Source: a virus. Taken from it: a stretch of DNA of 64,000 bases. This document shows positions 1 to 64,000 of this stretch, in pieces. How positions within the stretch are numbered: position 1 is the stretch's first letter; the number at the start of each line of letters is the position of its first letter. Below the pieces are notes generated by a model. It did no database searches. It was not told the origin of the DNA and saw nothing but the letters and a program-made list of their open reading frames with translations. The stretch covers positions 1 to 64,000 of the IMG/VR virus record IMGVR_UViG_3300009507_000012, one strand, 5' to 3'. The translations under genes were made by a program, and so were the position numbers.

Positions 1-462
1 TGCTAATACATCGTTACCTGCAGCTGCGTTAGCTGTTTTGATGTATAATGGAGCTTCAGCGTTGTCTAATCTACCACCTTCGTATACGAAGTCTAAGTAA
101 GATAAAAGACCCATAGGACCAGCCATTGGTACAACTGGAACTAAATCTAAACCGATTGTTTGTGCTGCAACTTGCATCGCTAAAGGAAGTAAAGTTGGAG
201 ACTTGTCACCTGAACCATCTGCAGTACCTGCAGCTCCGATACCACCGAAATCAGATGGGAATGCTACTGCACCCATACCACCGATATTCATAGGACCTGG
301 ATTGTTTGAAAGTGACATGATGTTTGCGTCTTCATAAAGTTTGTGATTATGACAGTACTCAGACATCCATGCTAATTTTGAAGCTTCGTTGATACCAGTA
401 GCGCTCTCGATAATTGGAGACCATGTTGCTCTGATTTCAGCTTCATTTATTAAATTTGCCAT
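1..462 (-). CDS. gp23: Major capsid protein gp23, N-terminal part (runs off the window)
   Basis: The 154 visible codons start at an ATG at 462 and stay open to base 1. The stretch around residues 97-128, with QTIGLDLVPVVPM, GPMGLL and YLDFVYEGG, is the conserved N-terminal region of T4-family gp23, which forms the hexamers of the prohead shell. The first 30 residues hold three (I)xE sites followed by Ala or Ser (after Glu7, Glu19, Glu26); one may be where the prohead protease removes the propeptide (inference). A segment NIGGMGAVAFP follows at about residue 59 and recurs in another protein of this window (25764-26897). It is the last gene of the portal-core-protease-capsid order, 84 bases after the protease-scaffold gene. 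Confidence 0.93.
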   Translation of the reverse strand, partial: MANLINEAEIRATWSPIIESATGINEASKLAWMSEYCHNHKLYEDANIMSLSNNPGPMNIGGMGAVAFPSDFGGIGAAGTADGSGDKSPTLLPLAMQVAAQTIGLDLVPVVPMAGPMGLLSYLDFVYEGGRLDNAEAPLYIKTANAAAGNDVLA

Positions 463-546
463 TTTATAAATTTCTATTTTTTGTTTGTTTAATTTCGACT
501 TATTATTTCGGCTTTCTGCTTCTGTCACCAAATCGTCGATTGTTTA

Positions 547-1818
547 TTATTTTTTAAATCTTTTTGCCATTGCTTCTGCAACACCATCTAAGTTATAAGG
601 AAGTGTTTTAGTAGCAACCTCTTTCTTTTCAGTTACCATAGCAACTTTTTCCATTACTGGAGCAGTTTCTCTAAGGTCTCTTGTTTGCCAGAAGTTTCTT
701 ACTTGATATTCAGTCTCAACTTTGTGAGTTCTTGATTGTGCAAGTAATTGATTTTTCTTAGCTTCAGAAAGATTTTCCCATTTTGCTTTATATTCTGTTG
801 GCATTGCTGAAAGAACTAACGGTTGATTGTTATTTTCTTCAGTAACAGTTGTAGTGTTTTCAATAATTCTAACTATCTGAGATTCAGTTAAAAATCCTGC
901 ACCTTCTACTTCTGTTCTTACCACTGTTCTTGCATCTTCGTTTAATGCATTATATTTTTCAGCAGTAGATGAACCAACTAATTTAAAGAAATGTGGGTCA
1001 TTATTTTCTTTTGCCTTTGCAGATTCTAATAAAGATGTTAATTTACTAGATATTTCTGATTTATAAGATTCTAATGGATCATCAGCACCATCAGCACCTG
1101 AATTTTCAGGAGCTTTATCATCTGCTTCTTCTTTCTTACTAGGTACTGTGACGTCTTTAGTGTCTTTTTTAATATCTTCACCATCAACTCCTGCATCGCC
1201 GGCTTTATCTGCAACTGTGCCTTCTCCTGAATTATCACCAACGTTTTCAAGTTCGTTATCTTTATCAGCTGCATCAAATTCTTTAGCAGTAACATCATCA
1301 GCTTCAACTACTAGGTTTTCATTGATTGACTCTGCAATATAATTAGCATATTCGCTAACGTTTTGTACGTTATCTTTTAAATAGTTAACATACTCTACTA
1401 ATTTTTCATTAGTTTCTGTACCATCATTATAAGATTCAGCAATATAATTACTATAGTCTTTTAATTTAGTTACTGATTCAGCAATATGTTCAGTATAAGA
1501 AATTCCTTGATCTGCCTTTTCAGCAACATGCTCAGTATATTGAATTGATTGATCAGTTTTTTCTGCTAAATATTCTGAATACTGAATATTTTGATCAGTT
1601 TTTTCTGCAACATATTTAACATACTCTGTTAAATTGTTTATTGATTCAACAATATGATCATTGTGAGCAGTTACGGTTTTAATGTCTTCATTTGTAGTAG
1701 CAGATCCTTCAGTTGAAGTTTCTGATAATTCTGTAAGAGTAGACTTTAATCCTTTTATTTGCTCAGCCAAATACTTAGTGTAATTGTTGAAGTCATCTGT
1801 TTTTACAAATTCTTCCAT
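547..1818 (-). CDS. Possible nested scaffold product from an internal in-frame start
   Basis: Codon 206 of the protease-scaffold frame is an ATG (1816-1818) preceded by an A-rich stretch containing AAAGAG. It falls at the boundary between the protease domain and the repeat-rich domain. Starting here would give a 423-residue scaffold without protease, as in the lambda C/Nu3 arrangement where a scaffold is made from an internal start inside a protease gene. Only the position of the ATG is seen; its use is inference. Confidence 0.4.
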   Translation of the reverse strand: MEEFVKTDDFNNYTKYLAEQIKGLKSTLTELSETSTEGSATTNEDIKTVTAHNDHIVESINNLTEYVKYVAEKTDQNIQYSEYLAEKTDQSIQYTEHVAEKADQGISYTEHIAESVTKLKDYSNYIAESYNDGTETNEKLVEYVNYLKDNVQNVSEYANYIAESINENLVVEADDVTAKEFDAADKDNELENVGDNSGEGTVADKAGDAGVDGEDIKKDTKDVTVPSKKEEADDKAPENSGADGADDPLESYKSEISSKLTSLLESAKAKENNDPHFFKLVGSSTAEKYNALNEDARTVVRTEVEGAGFLTESQIVRIIENTTTVTEENNNQPLVLSAMPTEYKAKWENLSEAKKNQLLAQSRTHKVETEYQVRNFWQTRDLRETAPVMEKVAMVTEKKEVATKTLPYNLDGVAEAMAKRFKK

Positions 1819-2433
1819 TGTTTGCTCTTTTTTATTTTCGTTTGTTGTTTTATTATTTATCTCTTTTTTAAATACTTCATATATAAATAAGCTTTCATCG
1901 TTAGCAAAACCATAAGATTCATTAACTCTATTTAATTGTGCATTCTCAAATCCTGGATCTGCAACTAAATCATAAGTAAATAATTGTTTGATTTTAACTT
2001 TACCGCCTTCTGAAACTTCTCCAGCAGCTCTAGAACTAATATGCAATGGTACACCAGCATCAACTAATGCTTTAGCTTGTTTACCAGCATCAGTATCTAA
2101 TAATCTGATTTTACCCATTACTTTCTTGTTTTCTTGATCATACCTTAACTCTTCGACAACGTGTGATACGTTTTTAAGAGAAATGTCAAATTGTTGAGGA
2201 TGGTCTAATTCACCAAGTAATTTAGAACCTCCGATTTTGTCTTGTAACGATTTAATTTGTGGAAGATATTCATCTTCAGTATAGATTCTGTTATTTTTAT
2301 TCTTAACATCAATCTCACCAAAAACGCCTTCTAAAACATAGTCTTTTGTTTCTCCTGATTGTTCTAAAACACTAGAAGATTTTTCAACTATTAATAAATT
2401 ATAATCGCTAGGCTTATTTATAAGTCTATCCAT
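547..2433 (-). CDS. gp21: Prohead protease gp21 fused to a gp22-like scaffold (628 aa)
   Basis: Residues 1-175 match the T4 gp21 prohead protease: an NKNNRIY motif near 46-51, GELDHP with His78, and HISSRA with Ser133/Ser134 as the likely catalytic His and Ser. T4 gp21 is only about 212 residues. Here the frame continues into an acidic, coiled-coil-rich domain of over 400 residues like the scaffold gp22, which T4 encodes separately. Residues 270-374 are repeats of about 14 residues containing (Y/H)xAE(K/S). An in-frame ATG at codon 206 could start the scaffold alone. Position between core proteins and gp23 fits protease plus scaffold. The protease role is well supported; the fusion is read directly; scaffold function is inferred from position and composition. 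Confidence 0.88.
   Translation of the reverse strand: MDRLINKPSDYNLLIVEKSSSVLEQSGETKDYVLEGVFGEIDVKNKNNRIYTEDEYLPQIKSLQDKIGGSKLLGELDHPQQFDISLKNVSHVVEELRYDQENKKVMGKIRLLDTDAGKQAKALVDAGVPLHISSRAAGEVSEGGKVKIKQLFTYDLVADPGFENAQLNRVNESYGFANDESLFIYEVFKKEINNKTTNENKKEQTMEEFVKTDDFNNYTKYLAEQIKGLKSTLTELSETSTEGSATTNEDIKTVTAHNDHIVESINNLTEYVKYVAEKTDQNIQYSEYLAEKTDQSIQYTEHVAEKADQGISYTEHIAESVTKLKDYSNYIAESYNDGTETNEKLVEYVNYLKDNVQNVSEYANYIAESINENLVVEADDVTAKEFDAADKDNELENVGDNSGEGTVADKAGDAGVDGEDIKKDTKDVTVPSKKEEADDKAPENSGADGADDPLESYKSEISSKLTSLLESAKAKENNDPHFFKLVGSSTAEKYNALNEDARTVVRTEVEGAGFLTESQIVRIIENTTTVTEENNNQPLVLSAMPTEYKAKWENLSEAKKNQLLAQSRTHKVETEYQVRNFWQTRDLRETAPVMEKVAMVTEKKEVATKTLPYNLDGVAEAMAKRFKK
1312..1626 (-). 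repeat. 14-residue coiled-coil repeats in the scaffold domain
   Basis: Residues 270-374 of the protease-scaffold protein hold seven related units, mostly 14 residues apart, of the form (E/Q/S/D)Y(S/T/V)(E/K/N)(Y/H)(L/V/I)AE(K/S). Examples are QYSEYLAEKTDQSI and QYTEHVAEKADQGI. One interval is 21 residues, so the heptad phase is kept, as expected for an extended coiled coil. Most units contain a hydrophobic-Ala-Glu triplet resembling the gp21 cleavage consensus. Confidence 0.8.
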
Positions 2434-2450
2434 TTTGTTTTTTTCTTTTT

Positions 2451-2460
2451 TGTATATATC
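2451..2460 (-). promoter_or_regulatory. Variant late-promoter-like element upstream of gp21
   Basis: On the minus strand this reads GATATATACA, 17 bases before the ATG of the protease-scaffold gene. It differs at the end from the GATATATAAT element found before several other late genes here. Weak on its own. Confidence 0.3.
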
Positions 2461-2480
2461 TTTAAATAAATTTACTTTTC

Positions 2481-2870
2481 TTAAATATCTGCTAATGGAT
2501 CTTCTTCTTCTCCACCTTCTTCTTCACCACCTAAATCATCTAATGCTCCCATTCCATCATCTTCGCCTTCTTTGCCTTCTTCTTCTTTATCTTCCTCAGC
2601 TTGTTCAGCATAATAATCCTGGTAAGCAGTTAACATTTGTCCCATTGTTTCAGTGTCAAATTTAGTAGATCCATATTTATCATAAAAATAAGCTTTAAAT
2701 GAATCTTCAGTATCAGCGTTTAATATTTGTCCTAAAATTTCTTGAGCAGAAATAACGTCGCCATCAACTGTTTTTTGATCGCTAACTTCGACTTTACTAT
2801 CATCACCTGCTTTAATAGATGTTAATTGGCTAGATTCTAGTATAAATTGGTTAAATGTTTTAAGTTTCAT
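2481..2870 (-). CDS. Acidic prohead core protein candidate (gp67/gp68 position)
   Basis: 129 residues. The N-terminus MKLKTFNQFILE resembles the T4 capsid-targeting peptide and ends in ILE followed by Ser, a plausible gp21 cleavage site. The last 40 residues are almost entirely Glu, Asp and Gly, recalling the very acidic T4 core protein gp67. It lies between the portal and the protease, where T4 has gp67 and gp68. Spacing is 47 bases to gp21 downstream and 22 from the gene upstream. No sequence match strong enough to name it; the core-protein role rests on position, composition and the N-terminal peptide. Confidence 0.6.
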   Translation of the reverse strand: MKLKTFNQFILESSQLTSIKAGDDSKVEVSDQKTVDGDVISAQEILGQILNADTEDSFKAYFYDKYGSTKFDTETMGQMLTAYQDYYAEQAEEDKEEEGKEGEDDGMGALDDLGGEEEGGEEEDPLADI

Positions 2871-2892
2871 AAAATTTATAATAAGTATTTAA

Positions 2893-3402
2893 TTAAACTT
2901 CAAGACCATGGAACTTTTCCATTTCTTTATCTAGTTTTCTTTGAGCTTTTTCAACTTCTGCTTCTTTTTTAGCAGCTGCTATAGAATATTGTTCTTTTTC
3001 CTCAGGTGACATTGCTGCTTTTTTAGCTTTAATTTTATCATCTAATTCTTGCTTTTTCTTTTCTACCTCTTCTTTAGCCTTTACTTCTTCATACTTTAAA
3101 TCCTTAAGTTGTTCTTTTAACTTTGCCTTTTTCTCTGGTGTTAAATTAGGATTTGCTAGCATTTTTTTAATTTTTTGCTTTTTCTTAAGAAACCTATAAC
3201 CTTGTCTTATTAACATCATATATGGTACAAAAACCCATCCTAAAACTTGTCCTATAAGACCTTCGTTTAATTCTTCTGTGTTCTCTAAGCCTTCGATAAT
3301 TACATCTAATTCTTCGATTGTATTATCGTATTCGCTTTCATCAATATTTGAGATTGCACTAATGGCTTTAGTATATTGTTCAAATAGTTTTATTTTTTTC
3401 AT
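2893..3402 (-). CDS. Prohead core / internal protein candidate with hydrophobic segment and coiled coil
   Basis: 169 residues. The start MKKIKLFEQY is like the N-terminal peptide shared by several proteins at 23-34 kb. It is followed by candidate cleavage points NIDE/S (near residue 22) and ELNE/GLIG (near 47). After the second comes a hydrophobic stretch (about 49-66, LIGQVLGWVFVPYMMLI) and then a long Lys/Glu-rich helix, probably coiled coil, to the end. Encoded directly after the portal, in the place of T4 gp67/gp68. A GATATATAAT element lies 23 bases before the ATG. Core or internal protein is inference. Confidence 0.55.
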   Translation of the reverse strand: MKKIKLFEQYTKAISAISNIDESEYDNTIEELDVIIEGLENTEELNEGLIGQVLGWVFVPYMMLIRQGYRFLKKKQKIKKMLANPNLTPEKKAKLKEQLKDLKYEEVKAKEEVEKKKQELDDKIKAKKAAMSPEEKEQYSIAAAKKEAEVEKAQRKLDKEMEKFHGLEV

Positions 3403-3425
3403 AATATTTTTTTTTTTATTATTTA

Positions 3426-3435
3426 ATTATATATC
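3426..3435 (-). promoter_or_regulatory. GATATATAAT element (candidate late promoter)
   Basis: Exact GATATATAAT on the minus strand, between the portal stop (3455) and the start of the next core gene (3402), 23 bases before its ATG. One of nine exact copies found in this window. Confidence 0.5.
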
Positions 3436-3454
3436 ATTAATATTTGTAACCGTT

Positions 3455-5059
3455 TTACATCATGTCTCCCATTGGATCTTCAGCTGGTGGTGCTTCCGCA
3501 TCTTTTTTATCTGCTTTAGCTTTAGCAGCTGCATTTGCAGCAATATCATCTGGGCTTAATTGTAAATACCTATCAACTAAAAACTCCATATCGAAGTAGT
3601 ATTCTTCTTCCATAGTTTCACCATCGGTTGTCATTAAACTATCTCTCATTGTAGAAACAAATTCAAGTCTTCTTTCCATGATTTCCATTTCTTTTAATGC
3701 CGCAAAGTCATTATCTCTATTATATCTTAATGCAACTTGAGTTTTAAATTGTGGATCTTCAGCAAGATCTTTATATGCAATACACATTTGTAAATAAAGC
3801 GGCTTCACTAATATTTCTTGGAAAGCTGCTCTTAGTCTCTTTACAAACTTGCTAAATTTAATTTCATCTCTGATCATTCCATCTGCAGCAAGATTAAAAT
3901 CTCCACCTCCGTCTTCATATAAGAATCTAGAATAAGGTATTTTAGAAACATGTTTAAGTTTATCTGAAAAATATTTAAGTGCTTCTGTATCTGAAAGGTC
4001 TGGACCTGACGCATCTAATGTTTCAATCTCAGGGCTGTCACCGTCTTTACTTGGTAACCAATATTCTTTATTAAATTGTAGCATGGGTTTACCATCGGTT
4101 GTCATAGAACCAGACTCCCAATCAAAATCAACTACTTCTTTATATGAATTCATTAATTGTGCAAGTGATTGTTTTGCTCTTGTTTTAGATTTACCACCGA
4201 CTGGTATAACAAATTTCATTCTATAAGAACTATTAGTCACTGCCCAAATAATTCTTGTATGTTCCATAATTCTTAATAAGTTAAAAGATCTAATGAGTCT
4301 TTCAACATAACTAACTCTACCTGCTGTTGTTATAGAAGAATAAGAAAGGTATATAATTTGAGAATCATATAAGGTTCTTTCTTTTACCGGATCGTCTTTA
4401 AATTGTACCCATACTTTTTTACCATCTTCTTTATTATAACCCGGGACTAGTGTAATTGGATCAAGTTCTTTAAAACCAATAATTTCCTTTTGATCAGGTG
4501 AGTAAATAATTTCAAATGCTAAATAACCATCAATTAACCATTTTCTAAAATAGTACCAAGCAGATTGATCTGAGTTAAATCCAAATGCATGGTATATTTG
4601 TCTAAAATATCTGTTTAAATCCTTTTGAATTCCATCTGCTACTTCAACTCCAAGAATTTCAGGAGAAGCAAAGAAATTTTTATTATCATATACAATAGTT
4701 TCATCACATAGTATATCTAAAATATCTTCAATCTCATCGTTTACTGAAAAACCTCTAAGTTCTTCTCTTTTTACTTCATACTGTTGATCGAAAAAAGGAA
4801 CATTCTTTCGCATTGTAGTATCTGCCATTGACAATGCTGCAAACGCAGCATACATGTCATCATTATCTAATCCCATTGGATTCATTTGGCCATAACCAAA
4901 CTTGTCTTCTAATGGACCAACCGCCTGAGACTGTCTAAGTATCATATCATCATATCTCATACCGAATGATGAAAGTAACTTTAATGTATTGTTTAACCTA
5001 AAAGGTCTCTTATTACTTAGTGGACCATTTCTTGGATCCTTATCTGCAAAACCTGCCAT
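3455..5059 (-). CDS. gp20: Portal vertex protein gp20
   Basis: 534 residues, close to T4 gp20 (about 524). Forms the dodecameric portal at the special vertex, which nucleates head assembly and threads DNA. Recognised from the conserved core: NDEIEDILDILCDE near residue 106, a long middle domain with YLAFEIIYSP, and the highly conserved PYSRFLYEDGGGDFNLAADG near 375 followed by IRDEIKFSKFVKRLR. The Pro- and acid-rich tail ends in GDMM. It is followed by core, protease and capsid genes in the order used by T4. A perfect TATAAATA lies 18 bases before the ATG. Confidence 0.95.
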   Translation of the reverse strand: MAGFADKDPRNGPLSNKRPFRLNNTLKLLSSFGMRYDDMILRQSQAVGPLEDKFGYGQMNPMGLDNDDMYAAFAALSMADTTMRKNVPFFDQQYEVKREELRGFSVNDEIEDILDILCDETIVYDNKNFFASPEILGVEVADGIQKDLNRYFRQIYHAFGFNSDQSAWYYFRKWLIDGYLAFEIIYSPDQKEIIGFKELDPITLVPGYNKEDGKKVWVQFKDDPVKERTLYDSQIIYLSYSSITTAGRVSYVERLIRSFNLLRIMEHTRIIWAVTNSSYRMKFVIPVGGKSKTRAKQSLAQLMNSYKEVVDFDWESGSMTTDGKPMLQFNKEYWLPSKDGDSPEIETLDASGPDLSDTEALKYFSDKLKHVSKIPYSRFLYEDGGGDFNLAADGMIRDEIKFSKFVKRLRAAFQEILVKPLYLQMCIAYKDLAEDPQFKTQVALRYNRDNDFAALKEMEIMERRLEFVSTMRDSLMTTDGETMEEEYYFDMEFLVDRYLQLSPDDIAANAAAKAKADKKDAEAPPAEDPMGDMM

Positions 5060-5077
5060 AATTTCTTATATCGTTGT

Positions 5078-5085
5078 TATTTATA
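5078..5085 (-). promoter_or_regulatory. TATAAATA, T4-type late promoter -10 sequence
   Basis: The minus strand reads TATAAATA, identical to the T4 late promoter consensus read by gp55, 18 bases before the portal ATG and just downstream of the preceding gene's stop. gp55 itself is encoded nearby (6159-6542). Confidence 0.55.
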
Positions 5086-5098
5086 TATTCAATTTTTT

Positions 5099-5683
5099 TT
5101 ATTTGTTTCTAAACTCATTTACTAATCGTACATATGTTGTTCCATTTAAGTCTGCAAAATCACAGAGAACGATCCTTGACCAGTTTTCATAACTAACAAC
5201 CGCTTGTCCAATTTTTCTACTTGGTATGTACTGTCTAATTGCAAATTTATATGCTGCTAGAAAACCTTTAGCTTCTTTCCAATTAATAGAAAGTTGACTT
5301 TGACTTTTTGCATCATATGTTTTTCTACCAATTGATTCTCTTTTAATTTCATTCTCAAATGCATTGTAAACTCTATCTAATAATCTTTCTTTGACATCGC
5401 TTGGAAGAAGATTTAAGTTAATGCCAACCTCGTTATTTCCATCAGGATCAAGGGCCAATACAACTGGATTTGCATCGTACCATGGTAATTCTTTTGCATA
5501 TTTTGGCTTATATCTAAATATGTAAATTTTACCAGGCTGAAACCTACCTCCAATTTTCTGTACACTTTTTTCAGATGCTGTTTTCTTTCCATTCTTATAC
5601 CAACCTTCTGCAGCTCTTTTAGCTTTAGTTCTGCCGCCTGATTCTTTAATTAATTCTTTTATGTCTTGTCTAACTCTTGCCAT
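5099..5683 (-). CDS. Conserved T4-like phage protein of unknown function
   Basis: 194 residues. The basic N-terminus (to about 45) is followed by a domain KIYIFRYKPKYAKELPWYD (52-70), PVVLALD and GINLNLLP. I associate this pattern (K-Y-F-Y-P-K, LPxYDxxP, GxNxxxLP) with conserved proteins of many T4-like phages, without a known function. The start overlaps the gp4 stop as TAATG, so translation is probably coupled. Lies between gp4 and the portal, so a head or packaging role is plausible. T4 gp2 (DNA end protector) was considered because of position, but I see no motif to support it. Confidence 0.7.
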   Translation of the reverse strand: MARVRQDIKELIKESGGRTKAKRAAEGWYKNGKKTASEKSVQKIGGRFQPGKIYIFRYKPKYAKELPWYDANPVVLALDPDGNNEVGINLNLLPSDVKERLLDRVYNAFENEIKRESIGRKTYDAKSQSQLSINWKEAKGFLAAYKFAIRQYIPSRKIGQAVVSYENWSRIVLCDFADLNGTTYVRLVNEFRNK

Positions 5684-6156
5684 TATTTAAGACTTTTTTC
5701 TGTCATTACAACAAATCTAAATCCTCTTGACTTAGACCATTCCTGTGCATATTTATATTTATCTCTATTTTTAACATACTGTTCTGCAAGGAATTTATAA
5801 TTCTTTAATGCCTGTTTTGAATTTTTTGTAGGTGGTTCTGGTTTTTTAATGTGACTTTCAGGCTTAATTTCAATAAGACTTTCTTCAAAGCCAGTTTCTT
5901 TCTTTACCTTTATATAAAAATCTGGATAGTATGAATGTTCCCTTTTATCCATTGAACTCCAGTATTTTATTTCAACTGGCTCGCTTGCCCATAATACAAT
6001 ATCCTCTCTATTATCGCACATCTTCATAAACTTAAGTTCCCATGAACTTCTGTATATTATAGGTGGATTGCCAGCATATTTTTTAGGATATAGTGGATTG
6101 TAGTAGCCTTGATTAAAGCCTGAATTTTTAGTTGGTTTTATGTTCTTTATTGACAT
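5683..6156 (-). CDS. gp4: Head completion protein gp4
   Basis: 157 residues (T4 gp4 about 150). The sequence NPLYPKKYAGNPPIIYRSSW followed by ELKFMKMCD, then VLWASEPVEIKYWS and YYPDFYIKVK, matches the T4 gp4 family (YRSxWE, WxSExVxIPY, DxYxE). gp4 is needed to finish the filled head before tail joining; the fold is related to endonucleases, and PDFYIKVK supplies the D and K positions. It follows gp55 by two bases and overlaps the next gene by one base (TAATG). Confidence 0.88.
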   Translation of the reverse strand: MSIKNIKPTKNSGFNQGYYNPLYPKKYAGNPPIIYRSSWELKFMKMCDNREDIVLWASEPVEIKYWSSMDKREHSYYPDFYIKVKKETGFEESLIEIKPESHIKKPEPPTKNSKQALKNYKFLAEQYVKNRDKYKYAQEWSKSRGFRFVVMTEKSLK

Positions 6157-6158
6157 TA

Positions 6159-6542
6159 TTAAATATTGAACATACCGCCTCCGCCGTCTTCTCTTGAGTT
6201 TGCAGAATTTATTCTATCCATTGAGATAGTTCCCTTTGTTTTATTTGGATGAAGCTTATTCCAACCTTTAGCATAACCTCTTTTTGCAATTTCAGTAAAG
6301 TATGCAAATGCATTTGTATATTTAGGGTTGAAGTTTCTCCAATATTTTAATAAATCTAACAGTGCAAACTGTAAGCAATCCTTTCTATCATCTTCATTTA
6401 CGTAGTGTAGTCTATTAATTGCCTTTTCAGCAAGTAACTGTAACATTTTCTCTGCATCTCTTGTTAATTTATCCTCACCTAATGATGTTACTATCTGTGC
6501 GTACAGATCTTTATTGTTTAAATAATTCTTTTTTCTTGGCAT
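6159..6542 (-). CDS. gp55: Late-transcription sigma factor gp55
   Basis: 127 residues, shorter than T4 gp55 (about 185). The start YLNNKDLYAQIV, the helix LTRDAEKMLQLLAEKAINRL, DRKDCLQFALLDLLKYWRNF and TNAFAYFTEIAKRGYAKGWN correspond to the sigma region-2-like core of marine T4-like gp55, which gives host RNA polymerase its late-promoter specificity. The C-terminus ends GGGGMFNI; T4 gp55 uses its C-terminal hydrophobic tail to contact the gp45 clamp, and MFNI may serve here (inference). Preceded by a strong terminator and followed by gp4 two bases on. Confidence 0.87.
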   Translation of the reverse strand: MPRKKNYLNNKDLYAQIVTSLGEDKLTRDAEKMLQLLAEKAINRLHYVNEDDRKDCLQFALLDLLKYWRNFNPKYTNAFAYFTEIAKRGYAKGWNKLHPNKTKGTISMDRINSANSREDGGGGMFNI

Positions 6543-6570
6543 CTTTTAAATTTATAGATATTATATAAAA

Positions 6571-6600
6571 AAAAGATCAATTGTTTCCAATTGATCTTTT
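6571..6600 (-). terminator. Strong intrinsic terminator between a virion gene and gp55
   Basis: Perfect 13-bp stem AAAAGATCAATTG / CAATTGATCTTTT with a 4-base loop. On the minus strand it is followed by a run of T. It would end transcripts from the 6661-8073 gene; flanking T/A runs make it potentially bidirectional. Confidence 0.85.
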
Positions 6601-6660
6601 TTTACTGTATTTGAGTTAAATGAGAGATTTGTAGTTTAACGTCAAATTTTATTTAATTTT

Positions 6661-8073
6661 TTATACTGTTTCGCCGTCAGCTAATTCAACATCTCTTTTG
6701 TTTACCTTTAAAGGCTTTTCATTTGCGAATACTGTTATTGATTCATCTTGACCAGATGTTGTATAAGCTTCTGCATCGATTTGGATTTCTGTACCTTCTG
6801 CAAAATCTCCTGTTTTATATTTAAGAGTTCCTGGTACATAACCATCTTGTCTAGTTACTACTTCTTCTTCAATCTCAGCTTCATCCATAGAAGCTTCTAA
6901 TTCTTCTTGATCTTCTTTGGCTTTTTCAACTTCTCCCATTTCAGCTTCAGCGTCTTCAATCTCTTTAGCATCATCTTCAGTTACTTCAGCTTCAGCAACT
7001 TCTTTAGCTCCGTCTTCTCCTTCGTCGCTTGGTGCAGAATCATCTGCTTCTTCAGATTTAACTTCTCTTTTTTCATCGCTATCAACTTCTTTATGATCAG
7101 CTTTAATATCTTCAGCTTCAACGCCAGCTTCATCTCCAGCTTCTTCGTTAGTAGCTTCAGTTTCAGTTTCTTCAGTTGTAGCTTCAGTTTCAGTTTCTTC
7201 AGTTGTAGCTTCAGTTTCAGTTTCTTCAGTTGTAGCTTCAGTTTCACAAACACATCCGTCTGTTCCACATTTTCCACAACCTTCATCTACCTTTTCAGTA
7301 CCGTTTTTAATAGCTTTAACTTCTTCTTCTAATCTTTTAATCTCATTGTTAATTAATGTATCAGCTTCTTTAACTTCTTGAATTGATTTGTCAGCTTCAG
7401 CAATAACACCTCTTTGATCTTTTAAGAACGCTATCATTTGCTCTAATAAATTAATCTTATTTAATTTTTCAGCAGCTGTTTTTCTTGCACCTTCTAAAAG
7501 TTCTTGAGTCATATCAGTTATTTCATAACCTGTTTGCTCTTTAACATAATCAAATGCAGCGTTTGCATCTAATTTACCAAACTTATAAATTTTATTAGCT
7601 TCATTCATTCTATAAACGTAGAAGTCTTCGTTTAATTTCATAACATAACATTTAACCTGTCCTTCTTCGATTTTTTGAGCAAAATCAAGAGATACAAAGT
7701 TATTGATGTTTTTTGCAGCATATTCAAAAAGTTGAATTTTTGCCTTGTTTGTATAATTTACAATACCTGCCGCTAATAAATGATTTGTTAAACTTTCAGC
7801 TAAAACTTCGCTATTGTTAACGAAAAAATTGTTTGATTCTCTTACGAATCTAATTCTATTAATTCCATTAAACCATGTTAAACCTTCATTAGTTAATGTA
7901 AAATTGTTTAATGCTAAAACAAGACTTCTAAACTCACCAGGAGCTGTAGTAATTTCTGCTTCAGTAATTGTATTTTCACCAACTAAAAATGCTTTACCAT
8001 CTAATGCAATATAACTATCTCCTGATTCAGTAACGAATACAGGTGATATAATTTGTTTTGTAACTTGTGCCAT
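6661..8073 (-). CDS. Virion protein candidate with acidic repeat and a four-cysteine cluster
   Basis: 470 residues. The N-terminal 180 residues look globular (NEGLTWFNGINRIRF near 62-77). They are followed by a helical stretch (about 190-255), then CGKCGTDGCVC (near 266-276), then a long Glu/Thr/Ala-rich region with three copies of the 9-residue unit EATTEETET. The C-terminal 60 residues again look folded (GYVPGTLKYKTGDFAEG). No family recognised. A GATATATAAT element 30 bases before the ATG and a terminator behind suggest a single late gene. The four closely spaced Cys could bind zinc or a metal (inference). Confidence 0.7.
   Translation of the reverse strand: MAQVTKQIISPVFVTESGDSYIALDGKAFLVGENTITEAEITTAPGEFRSLVLALNNFTLTNEGLTWFNGINRIRFVRESNNFFVNNSEVLAESLTNHLLAAGIVNYTNKAKIQLFEYAAKNINNFVSLDFAQKIEEGQVKCYVMKLNEDFYVYRMNEANKIYKFGKLDANAAFDYVKEQTGYEITDMTQELLEGARKTAAEKLNKINLLEQMIAFLKDQRGVIAEADKSIQEVKEADTLINNEIKRLEEEVKAIKNGTEKVDEGCGKCGTDGCVCETEATTEETETEATTEETETEATTEETETEATNEEAGDEAGVEAEDIKADHKEVDSDEKREVKSEEADDSAPSDEGEDGAKEVAEAEVTEDDAKEIEDAEAEMGEVEKAKEDQEELEASMDEAEIEEEVVTRQDGYVPGTLKYKTGDFAEGTEIQIDAEAYTTSGQDESITVFANEKPLKVNKRDVELADGETV
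7153..7246 (-). repeat. 27-bp tandem repeat (three copies plus part of a fourth)
   Basis: Three perfect 27-base units at 7153-7179, 7180-7206 and 7207-7233, then 13 bases of a fourth. Each encodes a nine-residue Thr/Glu-rich unit of the protein at 6661-8073. Perfect identity suggests recent expansion by slippage or unequal recombination. Confidence 0.9.
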
Positions 8074-8103
8074 TTTTAATATTTTTATTTATTTTATATA
8101 TTA

Positions 8104-8113
8104 ATTATATATC
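8104..8113 (-). promoter_or_regulatory. GATATATAAT element (candidate late promoter)
   Basis: Exact copy on the minus strand, 30 bases before the ATG of the 8073 gene; it also supplies the last codons (Asp-Ile-stop) of the preceding gene. Confidence 0.5.
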
Positions 8114-8878
8114 TAAACCCTCATCTAAAGATTCGTTAAGTTGTTTTTCATCTGAATAAGTGTGAGTTATCTTAAACATTCTATTTCCAGCATGTCTCTC
8201 TGTGTCAAAATCTATTGCTGGCATAAATGAATTTACCTCAACACTGAATGTTATTTTATAATTACCTTTATCGTCAAAACTATATTCAATTGGGCTTTCT
8301 TTACCATAATCGTCTGGCATTGCATAATAGGCTGCCATTCTATATAGTCCTTCTTCTAAATGCCCGACTTCTACATTATATTGATTAGATTTATATAATT
8401 TCTTTACTAATTGTTCAGTACATTTAAAGATGTCTAAGAGACTACTTAATAGTATTTCAATATCAATTGAAAATGTCATAGGAATTAGTTCAAACTCTGC
8501 TCTATACCCCTCTAAAACACCTTGATCATTCATCTTACTATACTCTCCAACGTTTCTCTTATTTACAAGCTTTGATGGATCAACTGTCATTGATGTAAGA
8601 TTAACAACTCCTCTTGGAATTGCATCATAATTTCCATCTGCTCCTGTTGGAGTTGGACTACATTCAAAGCCATTAGCTGTTGAAAAAAGAAAATTATCTT
8701 TTAAAAAATCAGCATCTCCAGTAATTGAATAATAAAAGGGGACATCTATTTCTGATCGAGTATCATTATCAAGTTGTCTATAAAAACTAACCTTTTTATT
8801 TAAGTCAGCTAAAAGACCTACTATAAGGTGTCTGATAACGCTATCGTCTCTATTGAATTTTAAATTATATGTTGCCAT
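8105..8878 (-). CDS. Conserved virion protein, function unknown
   Basis: 257 residues, no membrane segment. Features include NLKFNRDDSVIRHLIVGLLAD at the start, AIPRGVVNLTSMTVDP near 86-101, RAEFELIPMTFSIDIEI near 124-140, and LEEGLYRMAAYYAMP. The pattern is that of a small structural protein of marine T4-like phages, but I cannot name its T4 counterpart. The C-terminus LNESLDEGLDI resembles the Asn-Glu-Ser / Asp-Glu-Gly strings seen at candidate protease sites elsewhere in this window. A GATATATAAT element lies only two bases before the ATG. Confidence 0.65.
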   Translation of the reverse strand: MATYNLKFNRDDSVIRHLIVGLLADLNKKVSFYRQLDNDTRSEIDVPFYYSITGDADFLKDNFLFSTANGFECSPTPTGADGNYDAIPRGVVNLTSMTVDPSKLVNKRNVGEYSKMNDQGVLEGYRAEFELIPMTFSIDIEILLSSLLDIFKCTEQLVKKLYKSNQYNVEVGHLEEGLYRMAAYYAMPDDYGKESPIEYSFDDKGNYKITFSVEVNSFMPAIDFDTERHAGNRMFKITHTYSDEKQLNESLDEGLDI

Positions 8879-8880
8879 TT

Positions 8881-8890
8881 ATTATATATC
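8881..8890 (-). promoter_or_regulatory. GATATATAAT element abutting a start codon
   Basis: Exact copy on the minus strand that overlaps the gp46 stop codon and ends two bases before the ATG of the 8878 gene. This spacing is too short for a normal leader if the element is a -10 box, so its role here is uncertain. Confidence 0.35.
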
Positions 8891-10559
8891 ATTCTATTTT
8901 TTCAATAGTAAACTTTGAAAATCCATTCTCTCTATGAATCTGTATTTTCTGATCAAATATCTCATGAGGTAATTCTGTATGATTAATCACAAATGTATTT
9001 AGTCCGTTTTCTTTAATTACTTCATTAAGAATTTTAAGTACGTTATAGACTCCATCTTGATCTACAGAACTTAATAACTCATCTAAGAACATAAGATTAA
9101 GCTGTGGAAACCTTAGTTTTAGTATTTTAATAATAGCAATAATAACTATAAAGTCAGCCTTCTTTCTCTCACCTGTTGAAAGTGTTAGAGGATTTATATC
9201 TTCCCCTAAATGATTAATAATACAATCGAACTTTTCATCAAATCTAATATGAAATGGAAGGTGCATTGTTTGAGCCATCATTGCGATATTAGCATTTAAG
9301 CCTGGTAATATCGTTTGTACTGCAAGGTTTTTTACACCATCATCTCCTAAGACTTCTTCTAAGATTGTCATAAACGCGTCTTGCTGTGCTATCTCTTCTC
9401 TCTTACCTGATTTACTTTCTTCTGACTTTTCAAACTCTTCAATAATTTGTTTTAAATGTTGGAATTGAGTTGAGTCTTGTGTTGATTCCTTTATTTTAAT
9501 TAAAGCTTCTTTAATATCTTTAATAGAGTACCTTAAGTTATTAATTCTAGTTTCAACTTGTTTTTTCTTACTTCTTAATTCACTTACTTTTCCTTCAGCT
9601 ATTGTAATTTCTTCTTTTAATTTACCTGAATCTTTAGAGTTATTTTCAATCTGTGTTTTAAATTCATCTCCTTTTTTCTGGTGCCAATCAGTATCTAACT
9701 TTGTTTCACATGAACCACAAAATCCGGATTCGTATAATTCAATTTTTTTCTGTAGGTATTGATTCTCTCGTTCAAGGTCTCGCTGCTGAATACCCATGCT
9801 ACTTGCTTCATCTCTTACTCCTTCAATTTTACCATCGATATGGCTTCTCGCCTCGTTTAATTTCTTAACATTATCTCCATGTTCTAATAGTTCATCTTTT
9901 AAGGCTTCAACCTTTGCTTTATCTTTCTTATGAGACTCTTCAACTAAGTTATTTAGTTTAAGTCTTACTGAAGAAATTGATTCCATAATCTGATTAAGTT
10001 CAGAATCATAAGAATCTATTTCCATTTTAATTTGCTTACGTTCTTCTTTAACGTTCCTGAACATGTCGTTTAAAACTGAAAAACCAAACATCTTATCAAT
10101 GATTTGTTTTTTATCACTTGAATTCATAGTCAGAAAAGACTTAAAATCATTAATACTTAAAATAATAATATTCTTAAACACATGATATGGTATTCCAAAA
10201 ATCTCATCTTCTAAATATTCTTGTACAGATTTTTTACCTGCTTTATCAAACTCTACTCCATTGATTAATACTTTAAACTTATTTGGCATAAGACCTCTTT
10301 CTATCTCAACTGACATGTCTTTACATTGTAAGTTTATTTTAACCCATAATTCTTTGTTGATTCTATTTGGTAAATCAGCGAGTTTTACACCTTCAACCTT
10401 TCCATATAATGCATATATAATACTATTAGCTATTGTGGTTTTGCCATGTCCGTTTTTACCTAATGTTAAATATAACTGTGCTTGGTCTTCAAACTCAATT
10501 GTTTGAACTTGATTACCATAACTTGCAAAATTCTTAAATTCTATACTATTAATTTTCAT
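8889..10559 (-). CDS. gp46: Recombination endonuclease subunit gp46 (Rad50/SbcC type)
   Basis: 556 residues (T4 about 560). ABC-type ATPase of the gp46-gp47 complex that resects double-strand ends for recombination-dependent replication. Walker A GKNGHGKTT at 34-42; a long coiled coil broken by a zinc hook FCGSCETK with Cys281 and Cys284; ABC signature LSTGERKKADF and Walker B LNLMFLDE near the C-terminus. The start overlaps the end of gp47 by 11 bases, so the two subunits are probably translated together. Confidence 0.96.
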   Translation of the reverse strand: MKINSIEFKNFASYGNQVQTIEFEDQAQLYLTLGKNGHGKTTIANSIIYALYGKVEGVKLADLPNRINKELWVKINLQCKDMSVEIERGLMPNKFKVLINGVEFDKAGKKSVQEYLEDEIFGIPYHVFKNIIILSINDFKSFLTMNSSDKKQIIDKMFGFSVLNDMFRNVKEERKQIKMEIDSYDSELNQIMESISSVRLKLNNLVEESHKKDKAKVEALKDELLEHGDNVKKLNEARSHIDGKIEGVRDEASSMGIQQRDLERENQYLQKKIELYESGFCGSCETKLDTDWHQKKGDEFKTQIENNSKDSGKLKEEITIAEGKVSELRSKKKQVETRINNLRYSIKDIKEALIKIKESTQDSTQFQHLKQIIEEFEKSEESKSGKREEIAQQDAFMTILEEVLGDDGVKNLAVQTILPGLNANIAMMAQTMHLPFHIRFDEKFDCIINHLGEDINPLTLSTGERKKADFIVIIAIIKILKLRFPQLNLMFLDELLSSVDQDGVYNVLKILNEVIKENGLNTFVINHTELPHEIFDQKIQIHRENGFSKFTIEKIE

Positions 10560-11670
10560 TGTCTAAGTCGTAATTATTTACACAACCGTTATAAAGTTGG
10601 TTTAATTTGTCTTTAATCTGTTTTTTTAACTTGTTATCAAATGTAGAAGAATCTATGTATTTTTCACAAAGTCCCATAACGCTATAGTTCTTTTGCATTT
10701 CTTCTATCTCATCTAAGTCATATAAATCTTTGTCTATAAAATTATCTTCTTGATAAATATTTGGCTCAATCCTTCTTCCGATCTTTTGCACTCTGTTAAT
10801 TAAATTAGACAATGCAGATGATGTTGCTATTTCAGAAGGAACATAAAGATCTACAAAATTATTTTTAATTTGTGCCTTAAAATTCTCAAGTGGCATATCG
10901 TATAACATCTTAATATTATACCTAAGAAAGTGAGGAGATATTGTATTTTCAAAGAAAGTTTCTTGCATATCCTTTAAATCTACAAGATCAAATCCTTTAG
11001 TGTTATTCATATCAGATCTTGTTAGTTGATATGGTACACCAACCATTAAGAGTTTATCCTTTTCTTGTCTATAATGAATGTGGCCGCTATATACTCTTGT
11101 ATATTTTGAATAGATATTGCTTTCATTTCCATGTTGATTCTTTACCTTTGCGTTTAAGTAAATACCTCTAACCTCAGAATGGCAAAATACAATTTCACTC
11201 TGTGGATAGTCTGCCAATGTCTCTGCCTCATGTGTTGAATCTCTTCTCCATGGCATTAACAATATTTTTCTATCATTCCAAACATATTCAACAGGGTCTG
11301 TATAAACTTGTACATTTGGGATCCATTTAAGAGTATCTATTGAAGTAATTTCATTTGTCTTCTTAGCCCAAATATCATGATTGCCACAAATTACATGGAC
11401 CGGCAATATCTCACCTAGTCTCTCGAATAAATCCATGGCATAGTTTAAAACTTTGATGTTTATACTCTGGCGGTTGTCAAACGTATCTCCTACCTGTACC
11501 AAAACATCACCTGGTTTTACATGTTTCTTTAATGTGGGAATAAACTGCTGTTCAAAAAAATCTTTTTGAATTTGTAGCCATTCCATAGAATTAGACCTAA
11601 CTCCAAAGTGAAGATCGCCTAATACCCACACCCTTTTTACGGGTTTACTTAAAACACTTGTCTTAATCAT
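10549..11670 (-). CDS. gp47: Recombination endonuclease subunit gp47 (Mre11/SbcD type)
   Basis: 373 residues, slightly longer than T4 gp47. Metallophosphoesterase motifs appear in order: GDLHFG near residue 18, GDTFD, GNHDIW, FCHSEV and SGHIHYRQ, giving the Asp/His/Asn ligands of the two-metal nuclease site. Partner of gp46, encoded immediately after it in overlap. One base separates its ATG from the stop of the upstream small gene. Confidence 0.95.
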   Translation of the reverse strand: MIKTSVLSKPVKRVWVLGDLHFGVRSNSMEWLQIQKDFFEQQFIPTLKKHVKPGDVLVQVGDTFDNRQSINIKVLNYAMDLFERLGEILPVHVICGNHDIWAKKTNEITSIDTLKWIPNVQVYTDPVEYVWNDRKILLMPWRRDSTHEAETLADYPQSEIVFCHSEVRGIYLNAKVKNQHGNESNIYSKYTRVYSGHIHYRQEKDKLLMVGVPYQLTRSDMNNTKGFDLVDLKDMQETFFENTISPHFLRYNIKMLYDMPLENFKAQIKNNFVDLYVPSEIATSSALSNLINRVQKIGRRIEPNIYQEDNFIDKDLYDLDEIEEMQKNYSVMGLCEKYIDSSTFDNKLKKQIKDKLNQLYNGCVNNYDLDNEN

Positions 11671-12114
11671 TTAAAAAAGTTTGTTAATATTTTTTCTTGA
11701 AAGAACTCCTGTTTTTTTATCTAATTCCATAATTAGATCTTCTTTATAAACATTTGATAATGAGTTATAAAATTTATTTGGAGGTATATTAAAATAATTA
11801 CATAACTCAGAAAATAAATCTATTCTTGAGTATTTTTTAATTAACTCATCTACCATAAATCCATAAACTTCATTGATGTCTATTTTCTTAAGACGAGTTA
11901 CACTTGTAAATTCATTTATTACGTTGAATTTTTTAAATCTTGAATTTTCAATTAAATCATGTATATCCCTGGCTAATATTTCATAGTGTATATTTTCTTC
12001 TTCTGAAAGATTACCTCTTACTGCTGGATCTAAATCAAAGTTAATAGATCCCTTTCCCTCCGTATCTGGAGCTTCGAAATTATTGTCAAATATTTTATCT
12101 TGCTTATTTCTCAT
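11671..12114 (-). CDS. Unknown protein between gp41 and gp47
   Basis: 147 residues, soluble, acidic N-terminal 50 residues then a helical C-terminal part (IDINEVYGFMVDELIKKY, IDLFSELCNYFNIPPNKFY). No family recognised. It sits two bases after gp41 and directly before gp47 in what looks like one replication-recombination operon. A helicase or recombination accessory role is only suggested by context. Confidence 0.7.
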   Translation of the reverse strand: MRNKQDKIFDNNFEAPDTEGKGSINFDLDPAVRGNLSEEENIHYEILARDIHDLIENSRFKKFNVINEFTSVTRLKKIDINEVYGFMVDELIKKYSRIDLFSELCNYFNIPPNKFYNSLSNVYKEDLIMELDKKTGVLSRKNINKLF

Positions 12115-12116
12115 AT

Positions 12117-13433
12117 CTATATTGCGTGTAAATTACTCATTGTTATTTCTTCAGTTTCCATTAATCTCATATATGAGTAGTTAATGTCTAACTTACATTT
12201 TGTTCCCTTGCCTTCACCATCTCTGATTTTAAGGACTTTTAATCTGTATTCATTTGCTGCTCTCATAATATCATCTTGAATAATTCCAAGCATAACATCA
12301 GCAGTATGAGAAAGACCTGCAGATTCTGCAATATCGGTCATTGTAATATCTGAAGAGTTGTAACCACTTCTTGTAATTTGAGTTGCTGTAACGATTAGCC
12401 AATTATTTCTAATACCCATTGCTCTAAGATCTTCTGCAATTTGCTTAATCTTCATATAAGTATTTTCAGTGTTTTGATTTCTATAATTTGCTAAGATGTT
12501 AATATAATCTATAACAACTGCACCTAACTTAATTCCTTTTTCTTCTTCAATTTGTGCAAGATAGGCTTCAATGTCAAGCACAGTAGCTTGAGACGTTGGG
12601 AATTGTCTAACATGTAGACTACCTGGAGGAGTAAATCCATTTCCTACTGTTTCTAATTTTCTTTTAATAAAATCTTTATTCTTACCTTTTTCATTATAGT
12701 CACTAATGTTAATACCTAAAAGGTTTGCTCCGATTCTTTTAACAAATTTATGTGCTGCCATTTCAGCGGTAATGACGGCGGTGTTGGTTCCCATCTTAAC
12801 GAATTGAGCTGCGTCATTTGCTAAGAAAATGGATTTACCAATATTCTGTTCACCCGCATAAACTACTAAATTACCGCCTTTGTCATATCCTCCGCCTAAT
12901 ACTCTATCTAAAAAGTTATATCCTGTACTAATTTTATCAGTCTCTTTTTGATCATGTGATTCTGCATCGAAAAAATCAAGACCAAGATCACTGTTAAATG
13001 TAAGATTATTTCTTTCATTTATTAATGTCTTAACCTTTGTAATTATATGATCAGTATTTTCAGGAGTTACAGTTGTTGTTTTAATAAACTCAATAGTGTC
13101 AATAAGAGTTGTATCAAAGTTTCTCCATTTAATCCATGATTCTGCAGTAGATGTTAGCCACTCTTCATCATATTGATCTAAGTCTACTTCAAATATTAAA
13201 TTAATTATACTATCACTAATTTTATCTTTAGCCGTTTTTGCATTTTTAACAAGAAGTCTTAACTGTTCCTTTGAAGGAGTTTCATTAAACTTCATAAAAA
13301 ACTTAAGAGCAAGCGTTGAAAGTATATCAATCTCTTCAGATGAATAAAAACTTGTCTTAATTGCCTGTAAATATTTAGGTTTTTCTAATGAAAACCTAAA
13401 AAACATTTTTTCATAATCTTGGCTAAATTCCAT
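12117..13433 (-). CDS. gp41: Replicative DNA helicase gp41 (DnaB-like)
   Basis: 438 residues (T4 gp41 about 475). RecA-fold hexameric helicase that unwinds the lagging-strand template and works with the gp61 primase. Walker A GEQNIGKSI at 194-202, followed by the helicase signature FLANDAAQFV and VITAEMAAHKF. Walker B is VVIDYINIL with Asp309; then TATQITRSGY as sensor region and TDIAESAGLSHTADVML. The N-terminal 150 residues are the helical primase-binding or collar domain. Lies in the uvsX-gp41-gp47-gp46 block. Confidence 0.95.
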   Translation of the reverse strand: MEFSQDYEKMFFRFSLEKPKYLQAIKTSFYSSEEIDILSTLALKFFMKFNETPSKEQLRLLVKNAKTAKDKISDSIINLIFEVDLDQYDEEWLTSTAESWIKWRNFDTTLIDTIEFIKTTTVTPENTDHIITKVKTLINERNNLTFNSDLGLDFFDAESHDQKETDKISTGYNFLDRVLGGGYDKGGNLVVYAGEQNIGKSIFLANDAAQFVKMGTNTAVITAEMAAHKFVKRIGANLLGINISDYNEKGKNKDFIKRKLETVGNGFTPPGSLHVRQFPTSQATVLDIEAYLAQIEEEKGIKLGAVVIDYINILANYRNQNTENTYMKIKQIAEDLRAMGIRNNWLIVTATQITRSGYNSSDITMTDIAESAGLSHTADVMLGIIQDDIMRAANEYRLKVLKIRDGEGKGTKCKLDINYSYMRLMETEEITMSNLHAI

Positions 13434-13439
13434 AATAGT

Positions 13440-13736
13440 TTAATTAAACGGGTTGTTTATTATTTTATAGGACTCTTTACCTTTTGTTTCATTTACCGGT
13501 TCAATATAACCTTCTTTAACTAATTCTGCTAAAGCTTTATCCACTCTTTCTGGATCTGCGTTTTTTAAATGATATTTCATACTTGCATGTTTTGTGAAAT
13601 TGTGGTTAGTATCTCCAATATGTCTTTTTATTTTTTCATATAAAATGTCAAATCCATCTGGGTAAGAAGGCAACGTATCGTGTATTCCTAAAATATATTT
13701 AATAGGAAGTTTATCTTCATTTATTTGTAAACTCAT
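13440..13736 (-). CDS. Small winged-helix-like protein between uvsX and gp41
   Basis: 98 residues. Predicted helices followed by ERVDKALAELVKEGYIEPV and KESYKIINN look like the recognition helix and wing of a winged-helix domain; this is pattern judgement only. Its start overlaps the uvsX stop by four bases (ATGA), and gp41 begins seven bases after its stop. A helicase-loading or DNA-binding accessory is possible from position, but I see no similarity to T4 gp59. Confidence 0.65.
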   Translation of the reverse strand: MSLQINEDKLPIKYILGIHDTLPSYPDGFDILYEKIKRHIGDTNHNFTKHASMKYHLKNADPERVDKALAELVKEGYIEPVNETKGKESYKIINNPFN

Positions 13737-14848
13737 TCTGTTGTTTCTTCTAAGATTGCATCGACATCTACGTCTTCTGACATTGCACTATAGTTAAACA
13801 ATGGCTGAATGTGCTCATTGATTTTTTCAAGTACTTCTTTTGTAAATACCTTTTCAGTAAAGAAGTCTTTATTTGAGACTGGCTTATCTAAGTGCTTACA
13901 TATCCAAGTTCTTGAAGTTGCCTTAATTTCAGGTTTTCCATTTTTATCAAAACTTCCTCTATCAACTCCACAAACATCCCATGAAACATATTGTTCAAGA
14001 CCTACATAAGGATTCATTCCTTGAGTAAAGTGTAAATGAAATTTAATTGGAGTTGGCTTTGCAAATCTGTTTTTGTTTGGTTTCGCCGTAACTATAATTC
14101 CTGTTTTCTCAGTACCTTCTTTAAGTTGTGCTTTATTTAAGAATAAAACAATAGATGCTGCATATTCAGGACCTGTACCTCCACCTGCTATTTGTTGTGC
14201 AATAAAACCTTGCGTCATATAAGTGTGGTTAGTAAATAAGAAAGGTATTTTAAGATCTGCCAATGGAGTCATAATAATTCTAAAAATAGATTTAAGAATT
14301 TTGGCTCTTGTCATATCAGCCTTTTCACTACCACTGACTGCATCATTGATTTCTTTTTGAGTTGCCAAGTTTCCAGCACTATCAAGAATAATCATAACCT
14401 TAGGTACTGTGCCACCTGTTCTTTTTACTTCTTGCATTTTAGTTGTGATCGTTGTGATTGAATGTCTAAAATCTTGTACAGTATTTACAGGTTGATAATT
14501 AACCTTAGCTAAATCAATTCCAAACTTTGTCATTAATTGTTTATCAACAGCCGCTTCACTATCATAAAAAATAACATTGTAACCCATGTCGATTGCACGT
14601 TTTACACTATTTAATATGAGGAAAGTTTTACCTGTTCCAGAAGGACCTGCTAATGCACAGGTTCTACTGTTTGGCCATCCACCAAATAAACTACCACTTA
14701 CACACGCGTTTAAATGATAATTACCTGTGTCAATATATTCTGTAACTTCACTAAAATCACTATTTTCCATTATACTTCCTAATGGATTTATATTTGCTAA
14801 TTCAGCGTTAATATCACTGAAATTAAATTCAACTTTCTTTTTTGCCAT
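13733..14848 (-). CDS. uvsX: RecA-like recombinase UvsX
   Basis: 371 residues (T4 about 391). Strand-exchange protein for recombination-dependent replication and repair. Walker A GPSGTGKT at 68-75, NVIFYDSEAAVD, Walker B VMIILDSAGN with Asp156, and FTNHTYMTQGFIAQQIAGGG as the loop-2 region that binds DNA. The acidic C-terminal tail (EDVDVDAILEETTE) is typical of RecA-like proteins. First in a chain ending with gp46; partners UvsY and UvsW lie at 34-36 kb. Confidence 0.96.
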   Translation of the reverse strand: MAKKKVEFNFSDINAELANINPLGSIMENSDFSEVTEYIDTGNYHLNACVSGSLFGGWPNSRTCALAGPSGTGKTFLILNSVKRAIDMGYNVIFYDSEAAVDKQLMTKFGIDLAKVNYQPVNTVQDFRHSITTITTKMQEVKRTGGTVPKVMIILDSAGNLATQKEINDAVSGSEKADMTRAKILKSIFRIIMTPLADLKIPFLFTNHTYMTQGFIAQQIAGGGTGPEYAASIVLFLNKAQLKEGTEKTGIIVTAKPNKNRFAKPTPIKFHLHFTQGMNPYVGLEQYVSWDVCGVDRGSFDKNGKPEIKATSRTWICKHLDKPVSNKDFFTEKVFTKEVLEKINEHIQPLFNYSAMSEDVDVDAILEETTE

Positions 14849-14849
14849 T

Positions 14850-15026
14850 TTATTTGTTTATTTTTTCGAACAACTTAGATTCTTTTTCTCTAATATTGTT
14901 TAATTCTTTTATTAAGACTTCTGCCTTTTGTTTAATATTACTCATCTCGTTTTTTAAAGTATTGAATTCTTTTTGAATTGCAACATATTCTTGTAATATT
15001 AATTCTTCTTCTTTAGAAAGGTCCAT
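14850..15026 (-). CDS. Small coiled-coil protein upstream of uvsX
   Basis: 58 residues from the ATG at 15026 (an ATG at 15059 would add 11 residues but overlap the upstream gene by 47 bases instead of 14). The whole product is a charged heptad-like helix (LQEYVAIQKEFNTLKNEM, AEVLIKELNNIREKE). No family recognised. Its stop is one base before the uvsX ATG, so it is probably co-translated with uvsX. Confidence 0.55.
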   Translation of the reverse strand: MDLSKEEELILQEYVAIQKEFNTLKNEMSNIKQKAEVLIKELNNIREKESKLFEKINK

Positions 15027-15168
15027 AGTCTTTAATTCTTTTTTGTTTAGCTGCTTCATTTACTTTTTCTGAGAAATGTTCTCTAAAATGAATTGCAACC
15101 TTTTTTCCTAATTCAGTATAGTTTGGGTTTTCAGCTACTAATTTACAAATGTAGTCTTCTATATTCAT
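15013..15168 (-). CDS. Small hypothetical protein after the polymerase C-terminal gene
   Basis: 51 residues from the ATG at 15168 (MNIEDYICKLV). A longer frame starts at 15198 but would run 20 bases into the polymerase gene. Basic, helical, no motif recognised (NPNYTELGKKVAIHFREHF). Overlaps the next small gene by 14 bases. Confidence 0.55.
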   Translation of the reverse strand: MNIEDYICKLVAENPNYTELGKKVAIHFREHFSEKVNEAAKQKRIKDYGPF

Positions 15169-15178
15169 GTTTTTTATT

Positions 15179-16387
15179 TTAAAATAATGCCGAAGCATAT
15201 ATTAGGTTTGTATCTAATTCTTGTAGGCCTATCGCTTTAAGAACTCTGTTAATTGGATCAATCATACATTTTCCAAATTGAGTATCGTAGTCAATTTCAG
15301 GTGCTATCTCATATGGATGCCCTCCTGGTAAATATGCGAATGTATCACAAATAGGATGCTTTGTATTATAGATCCTAAGTTTTTCACCATTTGCTATCAT
15401 CTTATACTTATTCTTGTATTTAGAATTATTATTTAAGAGATAGTTATAAAAACCTGCAGCCTTTACGTTTGGTGGACACTTAAGTCCAATTTGAAATTCT
15501 TTATTATCGTCAATAATATACTGTTGGATATTATTAGTTCTTCTATTAAAAGAAATATCGTCTATATTTACAAGCTTAAATTCAGTTTTACATTGTTTTA
15601 AGAATTGTACCATTTCTTGTAATTCAACTGGACCTGGCTTTGTTCCCTTTGTAAATAATAACTTAAGTGCTTCTACTAATTTTTGTCTTGCAAATAATGG
15701 AGTAGAACTTTGAATAGTATCGTAGCCAATTGTCTTAATTTTTTTAAGAGAAGGGTGTCTATCTTTTACAGAAAGCTTATCTTCCCATGCAATATCTTGA
15801 ATATACTTTTTCTTTTTCATCCAAATACCTGAGTATGCAATAGATTCTAGTTCAAATACTAAGAAATTATCAGTATTATGGACAACTGCGTATTTTTTCA
15901 TCGCTAAAGAAATAAATTCCTTAATTCTACGGTTGTAAACTTCTAATGTAAATGTTGTAACATCCATTTTTTTAGACTCATCTAACCATTCTACAGAATC
16001 ATACATTTCACCAAATTGCACGTAGTTAGAATCTGTATCTATGTAAATGACAGATGGCCTATGTAACTTGCCTTTTACCTTAATTCCAAGTTCTTCATGT
16101 AACTTAGTGTCTTTATGCCAAAAATCATTAAAGTATTTATTTAATACTGTTTCTGAATAAATAATAGCATTTTGACCTTGAAGAGTAATTGATTCTGCAA
16201 TGTTAATATCAAAGAAATGAAACCACTTATTACCGAATGCACCATAGATACTATTTAACGAAAGTTTCACGGCCTGTTCGTAGGCCGTGAACTTATTACT
16301 CATGATGTCATATTCAGCAGCAAGTGCTTCTAATTCTTCTATAGATAAATTATCTATGTTTTCTTCTACAGCTTCAGTTACTTCCAT
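15179..16387 (-). CDS. gp43: DNA polymerase gp43, C-terminal half (gp43B)
   Basis: 402 residues holding the second half of a family B polymerase. Motif B is KLSLNSIYGAFGN (41-53), which binds the incoming nucleotide. Motif C is YIDTDS with Asp117 and Asp119, the catalytic metal ligands. Then come GIWMKKKKY (KKRY-like) and the thumb. The exonuclease domain and motif A are absent; they lie in a separate gene at 20263-21663. The C-terminus ends YASALF, a plausible clamp-binding tail. The ATG follows directly on the gp45 clamp stop. Both halves appear intact and together total 868 residues (T4 898), so this looks like a working split enzyme, not a pseudogene. Confidence 0.93.
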   Translation of the reverse strand: MEVTEAVEENIDNLSIEELEALAAEYDIMSNKFTAYEQAVKLSLNSIYGAFGNKWFHFFDINIAESITLQGQNAIIYSETVLNKYFNDFWHKDTKLHEELGIKVKGKLHRPSVIYIDTDSNYVQFGEMYDSVEWLDESKKMDVTTFTLEVYNRRIKEFISLAMKKYAVVHNTDNFLVFELESIAYSGIWMKKKKYIQDIAWEDKLSVKDRHPSLKKIKTIGYDTIQSSTPLFARQKLVEALKLLFTKGTKPGPVELQEMVQFLKQCKTEFKLVNIDDISFNRRTNNIQQYIIDDNKEFQIGLKCPPNVKAAGFYNYLLNNNSKYKNKYKMIANGEKLRIYNTKHPICDTFAYLPGGHPYEIAPEIDYDTQFGKCMIDPINRVLKAIGLQELDTNLIYASALF

Positions 16388-17131
16388 CTACGCTGTTTGG
16401 CAAGTTGATATTGTTAATAAAGTATCTGACTCATTAGAATCAAAAACAACTTTGCTTGCAGAAACGTGTACGTTGTACTCTTCCTTGTCTAATAATGTTA
16501 AGTATTTTTTGTAAAGTGTTGCGCCGCCATTTCCTTCTGGTGATTGACTAACCAATACATTAAATGTCTTACCTTTAACTTCAACACCTTTTCCATTTGA
16601 TTTAATATCGAATGTCTCATCTTTTTCAAGATTAAAAAGAGATTTAAGTTTATTGATAGTGTGGTTATCAATTCCAAATTGAAAAGAATCTGGTGCTTTT
16701 GCAAATATTGCATCGATTTGATCTGGTGTAAGATCTTTAAAGCCTAGAGATGGCTCTGAACATGCTAGAGTAATTTCTAACTCATCATTGTAAATTCTAA
16801 AAGTAGAAGCTACTAAGTCTTGTTCATTCTCTATGAATTCAATCTCGCAGCGAATTGCATCGTGCTCAAATTGTTTAAATGCTTCTATAATTCTACCTGC
16901 ATCGAAGAATGCAACCTTTAATTCTTTACCTAATTGAGGTACTTCAGTCGTTTGAAAAATACTTTCAAATGGTACTGAATGGTGTTTTACAGCGTCTCTT
17001 TGTGGTAAGTAAGCTGTTGAGATAACTTGACCATCTTTAATTTTGAAATAGATAAAAGAGTCTATTAACTTTAGTCTATTAACAAAACTTGTAAATGCAT
17101 GCTGGTCTATGCGATCGATTTGTAATTTCAT
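16388..17131 (-). CDS. gp45: Sliding clamp gp45
   Basis: 247 residues (T4 gp45 about 228). Trimeric DNA clamp giving processivity to gp43 and acting as mobile activator of gp55-dependent late transcription. Recognised by overall pattern: an acidic two-domain protein with FTSFVNRLKLIDSFIYFK near the start, AFFDAGRIIEAFKQFEHD near 75, and a repeated domain with FNLEKDETFDIKSNGKGVEV, plus its place next to a polymerase gene. The motif evidence is softer than for the enzymes. It lies between the two polymerase halves, directly before gp43B. Confidence 0.85.
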   Translation of the reverse strand: MKLQIDRIDQHAFTSFVNRLKLIDSFIYFKIKDGQVISTAYLPQRDAVKHHSVPFESIFQTTEVPQLGKELKVAFFDAGRIIEAFKQFEHDAIRCEIEFIENEQDLVASTFRIYNDELEITLACSEPSLGFKDLTPDQIDAIFAKAPDSFQFGIDNHTINKLKSLFNLEKDETFDIKSNGKGVEVKGKTFNVLVSQSPEGNGGATLYKKYLTLLDKEEYNVHVSASKVVFDSNESDTLLTISTCQTA

Positions 17132-17193
17132 TTTGAATAATTTAGTTTATTTACAGATTTATATAGAGTATATAGAAATTGTTTCAAAATAAA

Positions 17194-17224
17194 AAGAGGG
17201 AGCGTAGCGAACGATCTCCCTCTT
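17194..17224 (-). terminator. Intrinsic terminator after nrdA
   Basis: Nine-bp GC-containing stem AAGAGGGAG / CTCCCTCTT with a 13-base loop. On the minus strand it is followed by a T-rich run. It separates ribonucleotide reductase transcripts from the clamp-gp43B unit. Confidence 0.8.
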
Positions 17225-17251
17225 AAACCCGTAATTAAACGGTCCTAAAGC

Positions 17252-17270
17252 GTGGCCACCGAAGCGCCAC
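17252..17270 (-). other. GC-rich RNA hairpin with a C(UUCG)G loop just after nrdA
   Basis: On the minus strand GTGGCGC, TTCG, GTGGCCAC folds into a stem of five pairs, a bulged G, two more pairs and a UUCG loop closed by C-G. It begins five bases after the nrdA stop and stands out in a very AT-rich region. C(UUCG)G hairpins are well known between genes in T4 and stabilise 3' ends of messages. Confidence 0.6.
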
Positions 17271-17275
17271 ACATT

Positions 17276-19111
17276 TTAGCCATCGCATGATACGCAATCT
17301 TCACTAGTTGCACTTGAGGCAATATCACCTCTTAATACGCTTTCAGTTCTCATATAATAGAGAGTCTTAATACCTTGTTTGTAGGCTTCTAAATGAACTA
17401 AGTTAATAAACTTTGGACTTGCACTGTTTGGAAATGCAAGATTAAGACTGCATGATTGATCGATATATTGTTGTCTAACTCCAGCCTGCTTAACTAGTTC
17501 AAGTTGATTAATTTCTTTAAATGTTTTAAATACTTCTTTTGCTTCAACCCATTTAGTTTGTTCCATTTTATCTAAACTTTCCCATTCTAGTTTTTCAATA
17601 ACTTTACCTCCCCACATGTTATGTTCTACCATGCAGTTGTCAATAAAATCTAAACCATAAACCGAACCATTATCTTCAAGAATCTTGTTCCAAACTGCAT
17701 TTGTATTTTTACCAATTTTTTCTAGGAAACTTACAAGTGAAACATTTTTACGAATAAATGTACCTTTAGAAGTTTGTTCAGTAAATACATTAGCGGCCCA
17801 TGGCTCAATACCTGGGCTAACATTACCACTTAATTTAGAATTAGTTACCGTAGGTGCAACTGCTCTTAAATGTGTATTTCTCATGCCTGTACCAACACAC
17901 CATAATGGCTCTCCATATTCAGTTGCAAGTTCTCTGCTTGCTGCTTCGCTCTCTAATTTAATTTGAGAAAATATCTTTCTTGTTTCAAACTGTGCTGTAA
18001 GACCTTCAAATGGAATACCTCTTTCTTGTAGATATGTATGCCAACCTAAGACGCCAAGACCGAGTGCTCTACCTTTTTCAGCAGAACGAACTGCATTTTC
18101 AAAGCCTTGTCTGTATTTTGCCTTTTGAATAAATTCTTCCATAACACCATCAAGGAACCACGTTGCGGTTCTAATTAAATCAGTGTTTTTCCACTCGTCA
18201 TATTTTGTAAGGTTTAATGAACTTAAACAACAAACAAAACTGTGATTCTCATCAGTATGTAATGTAATTTCACTACAAATATTTGTCATGTAAACTTTTA
18301 AACCATTCTTTGTATATGCTTCAGGATTTGCTCTATTAACATTTCCTTTATACATAATATATGGCTCTCCAGTTGCTTTACGTTTTTTAATAAGTGCAGT
18401 CCATCTCTTTCTTGCTTCTTTATCTCCTTCTTGTACCTTTTGCATAAAGCCATCGCTGACAATTACACATTGGTGCATATTTAAACATTGTCTATTTATA
18501 TCTCCCTTTGGTTCTCTAATTTCTAACCAATCCCAAAAATCATCATGTTCAATATCTATATTAACAGAGGCTGCTCCTCTTCTTACTGCTCCTTGATTTG
18601 TAGCGAGAATTGTAGAGTCATATATTTTACAAAATGGTACAACACCATCTGAAGTTCCATTGTCTGTAATTTCAGTTCCTGCAGGTCTAATTTGATTTAC
18701 GCCAATTCCAACTCCTCCACCATTCTTTGCAAGTAACATCATTTCAAGATTCTTTTTACCAATATCATGAATACTATCTGCAACATCAATTCCAAAACAA
18801 GAAATTGGCAATCCTCTTTCTGTACCAGTGTTTGAAAGTACTGGAGAAGCTAAATTTAACCAACCCTTCCAAATATAATCAAAGAACTTACTAGCCATAT
18901 CAGATCTTCTAAGTCTTCTTGCAATTGTGGTTGCTACTCTCCAATAAGCATCCTTTGGAGTTTCTCCTTCTAAACAATATCCTTTAGAAATTGTCTTTAA
19001 ATAAATTTCAGTGTGGCCCCAAACTGGATAGTCAGTACCTTTTATCCATCCTAGTTTTTGAGCTATTTTATCAGCCTTAGGTGAATCTTCTTGTTCTACA
19101 AATAATTCCAT
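17276..19111 (-). CDS. nrdA: Ribonucleotide reductase large subunit NrdA (class I)
   Basis: 611 residues; shorter than T4 or E. coli NrdA because the N-terminal ATP-cone is missing, so dATP feedback inhibition through that domain is not expected. Catalytic residues Asn277, Cys279 and Glu281 lie in NICSE; the redox pair would be Cys105 (ISCFG) and Cys294/295 (VCCLSSLNL). The C-terminal shuttle pair is in CVSCDG (Cys606, Cys609). Makes dNDPs from NDPs together with NrdB, encoded 11 bases upstream. Ends at a UUCG hairpin and a terminator. Confidence 0.96.
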   Translation of the reverse strand: MELFVEQEDSPKADKIAQKLGWIKGTDYPVWGHTEIYLKTISKGYCLEGETPKDAYWRVATTIARRLRRSDMASKFFDYIWKGWLNLASPVLSNTGTERGLPISCFGIDVADSIHDIGKKNLEMMLLAKNGGGVGIGVNQIRPAGTEITDNGTSDGVVPFCKIYDSTILATNQGAVRRGAASVNIDIEHDDFWDWLEIREPKGDINRQCLNMHQCVIVSDGFMQKVQEGDKEARKRWTALIKKRKATGEPYIMYKGNVNRANPEAYTKNGLKVYMTNICSEITLHTDENHSFVCCLSSLNLTKYDEWKNTDLIRTATWFLDGVMEEFIQKAKYRQGFENAVRSAEKGRALGLGVLGWHTYLQERGIPFEGLTAQFETRKIFSQIKLESEAASRELATEYGEPLWCVGTGMRNTHLRAVAPTVTNSKLSGNVSPGIEPWAANVFTEQTSKGTFIRKNVSLVSFLEKIGKNTNAVWNKILEDNGSVYGLDFIDNCMVEHNMWGGKVIEKLEWESLDKMEQTKWVEAKEVFKTFKEINQLELVKQAGVRQQYIDQSCSLNLAFPNSASPKFINLVHLEAYKQGIKTLYYMRTESVLRGDIASSATSEDCVSCDG

Positions 19112-19122
19112 AATTTATATAT

Positions 19123-20121
19123 TTAAAATATTGACTCCTCGTCCCAGACCTCATCTTCACCTGCTTTAGAATATGCAGTTGGTCTAATTGCAAAAAAGTC
19201 ACTATGTTCTACTCCTCCTGTCAAATGATAAAACCAATCTAATTCTTTTGCTGATTCTGTATCAAATTCAAAATGCTGGTTATAACCTAATTCAATAAGT
19301 TTTTCATTTGTTCTTCTTAAAATAAAGTTTTTAAGATCGTTTGCTTTAAGATTTTCAAGATTTCCCATTTCAAATATCTTATCAATAAATGCATGTTCCA
19401 TTTCTACCATAATCTCAGCAGCTCTTATTACATCGTTTTTAACTTCTTCTCTAAGTTCAGGATATTCATCACACATGTGTCTAAATAATTTACAACCCAT
19501 TTTTGAATGTAATGATTCGTCTCTAACTGACCACTTCATTTGTTGACCAATTCCCTTTAATAAGTTTCTCATTTGAAAAGAATATAAGACTGCAAATGAA
19601 CTATAAAGGCTTACGCCTTCTGCAAATGCTGAAAATGTTGCTAAACTTCTTGCAACTTCTCTTCTTGCCGCTGGATTCTTTTGTAAATCCTCATGTGTAT
19701 AATCATTTTCTACTCCTGAAAGATGTTCAAACTTATCTGCCATTGACGGTTCATGTAGGAATGCAGCAAAATCTTCAAGACCTAAAGTTTCATTTAAATA
19801 AGAATAGGCCGTAGCGTGAATAGTTTCTTGGCTACCAAAAATCATGGCCATTTGTTTGATCTCATGTTTTGGAAACCAATGAGTAACCATTGTAGTCCAA
19901 TAATCACTAACAGCACATTCAGTTTGAGCAAAGCCTAAAAGAATATTACCAACAAGATTTCTTTCATGTGGCATTAAGTTTTCTTTCCAATCTTTTATAT
20001 CACTCTGCATTGGAATTTCAGTATGTAACCAAAATGCTTGAGCCTGTGGAAGCCAACCTTCTGTATAATATTCTGGATATTCAAATGGCTTGTATTCTAT
20101 TCTTTCTTTGAAAATATTCAT
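19123..20121 (-). CDS. nrdB: Ribonucleotide reductase small subunit NrdB (class I)
   Basis: 332 residues. Ferritin-like radical-generating subunit. The metal-ligand pattern is complete: Glu68 (QTECAVSDYW), Glu99 and His102 (SQETIHATAYSY), Glu168 (FAEGVSLYSSF), Glu202 and His205 (RDESLHSKMG). Tyr106 lies where the E. coli radical Tyr122 sits. The acidic C-terminus DEVWDEESIF would dock on NrdA. NrdB and NrdA lie together inside the gap between the two polymerase halves. Confidence 0.96.
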   Translation of the reverse strand: MNIFKERIEYKPFEYPEYYTEGWLPQAQAFWLHTEIPMQSDIKDWKENLMPHERNLVGNILLGFAQTECAVSDYWTTMVTHWFPKHEIKQMAMIFGSQETIHATAYSYLNETLGLEDFAAFLHEPSMADKFEHLSGVENDYTHEDLQKNPAARREVARSLATFSAFAEGVSLYSSFAVLYSFQMRNLLKGIGQQMKWSVRDESLHSKMGCKLFRHMCDEYPELREEVKNDVIRAAEIMVEMEHAFIDKIFEMGNLENLKANDLKNFILRRTNEKLIELGYNQHFEFDTESAKELDWFYHLTGGVEHSDFFAIRPTAYSKAGEDEVWDEESIF

Positions 20122-20187
20122 ATTTATTTAATATATTTTAAATTTTACATTCCTGGTTATTACATTAATAACCTGTTAAAAAACAAA

Positions 20188-20210
20188 AGATGATCTAATT
20201 TTGATCATCT
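20188..20210 (-). terminator. Intrinsic terminator after gp43A
   Basis: Eight-bp stem AGATGATC / GATCATCT with a 7-base loop, followed on the minus strand by TTTGTTTTTT. Lies between the polymerase N-terminal gene and nrdB. Confidence 0.75.
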
Positions 20211-20232
20211 GATTGGGTGTAGTTGTTGATGG

Positions 20233-20242
20233 ATTATATATC
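20233..20242 (-). promoter_or_regulatory. GATATATAAT element between gp43A and its terminator
   Basis: Exact copy on the minus strand, but a terminator follows 22 bases downstream, before nrdB. If it is active it would make only a tiny transcript; it may be a chance match. Confidence 0.25.
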
Positions 20243-20262
20243 TTCAACCTCCCAAAAGTTGA

Positions 20263-21663
20263 CTACTTTAGCTGACTAATTTTTTTTCGAATTAATCTTG
20301 CCTTCTCAAAATATTCAAAGGATTTTGCCTTATATTCCTTACGTTGGCTATACAGGTCGGTGAGGATTCTTTTCAAGACAGAATCTTCTGTTGTATAGAC
20401 TGCGCCATTTTCACAAACAATATAATCTTTATTTTTTCTTTTTTCTTCTATCTCATGTTTTTGTACAGTTTCAACAAAAGAATCAGGAGAAATATTAAAT
20501 TGTCGCATAATTGAAGGGTATAGAGAAGCAAAGTCAAATGCACTTACTCCACTATAAAAACCAACGATTGGTTCTTTAACAAAAGCACCGGCATAACTAC
20601 CGTCTTTTCTATTGTCATCTCTTCTTTCAGTTGCAATAATTTTATTTTGTTCTTTAAGCTTTCTTGCCATTAATGCTTCTGTCATAGCAACTGGGCTTGC
20701 TGCTTTATAAAGTGGCATTTGCGTAATATTTGCAAGAGTTAAAAGAACATCCATTGCTTTAATCTTCTGATCTATATAATATACCAAACATGAATCGACA
20801 ATGTTATAATAAATATATTTTCTAAAATCTTTTTCATACAATTCCTGTAAGCCGCCATTGTATTTAATCTTTTTAAGACCTACAATTTGACCTGAAACAT
20901 AATCAAGGGTATTTGATTCTTTAACCTTTACAGAACGATCATACTTATCATACAATTGCATATAATCAAGTATTCCCATATGAAGTGGTCTGCCATCCAT
21001 TCTATCAACTGCACCTGTTTTTGCAGATTCACTAATATCAATTTGTAGTCTCTTACATCGGTTAACAATATATTGCCAATCATAATTAATAAAGTTCCAA
21101 CCTGTCATCATTGGAAACTTAGGCATAAACTTATGAATGAAATTATAAACCATGTCATATTCATTCTTAAACTTATAATATGAAAGACTCCAATCACTAT
21201 CCAATGATTTAAAATATTTGTTAGTATCATCTTGCATACCTGTCATATCATCCAAATCTTTTAAGCCTAAAACTATAGCCTTTCTTTCTGGTGTAATGAT
21301 AGAGAATGACAGGATACGCGTCTTAGCCTCTTCTGGTTTAGGGAAGCCATCTACAATCTCTGTTTCAATGTCTACGAAATATGTTCTTGGTTTATTATAT
21401 GCAAGTATTTCTTTTTTATCAGCTTCTGGAAGTTGATCTATAAAATAAATTAAAGAAAATTTATTATATTGTCTTGCATTTGATAATTTAACAGGTCGAC
21501 CATCCCAATTCTGTGCACTTTCGTGTCTGTAGCGATCTTTGTCATGTGTGACATACCAATTTTGAAATTGACCAACCGGGTATCTTTTAAAGGCTACTTC
21601 ACCTTCTGTGTTATAATAGCTTACAATTACTTCTTTATCTCGTTGTTCAATATCTAATAGCAT
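20263..21663 (-). CDS. gp43: DNA polymerase gp43, N-terminal half (gp43A)
   Basis: 466 residues with the first half of a family B polymerase. Exo I is YFVDIETE with Asp98 and Glu100; Exo II is GWNFINYDW with Asp195; Exo III is YYNIVDS with Tyr286 and Asp290. Motif A DFASLYPSI (377-385) provides the first palm aspartate. The frame stops after YFEKARLIRKKISQLK, inside the fingers helices and before motif B, which is encoded 3.9 kb downstream at 15179-16387. No intein-like or homing-endonuclease sequence is seen at either break. Begins with a one-base overlap on gp56. Confidence 0.94.
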   Translation of the reverse strand: MLLDIEQRDKEVIVSYYNTEGEVAFKRYPVGQFQNWYVTHDKDRYRHESAQNWDGRPVKLSNARQYNKFSLIYFIDQLPEADKKEILAYNKPRTYFVDIETEIVDGFPKPEEAKTRILSFSIITPERKAIVLGLKDLDDMTGMQDDTNKYFKSLDSDWSLSYYKFKNEYDMVYNFIHKFMPKFPMMTGWNFINYDWQYIVNRCKRLQIDISESAKTGAVDRMDGRPLHMGILDYMQLYDKYDRSVKVKESNTLDYVSGQIVGLKKIKYNGGLQELYEKDFRKYIYYNIVDSCLVYYIDQKIKAMDVLLTLANITQMPLYKAASPVAMTEALMARKLKEQNKIIATERRDDNRKDGSYAGAFVKEPIVGFYSGVSAFDFASLYPSIMRQFNISPDSFVETVQKHEIEEKRKNKDYIVCENGAVYTTEDSVLKRILTDLYSQRKEYKAKSFEYFEKARLIRKKISQLK

Positions 21664-22127
21664 TAATATCCTCTTTCTTGTCTGTTAATATTCTCTTTTT
21701 GTTTTGCCATATAAAGGTTGACAATATCCTCACTAGTCATTCCAATTGCAAGTGCAAAGTTCATATAGAAATGAAGGCCATCGATCCATTCATAAAATAA
21801 TTCTAACCTATCAGCTTCTGATAAATCTGCAACTGTCATTGTTTCTGCTTTCTTATTATCCTGTTTCCAATATTTCCAAGCAGCTGAACCAATTCCATCA
21901 TTAATACCGCCTAAGGCATCAAACATTTCATTAAGCTCATCTGACATTGCATGTTTATTTACCATCCACATTTCTGCAATTTCTTTAAGAGTTAAGTTTT
22001 CATAATTTAAACCTAATCTACTTTGCAATTCTCTTTGTTTATTGTAAATCATGCCGAAAGTATCTTTACCTTCTGAGTAGTGGTCTTTAACCTCTAAATC
22101 TGCACATTGATTATCTTCGTTTGCCAT
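21663..22127 (-). CDS. gp56: dCTP/dUTP pyrophosphatase, gp56-like
   Basis: 154 residues (T4 gp56 about 171). All-alpha (MazG-like, dimeric dUTPase) NTP pyrophosphatase. SDELNEMFDALGG and LFYEWIDGLHFYMN carry the metal-binding ExxE and ExxD helices. The C-terminus NLYMAKQKENINRQERGY is nearly the same as that of T4 gp56. It removes dUTP, and in T4 also dCTP, to shape the dNTP pool. Whether dCTP is a substrate here, which would imply modified cytosine, cannot be told. Overlaps gp43A by one base. Confidence 0.85.
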   Translation of the reverse strand: MANEDNQCADLEVKDHYSEGKDTFGMIYNKQRELQSRLGLNYENLTLKEIAEMWMVNKHAMSDELNEMFDALGGINDGIGSAAWKYWKQDNKKAETMTVADLSEADRLELFYEWIDGLHFYMNFALAIGMTSEDIVNLYMAKQKENINRQERGY

Positions 22128-22150
22128 TTCTTTTGTTCTTTATATTTTTA

Positions 22151-23239
22151 TTAAAACAACGCAGTTTGTTTACTAATTCCAGTGGTAGGTTGTAAACTAA
22201 TTGAAAGATTTTCTCCAACTGTTTCTACTATCTCTTTTATTTTTACATCAAATACATCTTTTGTCCACATATAACTAAGTACAGTTTCTGAAAGTTGATT
22301 TGCATAATCTTCTAATTCTGTATTACTTAATGATTCTACTTTAACTTTAGGAAGACTTAATGCTTCTGTATCTTTTTCACTTGAAAGTAATACTGACCTT
22401 TGTATTGCAGCATAAACCCATCTAATTCTAAACCAGCCACTTCCTGCATGAGGATATTCAGGACATAAAATACTCCAATACTTTCCACAAGCTTCAAAAA
22501 CATCAGTTTCAGTTTTTAACTGCTTTGCCTCTTTAATACTCTTTGCGCCGAAATAATCTACAGGCCATGATAATTTATTTCTATTTACCCATGGCTTATG
22601 ATTTACAAGAGAAGCCAACATATGTTTTCTTTCTTTAATTTGAGAAGTATATGTTGTTGAAATATTCCAATTCTCTAGGACATAAGGAGTAAGGTCTATA
22701 TTATAAATATTTTTACTACCAATAATATCTCTAACAAGTTGTTTATTACCCCAATCGAATGCCGGTATAATGGCGTCATATTTTGCATCTACCATGTCTT
22801 GTATAACCTGTCTTGCAACATCTTTATTAAAGTGTTGATTATCAACTCCACCATAAAAGTGTCTCCCGTCACTCCATTTCTTTGCTATAGTCTTTTCGTA
22901 AGTTTCATCATCTAACATTGATTTAAATGATTTCATAGTACCGTCAATTTTCCAATCTTCATGAAAAACTAAAACATTATCACATTCATTAATTGCATAT
23001 AATGCGTTAAAGATTTCACCTGAATAATTGTTAGAACCAAATTGACCAAGGCCTACAATAGCAAGTCCATATTCTGAAAGATCATCTCCCCATTTAACTT
23101 TCTTTCTGTCTACTGTGTAACCTTGTTTTCTTAATGAATTACAGATAATACTACTATCATCTATTCTTTTAACTCTAGCTCTTTTCCAAGCTTCATCGTC
23201 TGTTTGTTTGGCCGTACAGCCTGTAAATAATATTTTCAT
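22151..23239 (-). CDS. Putative GT-B glycosyltransferase-like protein with a clamp-binding-type tail
   Basis: 362 residues. The start MKILFTGCTAKQ begins a Rossmann-like domain (GLAIVGLGQFGSNNYSGEIF, VLVFHEDWKIDG). The C-terminal domain has HAGSGWFRIRWVYAAIQRSV and then a short acidic helix region, like the nucleotide-sugar-binding half of GT-B enzymes such as phage DNA glucosyltransferases. The last five residues are QTALF, a good match to the bacterial-type clamp-binding consensus QxxLF. Next to gp56 and polymerase, this suggests an enzyme acting on newly made DNA. The glycosyltransferase call is inference from pattern. Confidence 0.5.
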   Translation of the reverse strand: MKILFTGCTAKQTDDEAWKRARVKRIDDSSIICNSLRKQGYTVDRKKVKWGDDLSEYGLAIVGLGQFGSNNYSGEIFNALYAINECDNVLVFHEDWKIDGTMKSFKSMLDDETYEKTIAKKWSDGRHFYGGVDNQHFNKDVARQVIQDMVDAKYDAIIPAFDWGNKQLVRDIIGSKNIYNIDLTPYVLENWNISTTYTSQIKERKHMLASLVNHKPWVNRNKLSWPVDYFGAKSIKEAKQLKTETDVFEACGKYWSILCPEYPHAGSGWFRIRWVYAAIQRSVLLSSEKDTEALSLPKVKVESLSNTELEDYANQLSETVLSYMWTKDVFDVKIKEIVETVGENLSISLQPTTGISKQTALF

Positions 23240-23505
23240 TCTTTTTCGTTTAAGTAATTGTCTAATGCTCCAATATATGCGACTGCATCTAGGAGGTTAT
23301 CTCTTTTATGATTGTAACTTTCTCTTGAAAATTTAAGTGCTATTAAGGCCATGTACATTTCTCTGCCTGTAACTTCTAAGCCAGTCATACCTTTAAAAAT
23401 AGATGCTGCTCTATCCATACCCTCACTGAAAGGGCCATATTGTCTTTCTTTTTCTTCGCTTCTGTGATTGATAATTTGATCTGCTTCTTCTAGTATACTT
23501 TTCAT
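23236..23505 (-). CDS. DUF6378-type small phage protein
   Basis: 89 residues. EADQIINHRSEEKERQYGPF, followed by a helix and LIALKFSRESYNHKRDNLLD then AVAYIGALDNY, is the pattern of a small all-helical family (DUF6378) found in many phages. Function unknown; the layout of acidic and basic residues recalls MazG-like nucleotide-binding helices. Overlaps the next gene by four bases and opens the gp56-gp43A group downstream of a terminator. Confidence 0.75.
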   Translation of the reverse strand: MKSILEEADQIINHRSEEKERQYGPFSEGMDRAASIFKGMTGLEVTGREMYMALIALKFSRESYNHKRDNLLDAVAYIGALDNYLNEKE

Positions 23506-23533
23506 ATAGTTATTTTAAAACTTATATACTAAA

Positions 23534-23562
23534 AAAGGAGATTGTTTCATACAATCTCCTTT
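23534..23562 (-). terminator. Intrinsic terminator ending the internal-protein island
   Basis: Perfect 12-bp stem AAAGGAGATTGT / ACAATCTCCTTT with a 5-base loop and a T-run on the minus strand. Separates the gene ending at 23593 from the replication genes. Confidence 0.85.
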
Positions 23563-23592
23563 AAATTACTAATTAGTTGTTAACTTTTATTA

Positions 23593-24075
23593 TTATAATT
23601 TTACAGGCATATAACCTTTAGAGTTTTTATACTCTTTTCCATCTACATCAACAATCCATGTATCTTTTTTAAATTTTCCAGCAGAATGCTCTTGAATCAT
23701 TCCATACCCTGTCCATTCTTTAACTTCTTCTGATTTTAAGTTTACTTCATGTGGACGTAAAGGTTCTCCTGGCTCTTTTATTTCCCAAAAAATATGTTCA
23801 AAGACATGAGGTGCAGGCGAATTAAATTCCCAATTCTCATCTAGTCCTATATATTTATAGTTAGGAGTGTGAGGCATTTGTATACCAATTGCATAAAATG
23901 ATCCTACCTTAAGATCTTTTTCTCCACTTATTTTTTTACAACCTGGTAATTCTGGAACTGAATCCCATGGCCATTCATCTTTATAATATACTTGGTATCT
24001 TTTGTCTTCTATCCAACCATCCTTAGGTTCTACCTTTTCATTGATAAACTCTTCAAATAATTTTATGTTTTTCAT
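23593..24075 (-). CDS. Internal (capsid-targeted) protein candidate
   Basis: 160 residues from the ATG at 24075. An upstream in-frame ATG at 24105 would overlap the previous gene and put ten residues before the shared N-terminal peptide, so the later start is preferred. The N-terminus MKNIKLFEEFINE is nearly identical to that of its neighbour and resembles the T4 capsid-targeting peptide. The body is rich in Trp, Tyr and Pro (YYKDEWPWDSVPELPGCKK, APHVFEHIFWEI) and looks globular. No family recognised. Cleavage after INE would release a mature protein of about 147 residues (inference). Confidence 0.6.
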   Translation of the reverse strand: MKNIKLFEEFINEKVEPKDGWIEDKRYQVYYKDEWPWDSVPELPGCKKISGEKDLKVGSFYAIGIQMPHTPNYKYIGLDENWEFNSPAPHVFEHIFWEIKEPGEPLRPHEVNLKSEEVKEWTGYGMIQEHSAGKFKKDTWIVDVDGKEYKNSKGYMPVKL

Positions 24076-24085
24076 AGCCTTGTTT

Positions 24086-24397
24086 TTAATATTTAATTTC
24101 TTCAATTCTTAAATTCATTTCAGGAGTAAACATGTCAGTTTTTTCTAATTTATCCTTTGCAACTTTTGCAGATTTCATATCTGGTCTAAATACAAATGGT
24201 AAATCTTTATTAGCTTCGTCATAATCAAACACTATCATATATTTTGAAACAGAAAATGTCGTTATTGCAACTTTAGATTTTACTTGTGCTTTTCCTGTAA
24301 AGCCATTAATTGTTTTTTCTAGTTCAGTTAATTCAAATATTTTATTTGAATTAATATCTTCGTTTATAAATTCTTCGAATAATTTTACGTTTTTCAT
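24086..24397 (-). CDS. Internal (capsid-targeted) protein candidate
   Basis: 103 residues. The N-terminal peptide MKNVKLFEEFINE is followed by Asp, then a small alpha/beta body (AQVKSKVAITTFSVSKYMIV, FRPDMKSAKVAKDKLEK). No known family. Lies between two other genes with the same type of start, 15 bases from the upstream one and ten from the downstream one. Similarity of the first 13 residues, against unrelated bodies, points to a sorting signal. Confidence 0.6.
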   Translation of the reverse strand: MKNVKLFEEFINEDINSNKIFELTELEKTINGFTGKAQVKSKVAITTFSVSKYMIVFDYDEANKDLPFVFRPDMKSAKVAKDKLEKTDMFTPEMNLRIEEIKY

Positions 24398-24412
24398 TGT
24401 TCCTTTAATTTT

Positions 24413-25306
24413 TTAAACTTCAGCAACCTTTAAGTCTCTTTCTCCATAAGATGCCATCATCCATTGCTTTGATCTTTCATCCCATAAATAAACGTATTCT
24501 GCACCTCCATCATCTTCTACATCTGATAAATAATTTGCAATTGTTGCAACATTACCAGTTGATTGAGAATCTCTATCACCTTTATAAAAGTTAATTTTCT
24601 TAGGATTTACTTCTAATTGTGAACCACTTCCTTGTGAAAGTACATAATCTACATTCTTTCCGCCTTTATAACCTTTTCTTAATACCGGTAGTACATATTC
24701 TGGATAACCATCATAATGCATATAAACTGATGTGATATTTCCTTTTTTATCAATTTTTCCAAATTGATGTCGAGTACCTTCGTTTATTTCTTGAGACTCA
24801 TTAACTCCTACAAATTTAGCAAGAGCAGATTTAAGATCGTCGTAAGTGTATTTTCCAGAAAGAGCATCTGCTAATACAGTACCTTCCTTTTTACCTCCAT
24901 TAACATATAGATCTGTGTTATCGAAACCTGGCCAATCTCCACCTCCAAATTCATTATCTGGGTCGAGTCCTAAATCTACACCTAATGTAAATGATAAAGA
25001 ATGTTTTCCGTGAAATTGATCGTTATAGCCAAGTTTTCCTTCTCTTTGATAGCGTCCTATGTTTATTTTTGGTTTTGCTTCATCTATAGATGATGTATCA
25101 TATGACTCTAGATAATCTTCTCCACCTTGTTTGAAGTCATCCATTGCAGCTTCTAATTCCTTTTTAGAAAAACCTGCTTTTTTGCCAGCTTTCATATATT
25201 CATTTTCATCTTTAAATGAATCTATATTTGCTGTAAACCAATCTTTTATAGATTTTTCGTTAAGTGATTCATTAATAAAGTCGTTAAAATTCTTAATATT
25301 GTTCAT
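24413..25306 (-). CDS. Multi-domain internal protein candidate with several protease-type sites
   Basis: 297 residues. The start MNNIKNFNDFINE is followed by further Glu sites before Ser, Ala or Gly: INE13/S, IDE76/A, VNE170/S and INE176/G. These cut the protein into three blocks: 18-76 (helical), 77-170 (glycine-rich, DLGLDPDNEFGGGDWPGFDN) and 177-297. The last block, TRHQFGKIDKKGNITSVYMH followed by YDGYPEYVLPVL, matches a small conserved phage/bacterial protein pattern of unknown role (SxYxHxDGYPE). A GATATATAAT element lies 25 bases before the ATG. Packaging and processing are inference. Confidence 0.6.
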   Translation of the reverse strand: MNNIKNFNDFINESLNEKSIKDWFTANIDSFKDENEYMKAGKKAGFSKKELEAAMDDFKQGGEDYLESYDTSSIDEAKPKINIGRYQREGKLGYNDQFHGKHSLSFTLGVDLGLDPDNEFGGGDWPGFDNTDLYVNGGKKEGTVLADALSGKYTYDDLKSALAKFVGVNESQEINEGTRHQFGKIDKKGNITSVYMHYDGYPEYVLPVLRKGYKGGKNVDYVLSQGSGSQLEVNPKKINFYKGDRDSQSTGNVATIANYLSDVEDDGGAEYVYLWDERSKQWMMASYGERDLKVAEV

Positions 25307-25331
25307 CTTTTGATTTTATTTTTAATATTAT

Positions 25332-25341
25332 ATTATATATC
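25332..25341 (-). promoter_or_regulatory. GATATATAAT element (candidate late promoter)
   Basis: Exact copy on the minus strand, 25 bases before the ATG at 25306 and just after the stop of the 25345-25620 gene. Confidence 0.5.
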
Positions 25342-25344
25342 AGA

Positions 25345-25620
25345 TTAAAATACAATTGTTTCTGACTTTGGGTACATTGCACATTTATGATAAATTTTCA
25401 TAATTCTACTTGCTAAATCACTTGGACATTCTAATGCATTCAATTGAAGTTTCTCATATAAATAACCATCAAATAAACCATATAGTTTGTTTTCAATAGA
25501 TCTTCTTAATTTTTTATCTATTTGTTCATCGTAGTTTATTAAATCATTAATTAAGTTCATGATTTCTTTTCTAGTTTCCGAATTCATTGATTCATGTCTG
25601 TTAAAGTTTGTATAGCTCAT
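25345..25620 (-). CDS. Small hypothetical protein
   Basis: 91 residues, helical and charged (EIMNLINDLINYDEQIDKKL, ASRIMKIYHKCAMYP). It lacks the shared N-terminal targeting peptide of its neighbours. No family recognised. It follows a terminator at 25721-25749 and so starts its own short unit. The 140 bases between them hold no clear promoter that I can name. Confidence 0.55.
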   Translation of the reverse strand: MSYTNFNRHESMNSETRKEIMNLINDLINYDEQIDKKLRRSIENKLYGLFDGYLYEKLQLNALECPSDLASRIMKIYHKCAMYPKSETIVF

Positions 25621-25720
25621 CTAGTTTAAGTTTTAATTATAATACTAATATAACTATAATCTTTGACTCGTGAAAATTTTGAGGCAACTTTTTTTCAATA
25701 GTTATTAACAATTTTGCAAA

Positions 25721-25749
25721 AAAAAATCCAGGACTTGCCTGGATTTTTT
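25721..25749 (-). terminator. Intrinsic terminator after the 25764-26897 gene
   Basis: Twelve-bp stem AAAAAATCCAGG / CCTGGATTTTTT with a 5-base loop; A- and T-runs flank it, so it could act on either strand. Fifteen bases after the stop of the gene upstream. Confidence 0.85.
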
Positions 25750-25763
25750 AAATTATTATAACT

Positions 25764-26897
25764 TTATTCTATATCTTTTGCTATTTTATCAGCCCTTGTA
25801 CTATATGCCTTTAGCATATTTTTAGATTTAATTCCTAAGTCTTTAATAGCATCTTTTCCATACTGATCTTCTAAAGTTTGATGACTGCCTTTTAAAACTT
25901 TTACAAAATTAATGTAGTCTGAATTAGATTTTCTATATTTTGAAAATGCATCATCAACATCAGAAGGATCAGCAGCATCTATTGCTGCCATCACATTGTC
26001 TAGTTTTTCTAAATTATTAATAGATTGTTTAAATAAATCTTGAACATCAGCATTCTCTATTTTATTTTTAATTTGATCTATTTCCTTTTTAGTATCTCTA
26101 TCCTCTTTTTTTCTAAACAATCTTGAAAAAAAACCTTCACTTACTTTTGATAAATTAACAAAATCTTTAGCGTATTTATTCAACATTCTTTCGTTATAAT
26201 ATTCTTCTAATTTGTCTAAGAACGCCTCGTGAGAGTAGTCCATGCCAGGTGTTAAATATTCTCCCATATACTTGCCATGTGGAGAATTTAAAAAACCAAT
26301 CGCTTGTTTTTCTGACATGCCTTTATCTTGTAAAACTTCTATTGCAGCATCATATGCTTTTTGAATGTCTCTGTTATTTAGATCTGACATTTCTTCAAGA
26401 AAAGCAACATAGCCTAAACTTTTTCTAGCATCTTTAATTTTAGCTTCATCTACAGATTCGTTTTGAGCGTCAAACCATGCAATTTGCCAATCATCTATAT
26501 CAAATTTATAGAATGCTACTAAGTCTGCAATTTTATCATTAGCGGCTGGATCATCATCTCCTCTTTCAACTCCAGTAACGTCACGATAATTCTTTGTAAT
26601 AAATGTTGCAAGTTCCTGTTCACTTGGTCTTCTTCCTAATTCCTTTATGACTTTCTTAACGGTGTTATATTTACCAACTGCCTGATATTCTTCATTTAAA
26701 AATCCACTAAATGTAGTATGTACCATTTCTTCTTTTCTGTTTTTAAGATATTCTTCTCTTTCTTTCTTCTTTTTCTTTTGCTGTTTCTTAGCGTCTCCTT
26801 TACCAGCTGGCACATCACCGCTTCCTACTTCTCCACCTTGTGGAAAGGCAGGATTTCCCATGCCTCCAATATTTGCTGGTGTAACGTTTTCGTTCAT
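25764..26897 (-). CDS. Virion/internal protein candidate sharing a motif with the capsid protein
   Basis: 377 residues from the ATG at 26897, which overlaps the previous stop as TAATG; a TTG two codons earlier is less likely. Residues 7-19, PANIGGMGNPAFP, resemble PMNIGGMGAVAFP near the start of gp23. A Lys/Gln-rich linker follows (38-56), then MVHTTFSGFLNE (58-69), which looks like the capsid-targeting peptide placed internally. Further sites are QNE147/S and VDE151/A. The C-terminal half is helical (KKEIDQIKNKIENADVQDL). No family recognised; packaging is inference. Confidence 0.6.
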   Translation of the reverse strand: MNENVTPANIGGMGNPAFPQGGEVGSGDVPAGKGDAKKQQKKKKKEREEYLKNRKEEMVHTTFSGFLNEEYQAVGKYNTVKKVIKELGRRPSEQELATFITKNYRDVTGVERGDDDPAANDKIADLVAFYKFDIDDWQIAWFDAQNESVDEAKIKDARKSLGYVAFLEEMSDLNNRDIQKAYDAAIEVLQDKGMSEKQAIGFLNSPHGKYMGEYLTPGMDYSHEAFLDKLEEYYNERMLNKYAKDFVNLSKVSEGFFSRLFRKKEDRDTKKEIDQIKNKIENADVQDLFKQSINNLEKLDNVMAAIDAADPSDVDDAFSKYRKSNSDYINFVKVLKGSHQTLEDQYGKDAIKDLGIKSKNMLKAYSTRADKIAKDIE

Positions 26898-28933
26898 TAC
26901 CAAGCTAAGTTTCTTTTCTTAAGTTTAGCTAAACGATCTTTAATAGACTTTGCATATTCTTGAGATTCTTTTTCAGCATATCTTGCTTGCCATTCATATT
27001 CTCTAGAATCTTTACCATATTTAGCTTCAGCCATTTCAACTTCTGTCATATAGCCTGACCATCTTTCGTAGTCTTGAATTAAAGCATTTATAAAATTACT
27101 AATGTCGTTTAATTTATAAGCTCTACCATCTGCTCCTACACCTGCAATAAGTTCTCCATACTTATTTTTTTCTTGATTTTTTAAACCATCTTTCATAACG
27201 TCAGTTGCATCGTCAATTGCATCCATTACTAATTTATCTAATGGTAATTCACTTGCTCTTTTTTGTAGGATTTCTTTATATCTTGCAAGGTTTGCATCTT
27301 TAAATTCCTTATCAGATTTAAATGATACTGCACCTTCTTTAGCTTTTATTCTATCTTCGATTTTTCCTTTAGTATTTGGAAGAGCAGCTGTGTTAATTAC
27401 AAATGCAGCATCTGCAACGTCTATCACTCTTTTTACATTATAAATACCAGATGCGTCCCAGCCTCTATACTCTTTATTAATTCCAATATCATAAGATGAT
27501 TTTCTAGGATCTGTAGTTAAAGACATTGTCATTTTTCTCTTAATATAATCTCTTTTAACATATGCAACGTCTTTTCCCATACCTATTGCAAGGATTGTAT
27601 TTGCTGGGATTCTATTAGCAGAATTATGAACAGATTTTGAAGTATCAGCATAAGGGTTGTCTTTTTCTTGAGTTGTATAATAAACAACTAAACCTTCTGC
27701 TTTTTTACCTAATTTAGGATCAATATCTATTATTTGATCATCTGTTATTTTGTCTAATTCTATTTTACTAAAACCATAAATTGCTTTTAAAATTGCCTTA
27801 CTACCTCTTTTCATAGTAAGAAGTCCTCTAAGTTTAGAACTCTTTAATGCTTCATTAAGTTCTAAAGATTCGTTAACGAACTCACTAAAACTTTCGTATA
27901 TTTTTGATTCTTTCATTTCTTTTGCCTTTGTTTTTAAGTCTTTTAATTCATCTTTAACTTTACTGCCTTTAGCATATCTTTCAATACCCCAGTTAAATGC
28001 TGCGGTAAATAGCTTATCGAATGGGAGTTTTGAGAATTTTCTACCGAAGGTTGATTGATCTAACCAGTCTGAAAATGTATTAGCCATTTCTTTAGAAAGT
28101 TTAATACCTTCAACTGAATTAGTTTCTCCATTTACTACTGATTTTAATAGCTTTTTTGCACTTACTCTAGCTTCAGTAACTGCTGATTCTAAAATATCAG
28201 AAGAATCAAATTCATATTCTTCTAACTTATTTATTAGTTCTTTGTCATTCTTAGCCTCGAAGTCATAATCATGCTCTCCACTAACAACTACATAATATCC
28301 TCTACCTTTTTTATAAATCTCAGCATTAGAACCTTGTCCATCTGATGTAGATCCTATATGATCTTTTGAGTCATATGTTCCTTCAGTAACTGCAGATTCT
28401 AAAATATCAAATATGTGGAAACCTCCACCTGTCATTTTATCTGACCATTCAACGTGTTTAAGTTCTACTTCTGGATGAACCTTCTTAATAGAATCAATTA
28501 CCTTTTCTGGGCTAATTTTATAACCGTACTTAATTTGAATTCTTTTCTTGTTAAGTTTAGTAATTTTTGGCTTAGTATTACCTGTGTAGTCTATTGCTAA
28601 TTGATATGTAACGTCTGATTTATTTAAACCTTCATCTACTGATTCTGTAACAAGATTATTTAATATCTTTCTACCATAACCTGAAAGGCTTACGCCGTCT
28701 TCTTCTATTTTAAAAAATCTTTTATTACCTCTTGTCCATTTTGATGGAGCAGAAGAATGTTGTCCAACTATTTCGTTAAATTCATCAACTGTAATTTTAC
28801 CGTCTTTTAATGCTTCAATAATTGCATTTCTAACTTTAGCTGAACCTCCTACAGTTTTAGCAGGGTAATTTTCAGTATATCTTCTTTTAAGCGTTATATT
28901 TCTTTCGTTTAAAAAGTCTTCGAATGTTGCCAT
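26897..28933 (-). CDS. Polyprotein-like internal protein (678 aa)
   Basis: Starts MATFEDFLNE, a compact targeting-type peptide. Glu sites recur between blocks: LVTE97/S, VDE101/G, ILE179/S, VTE184/G, ILE249/S, VTE254/A, VNE355/S and LNE361/A. They divide it into blocks of about 87, 78, 65, 100 and 317 residues. Block 1 looks winged-helix-like (RGNKRFFKIEEDG). Block 3 has an AEIYKKGRGYYVVVSGEHDY beta pattern. Block 4 opens again with a targeting-like string, YESFSEFVNE. Block 5 (LRGLLTMKRGSKAILKAIYG onward) is unrecognised. The two ILESAVTE strings are copies at DNA level. GATATATAAT lies 26 bases before the ATG. Processing by the gp21-type protease is inference. Confidence 0.62.
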   Translation of the reverse strand: MATFEDFLNERNITLKRRYTENYPAKTVGGSAKVRNAIIEALKDGKITVDEFNEIVGQHSSAPSKWTRGNKRFFKIEEDGVSLSGYGRKILNNLVTESVDEGLNKSDVTYQLAIDYTGNTKPKITKLNKKRIQIKYGYKISPEKVIDSIKKVHPEVELKHVEWSDKMTGGGFHIFDILESAVTEGTYDSKDHIGSTSDGQGSNAEIYKKGRGYYVVVSGEHDYDFEAKNDKELINKLEEYEFDSSDILESAVTEARVSAKKLLKSVVNGETNSVEGIKLSKEMANTFSDWLDQSTFGRKFSKLPFDKLFTAAFNWGIERYAKGSKVKDELKDLKTKAKEMKESKIYESFSEFVNESLELNEALKSSKLRGLLTMKRGSKAILKAIYGFSKIELDKITDDQIIDIDPKLGKKAEGLVVYYTTQEKDNPYADTSKSVHNSANRIPANTILAIGMGKDVAYVKRDYIKRKMTMSLTTDPRKSSYDIGINKEYRGWDASGIYNVKRVIDVADAAFVINTAALPNTKGKIEDRIKAKEGAVSFKSDKEFKDANLARYKEILQKRASELPLDKLVMDAIDDATDVMKDGLKNQEKNKYGELIAGVGADGRAYKLNDISNFINALIQDYERWSGYMTEVEMAEAKYGKDSREYEWQARYAEKESQEYAKSIKDRLAKLKKRNLAW
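28171..28409 (-). repeat. 29-bp direct repeat encoding two protease-type linkers
   Basis: 28171-28199 and 28381-28409 differ at one base in 29 and lie 210 bases apart in the same frame. Each encodes DILESAVTE of the polyprotein-like gene. The match suggests that a linker, or linker plus domain, was copied. Confidence 0.85.
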
Positions 28934-28959
28934 TATTTTTATTTATTTTTATCTATTTT

Positions 28960-28969
28960 ATTATATATC
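28960..28969 (-). promoter_or_regulatory. GATATATAAT element (candidate late promoter)
   Basis: Exact copy on the minus strand, 26 bases before the ATG at 28933; it overlaps the stop codon of the gene ending at 28968. Confidence 0.5.
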
Positions 28970-29978
28970 AAATTTTTACTTTAACTTTAATCGTATTTTG
29001 AGTGACTTGTGCTATTTTTAATTCTTTAGCATTACTAGGTAATTGTTCCTTATAATAAATACCTTGCACTTTTTTCTTACCAGATTTTCCAGTAGTTCTA
29101 ATAAATACAAACTTTTCTTCAATATCTCCAAATCCTTCCGCTACTTCTTTTTCTATTTTCTTAAAGGTTTTTACATTTGTATTAACGTCTTGGCTTAAAA
29201 TCTTATTAATTTCTGAAACTGTTTTTGCGTCACCGATATTACCTATTACATTCCCTTGAAACTTTACAATTATTTCACCTTTTGCACCTTGTTTAAGTTT
29301 AAAATCTTTGTCGGCTGCTGCTGGTATTGTGTCTAAGTCTTTAAAATATTTGAGCAATGTAGTATATTCTCCTTTTGCTGCACTTTTTTCTGCAGTTTGA
29401 CCTGCTGTTGTAGTAGGGTCTAATTCAGTAATACCATCTCTAACTGCTAAATATAAATTTCTAATATCTGTAATAGCCTGTGCTCTGATTGCAGCATGTC
29501 TTGCTCCTGTTCTCCACCCTGTTAAAAAACCATCCGTTGTTCTTGTTACTTCTTTTAGTTCTGCTATTCCAGCATTTAAAAATTTACCAGTTTTTGGATC
29601 GAATAAGTTTAAGTCTACGTCTGCACTACCTCCGCCTATTGTTAAGTTTTCAACAAGATACGCCATTAATATTTCACCTGATCCAATGCCTGTTCTTTTT
29701 AAATTAAATAATGTATTTGTTGAATCGATATCTTCACTCATTAATTGAAAAACTTCTTGCATTGTAGAATCATCTATTTTTGTTAAAGTTAATCTCTTTG
29801 AAAAGGGGGATTTTCCTTTAAAATAATCTTTGTTAATAAGATCAAACATTTCTTGCTTTGCCTTTAAATTATTTAATTGACCTAGTGATTGATATTTGCC
29901 TACACTTGCTTCTAGTAAAAGATCTTCTCTTTTAGCTACTTTATTCATTAATATTTGAAAATCTGTTCTTATACTCAT
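28968..29978 (-). CDS. Putative PD-(D/E)xK nuclease-like internal protein
   Basis: 336 residues. GIGSGEILMAYLVENLTIGG (97-116), SADVDLN with Asp120/Asp122, and IAELKEV with Glu140 and Lys142 follow the Glu...Asp...ExK layout of the PD-(D/E)xK nuclease fold. The first 23 residues end in LLLE before AS, a good fit to the T4 gp21 cleavage consensus, which would leave a mature protein starting Ala24. The C-terminal third is Lys-rich and ends in KVKVKI. Overlaps nothing; one base separates it from the ligase-NMNAT stop. The fold is an inference from motif spacing. Confidence 0.55.
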   Translation of the reverse strand: MSIRTDFQILMNKVAKREDLLLEASVGKYQSLGQLNNLKAKQEMFDLINKDYFKGKSPFSKRLTLTKIDDSTMQEVFQLMSEDIDSTNTLFNLKRTGIGSGEILMAYLVENLTIGGGSADVDLNLFDPKTGKFLNAGIAELKEVTRTTDGFLTGWRTGARHAAIRAQAITDIRNLYLAVRDGITELDPTTTAGQTAEKSAAKGEYTTLLKYFKDLDTIPAAADKDFKLKQGAKGEIIVKFQGNVIGNIGDAKTVSEINKILSQDVNTNVKTFKKIEKEVAEGFGDIEEKFVFIRTTGKSGKKKVQGIYYKEQLPSNAKELKIAQVTQNTIKVKVKI

Positions 29979-29979
29979 C

Positions 29980-31818
29980 TTATTTGCCTTTAAATTCTGA
30001 AAATGTTAAAACCTGTTCTTGTAGTTCAACGCTTTCTTCCATTGTTTGTTTTAATAACTTATACATTTTGTACATAGACTTAGGAGTCATGGACTTATAT
30101 GTCTTTTCGTCTCCATCTAATAAAGCGTTTCTTACCTTTGTTGCACTAATGTTATCGTCTGTCCTTGGAATTTCTTCTAATCTGAAGCTATCTTCAACTC
30201 CTAATTCTCCTCTATATTTTGGGTTATTAACTTGATAGCCATAGGTTTTCATTCTATCACTACCTGTTCCCCATAATACAGGTTCATACTTAGGTCTCAT
30301 AGCATTAAACATTTTGTCAATTGCTGCGGTATCTATAACGTACACTGTCTCAATAGGATATTCCTTCATCACTTGTTTTATCATATTAACCTGCATTGTT
30401 TCATCAAAAGGTCTTTTAAAACTATCTTCTTTCTTTTTCTTTTTAGCTTTAACTAAAAATATAACCGTTGGAAGTCCATTTTGTTTATGTAAATGTTCAA
30501 CTACTTTAACATGTCCTAAAGTAAATGGCTGAAACCTACCAACAAACATATTAACTTCTTTAGCTCCTCTTTCAGGATGGTTTACTTTTAAACCTTCGTT
30601 AATTGGATTTGTTTGTCCCTTAAGTGTATCGTTAATTTTAAAAGTTTTAAAATCCATTACACCATCTTCCTCTACTTTTTCGTAAATTCTTGCCTCAATC
30701 TTTTCTATAATACCATTTAAACTATTAAATGTATCTCCTGCTAAAACTCCATTTTCTTTCTGTCTCTTCTTTCTAAAAGTGCCTAACGTTATTTTTAATA
30801 ATTCTGCAACTTCTCTTGATTCATTAACAAGTCTAATAGTTTCTTGGTTTGTTATCATTTTTGGGTTTAAATCAAATGATTCATTGTTTGCAAATTCAGC
30901 GCTATCAAAATTCATACCAATAAAACTTGCGCCATTGTCTTTTATAAATGAATTAAAACCTGCTGTCATTAATTCTAAATATCTCTCATCAACTTCTTTA
31001 CTTTCAAGTTGTATTTCACTAAAATCAAACGCATTAAAATATTCAATAAGTTTTACTACAGTAATTTGATACGCATCTGAACTCTTTCTCTCTTCTTGTT
31101 CTTTAATTTCTTTTAATGGACTCTGTAGTTTAAAGTTTTTTAATGATTTGCCCTCTACGAAACTTACAACTAATCCATCAATGTCTTTATGAATATCATT
31201 GTTTAACATTGACTTATGAATTGACTCGTTAAATGTTGTAAATGCTCTATAAGAAAAACCAAAATCTTGTAATTCTATTTTTGCTTGCTCTCCTTGTAAA
31301 CTTAGTATATTAACTAACTTTTCTTTTTGGTGATCGGAAAGGATACCTTCATAAACAACCTCAGGAGATTGAACTTCTAAAAGATTAGCCCATTTTTCTA
31401 AAATCTTAGGATCTCTAATTACTTTTTTAATCTGGGTTCTGTCTTCATTTAATACTTGAATATGTGTTAATATAAGACTATTTTTTGGAAGTGTATCATA
31501 TTCAATGTCTACTGTCTTTTCACTAACCATATAATCAAATCCAAATTTCCAATCACTTGGCATCTGTTGAATAGTCTCATCTAATATTGCATCAAAATGG
31601 CCTATGCCTTTTTCATAATAAGCGACAATTGTTCTATCTATTTTATTAAGTGGCTGTTTATTTCCTGATTTATAAAATTCTAAAAGTCTATCTTCTCTTC
31701 TTACATGTAAGCTACTTGCTTGAATCTTTTCAGTAACTAAACATTTTTGTGTTAAAAGATTATTAAAATCCTCTTTTTCAACTGACTCATAATATGTTCT
31801 TAAATCTTGTAATGCCAT
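29980..31818 (-). CDS. Fused nucleic-acid ligase-like and NMN adenylyltransferase-like protein
   Basis: 612 residues with two recognisable enzymes. N-terminal covalent nucleotidyltransferase: TEKIQASS with Lys31 as candidate AMP-accepting lysine (as TEKIHG in T4 RNA ligase 2), DGLVVSF (214-220, motif IV) and LKNFKLQSP (226-234, motif V). C-terminal nucleotidylyltransferase: GRFQPFTLGH (427-436) and ISATKVR (557-563), the signature pair of NMN adenylyltransferases that make NAD from NMN and ATP. The link between them contains NPINE/GL at 408, a candidate gp21 site. It sits in the island of presumed packaged proteins but lacks the usual N-terminal peptide. Confidence 0.72.
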   Translation of the reverse strand: MALQDLRTYYESVEKEDFNNLLTQKCLVTEKIQASSLHVRREDRLLEFYKSGNKQPLNKIDRTIVAYYEKGIGHFDAILDETIQQMPSDWKFGFDYMVSEKTVDIEYDTLPKNSLILTHIQVLNEDRTQIKKVIRDPKILEKWANLLEVQSPEVVYEGILSDHQKEKLVNILSLQGEQAKIELQDFGFSYRAFTTFNESIHKSMLNNDIHKDIDGLVVSFVEGKSLKNFKLQSPLKEIKEQEERKSSDAYQITVVKLIEYFNAFDFSEIQLESKEVDERYLELMTAGFNSFIKDNGASFIGMNFDSAEFANNESFDLNPKMITNQETIRLVNESREVAELLKITLGTFRKKRQKENGVLAGDTFNSLNGIIEKIEARIYEKVEEDGVMDFKTFKINDTLKGQTNPINEGLKVNHPERGAKEVNMFVGRFQPFTLGHVKVVEHLHKQNGLPTVIFLVKAKKKKKEDSFKRPFDETMQVNMIKQVMKEYPIETVYVIDTAAIDKMFNAMRPKYEPVLWGTGSDRMKTYGYQVNNPKYRGELGVEDSFRLEEIPRTDDNISATKVRNALLDGDEKTYKSMTPKSMYKMYKLLKQTMEESVELQEQVLTFSEFKGK

Positions 31819-31829
31819 TTTTTATAATT

Positions 31830-32282
31830 TTATGATACTTTCTTTAACTCGTTAAATACTATATTGTGCTCTTGTAAATATACATCAGTATTAACATAAA
31901 GTTCTCCTAACATCTTTTCATTATCAGGATCAGTTACATCAGTTATTGTTAATAAAGTAATGTTTACCTTTTCACCTGCTCTACCTGCCCAACCTAATTG
32001 AGTATCATTTAACCAATACTGTGAATTACCAAATCTATAAGTCGGCAAGTCTGGTTTATTACCATTTGGCTGAACTGTAAACGCTTGGTAGTGTACAAAC
32101 ATTTTGTTACCTTTCCATGTTTGAATTCTACGTTCAGCGTCTTTAACTGTCTTTGATGTTCTAGGCATTAAACTTTTAAAAAGCTTCATATCTACTTTAT
32201 CTCTATTAGACAATACTTCTGGTTTGAAATTGTCCATACTTGATTCGTTTAAGAATTCTTCAAATAGTTTTATCTTTTTCAT
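31830..32282 (-). CDS. Internal (capsid-targeted) protein candidate
   Basis: 150 residues from the ATG at 32282; the in-frame ATG at 32300 would overlap the upstream stop and displace the shared peptide. Starts MKKIKLFEEFLNE followed by SS, the clearest targeting peptide and cleavage site in the window. The mature part is a small alpha/beta protein (NKMFVHYQAFTVQPNG, YRFGNSQYWLNDTQLGW) with no family I recognise. Lies between the two ligase-like genes. Confidence 0.62.
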   Translation of the reverse strand: MKKIKLFEEFLNESSMDNFKPEVLSNRDKVDMKLFKSLMPRTSKTVKDAERRIQTWKGNKMFVHYQAFTVQPNGNKPDLPTYRFGNSQYWLNDTQLGWAGRAGEKVNITLLTITDVTDPDNEKMLGELYVNTDVYLQEHNIVFNELKKVS

Positions 32283-32289
32283 AATATAT

Positions 32290-33555
32290 TTATCTTCCAT
32301 ATTTTATTATACCCATAAGTTGATTGATCGCAGCAAATGTACCTGTAAGTTTCATAATCTTACCTTTGTATTTAAACACTATTCCCTCAGTTGGTACAAT
32401 ACCTTCAATACCTCCAATACTTTCTAATCTTTCTAATTCTGCTTCTATCTTAGCGACTTGTTTTAAATCACCATTAAGTTTAACATTAGCAGCTGCTTTT
32501 CTAATCTTATCGTGTAGGTTTTTCTTTTCTAAATCAGGATTTGCAGCAACAAAATTACTTGCATTTAATAATACATCTTTTCCTAACTCTAAAAATAAGT
32601 TTTCAAATGGTAAAATATTTTGCTTATACTTTTTACCTTTTATCTTGTCAAACTCTTTAATTTTTTTCATTTGTTCAGGAGTAGCAATCTTTTTCATAGC
32701 AACCATATTCATAGTTTGCTTGTCATTGTATGCCCATCTTAAAAATAAACCTTCCTTTAAATCACTTGAAATATCTGCAAAATCTTTTTCAATTTCTCTT
32801 CTCCACCATGCTTCATGATACATTTTAACCTCGTCACCGTCTGATAAATTAAATACATCTCTTAAATCATTTAATTTACTGTGATAATAACTTTGTCTCT
32901 TTTCAAAATCTATGTTTTTCTGAAGTTTAAGTATTTGTGGAGGAATAATTGTAAATGTCTTTTGTACATCTGCCTCTATACCTTTAAGAAGTCTTGCAAG
33001 TTTTGCACCTGTTTGTTGTGACATATTAACTATATTACCTTTGCCATCAGTTTCTGCCATGCCGTGAAATTGAATAACATCTCTGTCATAATTAATCACA
33101 TTAGGGTTCTTAGAATAAATTAACTCCATATTAAGAAAGTTTTGTCCATTGTTAAATTCTTGGTGATCGCTTAAACTTAATAATGCAGCTTCTAAATCTG
33201 TTGCAGCATAGATAAAAGTATCTTCTACTAGTTTTGATGCATGGCCCGTGAACATTTTAATAACTCCATCTAAAGATACTGGAGCTTGTAGTTGCCCTTT
33301 ATTTCTTGAGAAAAGAACTTGACCATCTCTTACTGTAACAAAGAAATTTTGACCGTCTGTTTTTTCAGTAGGACCTTCTTCAAAATGTATTTCACCTTGT
33401 AATGAATTTGTAACAATAGTTTTAAAATCTTGGAAAGTTAAATCATTATAATCAAAGGGGTGAGGCATGTGACCTGCAGCTCCTCCTTCTAAAATCAAAT
33501 TACCCTCTACTATCTGAGCCTTTTCGACTAGAAATTGTTCGTAAGTTAATAACAT
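32290..33555 (-). CDS. KTDG-type ligase-like nucleotidyltransferase with targeting-type N-terminus
   Basis: 421 residues. After MLLTYEQFLVEKAQIVE and GGAAGHMPHPFD comes a covalent nucleotidyltransferase domain. Motif I is EKTDG with Lys65, motif Ia-like FSRNKG, motif III-like NMELIY (142-147), motif IV EGIVF (390-394) and motif V KIMKLTG (399-405). These are the motifs of DNA/RNA ligases and capping enzymes. A helical insert of over 200 residues lies between motifs III and IV. The start TYEQFLVE resembles T4 internal-protein peptides such as MKTYQEF. Substrate unknown. Confidence 0.65.
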   Translation of the reverse strand: MLLTYEQFLVEKAQIVEGNLILEGGAAGHMPHPFDYNDLTFQDFKTIVTNSLQGEIHFEEGPTEKTDGQNFFVTVRDGQVLFSRNKGQLQAPVSLDGVIKMFTGHASKLVEDTFIYAATDLEAALLSLSDHQEFNNGQNFLNMELIYSKNPNVINYDRDVIQFHGMAETDGKGNIVNMSQQTGAKLARLLKGIEADVQKTFTIIPPQILKLQKNIDFEKRQSYYHSKLNDLRDVFNLSDGDEVKMYHEAWWRREIEKDFADISSDLKEGLFLRWAYNDKQTMNMVAMKKIATPEQMKKIKEFDKIKGKKYKQNILPFENLFLELGKDVLLNASNFVAANPDLEKKNLHDKIRKAAANVKLNGDLKQVAKIEAELERLESIGGIEGIVPTEGIVFKYKGKIMKLTGTFAAINQLMGIIKYGR

Positions 33556-33570
33556 GTCTATATTTTATTT

Positions 33571-34074
33571 TTATCCTAAAGATGACTGTAACATTCCTAC
33601 AGCAGTTCCATAGTCTCCATCAGCTTTCTTTAACATTCCTTCAGCAGCTTCTTTAGCTTTAGCCTCGTCAAAATCATCACCAAATGCTTTTTTATACATT
33701 GTCATAGCCATTTCCATAAAATCTTCATCAGACTTAACTTCAGCTTCTTCAACTTTAGATTCTTCTACTTTGTAAGTTTCTCCACCTACTTTAAATTCTT
33801 CTTTATCTTCTTCTTTTGCTTTTTTAACAGCTGCTCCGAATGCATTACCTTCAGTTTCTACCTCATCAGTTTCACCAACTAATTTACTAAAAAATTCAGT
33901 TCTTTGTTCTTCAGCTATTTCAGCAACAGTAGTTACTTCATATTCAGCTAATAGATCAGTAAATCTCTGAGCTTCAGATGTTCTCTTTGTAGACGCTTCT
34001 TCTTTTATCTTAGTGTCTATTGCTGCTTTTCTAGTTTCAGAAAATGTAGCAAATGATTGAATTTGTGTTTCCAT
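33571..34074 (-). CDS. Acidic virion protein candidate
   Basis: 167 residues, strongly acidic and helical. EAQRFTDLLAEYEVTTVAEI, then GNAFGAAVKKAKEEDKEEFK followed by VGGETYKV, is a segment I associate with marine phage structural proteins. The C-terminus AAEGMLKKADGDYGTAVGML looks like a helix-turn-helix packing unit. Has its own GATATATAAT element 31 bases upstream, consistent with high late expression. No name can be given. Confidence 0.6.
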   Translation of the reverse strand: METQIQSFATFSETRKAAIDTKIKEEASTKRTSEAQRFTDLLAEYEVTTVAEIAEEQRTEFFSKLVGETDEVETEGNAFGAAVKKAKEEDKEEFKVGGETYKVEESKVEEAEVKSDEDFMEMAMTMYKKAFGDDFDEAKAKEAAEGMLKKADGDYGTAVGMLQSSLG

Positions 34075-34105
34075 TTTTATTATGTTTTTTTATTACTATA
34101 TTATA

Positions 34106-34115
34106 ATTATATATC
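34106..34115 (-). promoter_or_regulatory. GATATATAAT element (candidate late promoter)
   Basis: Exact copy on the minus strand, 31 bases before the ATG at 34074 and after the uvsW stop. Confidence 0.5.
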
Positions 34116-34125
34116 ACCTTAAATA

Positions 34126-35625
34126 TCACTCAAATTGAAATTTCTTTACACTGTACTCAAACTGTTGTTCTTTGTATATTGATTGTCTTGCTTTAGAGTG
34201 TTTCATTAAATAATTACTCCATTCTGTAGTGGCCAAATCATCTACAAAGTCTATAATAAGAACACTACTTTTAGAGTGATGTTGTCTTAATCCTCTACCA
34301 ATTGATTGTCTAATAATAACCTCAGACTTAAAACTTTCTGTAAAAAAGATATTGTGAATTTTTTTAATTGATATACCTGTAGAGAATGTACCATAACTTG
34401 CAACGATTGCAACCTCATCTCCAGCTTCCATCTTTTTCTTATACTCTTCTCTAATATCTTTGTCTGTGCCGCCATCTACATAATAGACTGCTTTATTACT
34501 TTCTTGTCTAAGTTTTTCATAAACCTTTTTTCCATGTTCAATCCTATGAAAAAGTACAAGGCTGTTTCTTGGTATTTTACCAATAACCTTACATATGAAA
34601 TTTAGCCTTGGCTCTGAATTAATTATGTAGTTTTGTTCTAATTGAAATAAGTCCTTGTTTTCATATCTGTTTTGGGCCATTTCTGTAAAGGCATTCTTAG
34701 CACTTTCAGGTGCATAATCCATTTCAATTACTTTAACCTTACAATTTGCTATATACCCCTCTTGTTGTAAGAAACTAGCACTCACCTCACTAATTAGTGG
34801 ACCTGTATAAGCCATCAATGTTAAACGATCTAATGTGCCGTCTTTAGGAATTGTACCTGAAAGACCATATCTATATTCTGCATTTACACATTTCTGTAAG
34901 ATTGTTTTAATAGATTGGCTTTTCATTTTGTGGCACTCATCAATTATAACCGCATCGAACTGGTCAAAGTATTCTTGTTTCTTTTTTACAAGAGATTGAT
35001 ATGTGCCTATTACTACATTCCTACCATCTCTAATCTTTTTACCACTAAATATTTGTTGAATTTTTATGTTGACTCTATTTGCATAATTATAGTCTGAAAA
35101 ATCTTCAGTTGCTTGAACAACCAATGAAACATTAGGTACAATGAATAAAATCTTCTTTGCCTTTTCTTGTTCTAATAAATAAGCAACTGTAAGGAAACTA
35201 ATTAATGTCTTTCCTGCAGACGTAGCAAGTTCACTAAGACACTTTCTAAACTTAAGGATATTATACGCAGCTTCTATTTGATAGTCCCTAGGAGTTATCT
35301 CTGAACCTTCAAAGAAGGCCAAAGCCCACTTCTCAAAATAAGATGCTGTAACATTCTTATCAAACAGCTCTTTAACGCCATTGATATTAAGTTCAAATCT
35401 ATATTCTTTACAAACATTATAAACATATCTCCATAAACCTGCCGGAATCCACTTATTATCTTTAAAATATGAAATGTACCCATCCCATATTCCTTTTTTT
35501 ACTAGAGGATTAAATCTCCAGCTGTCGATTCTTTTAGTTAGTGATATGTTTAGTTGTTCAAGTTCAAGCTCAGATGCTTCATCAACTCTTAAATATTGTT
35601 TATTCTCTGTGAGAGTAAGCTCCAT
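34126..35625 (-). CDS. uvsW: Recombination helicase UvsW
   Basis: 499 residues. Superfamily 2 helicase that remodels forks and branched recombination intermediates and ends origin R-loop replication in T4. ITPRDYQIEAAYN is the Q-motif region; motif I TSAGKT at 135-140, VPNVSLVVQ, motif II DECH (229-232), LSGTIPKDG as motif III, and IIRQSIGRGLRQH as motif VI. The N-terminal 105 residues fit the UvsW-specific domain. Followed upstream by UvsY, as in T4. Confidence 0.95.
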   Translation of the reverse strand: MELTLTENKQYLRVDEASELELEQLNISLTKRIDSWRFNPLVKKGIWDGYISYFKDNKWIPAGLWRYVYNVCKEYRFELNINGVKELFDKNVTASYFEKWALAFFEGSEITPRDYQIEAAYNILKFRKCLSELATSAGKTLISFLTVAYLLEQEKAKKILFIVPNVSLVVQATEDFSDYNYANRVNIKIQQIFSGKKIRDGRNVVIGTYQSLVKKKQEYFDQFDAVIIDECHKMKSQSIKTILQKCVNAEYRYGLSGTIPKDGTLDRLTLMAYTGPLISEVSASFLQQEGYIANCKVKVIEMDYAPESAKNAFTEMAQNRYENKDLFQLEQNYIINSEPRLNFICKVIGKIPRNSLVLFHRIEHGKKVYEKLRQESNKAVYYVDGGTDKDIREEYKKKMEAGDEVAIVASYGTFSTGISIKKIHNIFFTESFKSEVIIRQSIGRGLRQHHSKSSVLIIDFVDDLATTEWSNYLMKHSKARQSIYKEQQFEYSVKKFQFE

Positions 35626-35641
35626 TCATTCAACATAATTT

Positions 35642-36085
35642 TTAAACGAGATCTTTAATTGCAAGTCTATTACGTACTGCAAATCCCATATTATCGAGAG
35701 TCTTTATTGATTCTCTATAAAATTCAACTTGATTTTCTAACTGAGATAAAATCATTTTATCATCTGCTAATTCAGCTTCTAAAAATTGTGCTTTTATTTT
35801 ATCAGTTAATTTATAATCATAGTTGTAATATCTTATCCAAGCCTCTTTCCATTTAATGTCAACTTGTTTTTTCTGCTCTTTTGTTTTAAGCTGTACATAC
35901 ATTAGCTGTTCCACCATTAATTGTCTTGTATGTAAAATATCACCGATAACAATTTCCATTCCACTTAATGTCTTAATACCATGTGCAAGTGCAGTTATCT
36001 TTTTAGTCCATCTTTCTCTCTGTACTCCTAACTTTTCATCTAACTTTAATATCTTACTTGCCTTTGTGTCTTTTTGTTGTTCCAT
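35642..36085 (-). CDS. uvsY: Recombination mediator UvsY-like protein
   Basis: 147 residues (T4 UvsY about 137). Mostly helical, with a C-terminal LENQVEFYRESIKTLDNMGF then AVRNRLAIKDL that parallels the T4 UvsY C-terminal helix ending SRGFAIKHIQD. Next to uvsW, its T4 neighbour. UvsY loads UvsX on gp32-covered single strands. The match is to pattern and context and is not as firm as for the enzymes. Confidence 0.7.
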   Translation of the reverse strand: MEQQKDTKASKILKLDEKLGVQRERWTKKITALAHGIKTLSGMEIVIGDILHTRQLMVEQLMYVQLKTKEQKKQVDIKWKEAWIRYYNYDYKLTDKIKAQFLEAELADDKMILSQLENQVEFYRESIKTLDNMGFAVRNRLAIKDLV

Positions 36086-36291
36086 TAAAATAGTCCTTTC
36101 TTATTACTTTTACTTTTTATAAACGTCGATGTAGTCAATTTCTTTTTAAATTTAGGCTGACTCATCTTAATACCTTTACCTTCAAAATCTTCTTTGTTAA
36201 ATTTAAAATCTAACATTTTCTTTAAATTTTTAAACCTGTTTTTATCTCTATAAAACTTGTCTAATTCCTCATCCATATCTATGTCAAACAT
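36085..36291 (-). CDS. Small basic hypothetical protein
   Basis: 68 residues; acidic first ten residues, then Lys/Phe-rich (FYRDKNRFKNLKKMLDFKF, FKKKLTTSTFIKSKSNKKG). Overlaps the end of the primase gene by eight bases and the uvsY start by one. No family recognised; a nucleic-acid contact is possible from charge alone. Confidence 0.6.
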   Translation of the reverse strand: MFDIDMDEELDKFYRDKNRFKNLKKMLDFKFNKEDFEGKGIKMSQPKFKKKLTTSTFIKSKSNKKGLF

Positions 36292-37366
36292 ATCTCATAT
36301 CAAGTTTATCGTTAGTAAAATAATCGTCTAACTCTGACAGAGATATTTTTATTTTTTCATTATAACAAACCTTTACAAGGTCGTTTAAATCTTTTATAGT
36401 ATATTTATCCATTTTTTTATCCTTTAGATATTTAGTCCACATAAATACCTTTTTACCTGATTTAAGTTTTTCAATGGATTTTTTAAGGCCGGCTTCATCA
36501 TTATCTAACATATATCGACTACTATCAATATAGTCTAATTTAGTAGTATCTCTTCCAACTGTACATAATGCAATTGAGTTTCTCATAAACATTGCATCTA
36601 ATGGGCCTTCGAATATTGTAACTGGGTTTTGGAAATTAACCTTTAATGCTCCAAACAATGTAGATACGTTATTAAATTGATGGCGAGTTTCTTCATCCAT
36701 TTCAAATGGCTTATTTAATAAGGCTTCATGTATTTTACTCAAATCATAAGTTAAATATCTTGAACCTTTTCCTTGCATTCTTCTACATTGTGCACCTATT
36801 ATTTTATCGTCAATTGATTTGTTTAATATCCAAAGCCTTTTATCTTTAGGATTAAATAAAAAGCTATCTAATTTTTTATGTAGGAGTCTTTCCTTTAATT
36901 TAAACCATATCCAATCTCCGATTTGAATTGGCTTTGCACCAGTTGCTTTTGAAAAGGCTTCTACACTTATTGATAGTTCTAATATTTTTTCATATACGAA
37001 TGGTGTAAACTTTTCAGAGGTGTCTATTGTATTTTTTCTACTTTTAACATAGTCAATCAATGTTATAGCATCCATTTTATCTGGCATTTGAATACCGAAG
37101 TCTTTTAAAAAATAATAGATATTTGTGTGATATTCACAATTAAAACAATGATACTGTAATGTGCTCCAAAATAAGTTACCTCTTTTTGCAGAATCATCTC
37201 TGCTTGAATCACCACAATAGGGACATGCCAGATTTAATCTATCTGACATATCCTTTATCATGTGCTTAGAGTGGTTAGAATGAGATTTTACTACTATTTC
37301 TTTTACTAGTACTTTAATCTTTTCCTTTAATTCTAATGTTAATTCTGTATTAGAGTTCGAGATCAT
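36284..37366 (-). CDS. gp61: DNA primase gp61 (DnaG-like)
   Basis: 360 residues (T4 about 342). Zinc ribbon CPYCGDS and CFNCEY (Cys48, Cys51, Cys74, Cys77) at the N-terminus reads the priming site. A TOPRIM core follows with VTIFEGPLDAMF (Glu) and RYMLDNDEAG (DxD-like), the metal-binding catalytic center. Makes primers with gp41. Overlaps gp32 by 17 bases. Confidence 0.94.
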   Translation of the reverse strand: MISNSNTELTLELKEKIKVLVKEIVVKSHSNHSKHMIKDMSDRLNLACPYCGDSSRDDSAKRGNLFWSTLQYHCFNCEYHTNIYYFLKDFGIQMPDKMDAITLIDYVKSRKNTIDTSEKFTPFVYEKILELSISVEAFSKATGAKPIQIGDWIWFKLKERLLHKKLDSFLFNPKDKRLWILNKSIDDKIIGAQCRRMQGKGSRYLTYDLSKIHEALLNKPFEMDEETRHQFNNVSTLFGALKVNFQNPVTIFEGPLDAMFMRNSIALCTVGRDTTKLDYIDSSRYMLDNDEAGLKKSIEKLKSGKKVFMWTKYLKDKKMDKYTIKDLNDLVKVCYNEKIKISLSELDDYFTNDKLDMRYV

Positions 37367-38276
37367 TCAAAAAAGATTCTAAATCATCACCGCCTGCTGG
37401 AGTAGCTTCCTTTTCAGCTTTAGGAGTTGAAGTAGCCTTTTCAGCTTTAGGAGTTGAAGCAGCTTTTTCAGCTTTAGGTACCGGAGTGCTTGCTTCAAAC
37501 TGATTAGTTACAGCATCTATTGCTTCACCAGGGTTTAAATACATTTTAAGAACGCTATTTACGAAATTTCTTGTGTCTTCGTCCCATGGTCTGTATTCAA
37601 ACTGCTTCATTGAAGGGGCTCCTTCTAATTCAGCTTTAATAGCATCCATATCTTCTTTAGTTCTTTCTGCTGCTTTACCTTTAACAGTGACCGCAGATGT
37701 TGAAGATGAGAATTTAGAAGTGTCGTAGTTATTATAATCGTTTTGTCTTGTAATTACTAATTCAAAGTTTTTACCTTCAAATAAATCAAATACTTGAGTT
37801 GGCTCACCAAAATTAGGCTTTAATTCCGCATCGATTTTTTCTTTGATTTTGTAACCGAATTTAAATATTTTATAAGTACCTTCTAATTCAGGTTGTTGAG
37901 GGTCTTTGATAATTTTTACAAGAGCTACATAAGATTCTCTTCTTTTTAATTTATCAGACGCTTTTCTATCAACTGCGCTTTCTGATTTTCTTAATCTAAA
38001 AAATGCATCAGAAACTGGACAGTGTTCACCAATTGTAGTTGGAGAATCAATCAACTTAGAATCGCCGTTTGGACCTGTTAGCCAGTTTACGTATTTTTTA
38101 ATTAATGAATTTCTTGGGTTTTCAATATTAGGAACGAATCTAATTAATGCTTTATACGTTCCGTCTTTGCCGTCATCGGCAGAAGGCTTATACATCATGT
38201 TTCCAGTTGTATTTACCTCTTGTTCATGTGTGTTGATGTCTTCGACACCAATGCTAAAAATGTTAAAATCTTCCAT
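37350..38276 (-). CDS. gp32: Single-stranded DNA-binding protein gp32
   Basis: 308 residues (T4 301). The OB-fold core region TYKALIRFVPN, IKKYVNWLTGP, FRLRKSESAVDRKASDKLKR and ESYVALVKIIKDPQQPELEG is conserved in T4-like gp32. Only one Cys (EHCPVSDA) lies where T4 has three Cys and a His around zinc, so the zinc site appears lost. The C-terminal tail has three STPKAEK-type units, then the acidic end (DDLESFLNDLEL) that in T4 recruits partners. Preceded by an AT-rich leader with repeated TAAATTAAAG. Confidence 0.93.
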   Translation of the reverse strand: MEDFNIFSIGVEDINTHEQEVNTTGNMMYKPSADDGKDGTYKALIRFVPNIENPRNSLIKKYVNWLTGPNGDSKLIDSPTTIGEHCPVSDAFFRLRKSESAVDRKASDKLKRRESYVALVKIIKDPQQPELEGTYKIFKFGYKIKEKIDAELKPNFGEPTQVFDLFEGKNFELVITRQNDYNNYDTSKFSSSTSAVTVKGKAAERTKEDMDAIKAELEGAPSMKQFEYRPWDEDTRNFVNSVLKMYLNPGEAIDAVTNQFEASTPVPKAEKAASTPKAEKATSTPKAEKEATPAGGDDLESFLNDLEL

Positions 38277-38278
38277 AA

Positions 38279-38316
38279 CTTTAATTTACTTTTAATCTTT
38301 AATTTACTTTAATTTA
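38279..38316 (-). promoter_or_regulatory. Repeated TAAATTAAAG leader of gp32 (candidate autoregulatory operator)
   Basis: Minus strand has three exact TAAATTAAAG units (38307-38316, 38297-38306, 38279-38288) and a degenerate ATTAAAAG between the last two, ending two bases before the gp32 ATG. T4 gp32 represses its own translation by binding an unstructured leader rich in UUAAA repeats; this leader has the same character. Confidence 0.55.
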
Positions 38317-38355
38317 CCGTTTATACTTTAAACTTATAATATTATATAGTCAACT

Positions 38356-38487
38356 TTAAAATAGTTTCATAATATGAACCTTGTTTGCGCGTCTAACCGA
38401 CTTAGTTTGTGCTATTGCACCTATGTTTGCTTCAGACAGGGTCCGATAATTAGTGTTCAAATATGAACTTAGTTTATCGTTTTCCAT
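38356..38487 (-). CDS. Possible 43-residue small protein in the gp32 upstream region
   Basis: ATG at 38487, stop TAA at 38356-38358. The product starts MENDKLSSYLNTNYR and ends ANKVHIMKLF; polar, basic toward the end, no family. The DNA is clearly less AT-rich than its flanks, as coding stretches are in this genome, and GATATATAAT lies seven bases before the ATG. Against it: two short palindromes lie inside, so the stretch could instead be a structured leader. Confidence 0.4.
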   Translation of the reverse strand: MENDKLSSYLNTNYRTLSEANIGAIAQTKSVRRANKVHIMKLF

Positions 38488-38494
38488 ATACAAT

Positions 38495-38504
38495 ATTATA
38501 TATC
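38495..38504 (-). promoter_or_regulatory. GATATATAAT element in the gp32 upstream region
   Basis: Exact copy on the minus strand, seven bases before the possible small ORF and about 218 bases before gp32. Confidence 0.4.
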
Positions 38505-38529
38505 TTTAGTTGAAATAGTTTCAACTAAA
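38505..38529. repeat. Palindrome with 11-bp arms
   Basis: Arms TTTAGTTGAAA and TTTCAACTAAA around TAG. It touches the GATATATAAT element, so it could be a protein-binding operator or an RNA hairpin. It lacks a T-run on the minus strand, so it does not look like a terminator for the genes here. Confidence 0.65.
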
Positions 38530-38613
38530 TAGGCTAAAAAACTTTTTTTAATTTTTTTTTATATTTTCTGAAACAAAAGAGAGAACGGGCTATATAACTT
38601 AAGTATTTAAGCC

Positions 38614-39270
38614 TCAGGGAAGATTAGGTTCTAAGGTTCTCATTAAGGAGTTTAAGTAGAAAGCGTCTACAAGGTCATCAAAGGGCTTTGGGATAGATTT
38701 ACCGAATTCAACGGTTTTAGCGAACTTCCAGAATTTTGTCTCCTCGAGAAATTTTTCACCAGTAGAGTTATTTATAAAGACATCCCATAAAGCAAGCTTA
38801 TTCATATTACCTTTACCTGCATGTTTTTTAATTGTTGAAGGAGCTATTGTTAAAATATCTTCAGGCTTAAAGTATTTGAGAAGTTTAATCTTAAGAATAG
38901 ATGCAGCCGCTGCCATGTCAATAATATTATTAGTTCCAGCAGAACTACCATAAGATACTCCTTCAAATGCTATCTTAAATGAGTCTTCTTTATCTATATG
39001 TTTTGTAATTAGTTCGATAATATCATTTGACATAATATCATAACGTTTAATCTTAGCAAGTTCAATACTAGAATAATCAACATGTGTTTCCCAATCTGGT
39101 TGAAAAACAAGAGTAACACCCTCCATTAAAGCTAAGTCTTCTTGTGTCTTAATAGCCTTTTTTGTACCGGATCTTTTTAAATAAGAAATAAAATGATATT
39201 GATTAGTATTGTCATTAAATAAACAAATACCTGGAGAGTTTAAAGAAAAATCAATTGTGATAAAATTCAT
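38614..39270 (-). CDS. RuvC-like Holliday junction resolvase (RNase H fold)
   Basis: 218 residues. ITIDFSLNSPGI with Asp7, FEGVSYGSS with Glu103, TIAPSTIKKHAGKGN, and PFDDLVDAFYLNS with Asp198/Asp199 and Asp202 give the four acidic residues of RuvC-type enzymes in the right order. It would cut branched DNA before or during packaging, a job done in T4 by the unrelated endonuclease VII (gp49). Lies between a virion gene and gp32. Family assignment is by motif; substrate not shown. Confidence 0.75.
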   Translation of the reverse strand: MNFITIDFSLNSPGICLFNDNTNQYHFISYLKRSGTKKAIKTQEDLALMEGVTLVFQPDWETHVDYSSIELAKIKRYDIMSNDIIELITKHIDKEDSFKIAFEGVSYGSSAGTNNIIDMAAAASILKIKLLKYFKPEDILTIAPSTIKKHAGKGNMNKLALWDVFINNSTGEKFLEETKFWKFAKTVEFGKSIPKPFDDLVDAFYLNSLMRTLEPNLP

Positions 39271-39276
39271 TATATA

Positions 39277-39639
39277 TTATTTACCTAGTGAAGCACCTAT
39301 TGCAGTACCAACAAGTCGTGAAGTTAATAAATCATATAAAATACCCTTTTGAACTCCTAATACCTTGGCTATCATTTTGCCCATAGATTTTCCTAAAGCA
39401 AAACCAGCTAACCCTCCGATAATAGACCCAAAAAGACCTTCATTAGTCATTTCATTATTAAATCTATTAATATCTAGATTTCCATCTTCATCTCTATATT
39501 CGTTTAAAAAAGAATCAACCGCTTGATCTACTTTTTCTTCTAATTCAAGAGTCCATTCCTGTTGAAGCCCTTCAGTTAAAAGCTCTAATTCATTTTCTGT
39601 AACTTTGTTTTCTTCTAAATATTCTATAAATGTTTTCAT
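39277..39639 (-). CDS. Glycine-zipper internal protein candidate
   Basis: 120 residues. MKTFIEYLEE at the start is close to the T4 internal-protein peptide MKTYQEF. Candidate sites are LLTE/GL and TNE/GL (near 67). After the second comes a hydrophobic glycine-zipper stretch, FGSIIGGLAGFALGKSMGK, ending GTAIGASLGK. Such a segment could insert in or cross a membrane. It parallels the core protein at 2893-3402 (LNE/GLIG then hydrophobic). Role in DNA ejection is inference. Confidence 0.6.
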   Translation of the reverse strand: MKTFIEYLEENKVTENELELLTEGLQQEWTLELEEKVDQAVDSFLNEYRDEDGNLDINRFNNEMTNEGLFGSIIGGLAGFALGKSMGKMIAKVLGVQKGILYDLLTSRLVGTAIGASLGK

Positions 39640-39641
39640 AA

Positions 39642-39651
39642 GTTATATATC
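39642..39651 (-). promoter_or_regulatory. GATATATAAC, near-copy of the late element
   Basis: One base different at the end from the common element; ends two bases before the ATG at 39639. As with the 8881-8890 copy, spacing is too short for a standard leader. Confidence 0.3.
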
Positions 39652-39653
39652 TT

Positions 39654-40205
39654 TTAATCTATGTCCATTTTAATTTCAAATCTATTATAGTAAATGTTTA
39701 AATCAAATGTGCTAAATTCAGAAATGTTTTCAGCCATGTTTAATGTTAATTCACTTATTTGATTTAATATAGGTTGTCCAAATGTAATACTAGCTATTCC
39801 TAATCCTTCTGCATCTAAGACTCTAAGTTTTAAATCATCTAAATGTTTTTGTTTAGTAGTAGGTGCATAATAATGCAATAAAATGTCATTCATCATCCAA
39901 TAGTTAATATAACCATCCATTAACTGCATTGTAACTGTAAATTGTCTAGTAATAGTATTTTGTATTGGAATTTTTCCTCTAAAATAACGAGTAGTTCCAT
40001 CATTATCTTGTTGTGATACTGGATCAAATGTAGTTCCTGGTAAATTGATTCCTTGAATACCATAATTAATAAAATCAATAGGCTCTTCAAAAAGATTTCC
40101 TGGTATTTTATTTAAATAAGGTTTATACTTTTCTACGATTTCTTTAGGTATAAAATTCTTATTAAATCTAAAATCAAATAAATTATTTCTACTATTTAAA
40201 ATCAT
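39654..40205 (-). CDS. Virion protein, possibly tail-tube or baseplate-tube-like
   Basis: 183 residues. INLPGTTFD near 74, then YFRGKIPIQNTITRQFTVTM and QLMDGYINYWMMNDI, followed by ELTLNMAENISEFSTFDLNI near the end. The order LPG, (Y/F)RG, beta strands with a central helix recalls the tail-tube fold (gp19/gp54 type), but I cannot align it with confidence. Start overlaps the stop of the 666-residue virion gene by four bases (ATGA). Confidence 0.55.
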   Translation of the reverse strand: MILNSRNNLFDFRFNKNFIPKEIVEKYKPYLNKIPGNLFEEPIDFINYGIQGINLPGTTFDPVSQQDNDGTTRYFRGKIPIQNTITRQFTVTMQLMDGYINYWMMNDILLHYYAPTTKQKHLDDLKLRVLDAEGLGIASITFGQPILNQISELTLNMAENISEFSTFDLNIYYNRFEIKMDID

Positions 40206-42202
40206 ACTATTGTATATTTACCTTTAAACACCATAGTTTCAGTACTTCCGTTATCGATTGAAATATAATATTTTTTATCTTTTAGACCACCTTTACCTTG
40301 TAATTTACTAGCATTTGCTTTATCTATCTTAAATAGGACTTCTCCATTGCTTAAATCAACATCTTTAAAACTTGTAACATTGTTAAAATAAATGCCATCT
40401 GAAAAATTAAGTTTTATATTTTTTAAATTAGTAAAAGATATTGCCTTTCTTTCACCATTGTCGATTTTAGAAATACTAAATTTAACATACATATCAAATG
40501 GTGATATTTCTAAACCAGTTTCATTATTAATAGAACTTATTTGTCCATCATCAATTGTTACGTTTCCTACATTCACCACAACATTTAATCTCTCAATAAA
40601 GGCAGGTGCATATTTTACTTGAGCTTTAGGTAAACTAGAATTAATTACTTGTGCAACATTCCTTGAAGCTTGTAAATCCGGAAGAGTATTATATACTCTA
40701 GTTAAATTAGCACTTGATGCTATATTTACTTGCATCATTCTCTTACCATATTTAGGTGCGTTGTTACCGATTAAACTTCCTCTCTTTACAATTTGAGTAT
40801 TATCTGTTTGATTGTAAATTCTCATAGTCACATCAATCATAAAACTTGCAGCGTTATTTGCATTTTGTATAATTGGTCTAAATTGAATTGGCTCTTCAAA
40901 ATCTTGAGTTTGCGTAATTGAGGTTGAATATGTTTCAATATAACTTGTGCCTATTTGTTCATTTACTATAATATCATAAATAACGCTAATGTCATCTGAG
41001 CTTGTCGCTATTCTATTTATTATATAGGACTCAAAGTCTGCTGCACTATTATCTTTCTCTCCATATATTTTAAAGTAGTCTCCATCGGTTGCCTCTTCTA
41101 CAACTACTGTAAAATCTTGGAATTCATCTTCTTTAGCAATTGTGAAATTAGTTTCGTCTCCTGTGTAAATGTAGTCAGTCCCATTAGTATCTTCTAAAAC
41201 ATCAACTAATTTTAAAGAAACTTCATAATTTGAAGTAGGGTCTAAGTCACTAGAGCCAGAACCATTGTCATAAAATAAATTGTTAAAATCTACAAACTGA
41301 TCTTTTAATGTTGGTAGTTTAACTTCTATAAAATTACTATAAAGAGTTTCACTTAATATAAAGGGTCTTGGATTTTTAATTTCAAAACTTGAAGTATTTA
41401 AATAAACTATTTGAGTTAAAAAGTTTTGAACTCCTGATGTTCTATTAGTTTTTACTTCGAATAAAAAACCCTCATAACCTCTTGCTGCAAAACTAAAACC
41501 ACTTCTTAAATGAAGTCTAACTTTATCATATTTTATTTTAGTAATATTATTTGTAGCATTTGTTTGACTTGCTAATAATTCAGTAGAATCAGTACCTGTC
41601 CATTCTACACTATCTATAAATCCTTCAGTACTATCTAAAAGAGCATATTTATTTTCATTAACATTTACAGCATGGTATCTTTCGATACTTCCCGAACCAG
41701 TTATGATACTATTACCAGTTTCTTCATCCGGTGTAGCAAATAATGGGTTTGCAACATTTCCAACTGTAACTTTGCCACCTATGAAATTAGTTAAAGAATA
41801 TTCAAAATTTCCTGTATTTGCTGGAATGTATGTGAATATGTTTCCACTTAATCCACTAGCATTATTCGTTCCAGTAATTGCAAAGTTAGCAGCAATAGTA
41901 AGAGCACTTAAATTAAATTTATATGTTTTTCCAACTTCTAATAACAGAGTTCTTGCAGCAAATCCTTCAATTGATATATAAGCTCCATCTTCAGTAACAT
42001 CGAAATTCACAACATCACTGCCTAGTTCATTTATAAGATGTCTAGTTAATGCAGGATTTGATTCATCGGTACTTAGTATTTTCATCTCACTGCCGTTATC
42101 ATCAACGTCTATCTCATAAGGAGCAGTATCTGCTTGATCGTGATAGATAAACTCTAAAAGTATATCATTATCTATTTTGTAATATCTTGAACTTTCTGCC
42201 AT
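40202..42202 (-). CDS. Large virion protein, function unknown
   Basis: 666 residues, rich in Asn, Thr, Ser and predicted beta strands. The N-terminal part has LEVGKTYKFNLSALTIAANF and IFTYIPANTGNFEYSLTN, which looks like a beta-sandwich (cupredoxin-like) pattern. No membrane segment. Position after the fibre genes suggests a tail or fibre component. Confidence 0.6.
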   Translation of the reverse strand: MAESSRYYKIDNDILLEFIYHDQADTAPYEIDVDDNGSEMKILSTDESNPALTRHLINELGSDVVNFDVTEDGAYISIEGFAARTLLLEVGKTYKFNLSALTIAANFAITGTNNASGLSGNIFTYIPANTGNFEYSLTNFIGGKVTVGNVANPLFATPDEETGNSIITGSGSIERYHAVNVNENKYALLDSTEGFIDSVEWTGTDSTELLASQTNATNNITKIKYDKVRLHLRSGFSFAARGYEGFLFEVKTNRTSGVQNFLTQIVYLNTSSFEIKNPRPFILSETLYSNFIEVKLPTLKDQFVDFNNLFYDNGSGSSDLDPTSNYEVSLKLVDVLEDTNGTDYIYTGDETNFTIAKEDEFQDFTVVVEEATDGDYFKIYGEKDNSAADFESYIINRIATSSDDISVIYDIIVNEQIGTSYIETYSTSITQTQDFEEPIQFRPIIQNANNAASFMIDVTMRIYNQTDNTQIVKRGSLIGNNAPKYGKRMMQVNIASSANLTRVYNTLPDLQASRNVAQVINSSLPKAQVKYAPAFIERLNVVVNVGNVTIDDGQISSINNETGLEISPFDMYVKFSISKIDNGERKAISFTNLKNIKLNFSDGIYFNNVTSFKDVDLSNGEVLFKIDKANASKLQGKGGLKDKKYYISIDNGSTETMVFKGKYTIV

Positions 42203-42205
42203 AAT

Positions 42206-43003
42206 TTATTTATCTCTTTTAAAATTGAACAACTTTGGAGTATATGTTAAAAATAAACCAAGTTGAGGTCCATGATAAACTCTATTGTCTTTTGTAAAAG
42301 TTAAGCCATAGCCAACTCCTAGACCTAATTTAACTCTACTTTTATATTCTTCCTTTGCTTTATTTATCTCATCTTCAATGAGACTAATTCCTTCAATACT
42401 ATTAAATGTTAAGCCCGGATATTTTGTAGCAATATTAATTTTTTTAATGCCATCAATTTCCTCAACACTTGAGTATAGTTTAATTCCTTGTTCATAACTA
42501 AAACTATTTAATGCACCTGTTAATTTATTATCCTTTTCGAACAGACTAATCTTACTATTCCATTTTCTCCAATTGCCATCTCCATAAACGGTAGAATCAT
42601 TAAAATATAAAACTGAATCACTTTCTATAAAAGCGTAAACTGTATCAACTTCTTTAATGTTAATTTCTGCACTTAACAATTGATTTACCTTTTTAAGTTT
42701 TTTAATATCTCCTAGTGCATTTTCGTATTTTGCATATAAGTCATTTGCGTCATTTGTTAATTCTTCTGCAGTAAACTCATATGCTGTAATTTCGCTAACT
42801 AAGAAGTCATTTTCATTTTTATAATATTTTATACTATCTTGGCTAGCGATAATATTTTGACCCGCTCTTTCTACTTTAACCTCTAAGCCTTTATTAATAG
42901 CCTTTATTTTAGAAGTCCTATTACATTGATGCATTAATAAAATAATAAGCAATAAAATAGTTGCTATAAAATGAATTGGCTTTATTTCTAAACTTTTAAA
43001 CAT
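42206..43003 (-). CDS. Membrane-anchored coiled-coil protein (Bacteroidota-phage type)
   Basis: 265 residues. One transmembrane segment near residues 12-26 (FIATILLLIILLMHQ), then a Lys/Glu helical coiled coil to about 110, then beta-rich sequence with alternating hydrophobics and a Gly-rich end (LGLGVGYGLTFTKDNRVYHG, GLFLTYTP). Proteins with this anchor-coil-beta layout are common in phages of Bacteroidota and are sometimes thought to act like spanins in lysis. No lysis enzyme is seen nearby, so function is open. Confidence 0.6.
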   Translation of the reverse strand: MFKSLEIKPIHFIATILLLIILLMHQCNRTSKIKAINKGLEVKVERAGQNIIASQDSIKYYKNENDFLVSEITAYEFTAEELTNDANDLYAKYENALGDIKKLKKVNQLLSAEINIKEVDTVYAFIESDSVLYFNDSTVYGDGNWRKWNSKISLFEKDNKLTGALNSFSYEQGIKLYSSVEEIDGIKKINIATKYPGLTFNSIEGISLIEDEINKAKEEYKSRVKLGLGVGYGLTFTKDNRVYHGPQLGLFLTYTPKLFNFKRDK

Positions 43004-43022
43004 TTATTTTTTATTTTATTAA

Positions 43023-45008
43023 TTATCCATTACCTATACCATCATTATTGATAACAGTACTACCTTGATATTCTCTATTGTATGAATTCCAAATAGTAGG
43101 CATGGTAAATGAAAATGAAATGTCAATACTTTGATCCGATGTCGTTGAAGCATTTCTACTTAAATCTTTAGGAGACAATGGTATAGGAGTTATAGGATTT
43201 TGACCATTTACTGTTCTTACACCATTTTTATAAAAATGAATAGTATTAGAATTAGGATAAATTACTCCTACAAATCCAAAATAAACATCAACAGATGTAC
43301 CTGGGCCTACCGCTAGGTTTAGATCACTACCGAATTGTGTAGAGATAGCAATATTTGCATATACAGGAGAAGTTCCACTATTTAAATATGGAAAAGTTTC
43401 ATCAAATCTTAATACAAAATAATTATTATTAAAGCTACCATTAATATCATATAGTGCCCATAAGGTATGAGATCTACACGTAAACCTTCCATTTACACTA
43501 ATTGAATTTCCAATTTTTACATACGATACAACGCTACTACTTCCACCAGAACCTAGAGGCAATGAGTCAAATGTGCTACCAGTGGGTTCACTGCTTAGAG
43601 TTCCACTTGCTGCATCTGATCTTTTATTTGCAGTAATAGGATCTACTAAATTATCTTCAAAGAAATAATCGCTAAGAGTTCTTTTATCGTCAGTTGATCC
43701 ATTATTCGGAGCAGGATGAAAGCCTGCAGCTGCAGAGCCTATAGCAGGCCCACCAGTTGCTGCTGCACCTCCTTTAAATCTAATACCATCGCCTGAACTT
43801 ACTTCAGTAGGATCAATAGCCCCATCAGTATCGCCATCATGGTCTCCATCACTATCACTAAAAAATAATGATTTGTCAGCTGTAATTAATTCCTTTTCTA
43901 TTTTAAGTTTAGATGCAGATTGTACTTGTAGATCATTAAAACCAGAAGCACTAGATACGTTAATTACGTTAGTATTCGCCGTTGTAATATTAGTCGCATT
44001 TGAAACATCAATATCTAATACAGGTGAATTAATATCAACATTAGTTGTCGCATTTATTCGAAAAATAGGAGTATTTAATCTTATTAAGCTTTTCGCCGCC
44101 AAATAAATAGAATCCGTACCGGCAGTATTTCCAATTAAAACATCATTATCATTTAAAGCCTTAATATTAATTTCTCCATCATTTGCTGTGATAGCAATAT
44201 CTACATTGTCTCCACCTCCATTTGCTATTATATTAACCGCAGAAGCATCTAAGTTTAAATCCTCATTAGAATTTATATCAATGTTACCGTCTCCCGATGT
44301 GTTGTCAATTAATATGTCTCCATCCTGACCATCGATCGTCACTCCTTGATTTCCTTCTATCTGTATTGCAGATCCATTAGACAATATTTCAATAGCTCCA
44401 CTTCCTTCAAAATTTAAAGTAGAACCTAATAATTTAATATTATTTCCAGGGTTTATTGTCATATTAACAGTTTCCCCTTGAACAGCAGCAGCGCTTCCTA
44501 CTATTTTTAAAGTAGTACCAGTACCGTTAGAATATTCACTTCTAATATTGTAAATTGCAGCATTACTATTATCTACCTTTAGCTCAATATGGTTTGGAGC
44601 ATCATCTGTCTTTAACAACATACTTAATAATGCAGTTGGAGAATATGAAGGAGCAGTAGAGACACTTGTGTCGTCTCCTAATATAATTCTAGAAGTAAGA
44701 GCTGCACTAGGTATAGTTCCAGGCTCATTAAAAGGTCTCAATACTCTAAAATCTGTTCCGGATGAATTAACATCACTGTCCCATATATTTAAAGAAACAC
44801 CTTGTTCTCCTTTTTGTCCACCATCACCTTTATCACCTTTATCACCTTCGTCTCCTTTTTGTCCTACGTTTCCGGTAGTTCCTTGAACTCCTTTAGGACC
44901 AATTGGCCCTCCACCATTTGCTAAAACTTGATCAAAGTTGTAATTTGTCTTTTCAACCTTGATATTATTTGAGTCAGCATCGAATAATTCTTTTATATTT
45001 ATTGCCAT
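43023..45008 (-). CDS. Collagen-like tail fibre protein
   Basis: 661 residues. Residues about 34-70 are Gly-X-Y repeats (GPIGPKGVQGTTGNVGQKG, GDEGDKGDKGDGGQKGEQG) forming a collagen-like triple helix. They are followed by a long Asn/Asp/Ile beta-helix-like shaft (INPGNNIKLLG, GVTIDGQDGDILIDN) and a C-terminal globular domain (SYVKIGNSISVNGRFTCRSH). Typical trimeric fibre layout; probably receptor contact at the C-terminal end. Two bases after the 1911-residue protein gene. Confidence 0.75.
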   Translation of the reverse strand: MAINIKELFDADSNNIKVEKTNYNFDQVLANGGGPIGPKGVQGTTGNVGQKGDEGDKGDKGDGGQKGEQGVSLNIWDSDVNSSGTDFRVLRPFNEPGTIPSAALTSRIILGDDTSVSTAPSYSPTALLSMLLKTDDAPNHIELKVDNSNAAIYNIRSEYSNGTGTTLKIVGSAAAVQGETVNMTINPGNNIKLLGSTLNFEGSGAIEILSNGSAIQIEGNQGVTIDGQDGDILIDNTSGDGNIDINSNEDLNLDASAVNIIANGGGDNVDIAITANDGEINIKALNDNDVLIGNTAGTDSIYLAAKSLIRLNTPIFRINATTNVDINSPVLDIDVSNATNITTANTNVINVSSASGFNDLQVQSASKLKIEKELITADKSLFFSDSDGDHDGDTDGAIDPTEVSSGDGIRFKGGAAATGGPAIGSAAAGFHPAPNNGSTDDKRTLSDYFFEDNLVDPITANKRSDAASGTLSSEPTGSTFDSLPLGSGGSSSVVSYVKIGNSISVNGRFTCRSHTLWALYDINGSFNNNYFVLRFDETFPYLNSGTSPVYANIAISTQFGSDLNLAVGPGTSVDVYFGFVGVIYPNSNTIHFYKNGVRTVNGQNPITPIPLSPKDLSRNASTTSDQSIDISFSFTMPTIWNSYNREYQGSTVINNDGIGNG

Positions 45009-45009
45009 T

Positions 45010-48000
45010 TTATGACTTTATTTTTATTAAAGGTCTAATCTTATAAGAGTAGCCTATTCTTTTATTATATATTAATCTAAAATTGAGAGGGTTTACAGGG
45101 TCTAATTTATAAGTAAAATTACCATCTGAGATATATCCATTTACATTTAAATTAGAGGGATCAGAAATAATATCAATTGTAGTTATTTGTTTTTTCCCTT
45201 CATATACCGCTAATCTAATAGAATCTATTGAAAATGCAGGTATTATATTTTCAGCAACATATCCATTAATATCATCACTTAACGTGTCAATTCTACCAAA
45301 ACTATTTTCAACCTCTACTAACCTGTTCATTGTATAACTTAAACCTAAACTACTTAGTTTTTTAACAACGGCCTCCCTCATATAAAAATCCATTATTACT
45401 TCTCTCTCAGTTTCTATATAATTAATATCATTTTGAGACTCACCTAATAATTTAATATTGTTTAATTCCTCAATAGTCTCATACCTTCCATGTGTAAAAT
45501 CAAATACTTCATATTCTTTATTTAATTTTATAGCGCTCGAACTCATATAGCTTTTTTCTTCAACAATATTTTTAGTTCCTGGAATATATTGAATTCCTCC
45601 CCTGCTAGTTGATCTAACGTAGTAAGTATCTTCCCATCTTGACATAAAAACATTTTTGTTTTTCTTTTCAATAGCAATTTCATTTATTAAATTATATTTA
45701 GGTAATAAATCATCTGATTCTGAAAGTTTTATAACTCCACTAGTGTCTATGTCATTTACTTTATGGAAAAAATGATTTTTAATAGTTCCCCATTGGCTAT
45801 CATGTAAAGGTGATTTAACTTCACCTATGTTAAATAATACCCCACACCCGTTTAGTTTTTTATATAATTCTATTGCAAGTTTATTTTCATTAGTATTACC
45901 AATGTTATAATTATAAACATATCCAATTGGAGTTCTATATACATCACTCCAGTCATATCCGTCACCCGGTTCAATTTTATGCATAGAAAAAGGTTCACTA
46001 AATGTAATAATAGGTTTAGTATTTACGGTATATTTTCCATTTTGTCTAGTTAAAAGAGCAAAATATTCGTTTCTAGATTCTATACTATATCCAATAGATT
46101 CATTTGTTAATCCAAACGCTTTAGGTTTATTAATGTCTATTTCAGGATATAAGTTAGAAGTTTTAACTATTTCAACACCGTCTTGCATTTCTAAAGAAAA
46201 TGTATTTTCAACAATACTTCCATCGGCATTAACTGTTAAATATTCAGCATTGTTAGTAGTATTTAAAATATTTGCAACATTTCCAGCAGATAATAAATTT
46301 AATAAAGATGAATGTGCAAAAATACCTCCACCTCTATATGAATAGCTTGCAGACTTATATTGATTTAATGTATAAAATTGAGTAGGTTGAGGAACACCAT
46401 TTATTGTCATTTCCCCAGTAACTGAAATTTTATTATCATTTATTACATTGTCTATGTTTAGTTCATATGTTATTCCAGCAACTTCAACTTCTAAAATACC
46501 ATAAGAACCAGTTATAGGATCTTTAAGTATTTGTGAAGTAAATGAAGGAACACTACCACTGCTGTGAGTAATTCCATCTATTACAGTGCTTTGACCTTGA
46601 CTTAAATTAACTGAACTTAAATCTAATGCACCTGAAACTATACTATTTGAATAGTTATAAAGATCTTGTAACTTATGATCTAGTTCATATAATAATTTTC
46701 TATTTAAACATCTAAAGTTATCATCTGATAAATTTAAATCTAAAATTAAAACAACAAATTTAAATTTTTTATTTTGAATTATTCTAAGTTTTAATTCATT
46801 TGGAGAATTTACATCAAAGGATGTTTTTAAAACGGTTGAAAATCTATAACCATTAAATTCACTATTTTTAATAAATTCTTTAGTTATGTTATTTTCAATT
46901 TTTTTTCTAGTTTTAGGTATAAATCTAATACCTTTAAATATTGTTGAGGCAAATGATTCACCTCCTCCATCTTCTATTATTGTATACTTTTTAAAAGTTC
47001 TAGATTTTCCAAATGAAGTTTGAGCAAATGTTTCATCAGAACCAACCATTGCCCCAGTCCCTACAAAATATGTTTTAAAATAATCAAAATTTATATCTTT
47101 AAAATGATCTAAACTAAATTCAATATTGGGTGAAGGTTTTAAATAACTAAAAGTATTATCGACATCAAAATACTCTAAGTATGTAGGGTATTCGTCTATA
47201 TAGAACCATTCGTGTGTCATTTTAGTTTCGTCTCTATCTAAACTTTCTAGAGAAGCAGCAAAATTAGTTTCACCAAATGCTTCATTTAAATTTAGAAAGT
47301 ATGGGTTTTCTCTAACATTTAAGCTATCCTTTAGAGACCATTTATTAATATATGGAACTACTCTGGAGATTGTAGCAAATTCCGTTGTATTATTTTCTTG
47401 TAGTCTTTCAAATTCACTAGATATTCTAGTCATTGTGTTTCCTTCAGGTAAACTGTTTTCATCTTCTAATATGTTTATTAAATTAGAAAAATAAGTATTA
47501 GAATCTTCCTTTAACCTTTCAACATCAGCATATGCATCTAAAGGCATTTCTCCATTAGGCCCAGTAGGTTCATCAATTGCATTTGAAAATGGGTAAAGTA
47601 TGTCATCTTCTAAATCTAATTCTTTTAAATCAGAATTAGATTCATCATAAAAATCAAAATCCATATCATGAATATCATATGCACTAAACATTCCCCATTC
47701 AATTTTAAAGTCTTTATAAACATTAACAATATTTTCTATACCATTGTTTTTATCTTTAAGAATTACTCTTTTAAAATTAGAATTTATCTCTCTTGGATCA
47801 TCTACTATGTCTAATACTTCATTAAATCTATTTTCAATATCTAATAAATATTCACCTATACTGATTTCATCTTCATCATCTTCATTAATATAAATTGAAG
47901 AATTTACATTACTTCCTCCTTTTAAATACCAAACTTCATTATTTAATAAAAAGTTAGAAGTTATGTTTTTATTAGAGGATTCCTCATTTATTTCTATGAA

Positions 48001-50745
48001 ATTAGAAGAAGATAAATTTTTAACAAAAATTCCTAATTCTCTATTATAACCGTCAACGTCTGAATAAATTATAATTTCATTTTCTAAAACAATAGAACTA
48101 AATAAAGTATAATTATTAATTAGTGAACTTATTGAATCTGCAACATTCTTTAAAGTACCTTGATTTGAGAATCTATTATTTTCAAATCTACCTTTATCAA
48201 CGTTGTTATCGGCTATAAATGTATTTTCTACAACATTAATATGAGTGTATGTTTTTTTAACATCTAATATTGTTAAGTTGTTATTTAAACAAAAAATACT
48301 ATGGTTTTCTTCAAAATTATATTGCTTTTCTACAAGTTCTATAAAGTATTTATTGCCACGTTGAATTAAAGAAGGTTCATACTTTTCAAAAGTATTACCT
48401 ACACTGATAGGCCAATTGTTTACTAAATCTAGAAGAGTGTCATATTCAGTTGCGCCTGAAGGTCTTGTATAACCAAATCCAGTATTATCATTTAATGTTA
48501 CTGACCCTGTATTTTCATTAACTACAACCTTTATTGTGAATCTTTGTTTTTTTAATTTTAAAAGTCTAAACTCATCTCCATTTAATGGGTTATCTATTAT
48601 TTTAATTTTAATAAAATCAGAAGCTGCGCTTGTATTAACAATAACCTCTATGTTTTTATTAGTCTTTTTAATTCCTGTAAATAAACTATAATCAGTATTA
48701 TTAGTATCTGCTCTTAATTCATAACTTTTACGATTCCAATATACTCCATTTTTAATATTATGATAATTTGAAAAACTTTTAATCCAACCTAACATTGGCA
48801 TATTTTGATAAAACACCGTATGAGGTAACATATAAGTTCCGGAACCAACATCGCTTAAATCCATTTCACTGATTAGTGTGTCTTTTTTAAATGTAAATAA
48901 ATCGTTTTTAATATTATCAACAGATCCTCCTCCTAATTTATGTTCATCTACATAAATTCCAAAATACCTGTTTATAGAAAACTCTTCAGCTTCTTCATCA
49001 TCAAATAAAAATTCTAAATTAACTAAGTTTGCACATGCTAAATTATTTCTAGAAAAACCTTCAGTTATAAAATCATTATATTCTATAATAGGTTTATCTG
49101 TTTTAATAGTATCTTTATAGTGAAATTCTCCTTTACTAGTGAAGCCGCCTTTTTCTAAATCTATACCATTATAAAAAGTTTGTTCATCTTTATTAAATGA
49201 AACAGTTAATGGAGAGTCTGGAAAACTATCATCATTTACATAATTTCTAATATATTTACCTATAGCAGAGTCATTAGAAAGATCAATTGTCTTTATTAAT
49301 GTTGCATTTTTAAGCATTTCATTAATTCTATCTAAATTTTCAGAATTAGAATAATTCTTTGTGTTTATCGGATCTTTAACCCTATAGATTAAAAACTTAG
49401 AAGGTACTTTTTTATCTAGCCAAATTGGAGCTAACATTGCAAATTCACTATCATATAGTTTATTATAATTTATAGAAGTACCATAATTATAAGTTTCTTC
49501 TAATTGTTTTTCATAACTATCTAATACTGAAAAATCTGAATTATCTCTTTTTACTTTATAAACTAAATCATTTGGTGTAGAATCTTTATTCCAAAATTTA
49601 GCAACATCATATGAATATGATCCAGTTTCTTTAACTAAATATTTTTTATAATTAGAAGCAGCAAGTTGATCAGTCGCATTAAAACTTTCTAAATACATTT
49701 GATCATTTTCAACTATTAACTTTATATTAGTACTTATTTTAGGATTTGTTCTAAGTAATGGTTTTGAAATGTTGTCATATCTTCCATTATTTTCTATATC
49801 TGTTCTAATTTTAAAAGGAGTTAAACTACTATAAGGATCGCTTCCATCAGACGTTCCATTTAAGTTTTCTAAAGATTCAGCTACCTGTTGTATTAAATTA
49901 GGATTAATTTGTGCTACTTGTTGATTAGGATCTGTTGGAAAATCATCTGCATTATCACCTACACCATCTCCATCAGAATCTAAAGTTTCAGTTGAATCAT
50001 TTGGAAATGCATCAGCGTTATTACCTACGCCGTCTCCATCAGAATCTAAAGTTTCAGTTGAATCATTTGGAAATGCATCAGTGTTATCTCCTACACCGTC
50101 TCCATCTGAATCTAAAGTTTCAGTTGAATCATTTGGAAATGCATCAGCGTTATCTCCTACACCATCTCCATCTGAATCAGTGTCTTCGTTAGGATCTGTT
50201 GGAAATGTATCAGTGTTATCTCCTACACCATCTCCATCAGAATCTAAAGTTTCAGTTGAATCATTTGGAAATGCATCGGTGTTATCTCCTACACCGTCCC
50301 CGTCAGTATCAGTATCTTCGTTAGGATCTGTTGGAAAGTCATCAGCGTTATCACCTACACCGTCCCCATCGGTATCAGTATCTTCGCTAGGATCTGTTGG
50401 AAAGTCATCAGCATTATCACCTACACCATCTTCATCTGAATCTGTGTCTTCGTTAGGATCTGTTGGAAAGTCATCAGCGTTATCACCTACACCATCCCCA
50501 TCTGTATCAGCAGTTTCAGTTGGATCGTTTGGAAAAGCATCTTTATTATCAGCTACTCCATCCCCATCAGTGTCTCCACCACTATCTCCACCGTCTCCAG
50601 AACCTGAGTCAGTGTCATCTCCACCATCTCCTATTGGGGTTCCACCGTCACCCGAATCAGTGTCGTTAAAATCAGTTGGGCCGTCTCCAGAACCTGAGTC
50701 AGTGTCATCTCCACCTAATATTGGGTCATCTCCACCTTCAAACAT
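45010..50745 (-). CDS. Giant tail protein with thrombospondin-type-3-like repeats (1911 aa)
   Basis: Residues 1-57 are Gly/Asp/Ser-rich with a duplicated GGDDTDSGSGDG. Residues 58-277 hold ten 22-residue units of the form D(T/S)DGDGVGDNADxFPxDPxE, the calcium-binding pattern of thrombospondin type 3 repeats. The other 1600 residues are Asn/Ser/Asp-rich and look beta- and helix-mixed, without a motif I recognise. Such repeats are common in secreted proteins of Bacteroidota. Likely a tail or adsorption protein whose N-terminal rod is rigid with calcium (inference). A GATATATAAT element is 36 bases upstream. Confidence 0.7.
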   Translation of the reverse strand: MFEGGDDPILGGDDTDSGSGDGPTDFNDTDSGDGGTPIGDGGDDTDSGSGDGGDSGGDTDGDGVADNKDAFPNDPTETADTDGDGVGDNADDFPTDPNEDTDSDEDGVGDNADDFPTDPSEDTDTDGDGVGDNADDFPTDPNEDTDTDGDGVGDNTDAFPNDSTETLDSDGDGVGDNTDTFPTDPNEDTDSDGDGVGDNADAFPNDSTETLDSDGDGVGDNTDAFPNDSTETLDSDGDGVGNNADAFPNDSTETLDSDGDGVGDNADDFPTDPNQQVAQINPNLIQQVAESLENLNGTSDGSDPYSSLTPFKIRTDIENNGRYDNISKPLLRTNPKISTNIKLIVENDQMYLESFNATDQLAASNYKKYLVKETGSYSYDVAKFWNKDSTPNDLVYKVKRDNSDFSVLDSYEKQLEETYNYGTSINYNKLYDSEFAMLAPIWLDKKVPSKFLIYRVKDPINTKNYSNSENLDRINEMLKNATLIKTIDLSNDSAIGKYIRNYVNDDSFPDSPLTVSFNKDEQTFYNGIDLEKGGFTSKGEFHYKDTIKTDKPIIEYNDFITEGFSRNNLACANLVNLEFLFDDEEAEEFSINRYFGIYVDEHKLGGGSVDNIKNDLFTFKKDTLISEMDLSDVGSGTYMLPHTVFYQNMPMLGWIKSFSNYHNIKNGVYWNRKSYELRADTNNTDYSLFTGIKKTNKNIEVIVNTSAASDFIKIKIIDNPLNGDEFRLLKLKKQRFTIKVVVNENTGSVTLNDNTGFGYTRPSGATEYDTLLDLVNNWPISVGNTFEKYEPSLIQRGNKYFIELVEKQYNFEENHSIFCLNNNLTILDVKKTYTHINVVENTFIADNNVDKGRFENNRFSNQGTLKNVADSISSLINNYTLFSSIVLENEIIIYSDVDGYNRELGIFVKNLSSSNFIEINEESSNKNITSNFLLNNEVWYLKGGSNVNSSIYINEDDEDEISIGEYLLDIENRFNEVLDIVDDPREINSNFKRVILKDKNNGIENIVNVYKDFKIEWGMFSAYDIHDMDFDFYDESNSDLKELDLEDDILYPFSNAIDEPTGPNGEMPLDAYADVERLKEDSNTYFSNLINILEDENSLPEGNTMTRISSEFERLQENNTTEFATISRVVPYINKWSLKDSLNVRENPYFLNLNEAFGETNFAASLESLDRDETKMTHEWFYIDEYPTYLEYFDVDNTFSYLKPSPNIEFSLDHFKDINFDYFKTYFVGTGAMVGSDETFAQTSFGKSRTFKKYTIIEDGGGESFASTIFKGIRFIPKTRKKIENNITKEFIKNSEFNGYRFSTVLKTSFDVNSPNELKLRIIQNKKFKFVVLILDLNLSDDNFRCLNRKLLYELDHKLQDLYNYSNSIVSGALDLSSVNLSQGQSTVIDGITHSSGSVPSFTSQILKDPITGSYGILEVEVAGITYELNIDNVINDNKISVTGEMTINGVPQPTQFYTLNQYKSASYSYRGGGIFAHSSLLNLLSAGNVANILNTTNNAEYLTVNADGSIVENTFSLEMQDGVEIVKTSNLYPEIDINKPKAFGLTNESIGYSIESRNEYFALLTRQNGKYTVNTKPIITFSEPFSMHKIEPGDGYDWSDVYRTPIGYVYNYNIGNTNENKLAIELYKKLNGCGVLFNIGEVKSPLHDSQWGTIKNHFFHKVNDIDTSGVIKLSESDDLLPKYNLINEIAIEKKNKNVFMSRWEDTYYVRSTSRGGIQYIPGTKNIVEEKSYMSSSAIKLNKEYEVFDFTHGRYETIEELNNIKLLGESQNDINYIETEREVIMDFYMREAVVKKLSSLGLSYTMNRLVEVENSFGRIDTLSDDINGYVAENIIPAFSIDSIRLAVYEGKKQITTIDIISDPSNLNVNGYISDGNFTYKLDPVNPLNFRLIYNKRIGYSYKIRPLIKIKS
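49915..50574 (-). repeat. Ten tandem 66-bp units encoding calcium-binding-type repeats
   Basis: Each unit encodes 22 residues; several neighbouring units are nearly identical at DNA level. The repeats keep frames open on the plus strand as well, which should not be read as genes. Confidence 0.9.
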
Positions 50746-50781
50746 ATTTGTGTTTTTATTTTTAGTTTAATATTACTTAAG

Positions 50782-50791
50782 ATTATATATC
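50782..50791 (-). promoter_or_regulatory. GATATATAAT element (candidate late promoter)
   Basis: Exact copy on the minus strand, 36 bases before the ATG of the 1911-residue protein and after the stop at 50805. Confidence 0.5.
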
Positions 50792-50804
50792 TCTATTAGT
50801 TTTA

Positions 50805-53800
50805 TTAACTAACTGCTTTAGTAAGAGTAACTGTTTTAGTATTGTTTAAGTTATATCCTTGTGGCTTATATTTAGCAAACACTTCTAAATCAAAAGAAAA
50901 TTGATTTTCATTAGAATCAAATATATCTAAACCAATTGTTTTAGAATATGTTAAATTAGAAACAGGATTTGTATTCTTACCTGCAACCCTACCAGTTGAA
51001 GTATCAACTCCTCCACTTGCAGTAACTCCAAAATAATCAGTCATTCTATATTGGAAAACAAGATCAACTGTAATGTTAGGGGATTTTGCAACTTGGGAAT
51101 TAACCTGCTTACTATCTACTTTACCTATTGTCTTTTTTCCAAATTTATTATCTCCATCAACTACTAAACTTCCGATTCTAGCAGGTGACATAAATAAATA
51201 TGCTCCACAAGATTTACCTCCTAATAAAAATTGATCATTATCACTAAACGACATTTTCATAGTTCTCTGATAAAATTGACTGTTATCGTACCTGTAAGGT
51301 GTCTGTAGATTAGAATAATTATCATCAGTTGATAATGTTGCAAATTGAGAGATGTTGTTCCAGGTAGCCTGATAGGTTGTACCTGTAAATACAGTAGGGT
51401 GATCAACATGTACATAAATAGAGTCATCATAATCTCCACTTGTTAAACTTGATAATTGAATTACCTCAGCGTTTACACCTTTCCATATGAAGTCATTTGT
51501 TGAAGTACCGTCAGTACCTGTAGCAGCCTTTCCAAAATATTCAAATCTATTAGTACCGTTTGTCAAACTAGTATCATCTCCTGTTAAATAATCTAGAGGC
51601 AATGTTGAATATAATGGATTTTCACCAGTAACATCCATATATCTACCATATATAAATTGACCTTTACGCTGTGCAGATTGCATAGCAGCTTTATTGTTAA
51701 ATATTTCAGCGTTAGCTTCTATAGTAGTCATATTCTGATATTGAATAGGAACTAAATCATATTTTCCTTCAACTGTGTAATATGTATCGTTTTCAATTCT
51801 TGAAGCAAGAGCAGGTGTACCTGTGCTATAATCATGCGTACCCATTTCAAAAGTAACTTCGTCTCCCGAAGAAGAAGATGGATAAACTGCATCATTTCTA
51901 TTTCCTATTATTCTTGCAGCTAATTCTAAGTCAGTTGCTTTACTATTTTCTAATAATAATTTAAAAGTCTTAGTTACAATTGTTCCTTTCTTAATATTTA
52001 AGTCAGCTACCTCATCTACATAATATCCTGCAAATAATTTAGTAGTAGTGTTTGCCTCAACCTGAGTTGTTCTACCTTCCTCATCTACTATAGTTACTAA
52101 TAATTCACCTTCTGCATTTTCTAATTGTTCTTTAAGACTATCTATTTCCTTTTGAAGATCTATTAATTTATCTAATAAACTAATTGGAGTTTGTTCAGAA
52201 GATAAAAAACCTGAAGCGATATTACCAGCTCCATGTGTAAAATATTTTTCATTTGCAATAAAACTATCAGCAATATGTGTGTAAACTCCTTTAGAATCTA
52301 ATTCCTCAACGAGTTTTACATAAGTAGTTTCTTTGCTATTTTCCTCAACAAGATTAATTACATCAGAGGTATCTAACATGCCTTGTGGAAATTCTATTAA
52401 TATAGGTTCACTCCAATCTGAAGTTACAGGAGTTGATGGAAAACCAGCTTCTGAATATGCCTTTATTCTAATTTCAATATTTTCACCTAAATTAATAGGA
52501 AGATCTAACTGATTAAAATTAACTTCTTGTCCATCTTCTATACTTTCAGTTGTCCAAATATATTTACCCGTAGTCACATCCTTTAATCTCTTTCTAGTTG
52601 GAGTATCTAGTTGATTCCAGTTAGAAAAACTTGCAGTTGTAGTTTTATTATCTTGTGTAAATGGTATTTGTTCAATGTTACTTGTTTTACCACTTGCAGA
52701 AACATATCTATATTGAATACTAAATTTAACAATTTCTTGTGGAAGTGTATCTGCATTTGTTTTTGCTTCAGGCACTTTCCAAAAACCTCTAACTCTAAAT
52801 TTAGGCTTAATATCTTTTACATTCTGATCTGTGCTAATACTTTGGATTTGATTAACAACTGAAGAATATAATTTAGCTTCACTACTTCTTTTTTCAATAA
52901 GAGTGTTTAGAGTATTTTTATCTTTATTTTTTTGTATTTGTGAACTATATTTCTTAGTGGCAATTTCACTTCTCTTACTAGAAATAGTGTCATCTAATTT
53001 CTTTAAATTTTCACTAACTGTTATTTTATCAGTGTTTAATTTTTTAATATTATCTAATGCGTCATTTTCAGTTAAGTGTGTATTAACCTGTACGACTTGA
53101 AAATTATCTACATTTAATTCAACTGGATCTGGTATAATACCAACGTTTGCAGGTGGAATAAAGTCTTCTTTTAAGGCTTTAATAAATTGACCAAAGTCAG
53201 AAACACTATCTCTATAGAAAGCAGATAATGTTTGAGTTCCTCCAGCTTCGTTTTCAATTGTTAAATCATTAGAATAAAAACCAACGCCAGGTGACCAGTT
53301 TTCTGCAATAATTTTAGAATCAGGATCAATTGCTTTAAAGAATACAACTTGTCTCTCATCAAATCCTACATTAATACTTAAATCTACTTTATTTTCTAAA
53401 GATTTATAAATCCTAAGTTGGCTAGTTCCAATTTTAATACTGTCAAATCCTTCAATTAATCTTAGTTCAATTTGACTAGTACCGTTATATACATTTTCAA
53501 TTCTATATCTTGTATTATTGTTGCCGCTATTTACAAGTAGCTCATCACCAACTGATAAAAATTCAGTATCATTTAAAGATTTATCTCCATCAGTATAAGT
53601 TAATTTATTTAAAGTATATAGTTTAACTGTTTTTATAACTGGAGTTCCGTCTACTACAAATTCTCTTTCTGCATTTTCAACTGCTAATGCATCAAAATCA
53701 CCATAGTATTGAGTTGATTTAAAAGGAAGGTCTCTAACCTGTTCATCAATTGTTGCATTTGCCCCACTACTTATTAAGTCTTCTACAAATGTTTGATAAT

Positions 53801-54353
53801 TAATCTCATCAACATTATTATAGGTGTCATCAAAATAAGCTGCAGCAAATTCATCGTTTGCTTGAAAAATATATCTTTTTACTAAAACTCTTTCAGTATC
53901 TACTGCAATTTGATTACTAACATCAAATTTAACAGTTAACAATGGATTTAAATAATCTTCAAAAAAGTCATTATCCGTAGTTACGAATTGTGTAGGTAAT
54001 GCAATTGAAGTTAAATCACTTGCAGGAGTTTTAAGTTTTCTTGCAATAATCTTTTTAAAGCTACCGTCAGGCATTTGCACAGTTGCATCTGCGGTTCCAA
54101 CGCCACTCAATGCTTTAATATTATTTTCTAATCTTTTTATTTCTCTATCAATAAACCCAAACGAAGGTATTTGATAAGTTTTAATTGTAGTTACGCCATC
54201 ATCGTCTGGCGTACCGAATAAGTCTACTGAAACTGTAATAGCATCCTTTTCGCTAGTCATTGCCTCGTTAATGCGTTCAAAAGTCTCTAACGCATTGGCA
54301 TTCATCTGTGTGAATTGCTTAATTATTCCTGAAAATGAGTTTTGTGTGTCCAT
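50805..54353 (-). CDS. Large tail/baseplate protein (1182 aa)
   Basis: The N-terminal 120 residues contain a helix (FIDREIKRLENNIKALSG). A middle part has a coiled coil (about 425-500, LKKLDDTISSKRSEIATKK) followed by a fibronectin-like beta domain (FSIQYRYVSASGKTSNIEQI, IRIKAYSEAGFPSTP) and another coiled coil (LLDKLIDLQKEIDSLKEQLE). The C-terminal part is beta-rich. The series of domains fits a peripheral baseplate or tail-fibre-connector protein. No T4 name assigned. Confidence 0.6.
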   Translation of the reverse strand: MDTQNSFSGIIKQFTQMNANALETFERINEAMTSEKDAITVSVDLFGTPDDDGVTTIKTYQIPSFGFIDREIKRLENNIKALSGVGTADATVQMPDGSFKKIIARKLKTPASDLTSIALPTQFVTTDNDFFEDYLNPLLTVKFDVSNQIAVDTERVLVKRYIFQANDEFAAAYFDDTYNNVDEINYQTFVEDLISSGANATIDEQVRDLPFKSTQYYGDFDALAVENAEREFVVDGTPVIKTVKLYTLNKLTYTDGDKSLNDTEFLSVGDELLVNSGNNNTRYRIENVYNGTSQIELRLIEGFDSIKIGTSQLRIYKSLENKVDLSINVGFDERQVVFFKAIDPDSKIIAENWSPGVGFYSNDLTIENEAGGTQTLSAFYRDSVSDFGQFIKALKEDFIPPANVGIIPDPVELNVDNFQVVQVNTHLTENDALDNIKKLNTDKITVSENLKKLDDTISSKRSEIATKKYSSQIQKNKDKNTLNTLIEKRSSEAKLYSSVVNQIQSISTDQNVKDIKPKFRVRGFWKVPEAKTNADTLPQEIVKFSIQYRYVSASGKTSNIEQIPFTQDNKTTTASFSNWNQLDTPTRKRLKDVTTGKYIWTTESIEDGQEVNFNQLDLPINLGENIEIRIKAYSEAGFPSTPVTSDWSEPILIEFPQGMLDTSDVINLVEENSKETTYVKLVEELDSKGVYTHIADSFIANEKYFTHGAGNIASGFLSSEQTPISLLDKLIDLQKEIDSLKEQLENAEGELLVTIVDEEGRTTQVEANTTTKLFAGYYVDEVADLNIKKGTIVTKTFKLLLENSKATDLELAARIIGNRNDAVYPSSSSGDEVTFEMGTHDYSTGTPALASRIENDTYYTVEGKYDLVPIQYQNMTTIEANAEIFNNKAAMQSAQRKGQFIYGRYMDVTGENPLYSTLPLDYLTGDDTSLTNGTNRFEYFGKAATGTDGTSTNDFIWKGVNAEVIQLSSLTSGDYDDSIYVHVDHPTVFTGTTYQATWNNISQFATLSTDDNYSNLQTPYRYDNSQFYQRTMKMSFSDNDQFLLGGKSCGAYLFMSPARIGSLVVDGDNKFGKKTIGKVDSKQVNSQVAKSPNITVDLVFQYRMTDYFGVTASGGVDTSTGRVAGKNTNPVSNLTYSKTIGLDIFDSNENQFSFDLEVFAKYKPQGYNLNNTKTVTLTKAVS

Positions 54354-54356
54354 CTA

Positions 54357-56285
54357 TTATCTTATAACATCTATTTCAAATTCAAACATCGCAGCATTTA
54401 TACAAATTATTTCGAAATATGGATTGTTTCCAACTTGTGTGTTTGATATACTTCCAATTAGTTTATCATATCCAGCTTTCCAATTAGTATAAACGTTAAT
54501 GTTATTCCCGCTTAAATTTAAGTTTTCAAAAACAATCTTATAACTTTGGCCATCTTTCCAATTTATAAGTTTGTCATCTATGTATATATTAATATTATTA
54601 TCAGCACCCTGGTCTAATGTTTTACCAACAAGTCTAAGTTGATTTGAGAATTCTTTAAGTCTTGCCCAGATACCAAAACCTGTTGCATTTGATGGGTTAA
54701 ACTGATTAGTATCTGTAATTTCATTATAAACACTTAATGTATTTTCGTTCCATAAGAATGGCTTTCCAAATACATATGTTTTTAAATCGTTTTTAATTTT
54801 AATTTTATTAGGAACTGTTTTGTCAACCAATATACCAGGTCCATTAAATAAAATGTCAGTATTATATTGTACTTCAGATGGAATTGTACCATCAATAAGT
54901 TGATTAATTCTGCCATTGGCGCTTGTAATTAATTCTAATAAACTGTTGCTATCTGCAAGGTTTGCACTTGCATTTTGAAAATCTGTTTCTAATGAACTTA
55001 TTCTGCTTAGCATTTCAGCACTTGAATCCATCGACATTACTAAGTTTTCTAGGTCATCAACTCTGCCTTTAATTCTAGTATATCTTGCATTCGCATCTGA
55101 TAATAATTTGGCAGCATTCTCTAGGGCACTTGTCGTATCCATAAATAAATCCATTGAGAATGTTGTAAAGTCATTAATGTTAACTTCAACACCAACATTA
55201 TCAAGAGATGAATTAAATTTAATATTTAATTTAAGACCAAATGCATTTCCATTTAAGCCAGTAATTTCATTTGGCTTATATTTAATAAGTTCAGGAATAT
55301 AAGAACTGTTTGCTGCACCAGGATTATCTTGAGGATTATCCAATATTAATATGCCATAGAGATTAGTTTCTCTATTTGCAGATACTGAATCACTATATAA
55401 ATCATAATAAACAAGAACTGCATTAAACCTAAAGTCTCCTCCTTGCTTAGCATAATCTTGTAAACTATTTATGTCTGAATTATTAGCAACTGCATTATAA
55501 TTAGCAATGTTCCAATCAATTCCAAAATTAGAAGTAGTATTAGAATCAACGTCGTAATAAGGAGTTACGCCCGCAACATCCACTAAAGTTTCTAAATCCA
55601 TATTAGGATCAGGGTGTGTTTGGCTTGCTCTACCACTAATTTCAGCTTCCGTGTAAGTCTTGTTACCAGAGGCATTATAAAGAGAATTGTTAAATAATAC
55701 TGCTGGAGTATATCCTACGCTTGAGGGAACATTAATATATACCTCGTGGTATGCATTACCTTTATATTGTATATCATTACCTACATCGATACTGCCTAAA
55801 TACTTAACTACTCTATCATAGTCAGTTCCAGTGCCAGCGGCGTTAGGCTCTTCAGTATAAAAGCCAGGATTTACAGACTCATTAGAATCAGCGGTTTTAA
55901 ATCTAATTGCGCCTATATTATTTAGCCATTTAAAAAATATTTTTTCTGCATCTGAACCATATAACGTGCTATCAAAATCATCATCTTGTAAAAGTTCTTC
56001 TTCTAAGTTAAGTGCATAATTTTGGAAAGTGTTAGCAAAATCGTGACCAGCATCTCCTTTTAAAACATATGATAGACCAGAATAATCTAGCATATTTGTA
56101 AAGTCCATTGTATTTTTACCGGAAACTGCAGTTTCAAAATTAGGAATATCTAAAAGAGCATATTTACTAAACTCAAATTTAATATCTGGGTTATTGAAAG
56201 CTCTTGTCAAATCTCTAGTCCCACTCGCAAAAGCGTACATTGTTCCTCCTTGGATTTGAGGTATTCTAACTAATGATGTAGCCAT
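54357..56285 (-). CDS. Virion/baseplate protein (642 aa), function unknown
   Basis: MATSLVRIPQIQGGTMYAFA at the start, ALLDIPNFE near 44, and a helical stretch about 385-470 (LENAAKLLSDANARYTRIKG, MLSRISSLETDFQNASANL) that looks like a trimeric coiled coil, then a beta-rich end. Sits between the gp7-position gene and the 1182-residue gene, three bases from the latter. Probably a baseplate-attached fibre or connector (inference). Confidence 0.6.
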   Translation of the reverse strand: MATSLVRIPQIQGGTMYAFASGTRDLTRAFNNPDIKFEFSKYALLDIPNFETAVSGKNTMDFTNMLDYSGLSYVLKGDAGHDFANTFQNYALNLEEELLQDDDFDSTLYGSDAEKIFFKWLNNIGAIRFKTADSNESVNPGFYTEEPNAAGTGTDYDRVVKYLGSIDVGNDIQYKGNAYHEVYINVPSSVGYTPAVLFNNSLYNASGNKTYTEAEISGRASQTHPDPNMDLETLVDVAGVTPYYDVDSNTTSNFGIDWNIANYNAVANNSDINSLQDYAKQGGDFRFNAVLVYYDLYSDSVSANRETNLYGILILDNPQDNPGAANSSYIPELIKYKPNEITGLNGNAFGLKLNIKFNSSLDNVGVEVNINDFTTFSMDLFMDTTSALENAAKLLSDANARYTRIKGRVDDLENLVMSMDSSAEMLSRISSLETDFQNASANLADSNSLLELITSANGRINQLIDGTIPSEVQYNTDILFNGPGILVDKTVPNKIKIKNDLKTYVFGKPFLWNENTLSVYNEITDTNQFNPSNATGFGIWARLKEFSNQLRLVGKTLDQGADNNINIYIDDKLINWKDGQSYKIVFENLNLSGNNINVYTNWKAGYDKLIGSISNTQVGNNPYFEIICINAAMFEFEIDVIR

Positions 56286-56302
56286 TTATTCTTATAATTT
56301 TT

Positions 56303-56851
56303 TTACGCAATCGTTGTTCCATAAGAACCAATGATATACCATGATGTACCATCTGATCTTAAAGTAAGTGTTCCATTTTGCACTATTGCAATACTTGCTG
56401 CACCTGCAACATTAGTAGCTTCAATATCACCAGCCGATGTTGCAATTAATGTAATTTCTTTACCTACTACAGTACTTGTTGATAAAACCAGTGGAGTAGC
56501 TCCATCTGCTGTATCAACAAAATAAGTAGAACTAAAAAGATTAACAGGAAGTGATGTAAGTCCTGCTGAAGATGTTCCATTAATTCCATCCTTTGTAATA
56601 CCTGCACTAATATTAACTTCATTACTAAACGTACTAGCAACTCCAAAGGTAGCTGAACTAGCATTTACTGCTGTTCCTCCATCAATTGCAATTTGACTAG
56701 TCGAAATAGTAACCCCTGAAAGAGTTAAAGCTGTTGGGTCTAAATATCCCTTTAAGCTTGTTATTTCATCTTCAATTGAAGTAAAGTTATCATTAAGTGT
56801 AATTCTTGATGATGAAAGCGAATCTGTTCCTAAAATTTCTGTAACCGCCAT
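56303..56851 (-). CDS. Short fibre-like virion protein
   Basis: 182 residues. ITLNDNFTSIEDEITSLKGY forms a short helix, then Ser/Thr/Ala-rich beta sequence ending RSDGTSWYIIGSYGTTIA, a C-terminal end typical of small trimeric phage fibre or head-decoration proteins (SDGTxWxxI). Located among baseplate genes, so more likely a tail spike or fibre part. Confidence 0.6.
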   Translation of the reverse strand: MAVTEILGTDSLSSSRITLNDNFTSIEDEITSLKGYLDPTALTLSGVTISTSQIAIDGGTAVNASSATFGVASTFSNEVNISAGITKDGINGTSSAGLTSLPVNLFSSTYFVDTADGATPLVLSTSTVVGKEITLIATSAGDIEATNVAGAASIAIVQNGTLTLRSDGTSWYIIGSYGTTIA

Positions 56852-56865
56852 TTTATTTTATTTTT

Positions 56866-59613
56866 TTATTTTACTATTATCATGTTTCTAATGGTTTTAT
56901 TTCTATTACCATTTGTATCTTCGATTTCAGCCGAAATTTTATAGTTTCCAGCTTCCTTAAAGATATATGTCATCCACATATTATCATAATATATATCATG
57001 TTCTTCTTGGCTACTATCTTTATATATTCTCCAAACTGGCTTTTTAATACCAGGCATTTGCGTTTTATCTAAAGCAAACGTAACATGGGTTGATCTTTCT
57101 ACCTCTGCACTTCCGTTAATAATTCTTACAGTATCAAATGTAGGATTGTACCTAACATATTTTGTTTTACCATAAATTGTTCCATTAGTTAATGTCACCT
57201 CTTCAAAATCATATTTAAAAGAATAATCTTTTCCAACACATAATAAGAATTTAAATATGTCATTAGTATCATCATTATCAGTATCTTCAAATACTGGGTT
57301 ATAATTAAACTTACTAATAATAGAATCTGTAGATGCATTTAATTCATCAGCAATTGCTTGCCAACCTAGAAGATCTGAGTTATTAGTAGGAGTTGCAGCA
57401 ACTAAAGTGTGAGTTCCTGTTTCAATTAAATGAGTAGTAGGGTTTTTATGTGCAATAGTTAAAACACTGCCTTGTTGAATTGTATTTATTTTAAAACTTG
57501 CCGTCAAATCAGCACCAATTCTAGTAGCGTCCCACCAGTTATATTTTCCATCTACCCATCTGACTGGATCCATTTCATTCCAAACATAAGGTCCAGTAGT
57601 TTCGCTATAACCCGTTAAATTAACAGGATCTGTGTCTACATATCTTTCAACCGTACTAAAAACTTTACCTTGACTTTCGTCGTGTACATAATTAGCTCTA
57701 TCCATGGTTAAGTATAAAGACTGGAAACTATCTTCAACCTTTTGTAAATTTTCAGTTGGCAATTCCCAATAACCTCCTGTTTTATTCCAATCAGTTTTCC
57801 AATCTTTCCATCTATTATCTTCTTTCCATTGATAAATTCCATATATTTCAAGCGGCTTTACCTTAACGTTAAAGAAGTCTGACTCTTTTCTAAAACTCAT
57901 AATTCCTTGAAGGTCATACATTCTTAGCTCTACGCTATAGTCTCCTTCAAAGGGTACAATTATTGGAAACCTTAAATATCCAGGATGGAATGTGCCATCT
58001 GTTTCATAATAACCAATACTGCCTCTAAAACTTTGTGAATATCCTTTAGGTCCAGTAACTACCCATTCTAATTCATAAACATGCTGCTTCCACCAGTTAT
58101 CCCAAGTAACTGTTGAATCTAACGCATCAAACCATGTAAAGTTTGCAAATTCCCATTCTTGTGGAAGTGAAGTACATTCTAAGATTATTGGACAGCCTAC
58201 AGGAATTGAGTGCTCTCCATCTGTGTCATTGTTAAAAGTTTCCTTTTTATTTATATAGTAGTTATTGTAAAATGTTTCAAAATCTGATAATAAAGTTTCA
58301 TATTCAGTTTCGTTAAGATTTCCAAAACCATCTAGTGGAATAGGTTCAAAATTTACATTGTCAATTAAAATATTATTATTTGATACCAATGCATAATCTT
58401 CAACGTAAAGTTGTTTACCTTCCGGATAAACCTTAAATTCAACATCTTTACCTTCATTGAATGAAACAATAGGTTGTTGATTATTCCAAACGTTTAAATT
58501 CTTTTGATCAAAATAACTTCCCTCACCTACAATATCTACAATTTTTGCTTGAAGTGGAAGGTATTCTTTTTGTAGTTTATTCTTAAGACCGTATAATTTT
58601 ATTAAAATCTCTTCCGGCGTAAAATCAAATACCTCATCGACATTAGGAATGTCCCAATAATCAAATGATCCATTAGGTTCGTTTAATTTATAAACCAATG
58701 AAAATCTGCTTGTTTTTTTCATTGTAGTAGAAGGCAAATTAAATTGCTTTCTTTTCTTATAACTAAATCCAGCATTTTTATCTGGAACTGAAACTGCTTT
58801 TAGTTTTCCAAAGCTATCGCTATCTTGATTTATATTTAGCCAATATTCTTTAAGTGTAATATTATTATAGCCGAAAAAATCAATTGCATTTAATACAGCT
58901 TTATAAGTTCCAATAAATGGTTTAATATTGTGTAATTCTAAAAGTAGCTCTCTTCTTTTTTGATTCATGAGTCTCCAGTCGATTCCCATTTCATTAATAT
59001 CATGCTCTTTAAAAATTATAAAATCACCATCATCAAGAGTAGCACCCATATTTTGTAATAGGTCATGCATTCTTTCATCTTCTCCAACAGTTTCACCATA
59101 TATTATTATTTCAGCAACTTCATGTCCATCACTGTCATCTGTAATTAATAAAGTTCTTTGATGTCTTTGTTCAGCCTTAGATGAAAGTGCAATGTTAGCC
59201 TGTATTGCATCATTTGTAAAATCATTTACAGTTTTTAAACCTGCAATTACTGAAACAACATCTGTATGATCTAATACTTGAATATTTAGTCCATTTAGGT
59301 TTTGTATTTTTACAGTATTGTTTTCTAAAATTGTACCATATATAAAAATATCTTTACTAATATACCTATCATCTTTCCAACTAAATTTAAAATTACTACC
59401 ATTACTATCTACAGAAACAGGTCTACCATATACTATTTGGCCATTAGTATCTACAAGCTCCTCCAATATAAATAAGTTTAAAGTTTCATAAAGGCCAACC
59501 GATACCTCAGGTAAATAAACTACCCCGCTCCACTTTTCGTTTGTAGAATCATAGTTAAGGTTTAATTCATTCTCAACTCCATTAAAAAATCTTAAATATG
59601 AATACTTTGACAT
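56866..59613 (-). CDS. Baseplate wedge protein candidate (gp7 position, 915 aa)
   Basis: Encoded after gp6 and a small gene, where T4 has gp7 (about 1030 residues). Contains QKRRELLLELHNIKPFIGTY followed by KAVLNAIDFFGYNNITLKEY, a helix pair resembling tail-protein-I-type baseplate proteins. Immunoglobulin-like beta domains follow (VTGPKGYSQSFRGSIGYY, GDYSVELRMYDLQG) and near the C-terminus (AGNYKISAEIEDTNGNRN). Role by position and architecture only. Confidence 0.5.
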   Translation of the reverse strand: MSKYSYLRFFNGVENELNLNYDSTNEKWSGVVYLPEVSVGLYETLNLFILEELVDTNGQIVYGRPVSVDSNGSNFKFSWKDDRYISKDIFIYGTILENNTVKIQNLNGLNIQVLDHTDVVSVIAGLKTVNDFTNDAIQANIALSSKAEQRHQRTLLITDDSDGHEVAEIIIYGETVGEDERMHDLLQNMGATLDDGDFIIFKEHDINEMGIDWRLMNQKRRELLLELHNIKPFIGTYKAVLNAIDFFGYNNITLKEYWLNINQDSDSFGKLKAVSVPDKNAGFSYKKRKQFNLPSTTMKKTSRFSLVYKLNEPNGSFDYWDIPNVDEVFDFTPEEILIKLYGLKNKLQKEYLPLQAKIVDIVGEGSYFDQKNLNVWNNQQPIVSFNEGKDVEFKVYPEGKQLYVEDYALVSNNNILIDNVNFEPIPLDGFGNLNETEYETLLSDFETFYNNYYINKKETFNNDTDGEHSIPVGCPIILECTSLPQEWEFANFTWFDALDSTVTWDNWWKQHVYELEWVVTGPKGYSQSFRGSIGYYETDGTFHPGYLRFPIIVPFEGDYSVELRMYDLQGIMSFRKESDFFNVKVKPLEIYGIYQWKEDNRWKDWKTDWNKTGGYWELPTENLQKVEDSFQSLYLTMDRANYVHDESQGKVFSTVERYVDTDPVNLTGYSETTGPYVWNEMDPVRWVDGKYNWWDATRIGADLTASFKINTIQQGSVLTIAHKNPTTHLIETGTHTLVAATPTNNSDLLGWQAIADELNASTDSIISKFNYNPVFEDTDNDDTNDIFKFLLCVGKDYSFKYDFEEVTLTNGTIYGKTKYVRYNPTFDTVRIINGSAEVERSTHVTFALDKTQMPGIKKPVWRIYKDSSQEEHDIYYDNMWMTYIFKEAGNYKISAEIEDTNGNRNKTIRNMIIVK

Positions 59614-59882
59614 TATCTTATATTTTTATCATCTTTATTTGCTGTGTAATTTTTCCAATTTTTCATTACACGAATTTGTTTAATAGTATTGTAATAATAG
59701 TCAGTACAAAACCTAACAAAATCAAGAATAGTTTGATTTCTCATAATATGCCTAGAAACCCTATTGGTTATTAAGTCATTTTTATAATCATAGCCTAAAT
59801 ACTTTTTATCATCTTTGGCAGACTTTTTTATGTCATAGATCTTTTCTCTTTTATATCTGTATAAGTCGTCGTATAGTCCCAT
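59613..59882 (-). CDS. Small baseplate-cluster protein
   Basis: 89 residues, Lys/Tyr-rich (MGLYDDLYRYKREKIYDIKK, TDYYYNTIKQIRVMKNWKNY). Overlaps gp6 by one base at its start (TAATG type) and the next gene by one base at its end, so it is translated with the wedge proteins. No family recognised. Confidence 0.65.
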   Translation of the reverse strand: MGLYDDLYRYKREKIYDIKKSAKDDKKYLGYDYKNDLITNRVSRHIMRNQTILDFVRFCTDYYYNTIKQIRVMKNWKNYTANKDDKNIR

Positions 59883-61735
59883 TATAAATCGCTTCTATTT
59901 CCTGCTTGTACTCTACTATAAATAGTTCTTGGCACAGGTGGGTTATCAAAGTATAAAGACATTGAAGCCATTTCTCCAATCGATGGCTCATCTTTTACTA
60001 GTTCTCCATCTCTATCTTCCCAGCCTCCTCTAAATATTGCAACTTCTTGCTTGTCTAAAATAATATCACCATATCTGTCAAGTCCTATTTTATTATACCA
60101 GTCTTCTATTTGCTTATCTCCAGTAACTGGTATTAATAAGTCAGGATTTTCTAATACTATCTTCTTAATTTCTTCAGTTCTCTTAAAAAATACAAGTCTT
60201 TTTTGATCTCCATCTGCTCCTTCTAATTCCGGAGTTGATGGCGTTACAGTAACTTCAGTATAATTATAAAATCCATCCTTTCTTGCTTGCTCCTCAATAC
60301 TTGATACAAATTGTACATTTACCGCATCTACACCTTCGATACCTTCTATGATTGCAATAATATCACTCTTAGGTAGTTTATCTCTTCGTACAATTTTTAT
60401 TAGATAATTTGAGATAGCCGCTCTAATGTCATTGAAAATATCTTGTTGCTTAAATCCTTCAAACCATCTAATAGAAATATCCATTCTATATTTAACAGCT
60501 TCCGGCTCTACAAATATTGCTTCACTTGTAACCATTTGCTGCCCACTATCTTCAATTACGCCAAGCATTCTATCAGTTTCGTCTTTTCCAAAGAAAAACT
60601 CGCTTTCGTCAACTGAAAAATAATCTGTCCCTTTTAATAATCTTTTCTCTAAATCTGGAATTGCAAAAATATAAATAACATTGTCATCATCTAAATAACC
60701 ATCGTTCGTAGTATTATATGCATCTAAATAACTAAACTGCGCATACCTACTTAAGAAATATTCATATGCATCTGGATTTGCAAGTACAAAACTCTTGCTT
60801 GCCAGCGGTGCCATTAACTTCGTAAATTCAGTACTCTCAGGATCTGCTCCCATAAAAGGAGAAGTTGAAGTCTCCATTTCTAATAATTCGTTTAGGTCAT
60901 GTGTATCTCCGGTTGAGTCCTTACCTTCACCTAACCATTTAAATGTAAGATCTCCTGCTTGGTTAAGATTTCCTGCTGCTCCATCACATTTAATATATTC
61001 TATTTCGATAGTAGCTCCACTTGGTGGAATTATACCAAAGTTACCAGTTCCGAAATAAACATCTATTCCTCCACTAATTCCAGTCTTTACTAAACAACCT
61101 TTATCAGTGGCTAACATTTCGTATAATGAATTAAACTTTGTCCATTGTTCTCCATTAACACTTACCTTTACTAAAGCGTGGTCAGTCGTTCCTTTAGATT
61201 GAATATTAAAGCTTTGCATACTTTCACCTGTACTTGTTAAGGTTTGAGACTCTAATTTACCTTGTATGATATTTGCTCTAACCCAATCGTTACTACTCTT
61301 TGGTAATAAGAACTCATCTTTATCAGTTCTTAAAAAATAAATTAAACCATTGTTATCATATTGAATTTCAGTATTTGGCTCAATTATTAAATTACTTCCA
61401 GCAACATCATCAGTCACGCCTGGCTTCCATCTAAAACGAATTTCTCCAGTTGCCGCGAAACCTCTAGTAGCATCATGCCCTGCAAGTCTTGCAAGTCCGT
61501 GAATAGATTCAGGCTGTTGAGCTGTATAAATATTCTGCTCTACGGTAGAGTCCTCTATATAGAACATGAGCATCTCATTCATTTCAGCCATTACCTCAAG
61601 TATTTGAGAAAACGGTGAAGCTGTTGTAAAATAATTACCAGCCTTTTTATAGACTCTACTTAAATATGATCTAGAGTCTTCTACTATATTTCCAGCAGTT
61701 ACTCTAGCCTTATCTAAAAATTTAAAATCTGCCAT
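59882..61735 (-). CDS. gp6: Baseplate wedge protein gp6 (baseplate J family)
   Basis: 617 residues (T4 gp6 about 660). FFTTASPFSQILEVMAEMNEM is not literal, but the segment with YFTTASPFSQILEVMAEMNE near 36-55, IHGLARLAGHDATRGFAATG, IIEPNTEIQYDN and the C-terminal AVKYRMDISIRWFEG and PKSDIIAIIEGIEGVDAVNV match the gp6/baseplate-J pattern. gp6 dimers form the inner ring that joins the six wedges. Preceded by gp25, as expected for the wedge core. Confidence 0.85.
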   Translation of the reverse strand: MADFKFLDKARVTAGNIVEDSRSYLSRVYKKAGNYFTTASPFSQILEVMAEMNEMLMFYIEDSTVEQNIYTAQQPESIHGLARLAGHDATRGFAATGEIRFRWKPGVTDDVAGSNLIIEPNTEIQYDNNGLIYFLRTDKDEFLLPKSSNDWVRANIIQGKLESQTLTSTGESMQSFNIQSKGTTDHALVKVSVNGEQWTKFNSLYEMLATDKGCLVKTGISGGIDVYFGTGNFGIIPPSGATIEIEYIKCDGAAGNLNQAGDLTFKWLGEGKDSTGDTHDLNELLEMETSTSPFMGADPESTEFTKLMAPLASKSFVLANPDAYEYFLSRYAQFSYLDAYNTTNDGYLDDDNVIYIFAIPDLEKRLLKGTDYFSVDESEFFFGKDETDRMLGVIEDSGQQMVTSEAIFVEPEAVKYRMDISIRWFEGFKQQDIFNDIRAAISNYLIKIVRRDKLPKSDIIAIIEGIEGVDAVNVQFVSSIEEQARKDGFYNYTEVTVTPSTPELEGADGDQKRLVFFKRTEEIKKIVLENPDLLIPVTGDKQIEDWYNKIGLDRYGDIILDKQEVAIFRGGWEDRDGELVKDEPSIGEMASMSLYFDNPPVPRTIYSRVQAGNRSDL

Positions 61736-61746
61736 TCTTTAATCTT

Positions 61747-62103
61747 TTAATTTACATAAACTCCAATCAAATACTTAGAGTCTACTGTTATATTTATTTG
61801 AGCAATATCTCTTACTTCACCTCTTGTAAAATTAATATCTACTTTAGTTTTATACTTGCCTGCATTTGGACAATATTCTTCTATTTGATCTTCTATTGCT
61901 CTTTTTACTTCAAATTCATTAAATTGAAAGTCATATATTAATTTTTCTAAATCAGCGCCGAATCTACTATTTCCCAATACATCTCCAGTATTTGTAAAAA
62001 GAATAGTTTCGATTTGAATTAAAAGTTGACTTAATTCATTCTCAACATCTACGCTTTTTGGGTCATAGTTAGGATCGCCTAATGTTTTAATATATAGTTC
62101 CAT
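61747..62103 (-). CDS. gp25: Baseplate wedge protein gp25 (GPW/gp25 family)
   Basis: 118 residues (T4 about 132). The family pattern is clear: a leading helix, LIQIETILFTNTGDVLGNSR followed by FGADLEKLIYDF, and a C-terminal beta sheet (KTKVDINFTRGEVRDIAQIN). gp25 caps the gp6 dimer and starts sheath assembly. Eleven bases before gp6. Confidence 0.88.
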   Translation of the reverse strand: MELYIKTLGDPNYDPKSVDVENELSQLLIQIETILFTNTGDVLGNSRFGADLEKLIYDFQFNEFEVKRAIEDQIEEYCPNAGKYKTKVDINFTRGEVRDIAQINITVDSKYLIGVYVN

Positions 62104-62122
62104 TAATTATTTATCCGTTTTT

Positions 62123-62968
62123 TTATGAGTGAAACATCCAGTCTACTCCTTCATCTCCTTTAATTTCTTCAAGTACTTTTTCCATTTCCTCATCACCCAT
62201 ACCTTTAATGCCATCATAATCAATTTCAACACCACCTGGTAAAGAGAATTTAAAGACTCCTAATTTAGCACCAACCGCTTGTTTTACTTTAGCCGCGACA
62301 TATCTAAAAAATATCTCATCATTATACAGTGCACAATTTTCTATACTTTCATAACATTCAATAATCACATCTCCCTTAGGTGTATCTCCCATAAATTTAA
62401 GCTGACCTGTTAGTTGTGAATAGTGAAAACTTAAAGGGTTTTCTAGGATTTGACGAGCCATATCAAAATAACTTTGATTAATTACATAATATTGAAGTTC
62501 TTCTGCAGATTCTGCTGCTCCCGTTCCTGCAAATGAATTACTAAAAAACATTTTTTCAATATTAAAATCTGCTCCACCTGCAAATCTTAAATCTAATCCA
62601 CTTCCACCTGTATTCCAACCAGAAGCAAGGTCATACACTCCATATATTGAAAAGACTTCACCAGCACCTGATGTTGCATTTTCCTTTGGAAAGTTTAAAG
62701 TTCTAGTTGTCTTAAAACTTTGACTACTAAAAACTCCATTAGGTACATGAAAATAGTTTTCTCTAAGACTATATTCATAATTTTTTCTGAACCATTTTAC
62801 TGCTCTTTTTATAATGTTTATTATTTCAGCTTGTGGCAAATTAAGAGGTACCATACATGCTCCTGTTATTTCTGAACCAATTTCATTTAAGAATTCAGTT
62901 AAACAATCAGTGCCATAGTCTCTACCTTGACTTAAATCTATATTATCGCCGCTTCTAATATCACTCAT
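62123..62968 (-). CDS. Conserved virion protein (neck or baseplate), function unknown
   Basis: 281 residues. LNLPQAEIINIIKRAVKWFR followed by KNYEYSLRENYF resembles the helical start of small connector or neck proteins of T4-like phages. The middle is Gly-rich (ASGWNTGGSGLDLRFAGGAD), and the C-terminal FRYVAAKVKQAVGAKLGVFK is helical. The TCLTEFLNE string near residue 20-29 is noted but probably chance. Twenty bases upstream of gp25. Confidence 0.6.
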   Translation of the reverse strand: MSDIRSGDNIDLSQGRDYGTDCLTEFLNEIGSEITGACMVPLNLPQAEIINIIKRAVKWFRKNYEYSLRENYFHVPNGVFSSQSFKTTRTLNFPKENATSGAGEVFSIYGVYDLASGWNTGGSGLDLRFAGGADFNIEKMFFSNSFAGTGAAESAEELQYYVINQSYFDMARQILENPLSFHYSQLTGQLKFMGDTPKGDVIIECYESIENCALYNDEIFFRYVAAKVKQAVGAKLGVFKFSLPGGVEIDYDGIKGMGDEEMEKVLEEIKGDEGVDWMFHS

Positions 62969-63554
62969 TTTTAATTAATTTTTTTAATTTATCTATATTA
63001 CCGTTTTTAGTAAACAAAATATCTTTATTATTTTCTATCCACGTTTTATCTTTATTCCACCACTGTAAGTCTAATAAAAACGCAATATCTTCTTTACTAA
63101 ATCTATACTTTAAATGTTTTCCTGGATTCCCTCCAATAATAGAATAAGGTTCTACATCCTTTGTTACTACCGCATCTGCTGCTATTACAGCACCGTCTCC
63201 TATTTTAACTCCGGAAAGTATTTTAGCGTCCATGCTTATTAAAACATCATTACCTATTTCTATGTTTCCTTTAGAAACGTTACTAGGTCCACAATAGTGA
63301 TATCCGGATATGTTATTTGCATGATCTACTGATAATAAAAACTTAACACCTAAAGAAACTGAAACATACTTACCAAATACTAGTTTTGTATCTGGAAAAC
63401 TTTTCATCCAATAAACTTTAGAAGCAATAGATGTATCTCCATTATTAAGAGAAGTAATACTAACTAGCCATGGATCTGAATATTCTACAGGACTATTAGT
63501 CTTATTGTTTTTTCTAAAATTATTATTATCTTCCTTTATGTTACATATTATCAT
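62961..63554 (-). CDS. Hexapeptide-repeat acyltransferase (xenobiotic acetyltransferase-like)
   Basis: 197 residues. Left-handed beta-helix repeats are visible (IEIGNDVLISMDAKILSGVK, IGDGAVIAADAVVTKDVEPY), then the family-typical SIIGGNPGKHLKYRF and an acidic C-terminal helix with QWWN. His78 in SVDHANN is at the place of the catalytic His of CatB-type enzymes. It would move an acetyl or other acyl group to a hydroxyl or amine; substrate unknown. Unusual among baseplate genes: overlaps the next gene by eight bases, so it belongs to the same transcript. Confidence 0.8.
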   Translation of the reverse strand: MIICNIKEDNNNFRKNNKTNSPVEYSDPWLVSITSLNNGDTSIASKVYWMKSFPDTKLVFGKYVSVSLGVKFLLSVDHANNISGYHYCGPSNVSKGNIEIGNDVLISMDAKILSGVKIGDGAVIAADAVVTKDVEPYSIIGGNPGKHLKYRFSKEDIAFLLDLQWWNKDKTWIENNKDILFTKNGNIDKLKKLIKNE

Positions 63555-63555
63555 C

Positions 63556-63996
63556 TTAGTTAATTTTTTTACTTGTTATTATTTCAGTACCGTCAAATTC
63601 TGCTTCTCTACCTATTTGACCATGTCTAAATATTCCTCCAATCATTTTACCTTTAAATACAGAATCCCACTGAAACACGTAACTATTTTTAACTTCGCAT
63701 GTTTTGTTAACATAACATGATTCTACTTTACTACCCTCGACAGAGGTGCCTTGGTATAAATTACACCTTAATAGGGTAGCATTGCTAACTTGACTTCTAA
63801 AAATATCACAAAAACTTAATGAACCTGCAAGTTCACAGTCAACAAAATCATAATTACTTAATCCAAAACAATATGGCAATTTACCACCACTTACTTGCAC
63901 CCTACTAACATCGCTATCATAATTAATGTCTCCTTCTTTTAATCCACCGTGACTAATTAATCTAACAACTTCCATTAATATCTTCGGCCAATACAT
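63556..63996 (-). CDS. Beta-helix-like protein, possibly cut by the window edge
   Basis: 146 residues from the ATG at 63996; the frame is open to the window end, so the true start may lie outside. An ATG at codon 8 (MEVVRLISHGG) is an alternative. Regular spacing of Cys, Ser and hydrophobics (NYDFVDCELAGSLSFCDIF, ATLLRCNLYQGTSVEGSKVE) looks like a pentapeptide or right-handed beta-helix coil. It lies one base before the acyltransferase gene. Function unknown. Confidence 0.6.
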   Translation of the reverse strand: MYWPKILMEVVRLISHGGLKEGDINYDSDVSRVQVSGGKLPYCFGLSNYDFVDCELAGSLSFCDIFRSQVSNATLLRCNLYQGTSVEGSKVESCYVNKTCEVKNSYVFQWDSVFKGKMIGGIFRHGQIGREAEFDGTEIITSKKIN

Positions 63997-64000
63997 GTCA

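Follow-up and report, generated by a model that had tools for sequence, protein, structure and literature searches.

Does the long open reading frame at positions 26897–28933 on the minus strand of a marine T4-like phage (IMG/VR record IMGVR_UViG_3300009507_000012) encode one protein or several? In the stretch of 64,000 nucleotides analysed here (the window) it is a single frame, and according to breakpoints among its relatives and to a structural model it has sites of the type cut by virus proteases at its domain borders, as in a viral polyprotein. The original prediction, that several small proteins are made as one chain with prohead-protease sites in between, is strongly supported by shuffling of modules at these sites, by single-gene forms of the modules, by an invariant Glu↓Ala joint, by predicted domains that do not span the sites and by the presence of an S77 protease gene. 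We therefore consider it probable that the chain is a polyprotein of internal head proteins, which would be targeted by one peptide, cut in the prohead and left there as separate head cargo. Its parts are as follows (↓ marks a predicted cut; L numbers denote the loci compared):

26897–28933, minus strand: predicted polyprotein of internal head proteins, a modular chain of 678 residues (open reading frame with ATG start, stop included; homologs found via the C-terminal block in 30 IMG/VR contigs).
28904–28933, minus strand: N-terminal capsid-targeting-like peptide MATFEDFLNE↓, residues 1–10 (T4 likeness; kept in homologs).
28643–28903, minus strand: constant N-terminal domain, residues 11–97 (conserved in 18 chains; compact in the model, with three helices, two strands and a helix).
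28631–28642, minus strand: linker 1 with E97 and E101, LVTE↓SVDE↓G (breakpoint in L006, L007 and L008; low pLDDT at 95–122).
28397–28630, minus strand: module C, GLNKSDVTYQ..., residues 102–179 (elsewhere in the chain in L006, L007 and L008; also in the unrelated chain L061).
28382–28396, minus strand: linker 2 with E179 and E184, DILE↓SAVTE↓G (low pLDDT at 179–186; breakpoint).
28381–28409, minus strand: copy 1 of a 29-bp repeat, at linker 2 (28 of 29 positions identical to copy 2).
28187–28381, minus strand: module E, GTYDSKDHIG..., residues 185–249 (in L006 directly behind the N-terminal domain and not behind module C; in other chains, L083–L085).
28172–28186, minus strand: linker 3 with E249 and E254, DILE↓SAVTE↓A (low pLDDT at 248–255; other modules come next in L001 and L002).
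28171–28199, minus strand: copy 2 of the 29-bp repeat, at linker 3 (repeat comparison).
27869–28171, minus strand: module B, ARVSAKKLLK..., residues 255–355 (in 54 IMG/VR contigs; first after the targeting peptide in L096–L098; alone with the peptide in L103).
27851–27916, minus strand: internal targeting-like peptide and linker 4, MKESKIYESFSEFVNE↓SLELNE↓A, residues 340–361 (invariant Glu↓Ala; FxxF-type motif in most homologs).
26900–27850, minus strand: constant C-terminal block, residues 362–678 (alignment and model; no fold or family match).

Paired sites and predicted domains

The eight glutamate sites claimed for this protein are all present (LVTE97↓S, SVDE101↓G, DILE179↓S, AVTE184↓G, DILE249↓S, AVTE254↓A, FVNE355↓S and ELNE361↓A). 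They group as four pairs with the pattern [ILV]xE-S-x(1-3)-[VL][NTD]E↓, and the compact blocks expected between them have lengths of about 87, 77–83, 65–70, 101 and 317 residues. The paired pattern, which was written after inspection of the sequence, is found four times in the window chain versus 0.07 in composition-matched shuffles, and three to seven times per chain in close relatives versus approximately 0.1 expected. Both DILESAVTE linkers had been described as 29-bp DNA copies and are indeed direct repeats (28171–28199 and 28381–28409), lying 210 bp, or 70 codons, apart, so that exactly one module is bracketed in frame.

In total the chain contains 14 [ILV]xE tripeptides, ten of which are situated at the borders or in the N-terminal peptide and none in the 317-residue C-terminal block (shuffling, P = 0.013); in the C-terminal block of related sequences their number is about half of the expectation (34 versus 66.8). 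No depletion was registered within module interiors (40 observed, 41.3 expected). Structure would, therefore, have to shield those sites from cutting, and site depletion inside modules is not counted here as support. A logo of 95 distinct junctions, where V, L or I at P3 and E at P1 were fixed by the search pattern, has mostly N, T or D at P2 and mostly A, G, K or S at P1', which fits the L/I-x-E preference of T4 gp21 (PMC9026906). Since several sites have V rather than I or L at P3, the specificity of the protease must be slightly wider than in T4. In T4 itself, a targeting peptide with Asp at position 10 is not processed.

Structure prediction had been suggested as a means to compare block borders with the sites. 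In the AlphaFold model of the full chain (mean pLDDT 62, alignment of 36 rows) compact units were found at approximately 29–94, 123–178 and 188–240, followed by a unit of helices that starts near 255 and, finally, by the C-terminal block. The sites all fall within segments with pLDDT below 50, that is, in linkers of low confidence between compact domains, and no domain spans a site; such segments make up a third of the chain, and the alignment, being shallow and built of fragments many of which are cut at borders, may exaggerate the linkers. Modelled alone, the C-terminal block reached a pLDDT of 76, and it gave no Pfam family over the cut-off, no PDB profile match and no fold match with E <0.001 among PDB and viral models. 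The chain itself found no match in Pfam, PHROGs and annotated phages, no Pfam family exceeded the cut-off in it or in ten related chains, and it has no homology to any known virion protein.

Two elements were overlooked in the original prediction. The first is site E10, which closes a T4-like capsid-targeting peptide (LNE). T4 IPII and IPIII begin with MKTYQEFIAE (translated from NC_000866), and all four functional positions agree with MATFEDFLNE (F or Y at 4, F7, L or I at 8, and E10); in the T4 peptide capsid targeting depends chiefly on residues 4 and 7, and processing on residues 8 and 10 (PMC9026906). The second is another targeting-like peptide ahead of the C-terminal block (residues 340–361), whose FxxF element may be read as if the block was formerly a gene of its own. 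The Glu↓Ala joint before this block is kept in 20 of 20 homologs as [ILV][NT]E↓A, and it is still invariant in distant homologs, where the adjoining block is only about 35–60% identical.

Module shuffling and single-gene forms

In IMG/VR the chain was found at 20 loci and the C-terminal block at 30, with chain lengths from 548 to 1170 residues. The first and the last blocks are constant, while the middle is composed of variable and reordered modules: the window has the order N-C-E-B-Cterm, L006 has N-E-I-C-B-(SYKLD)-Cterm and L007 carries about ten modules instead of three. Modules common to close relatives have approximately 85–96% DNA identity, and their edges lie inside the linkers. Seven closely related genes gave 55 distinct DNA breakpoints, which were taken from ungapped DNA matches; gapped local alignments bridged shuffled blocks. 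Within seven residues of [IL]xE, which is the plain T4 rule, named in the original prediction beforehand and untuned, there are 36 of the 55 breakpoints (10.5 expected); for [ILV]xE the number rises to 46 (13.8 expected), and 37 lie within ten residues of the linker pattern made after inspection (7.2 expected). The p values of these comparisons are nominal, because the genes are related and the breakpoints are not independent. Since the linkers themselves are shared, alignments continue through them; control motifs, however, remained at or below chance ([ILV]xD 9 versus 13.4, [ILV]xK 5 versus 17.0), so that linker sharing does not put breakpoints at arbitrary tripeptides. Relatives swap, add and reorder pieces exactly at the joints, which makes the chain look like a magazine of interchangeable payloads.

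Several related loci deserve mention. In L142 a related chain seemingly carries module G twice in tandem, possibly a recent cassette duplication. L102 (compare L103) has an apparent fusion intermediate, where a gene of one module, complete with Met and targeting peptide, continues the frame of a chain lying upstream of it. In L045 the N-terminal domain (6871–7068) and the remaining chain (7170–8978) are separate open reading frames, which is either a natural split or a sequence error. Across the collected loci 45 distinct open reading frames of at least 200 residues have three or more spaced joints, by a motif-based count only.

Modules are also found outside the long chain. A second chain is encoded in the window itself:

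24413–25306, minus strand: second chain gene with targeting peptide (residues 1–17), module J (18–76), module G (77–176) and module U (177–297) (module comparison).

In L001, L002, L006, L007 and L008 the same peptide as in this gene is followed by module U only (MNNIKNFNDFINESQEINE↓GTRHQF...); the long chain contains module G in L007 and L008, and in L008 also module J. Stand-alone genes composed of a targeting peptide and one module were found for H (L049), G (L144) and B (L103). Cyanophages and Streptococcus phages have module U as a protein by itself, and most local alignments with it start exactly at residue 177, just past the predicted cut at E176; the natural protein thus begins at the predicted cut. 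As to the function of the modules, Pfam and PHROGs gave nothing useful, the clearest match being phrog_1987 for module U, where function is not assigned.

What can be read from the genes is the modular architecture with its breakpoints at the sites, the peptide of targeting type, the gene of the protease and the single-gene forms. These observations have to be weighed first of all against the main rival explanation, that a multi-domain virion or injected protein stays intact, as certain polyvalent proteins from phages and plasmids do, and that its Glu-rich linkers are flexible spacers and recombination points. Unsplit multi-domain chains such as N4 virion RNA polymerase, ArdC and TraC1 are known (PMC5512222), and cutting of the present chain is a prediction from its sequence. 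However, plain flexible linkers would not hold [ILV][NT]E↓A in all homologs beside a diverging block, nor would they share the site preferences of prohead proteases, and the junctions are the same as the site at which products of stand-alone genes with this peptide would be processed. An intact protein appears, therefore, rather unlikely.

Protease, capsid and neighbouring genes

A polyprotein of internal head proteins would need a protease of the appropriate type, and three further genes of the window have to be considered:

547–2433, minus strand: S77 prohead protease of the T4 gp21 family, with a scaffold-like part fused on at the C-terminal side (PF03420 at 42.8 bits, cut-off 27; phrog_207 at 1.8e-38).
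1–462, minus strand: start of the major capsid protein, MANLINE↓AEIR...KLYE↓DAN (Gp23, PF07068, below the cut-off in the window copy, which is cut by the window edge, and above it in relatives).
25764–26903, minus strand: adjacent gene that contains MVHTTFSGFLNE↓E and NESVDE↓A internally, a possible third chain (sequence; no family match).

The gene at 547–2433 had been named as the protease, and it is a true relative of S77/gp21, with Peptidase_S77 over the curated cut-off and with matches to head maturation protease families. The S77 domain occupies residues 29–143 of the 628-residue frame, and the C-terminal part is repetitive, coiled and acidic. Apparently, this is a protease-scaffold fusion in place of separate gp21 and gp22. 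Relatives of the capsid protein keep LYE↓[DE]A at about the position of T4 gp23 maturation, an L-x-E site that is likely the capsid protein's own cut.

Small clustered genes between 23593 and 33555 (minus strand) open with T4-like targeting peptides (MKNIKLFEEFINE, MKNVKLFEEFINE, MNNIKNFNDFINE and MKKIKLFEEFLNE), so that this region resembles an internal-protein locus. The open reading frame at 29980–31818 (minus strand, 612 residues) has a cytidylyltransferase-like C-terminal domain (PF01467) and a long uncharacterised N-terminal part. The portal protein (3455–5059, minus strand) shares 58% identity with its counterpart in LR756500, an uncultured phage of 462 kb, which is far nearer than any isolate; the stretches examined near the portal of this closest huge phage, around the portal of PAU and in the ip region of T4 contained no similar array. 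Other portal relatives belong to phages of Sphingomonas, Prevotella and Tenacibaculum and to uncultured huge phages. Together with the GC content of 31% and with the starts at 28933, 25306, 3402 and 2433, which are mostly without Shine-Dalgarno sequences and have A-rich leaders, they hint at a Bacteroidota host. No T4-type late promoter was found upstream of the chain gene, but this search is uninformative, because most late genes here also lack it.

With a head protease in the genome, the chain might be cut like T4 gp22, gp67 and gp68, that is, as a part of the prohead core or scaffold, fragments of which mostly exit the head and are not delivered as cargo. T4 core proteins are indeed cut by gp21 to several fragments that leave the head (PMC9026906). 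The chain gene is located about 24 kb from the protease gene and has exchangeable modules. Its blocks are predicted to fold; besides, the phage already possesses the fusion of gp21/gp22 type as well as two core-like genes next to that of the portal, and an essential scaffold would not be expected to vary so much in its modules. We consider a core function improbable. Least of all can we expect that internal translation starts make the blocks separately, since, even if a Met stands ahead of this peptide in several chains (M340 in the window; also L002, L006, L007 and others), and some internal Met have an A-rich upstream context resembling true starts, there is no such Met before the C-terminal block in L013, L016, L017 and L040 and none at the borders of modules C and E in the window, nor is there a consistent Shine-Dalgarno sequence at internal sites, though it is absent at true starts also; with Met missing in several chains, this explanation was judged not general.

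Proposed pathway and known systems

In the polyprotein reading, which we prefer, a single N-terminal capsid-targeting peptide would bring the entire chain into the prohead core, and the S77 prohead protease would then cleave after [ILV]xE at the paired sites. Paired cleavage would excise linkers of 4–6 residues, so that five separate cargo proteins result: the N-terminal domain, one each from modules C, E and B, and the C-terminal protein of 317 residues. These would probably be ejected along with the DNA. That the chain is targeted, cut, packaged and ejected is assumed for this phage by analogy with T4. By the same kind of analogy, the modules probably serve to take over the host or to counter its defences, like the internal proteins of T4. 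The linkers may also act as short frame-preserving homologies, so that cassettes could be swapped, inserted or dropped by recombination with processing retained; recombination at the linkers would then be the cause of the shuffling.

A broader proposal, for which we would give only slightly better than even chances, is that cargo magazines unpacked by the protease supply the heads in a large group of marine T4-like phages, with up to ten unrelated proteins per targeting peptide. Each joint would serve two ends, as a double site for cutting and as a place of recombination that keeps the frame, and cassettes would be assorted among concatemers and single genes with the ease known from integrons. 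Natural polyproteins of delivered cargo that are processed by the head protease would give tailed phages a novel means of packaging numerous effectors, in a fixed ratio and by one targeting signal, and recombinable joints would account for the speed at which payloads turn over. With cuts placed after [ILV]xE wherever modules join, individual candidate effectors could be read from unannotated open reading frames of marine phages, and a natural design is suggested for loading several proteins into T4-type heads.

The original prediction also knew of no T4 precedent. This holds for natural polyproteins of internal head proteins, none of which was found in the open-access literature searched. In T4, however, several fragments arise from gp22, gp67 and gp68 when gp21 acts on them, and Alt is shortened by it from either end; besides, IPIII has been fused by engineering to beta-galactosidase, GFP and a nuclease, and such fusions are packaged, the one with the nuclease being processed in the head (PMC9026906). 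With T4 IPI, IPII, IPIII and Alt the chain shares the 10-residue N-terminal peptide ending with [IL]xE and its key positions, the high variability of the mature parts and an S77 protease in the genome, and single-module genes of the relatives have exactly the T4 form. However, in T4 there is one unit, one mature protein, per gene, while here three modules and two constant blocks in the window, and up to ten units in L007, stand behind one peptide with protease-type sites between them.

Polyvalent proteins, which were likened to polyproteins by the authors who described them (Iyer et al. 2017, PMC5512222), also combine many unrelated domains in one phage polypeptide and are mosaic between relatives, but they have recognisable enzyme domains and an embedded zincin peptidase, whereas the present chain has neither, and its sites fit a head protease encoded elsewhere in the genome. 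Head proteins of giant phages (phiKZ, SPN3US and 201phi2-1, with proteases of gp175/gp245 type) are likewise cleaved after a short x-x-E, and redundant sites clear fragments of their propeptides like the paired sites here (PMC9026906, PMC5694885). In those phages, however, propeptides are removed from single proteins, and no multi-cargo chain was found in the literature examined. In engineered IPIII fusions the targeting peptide draws the fused protein into the head, as proposed here, but these constructs are man-made and consist of two parts, while the chain is natural and multi-part. In its predicted cleavage it would work like a viral polyprotein.
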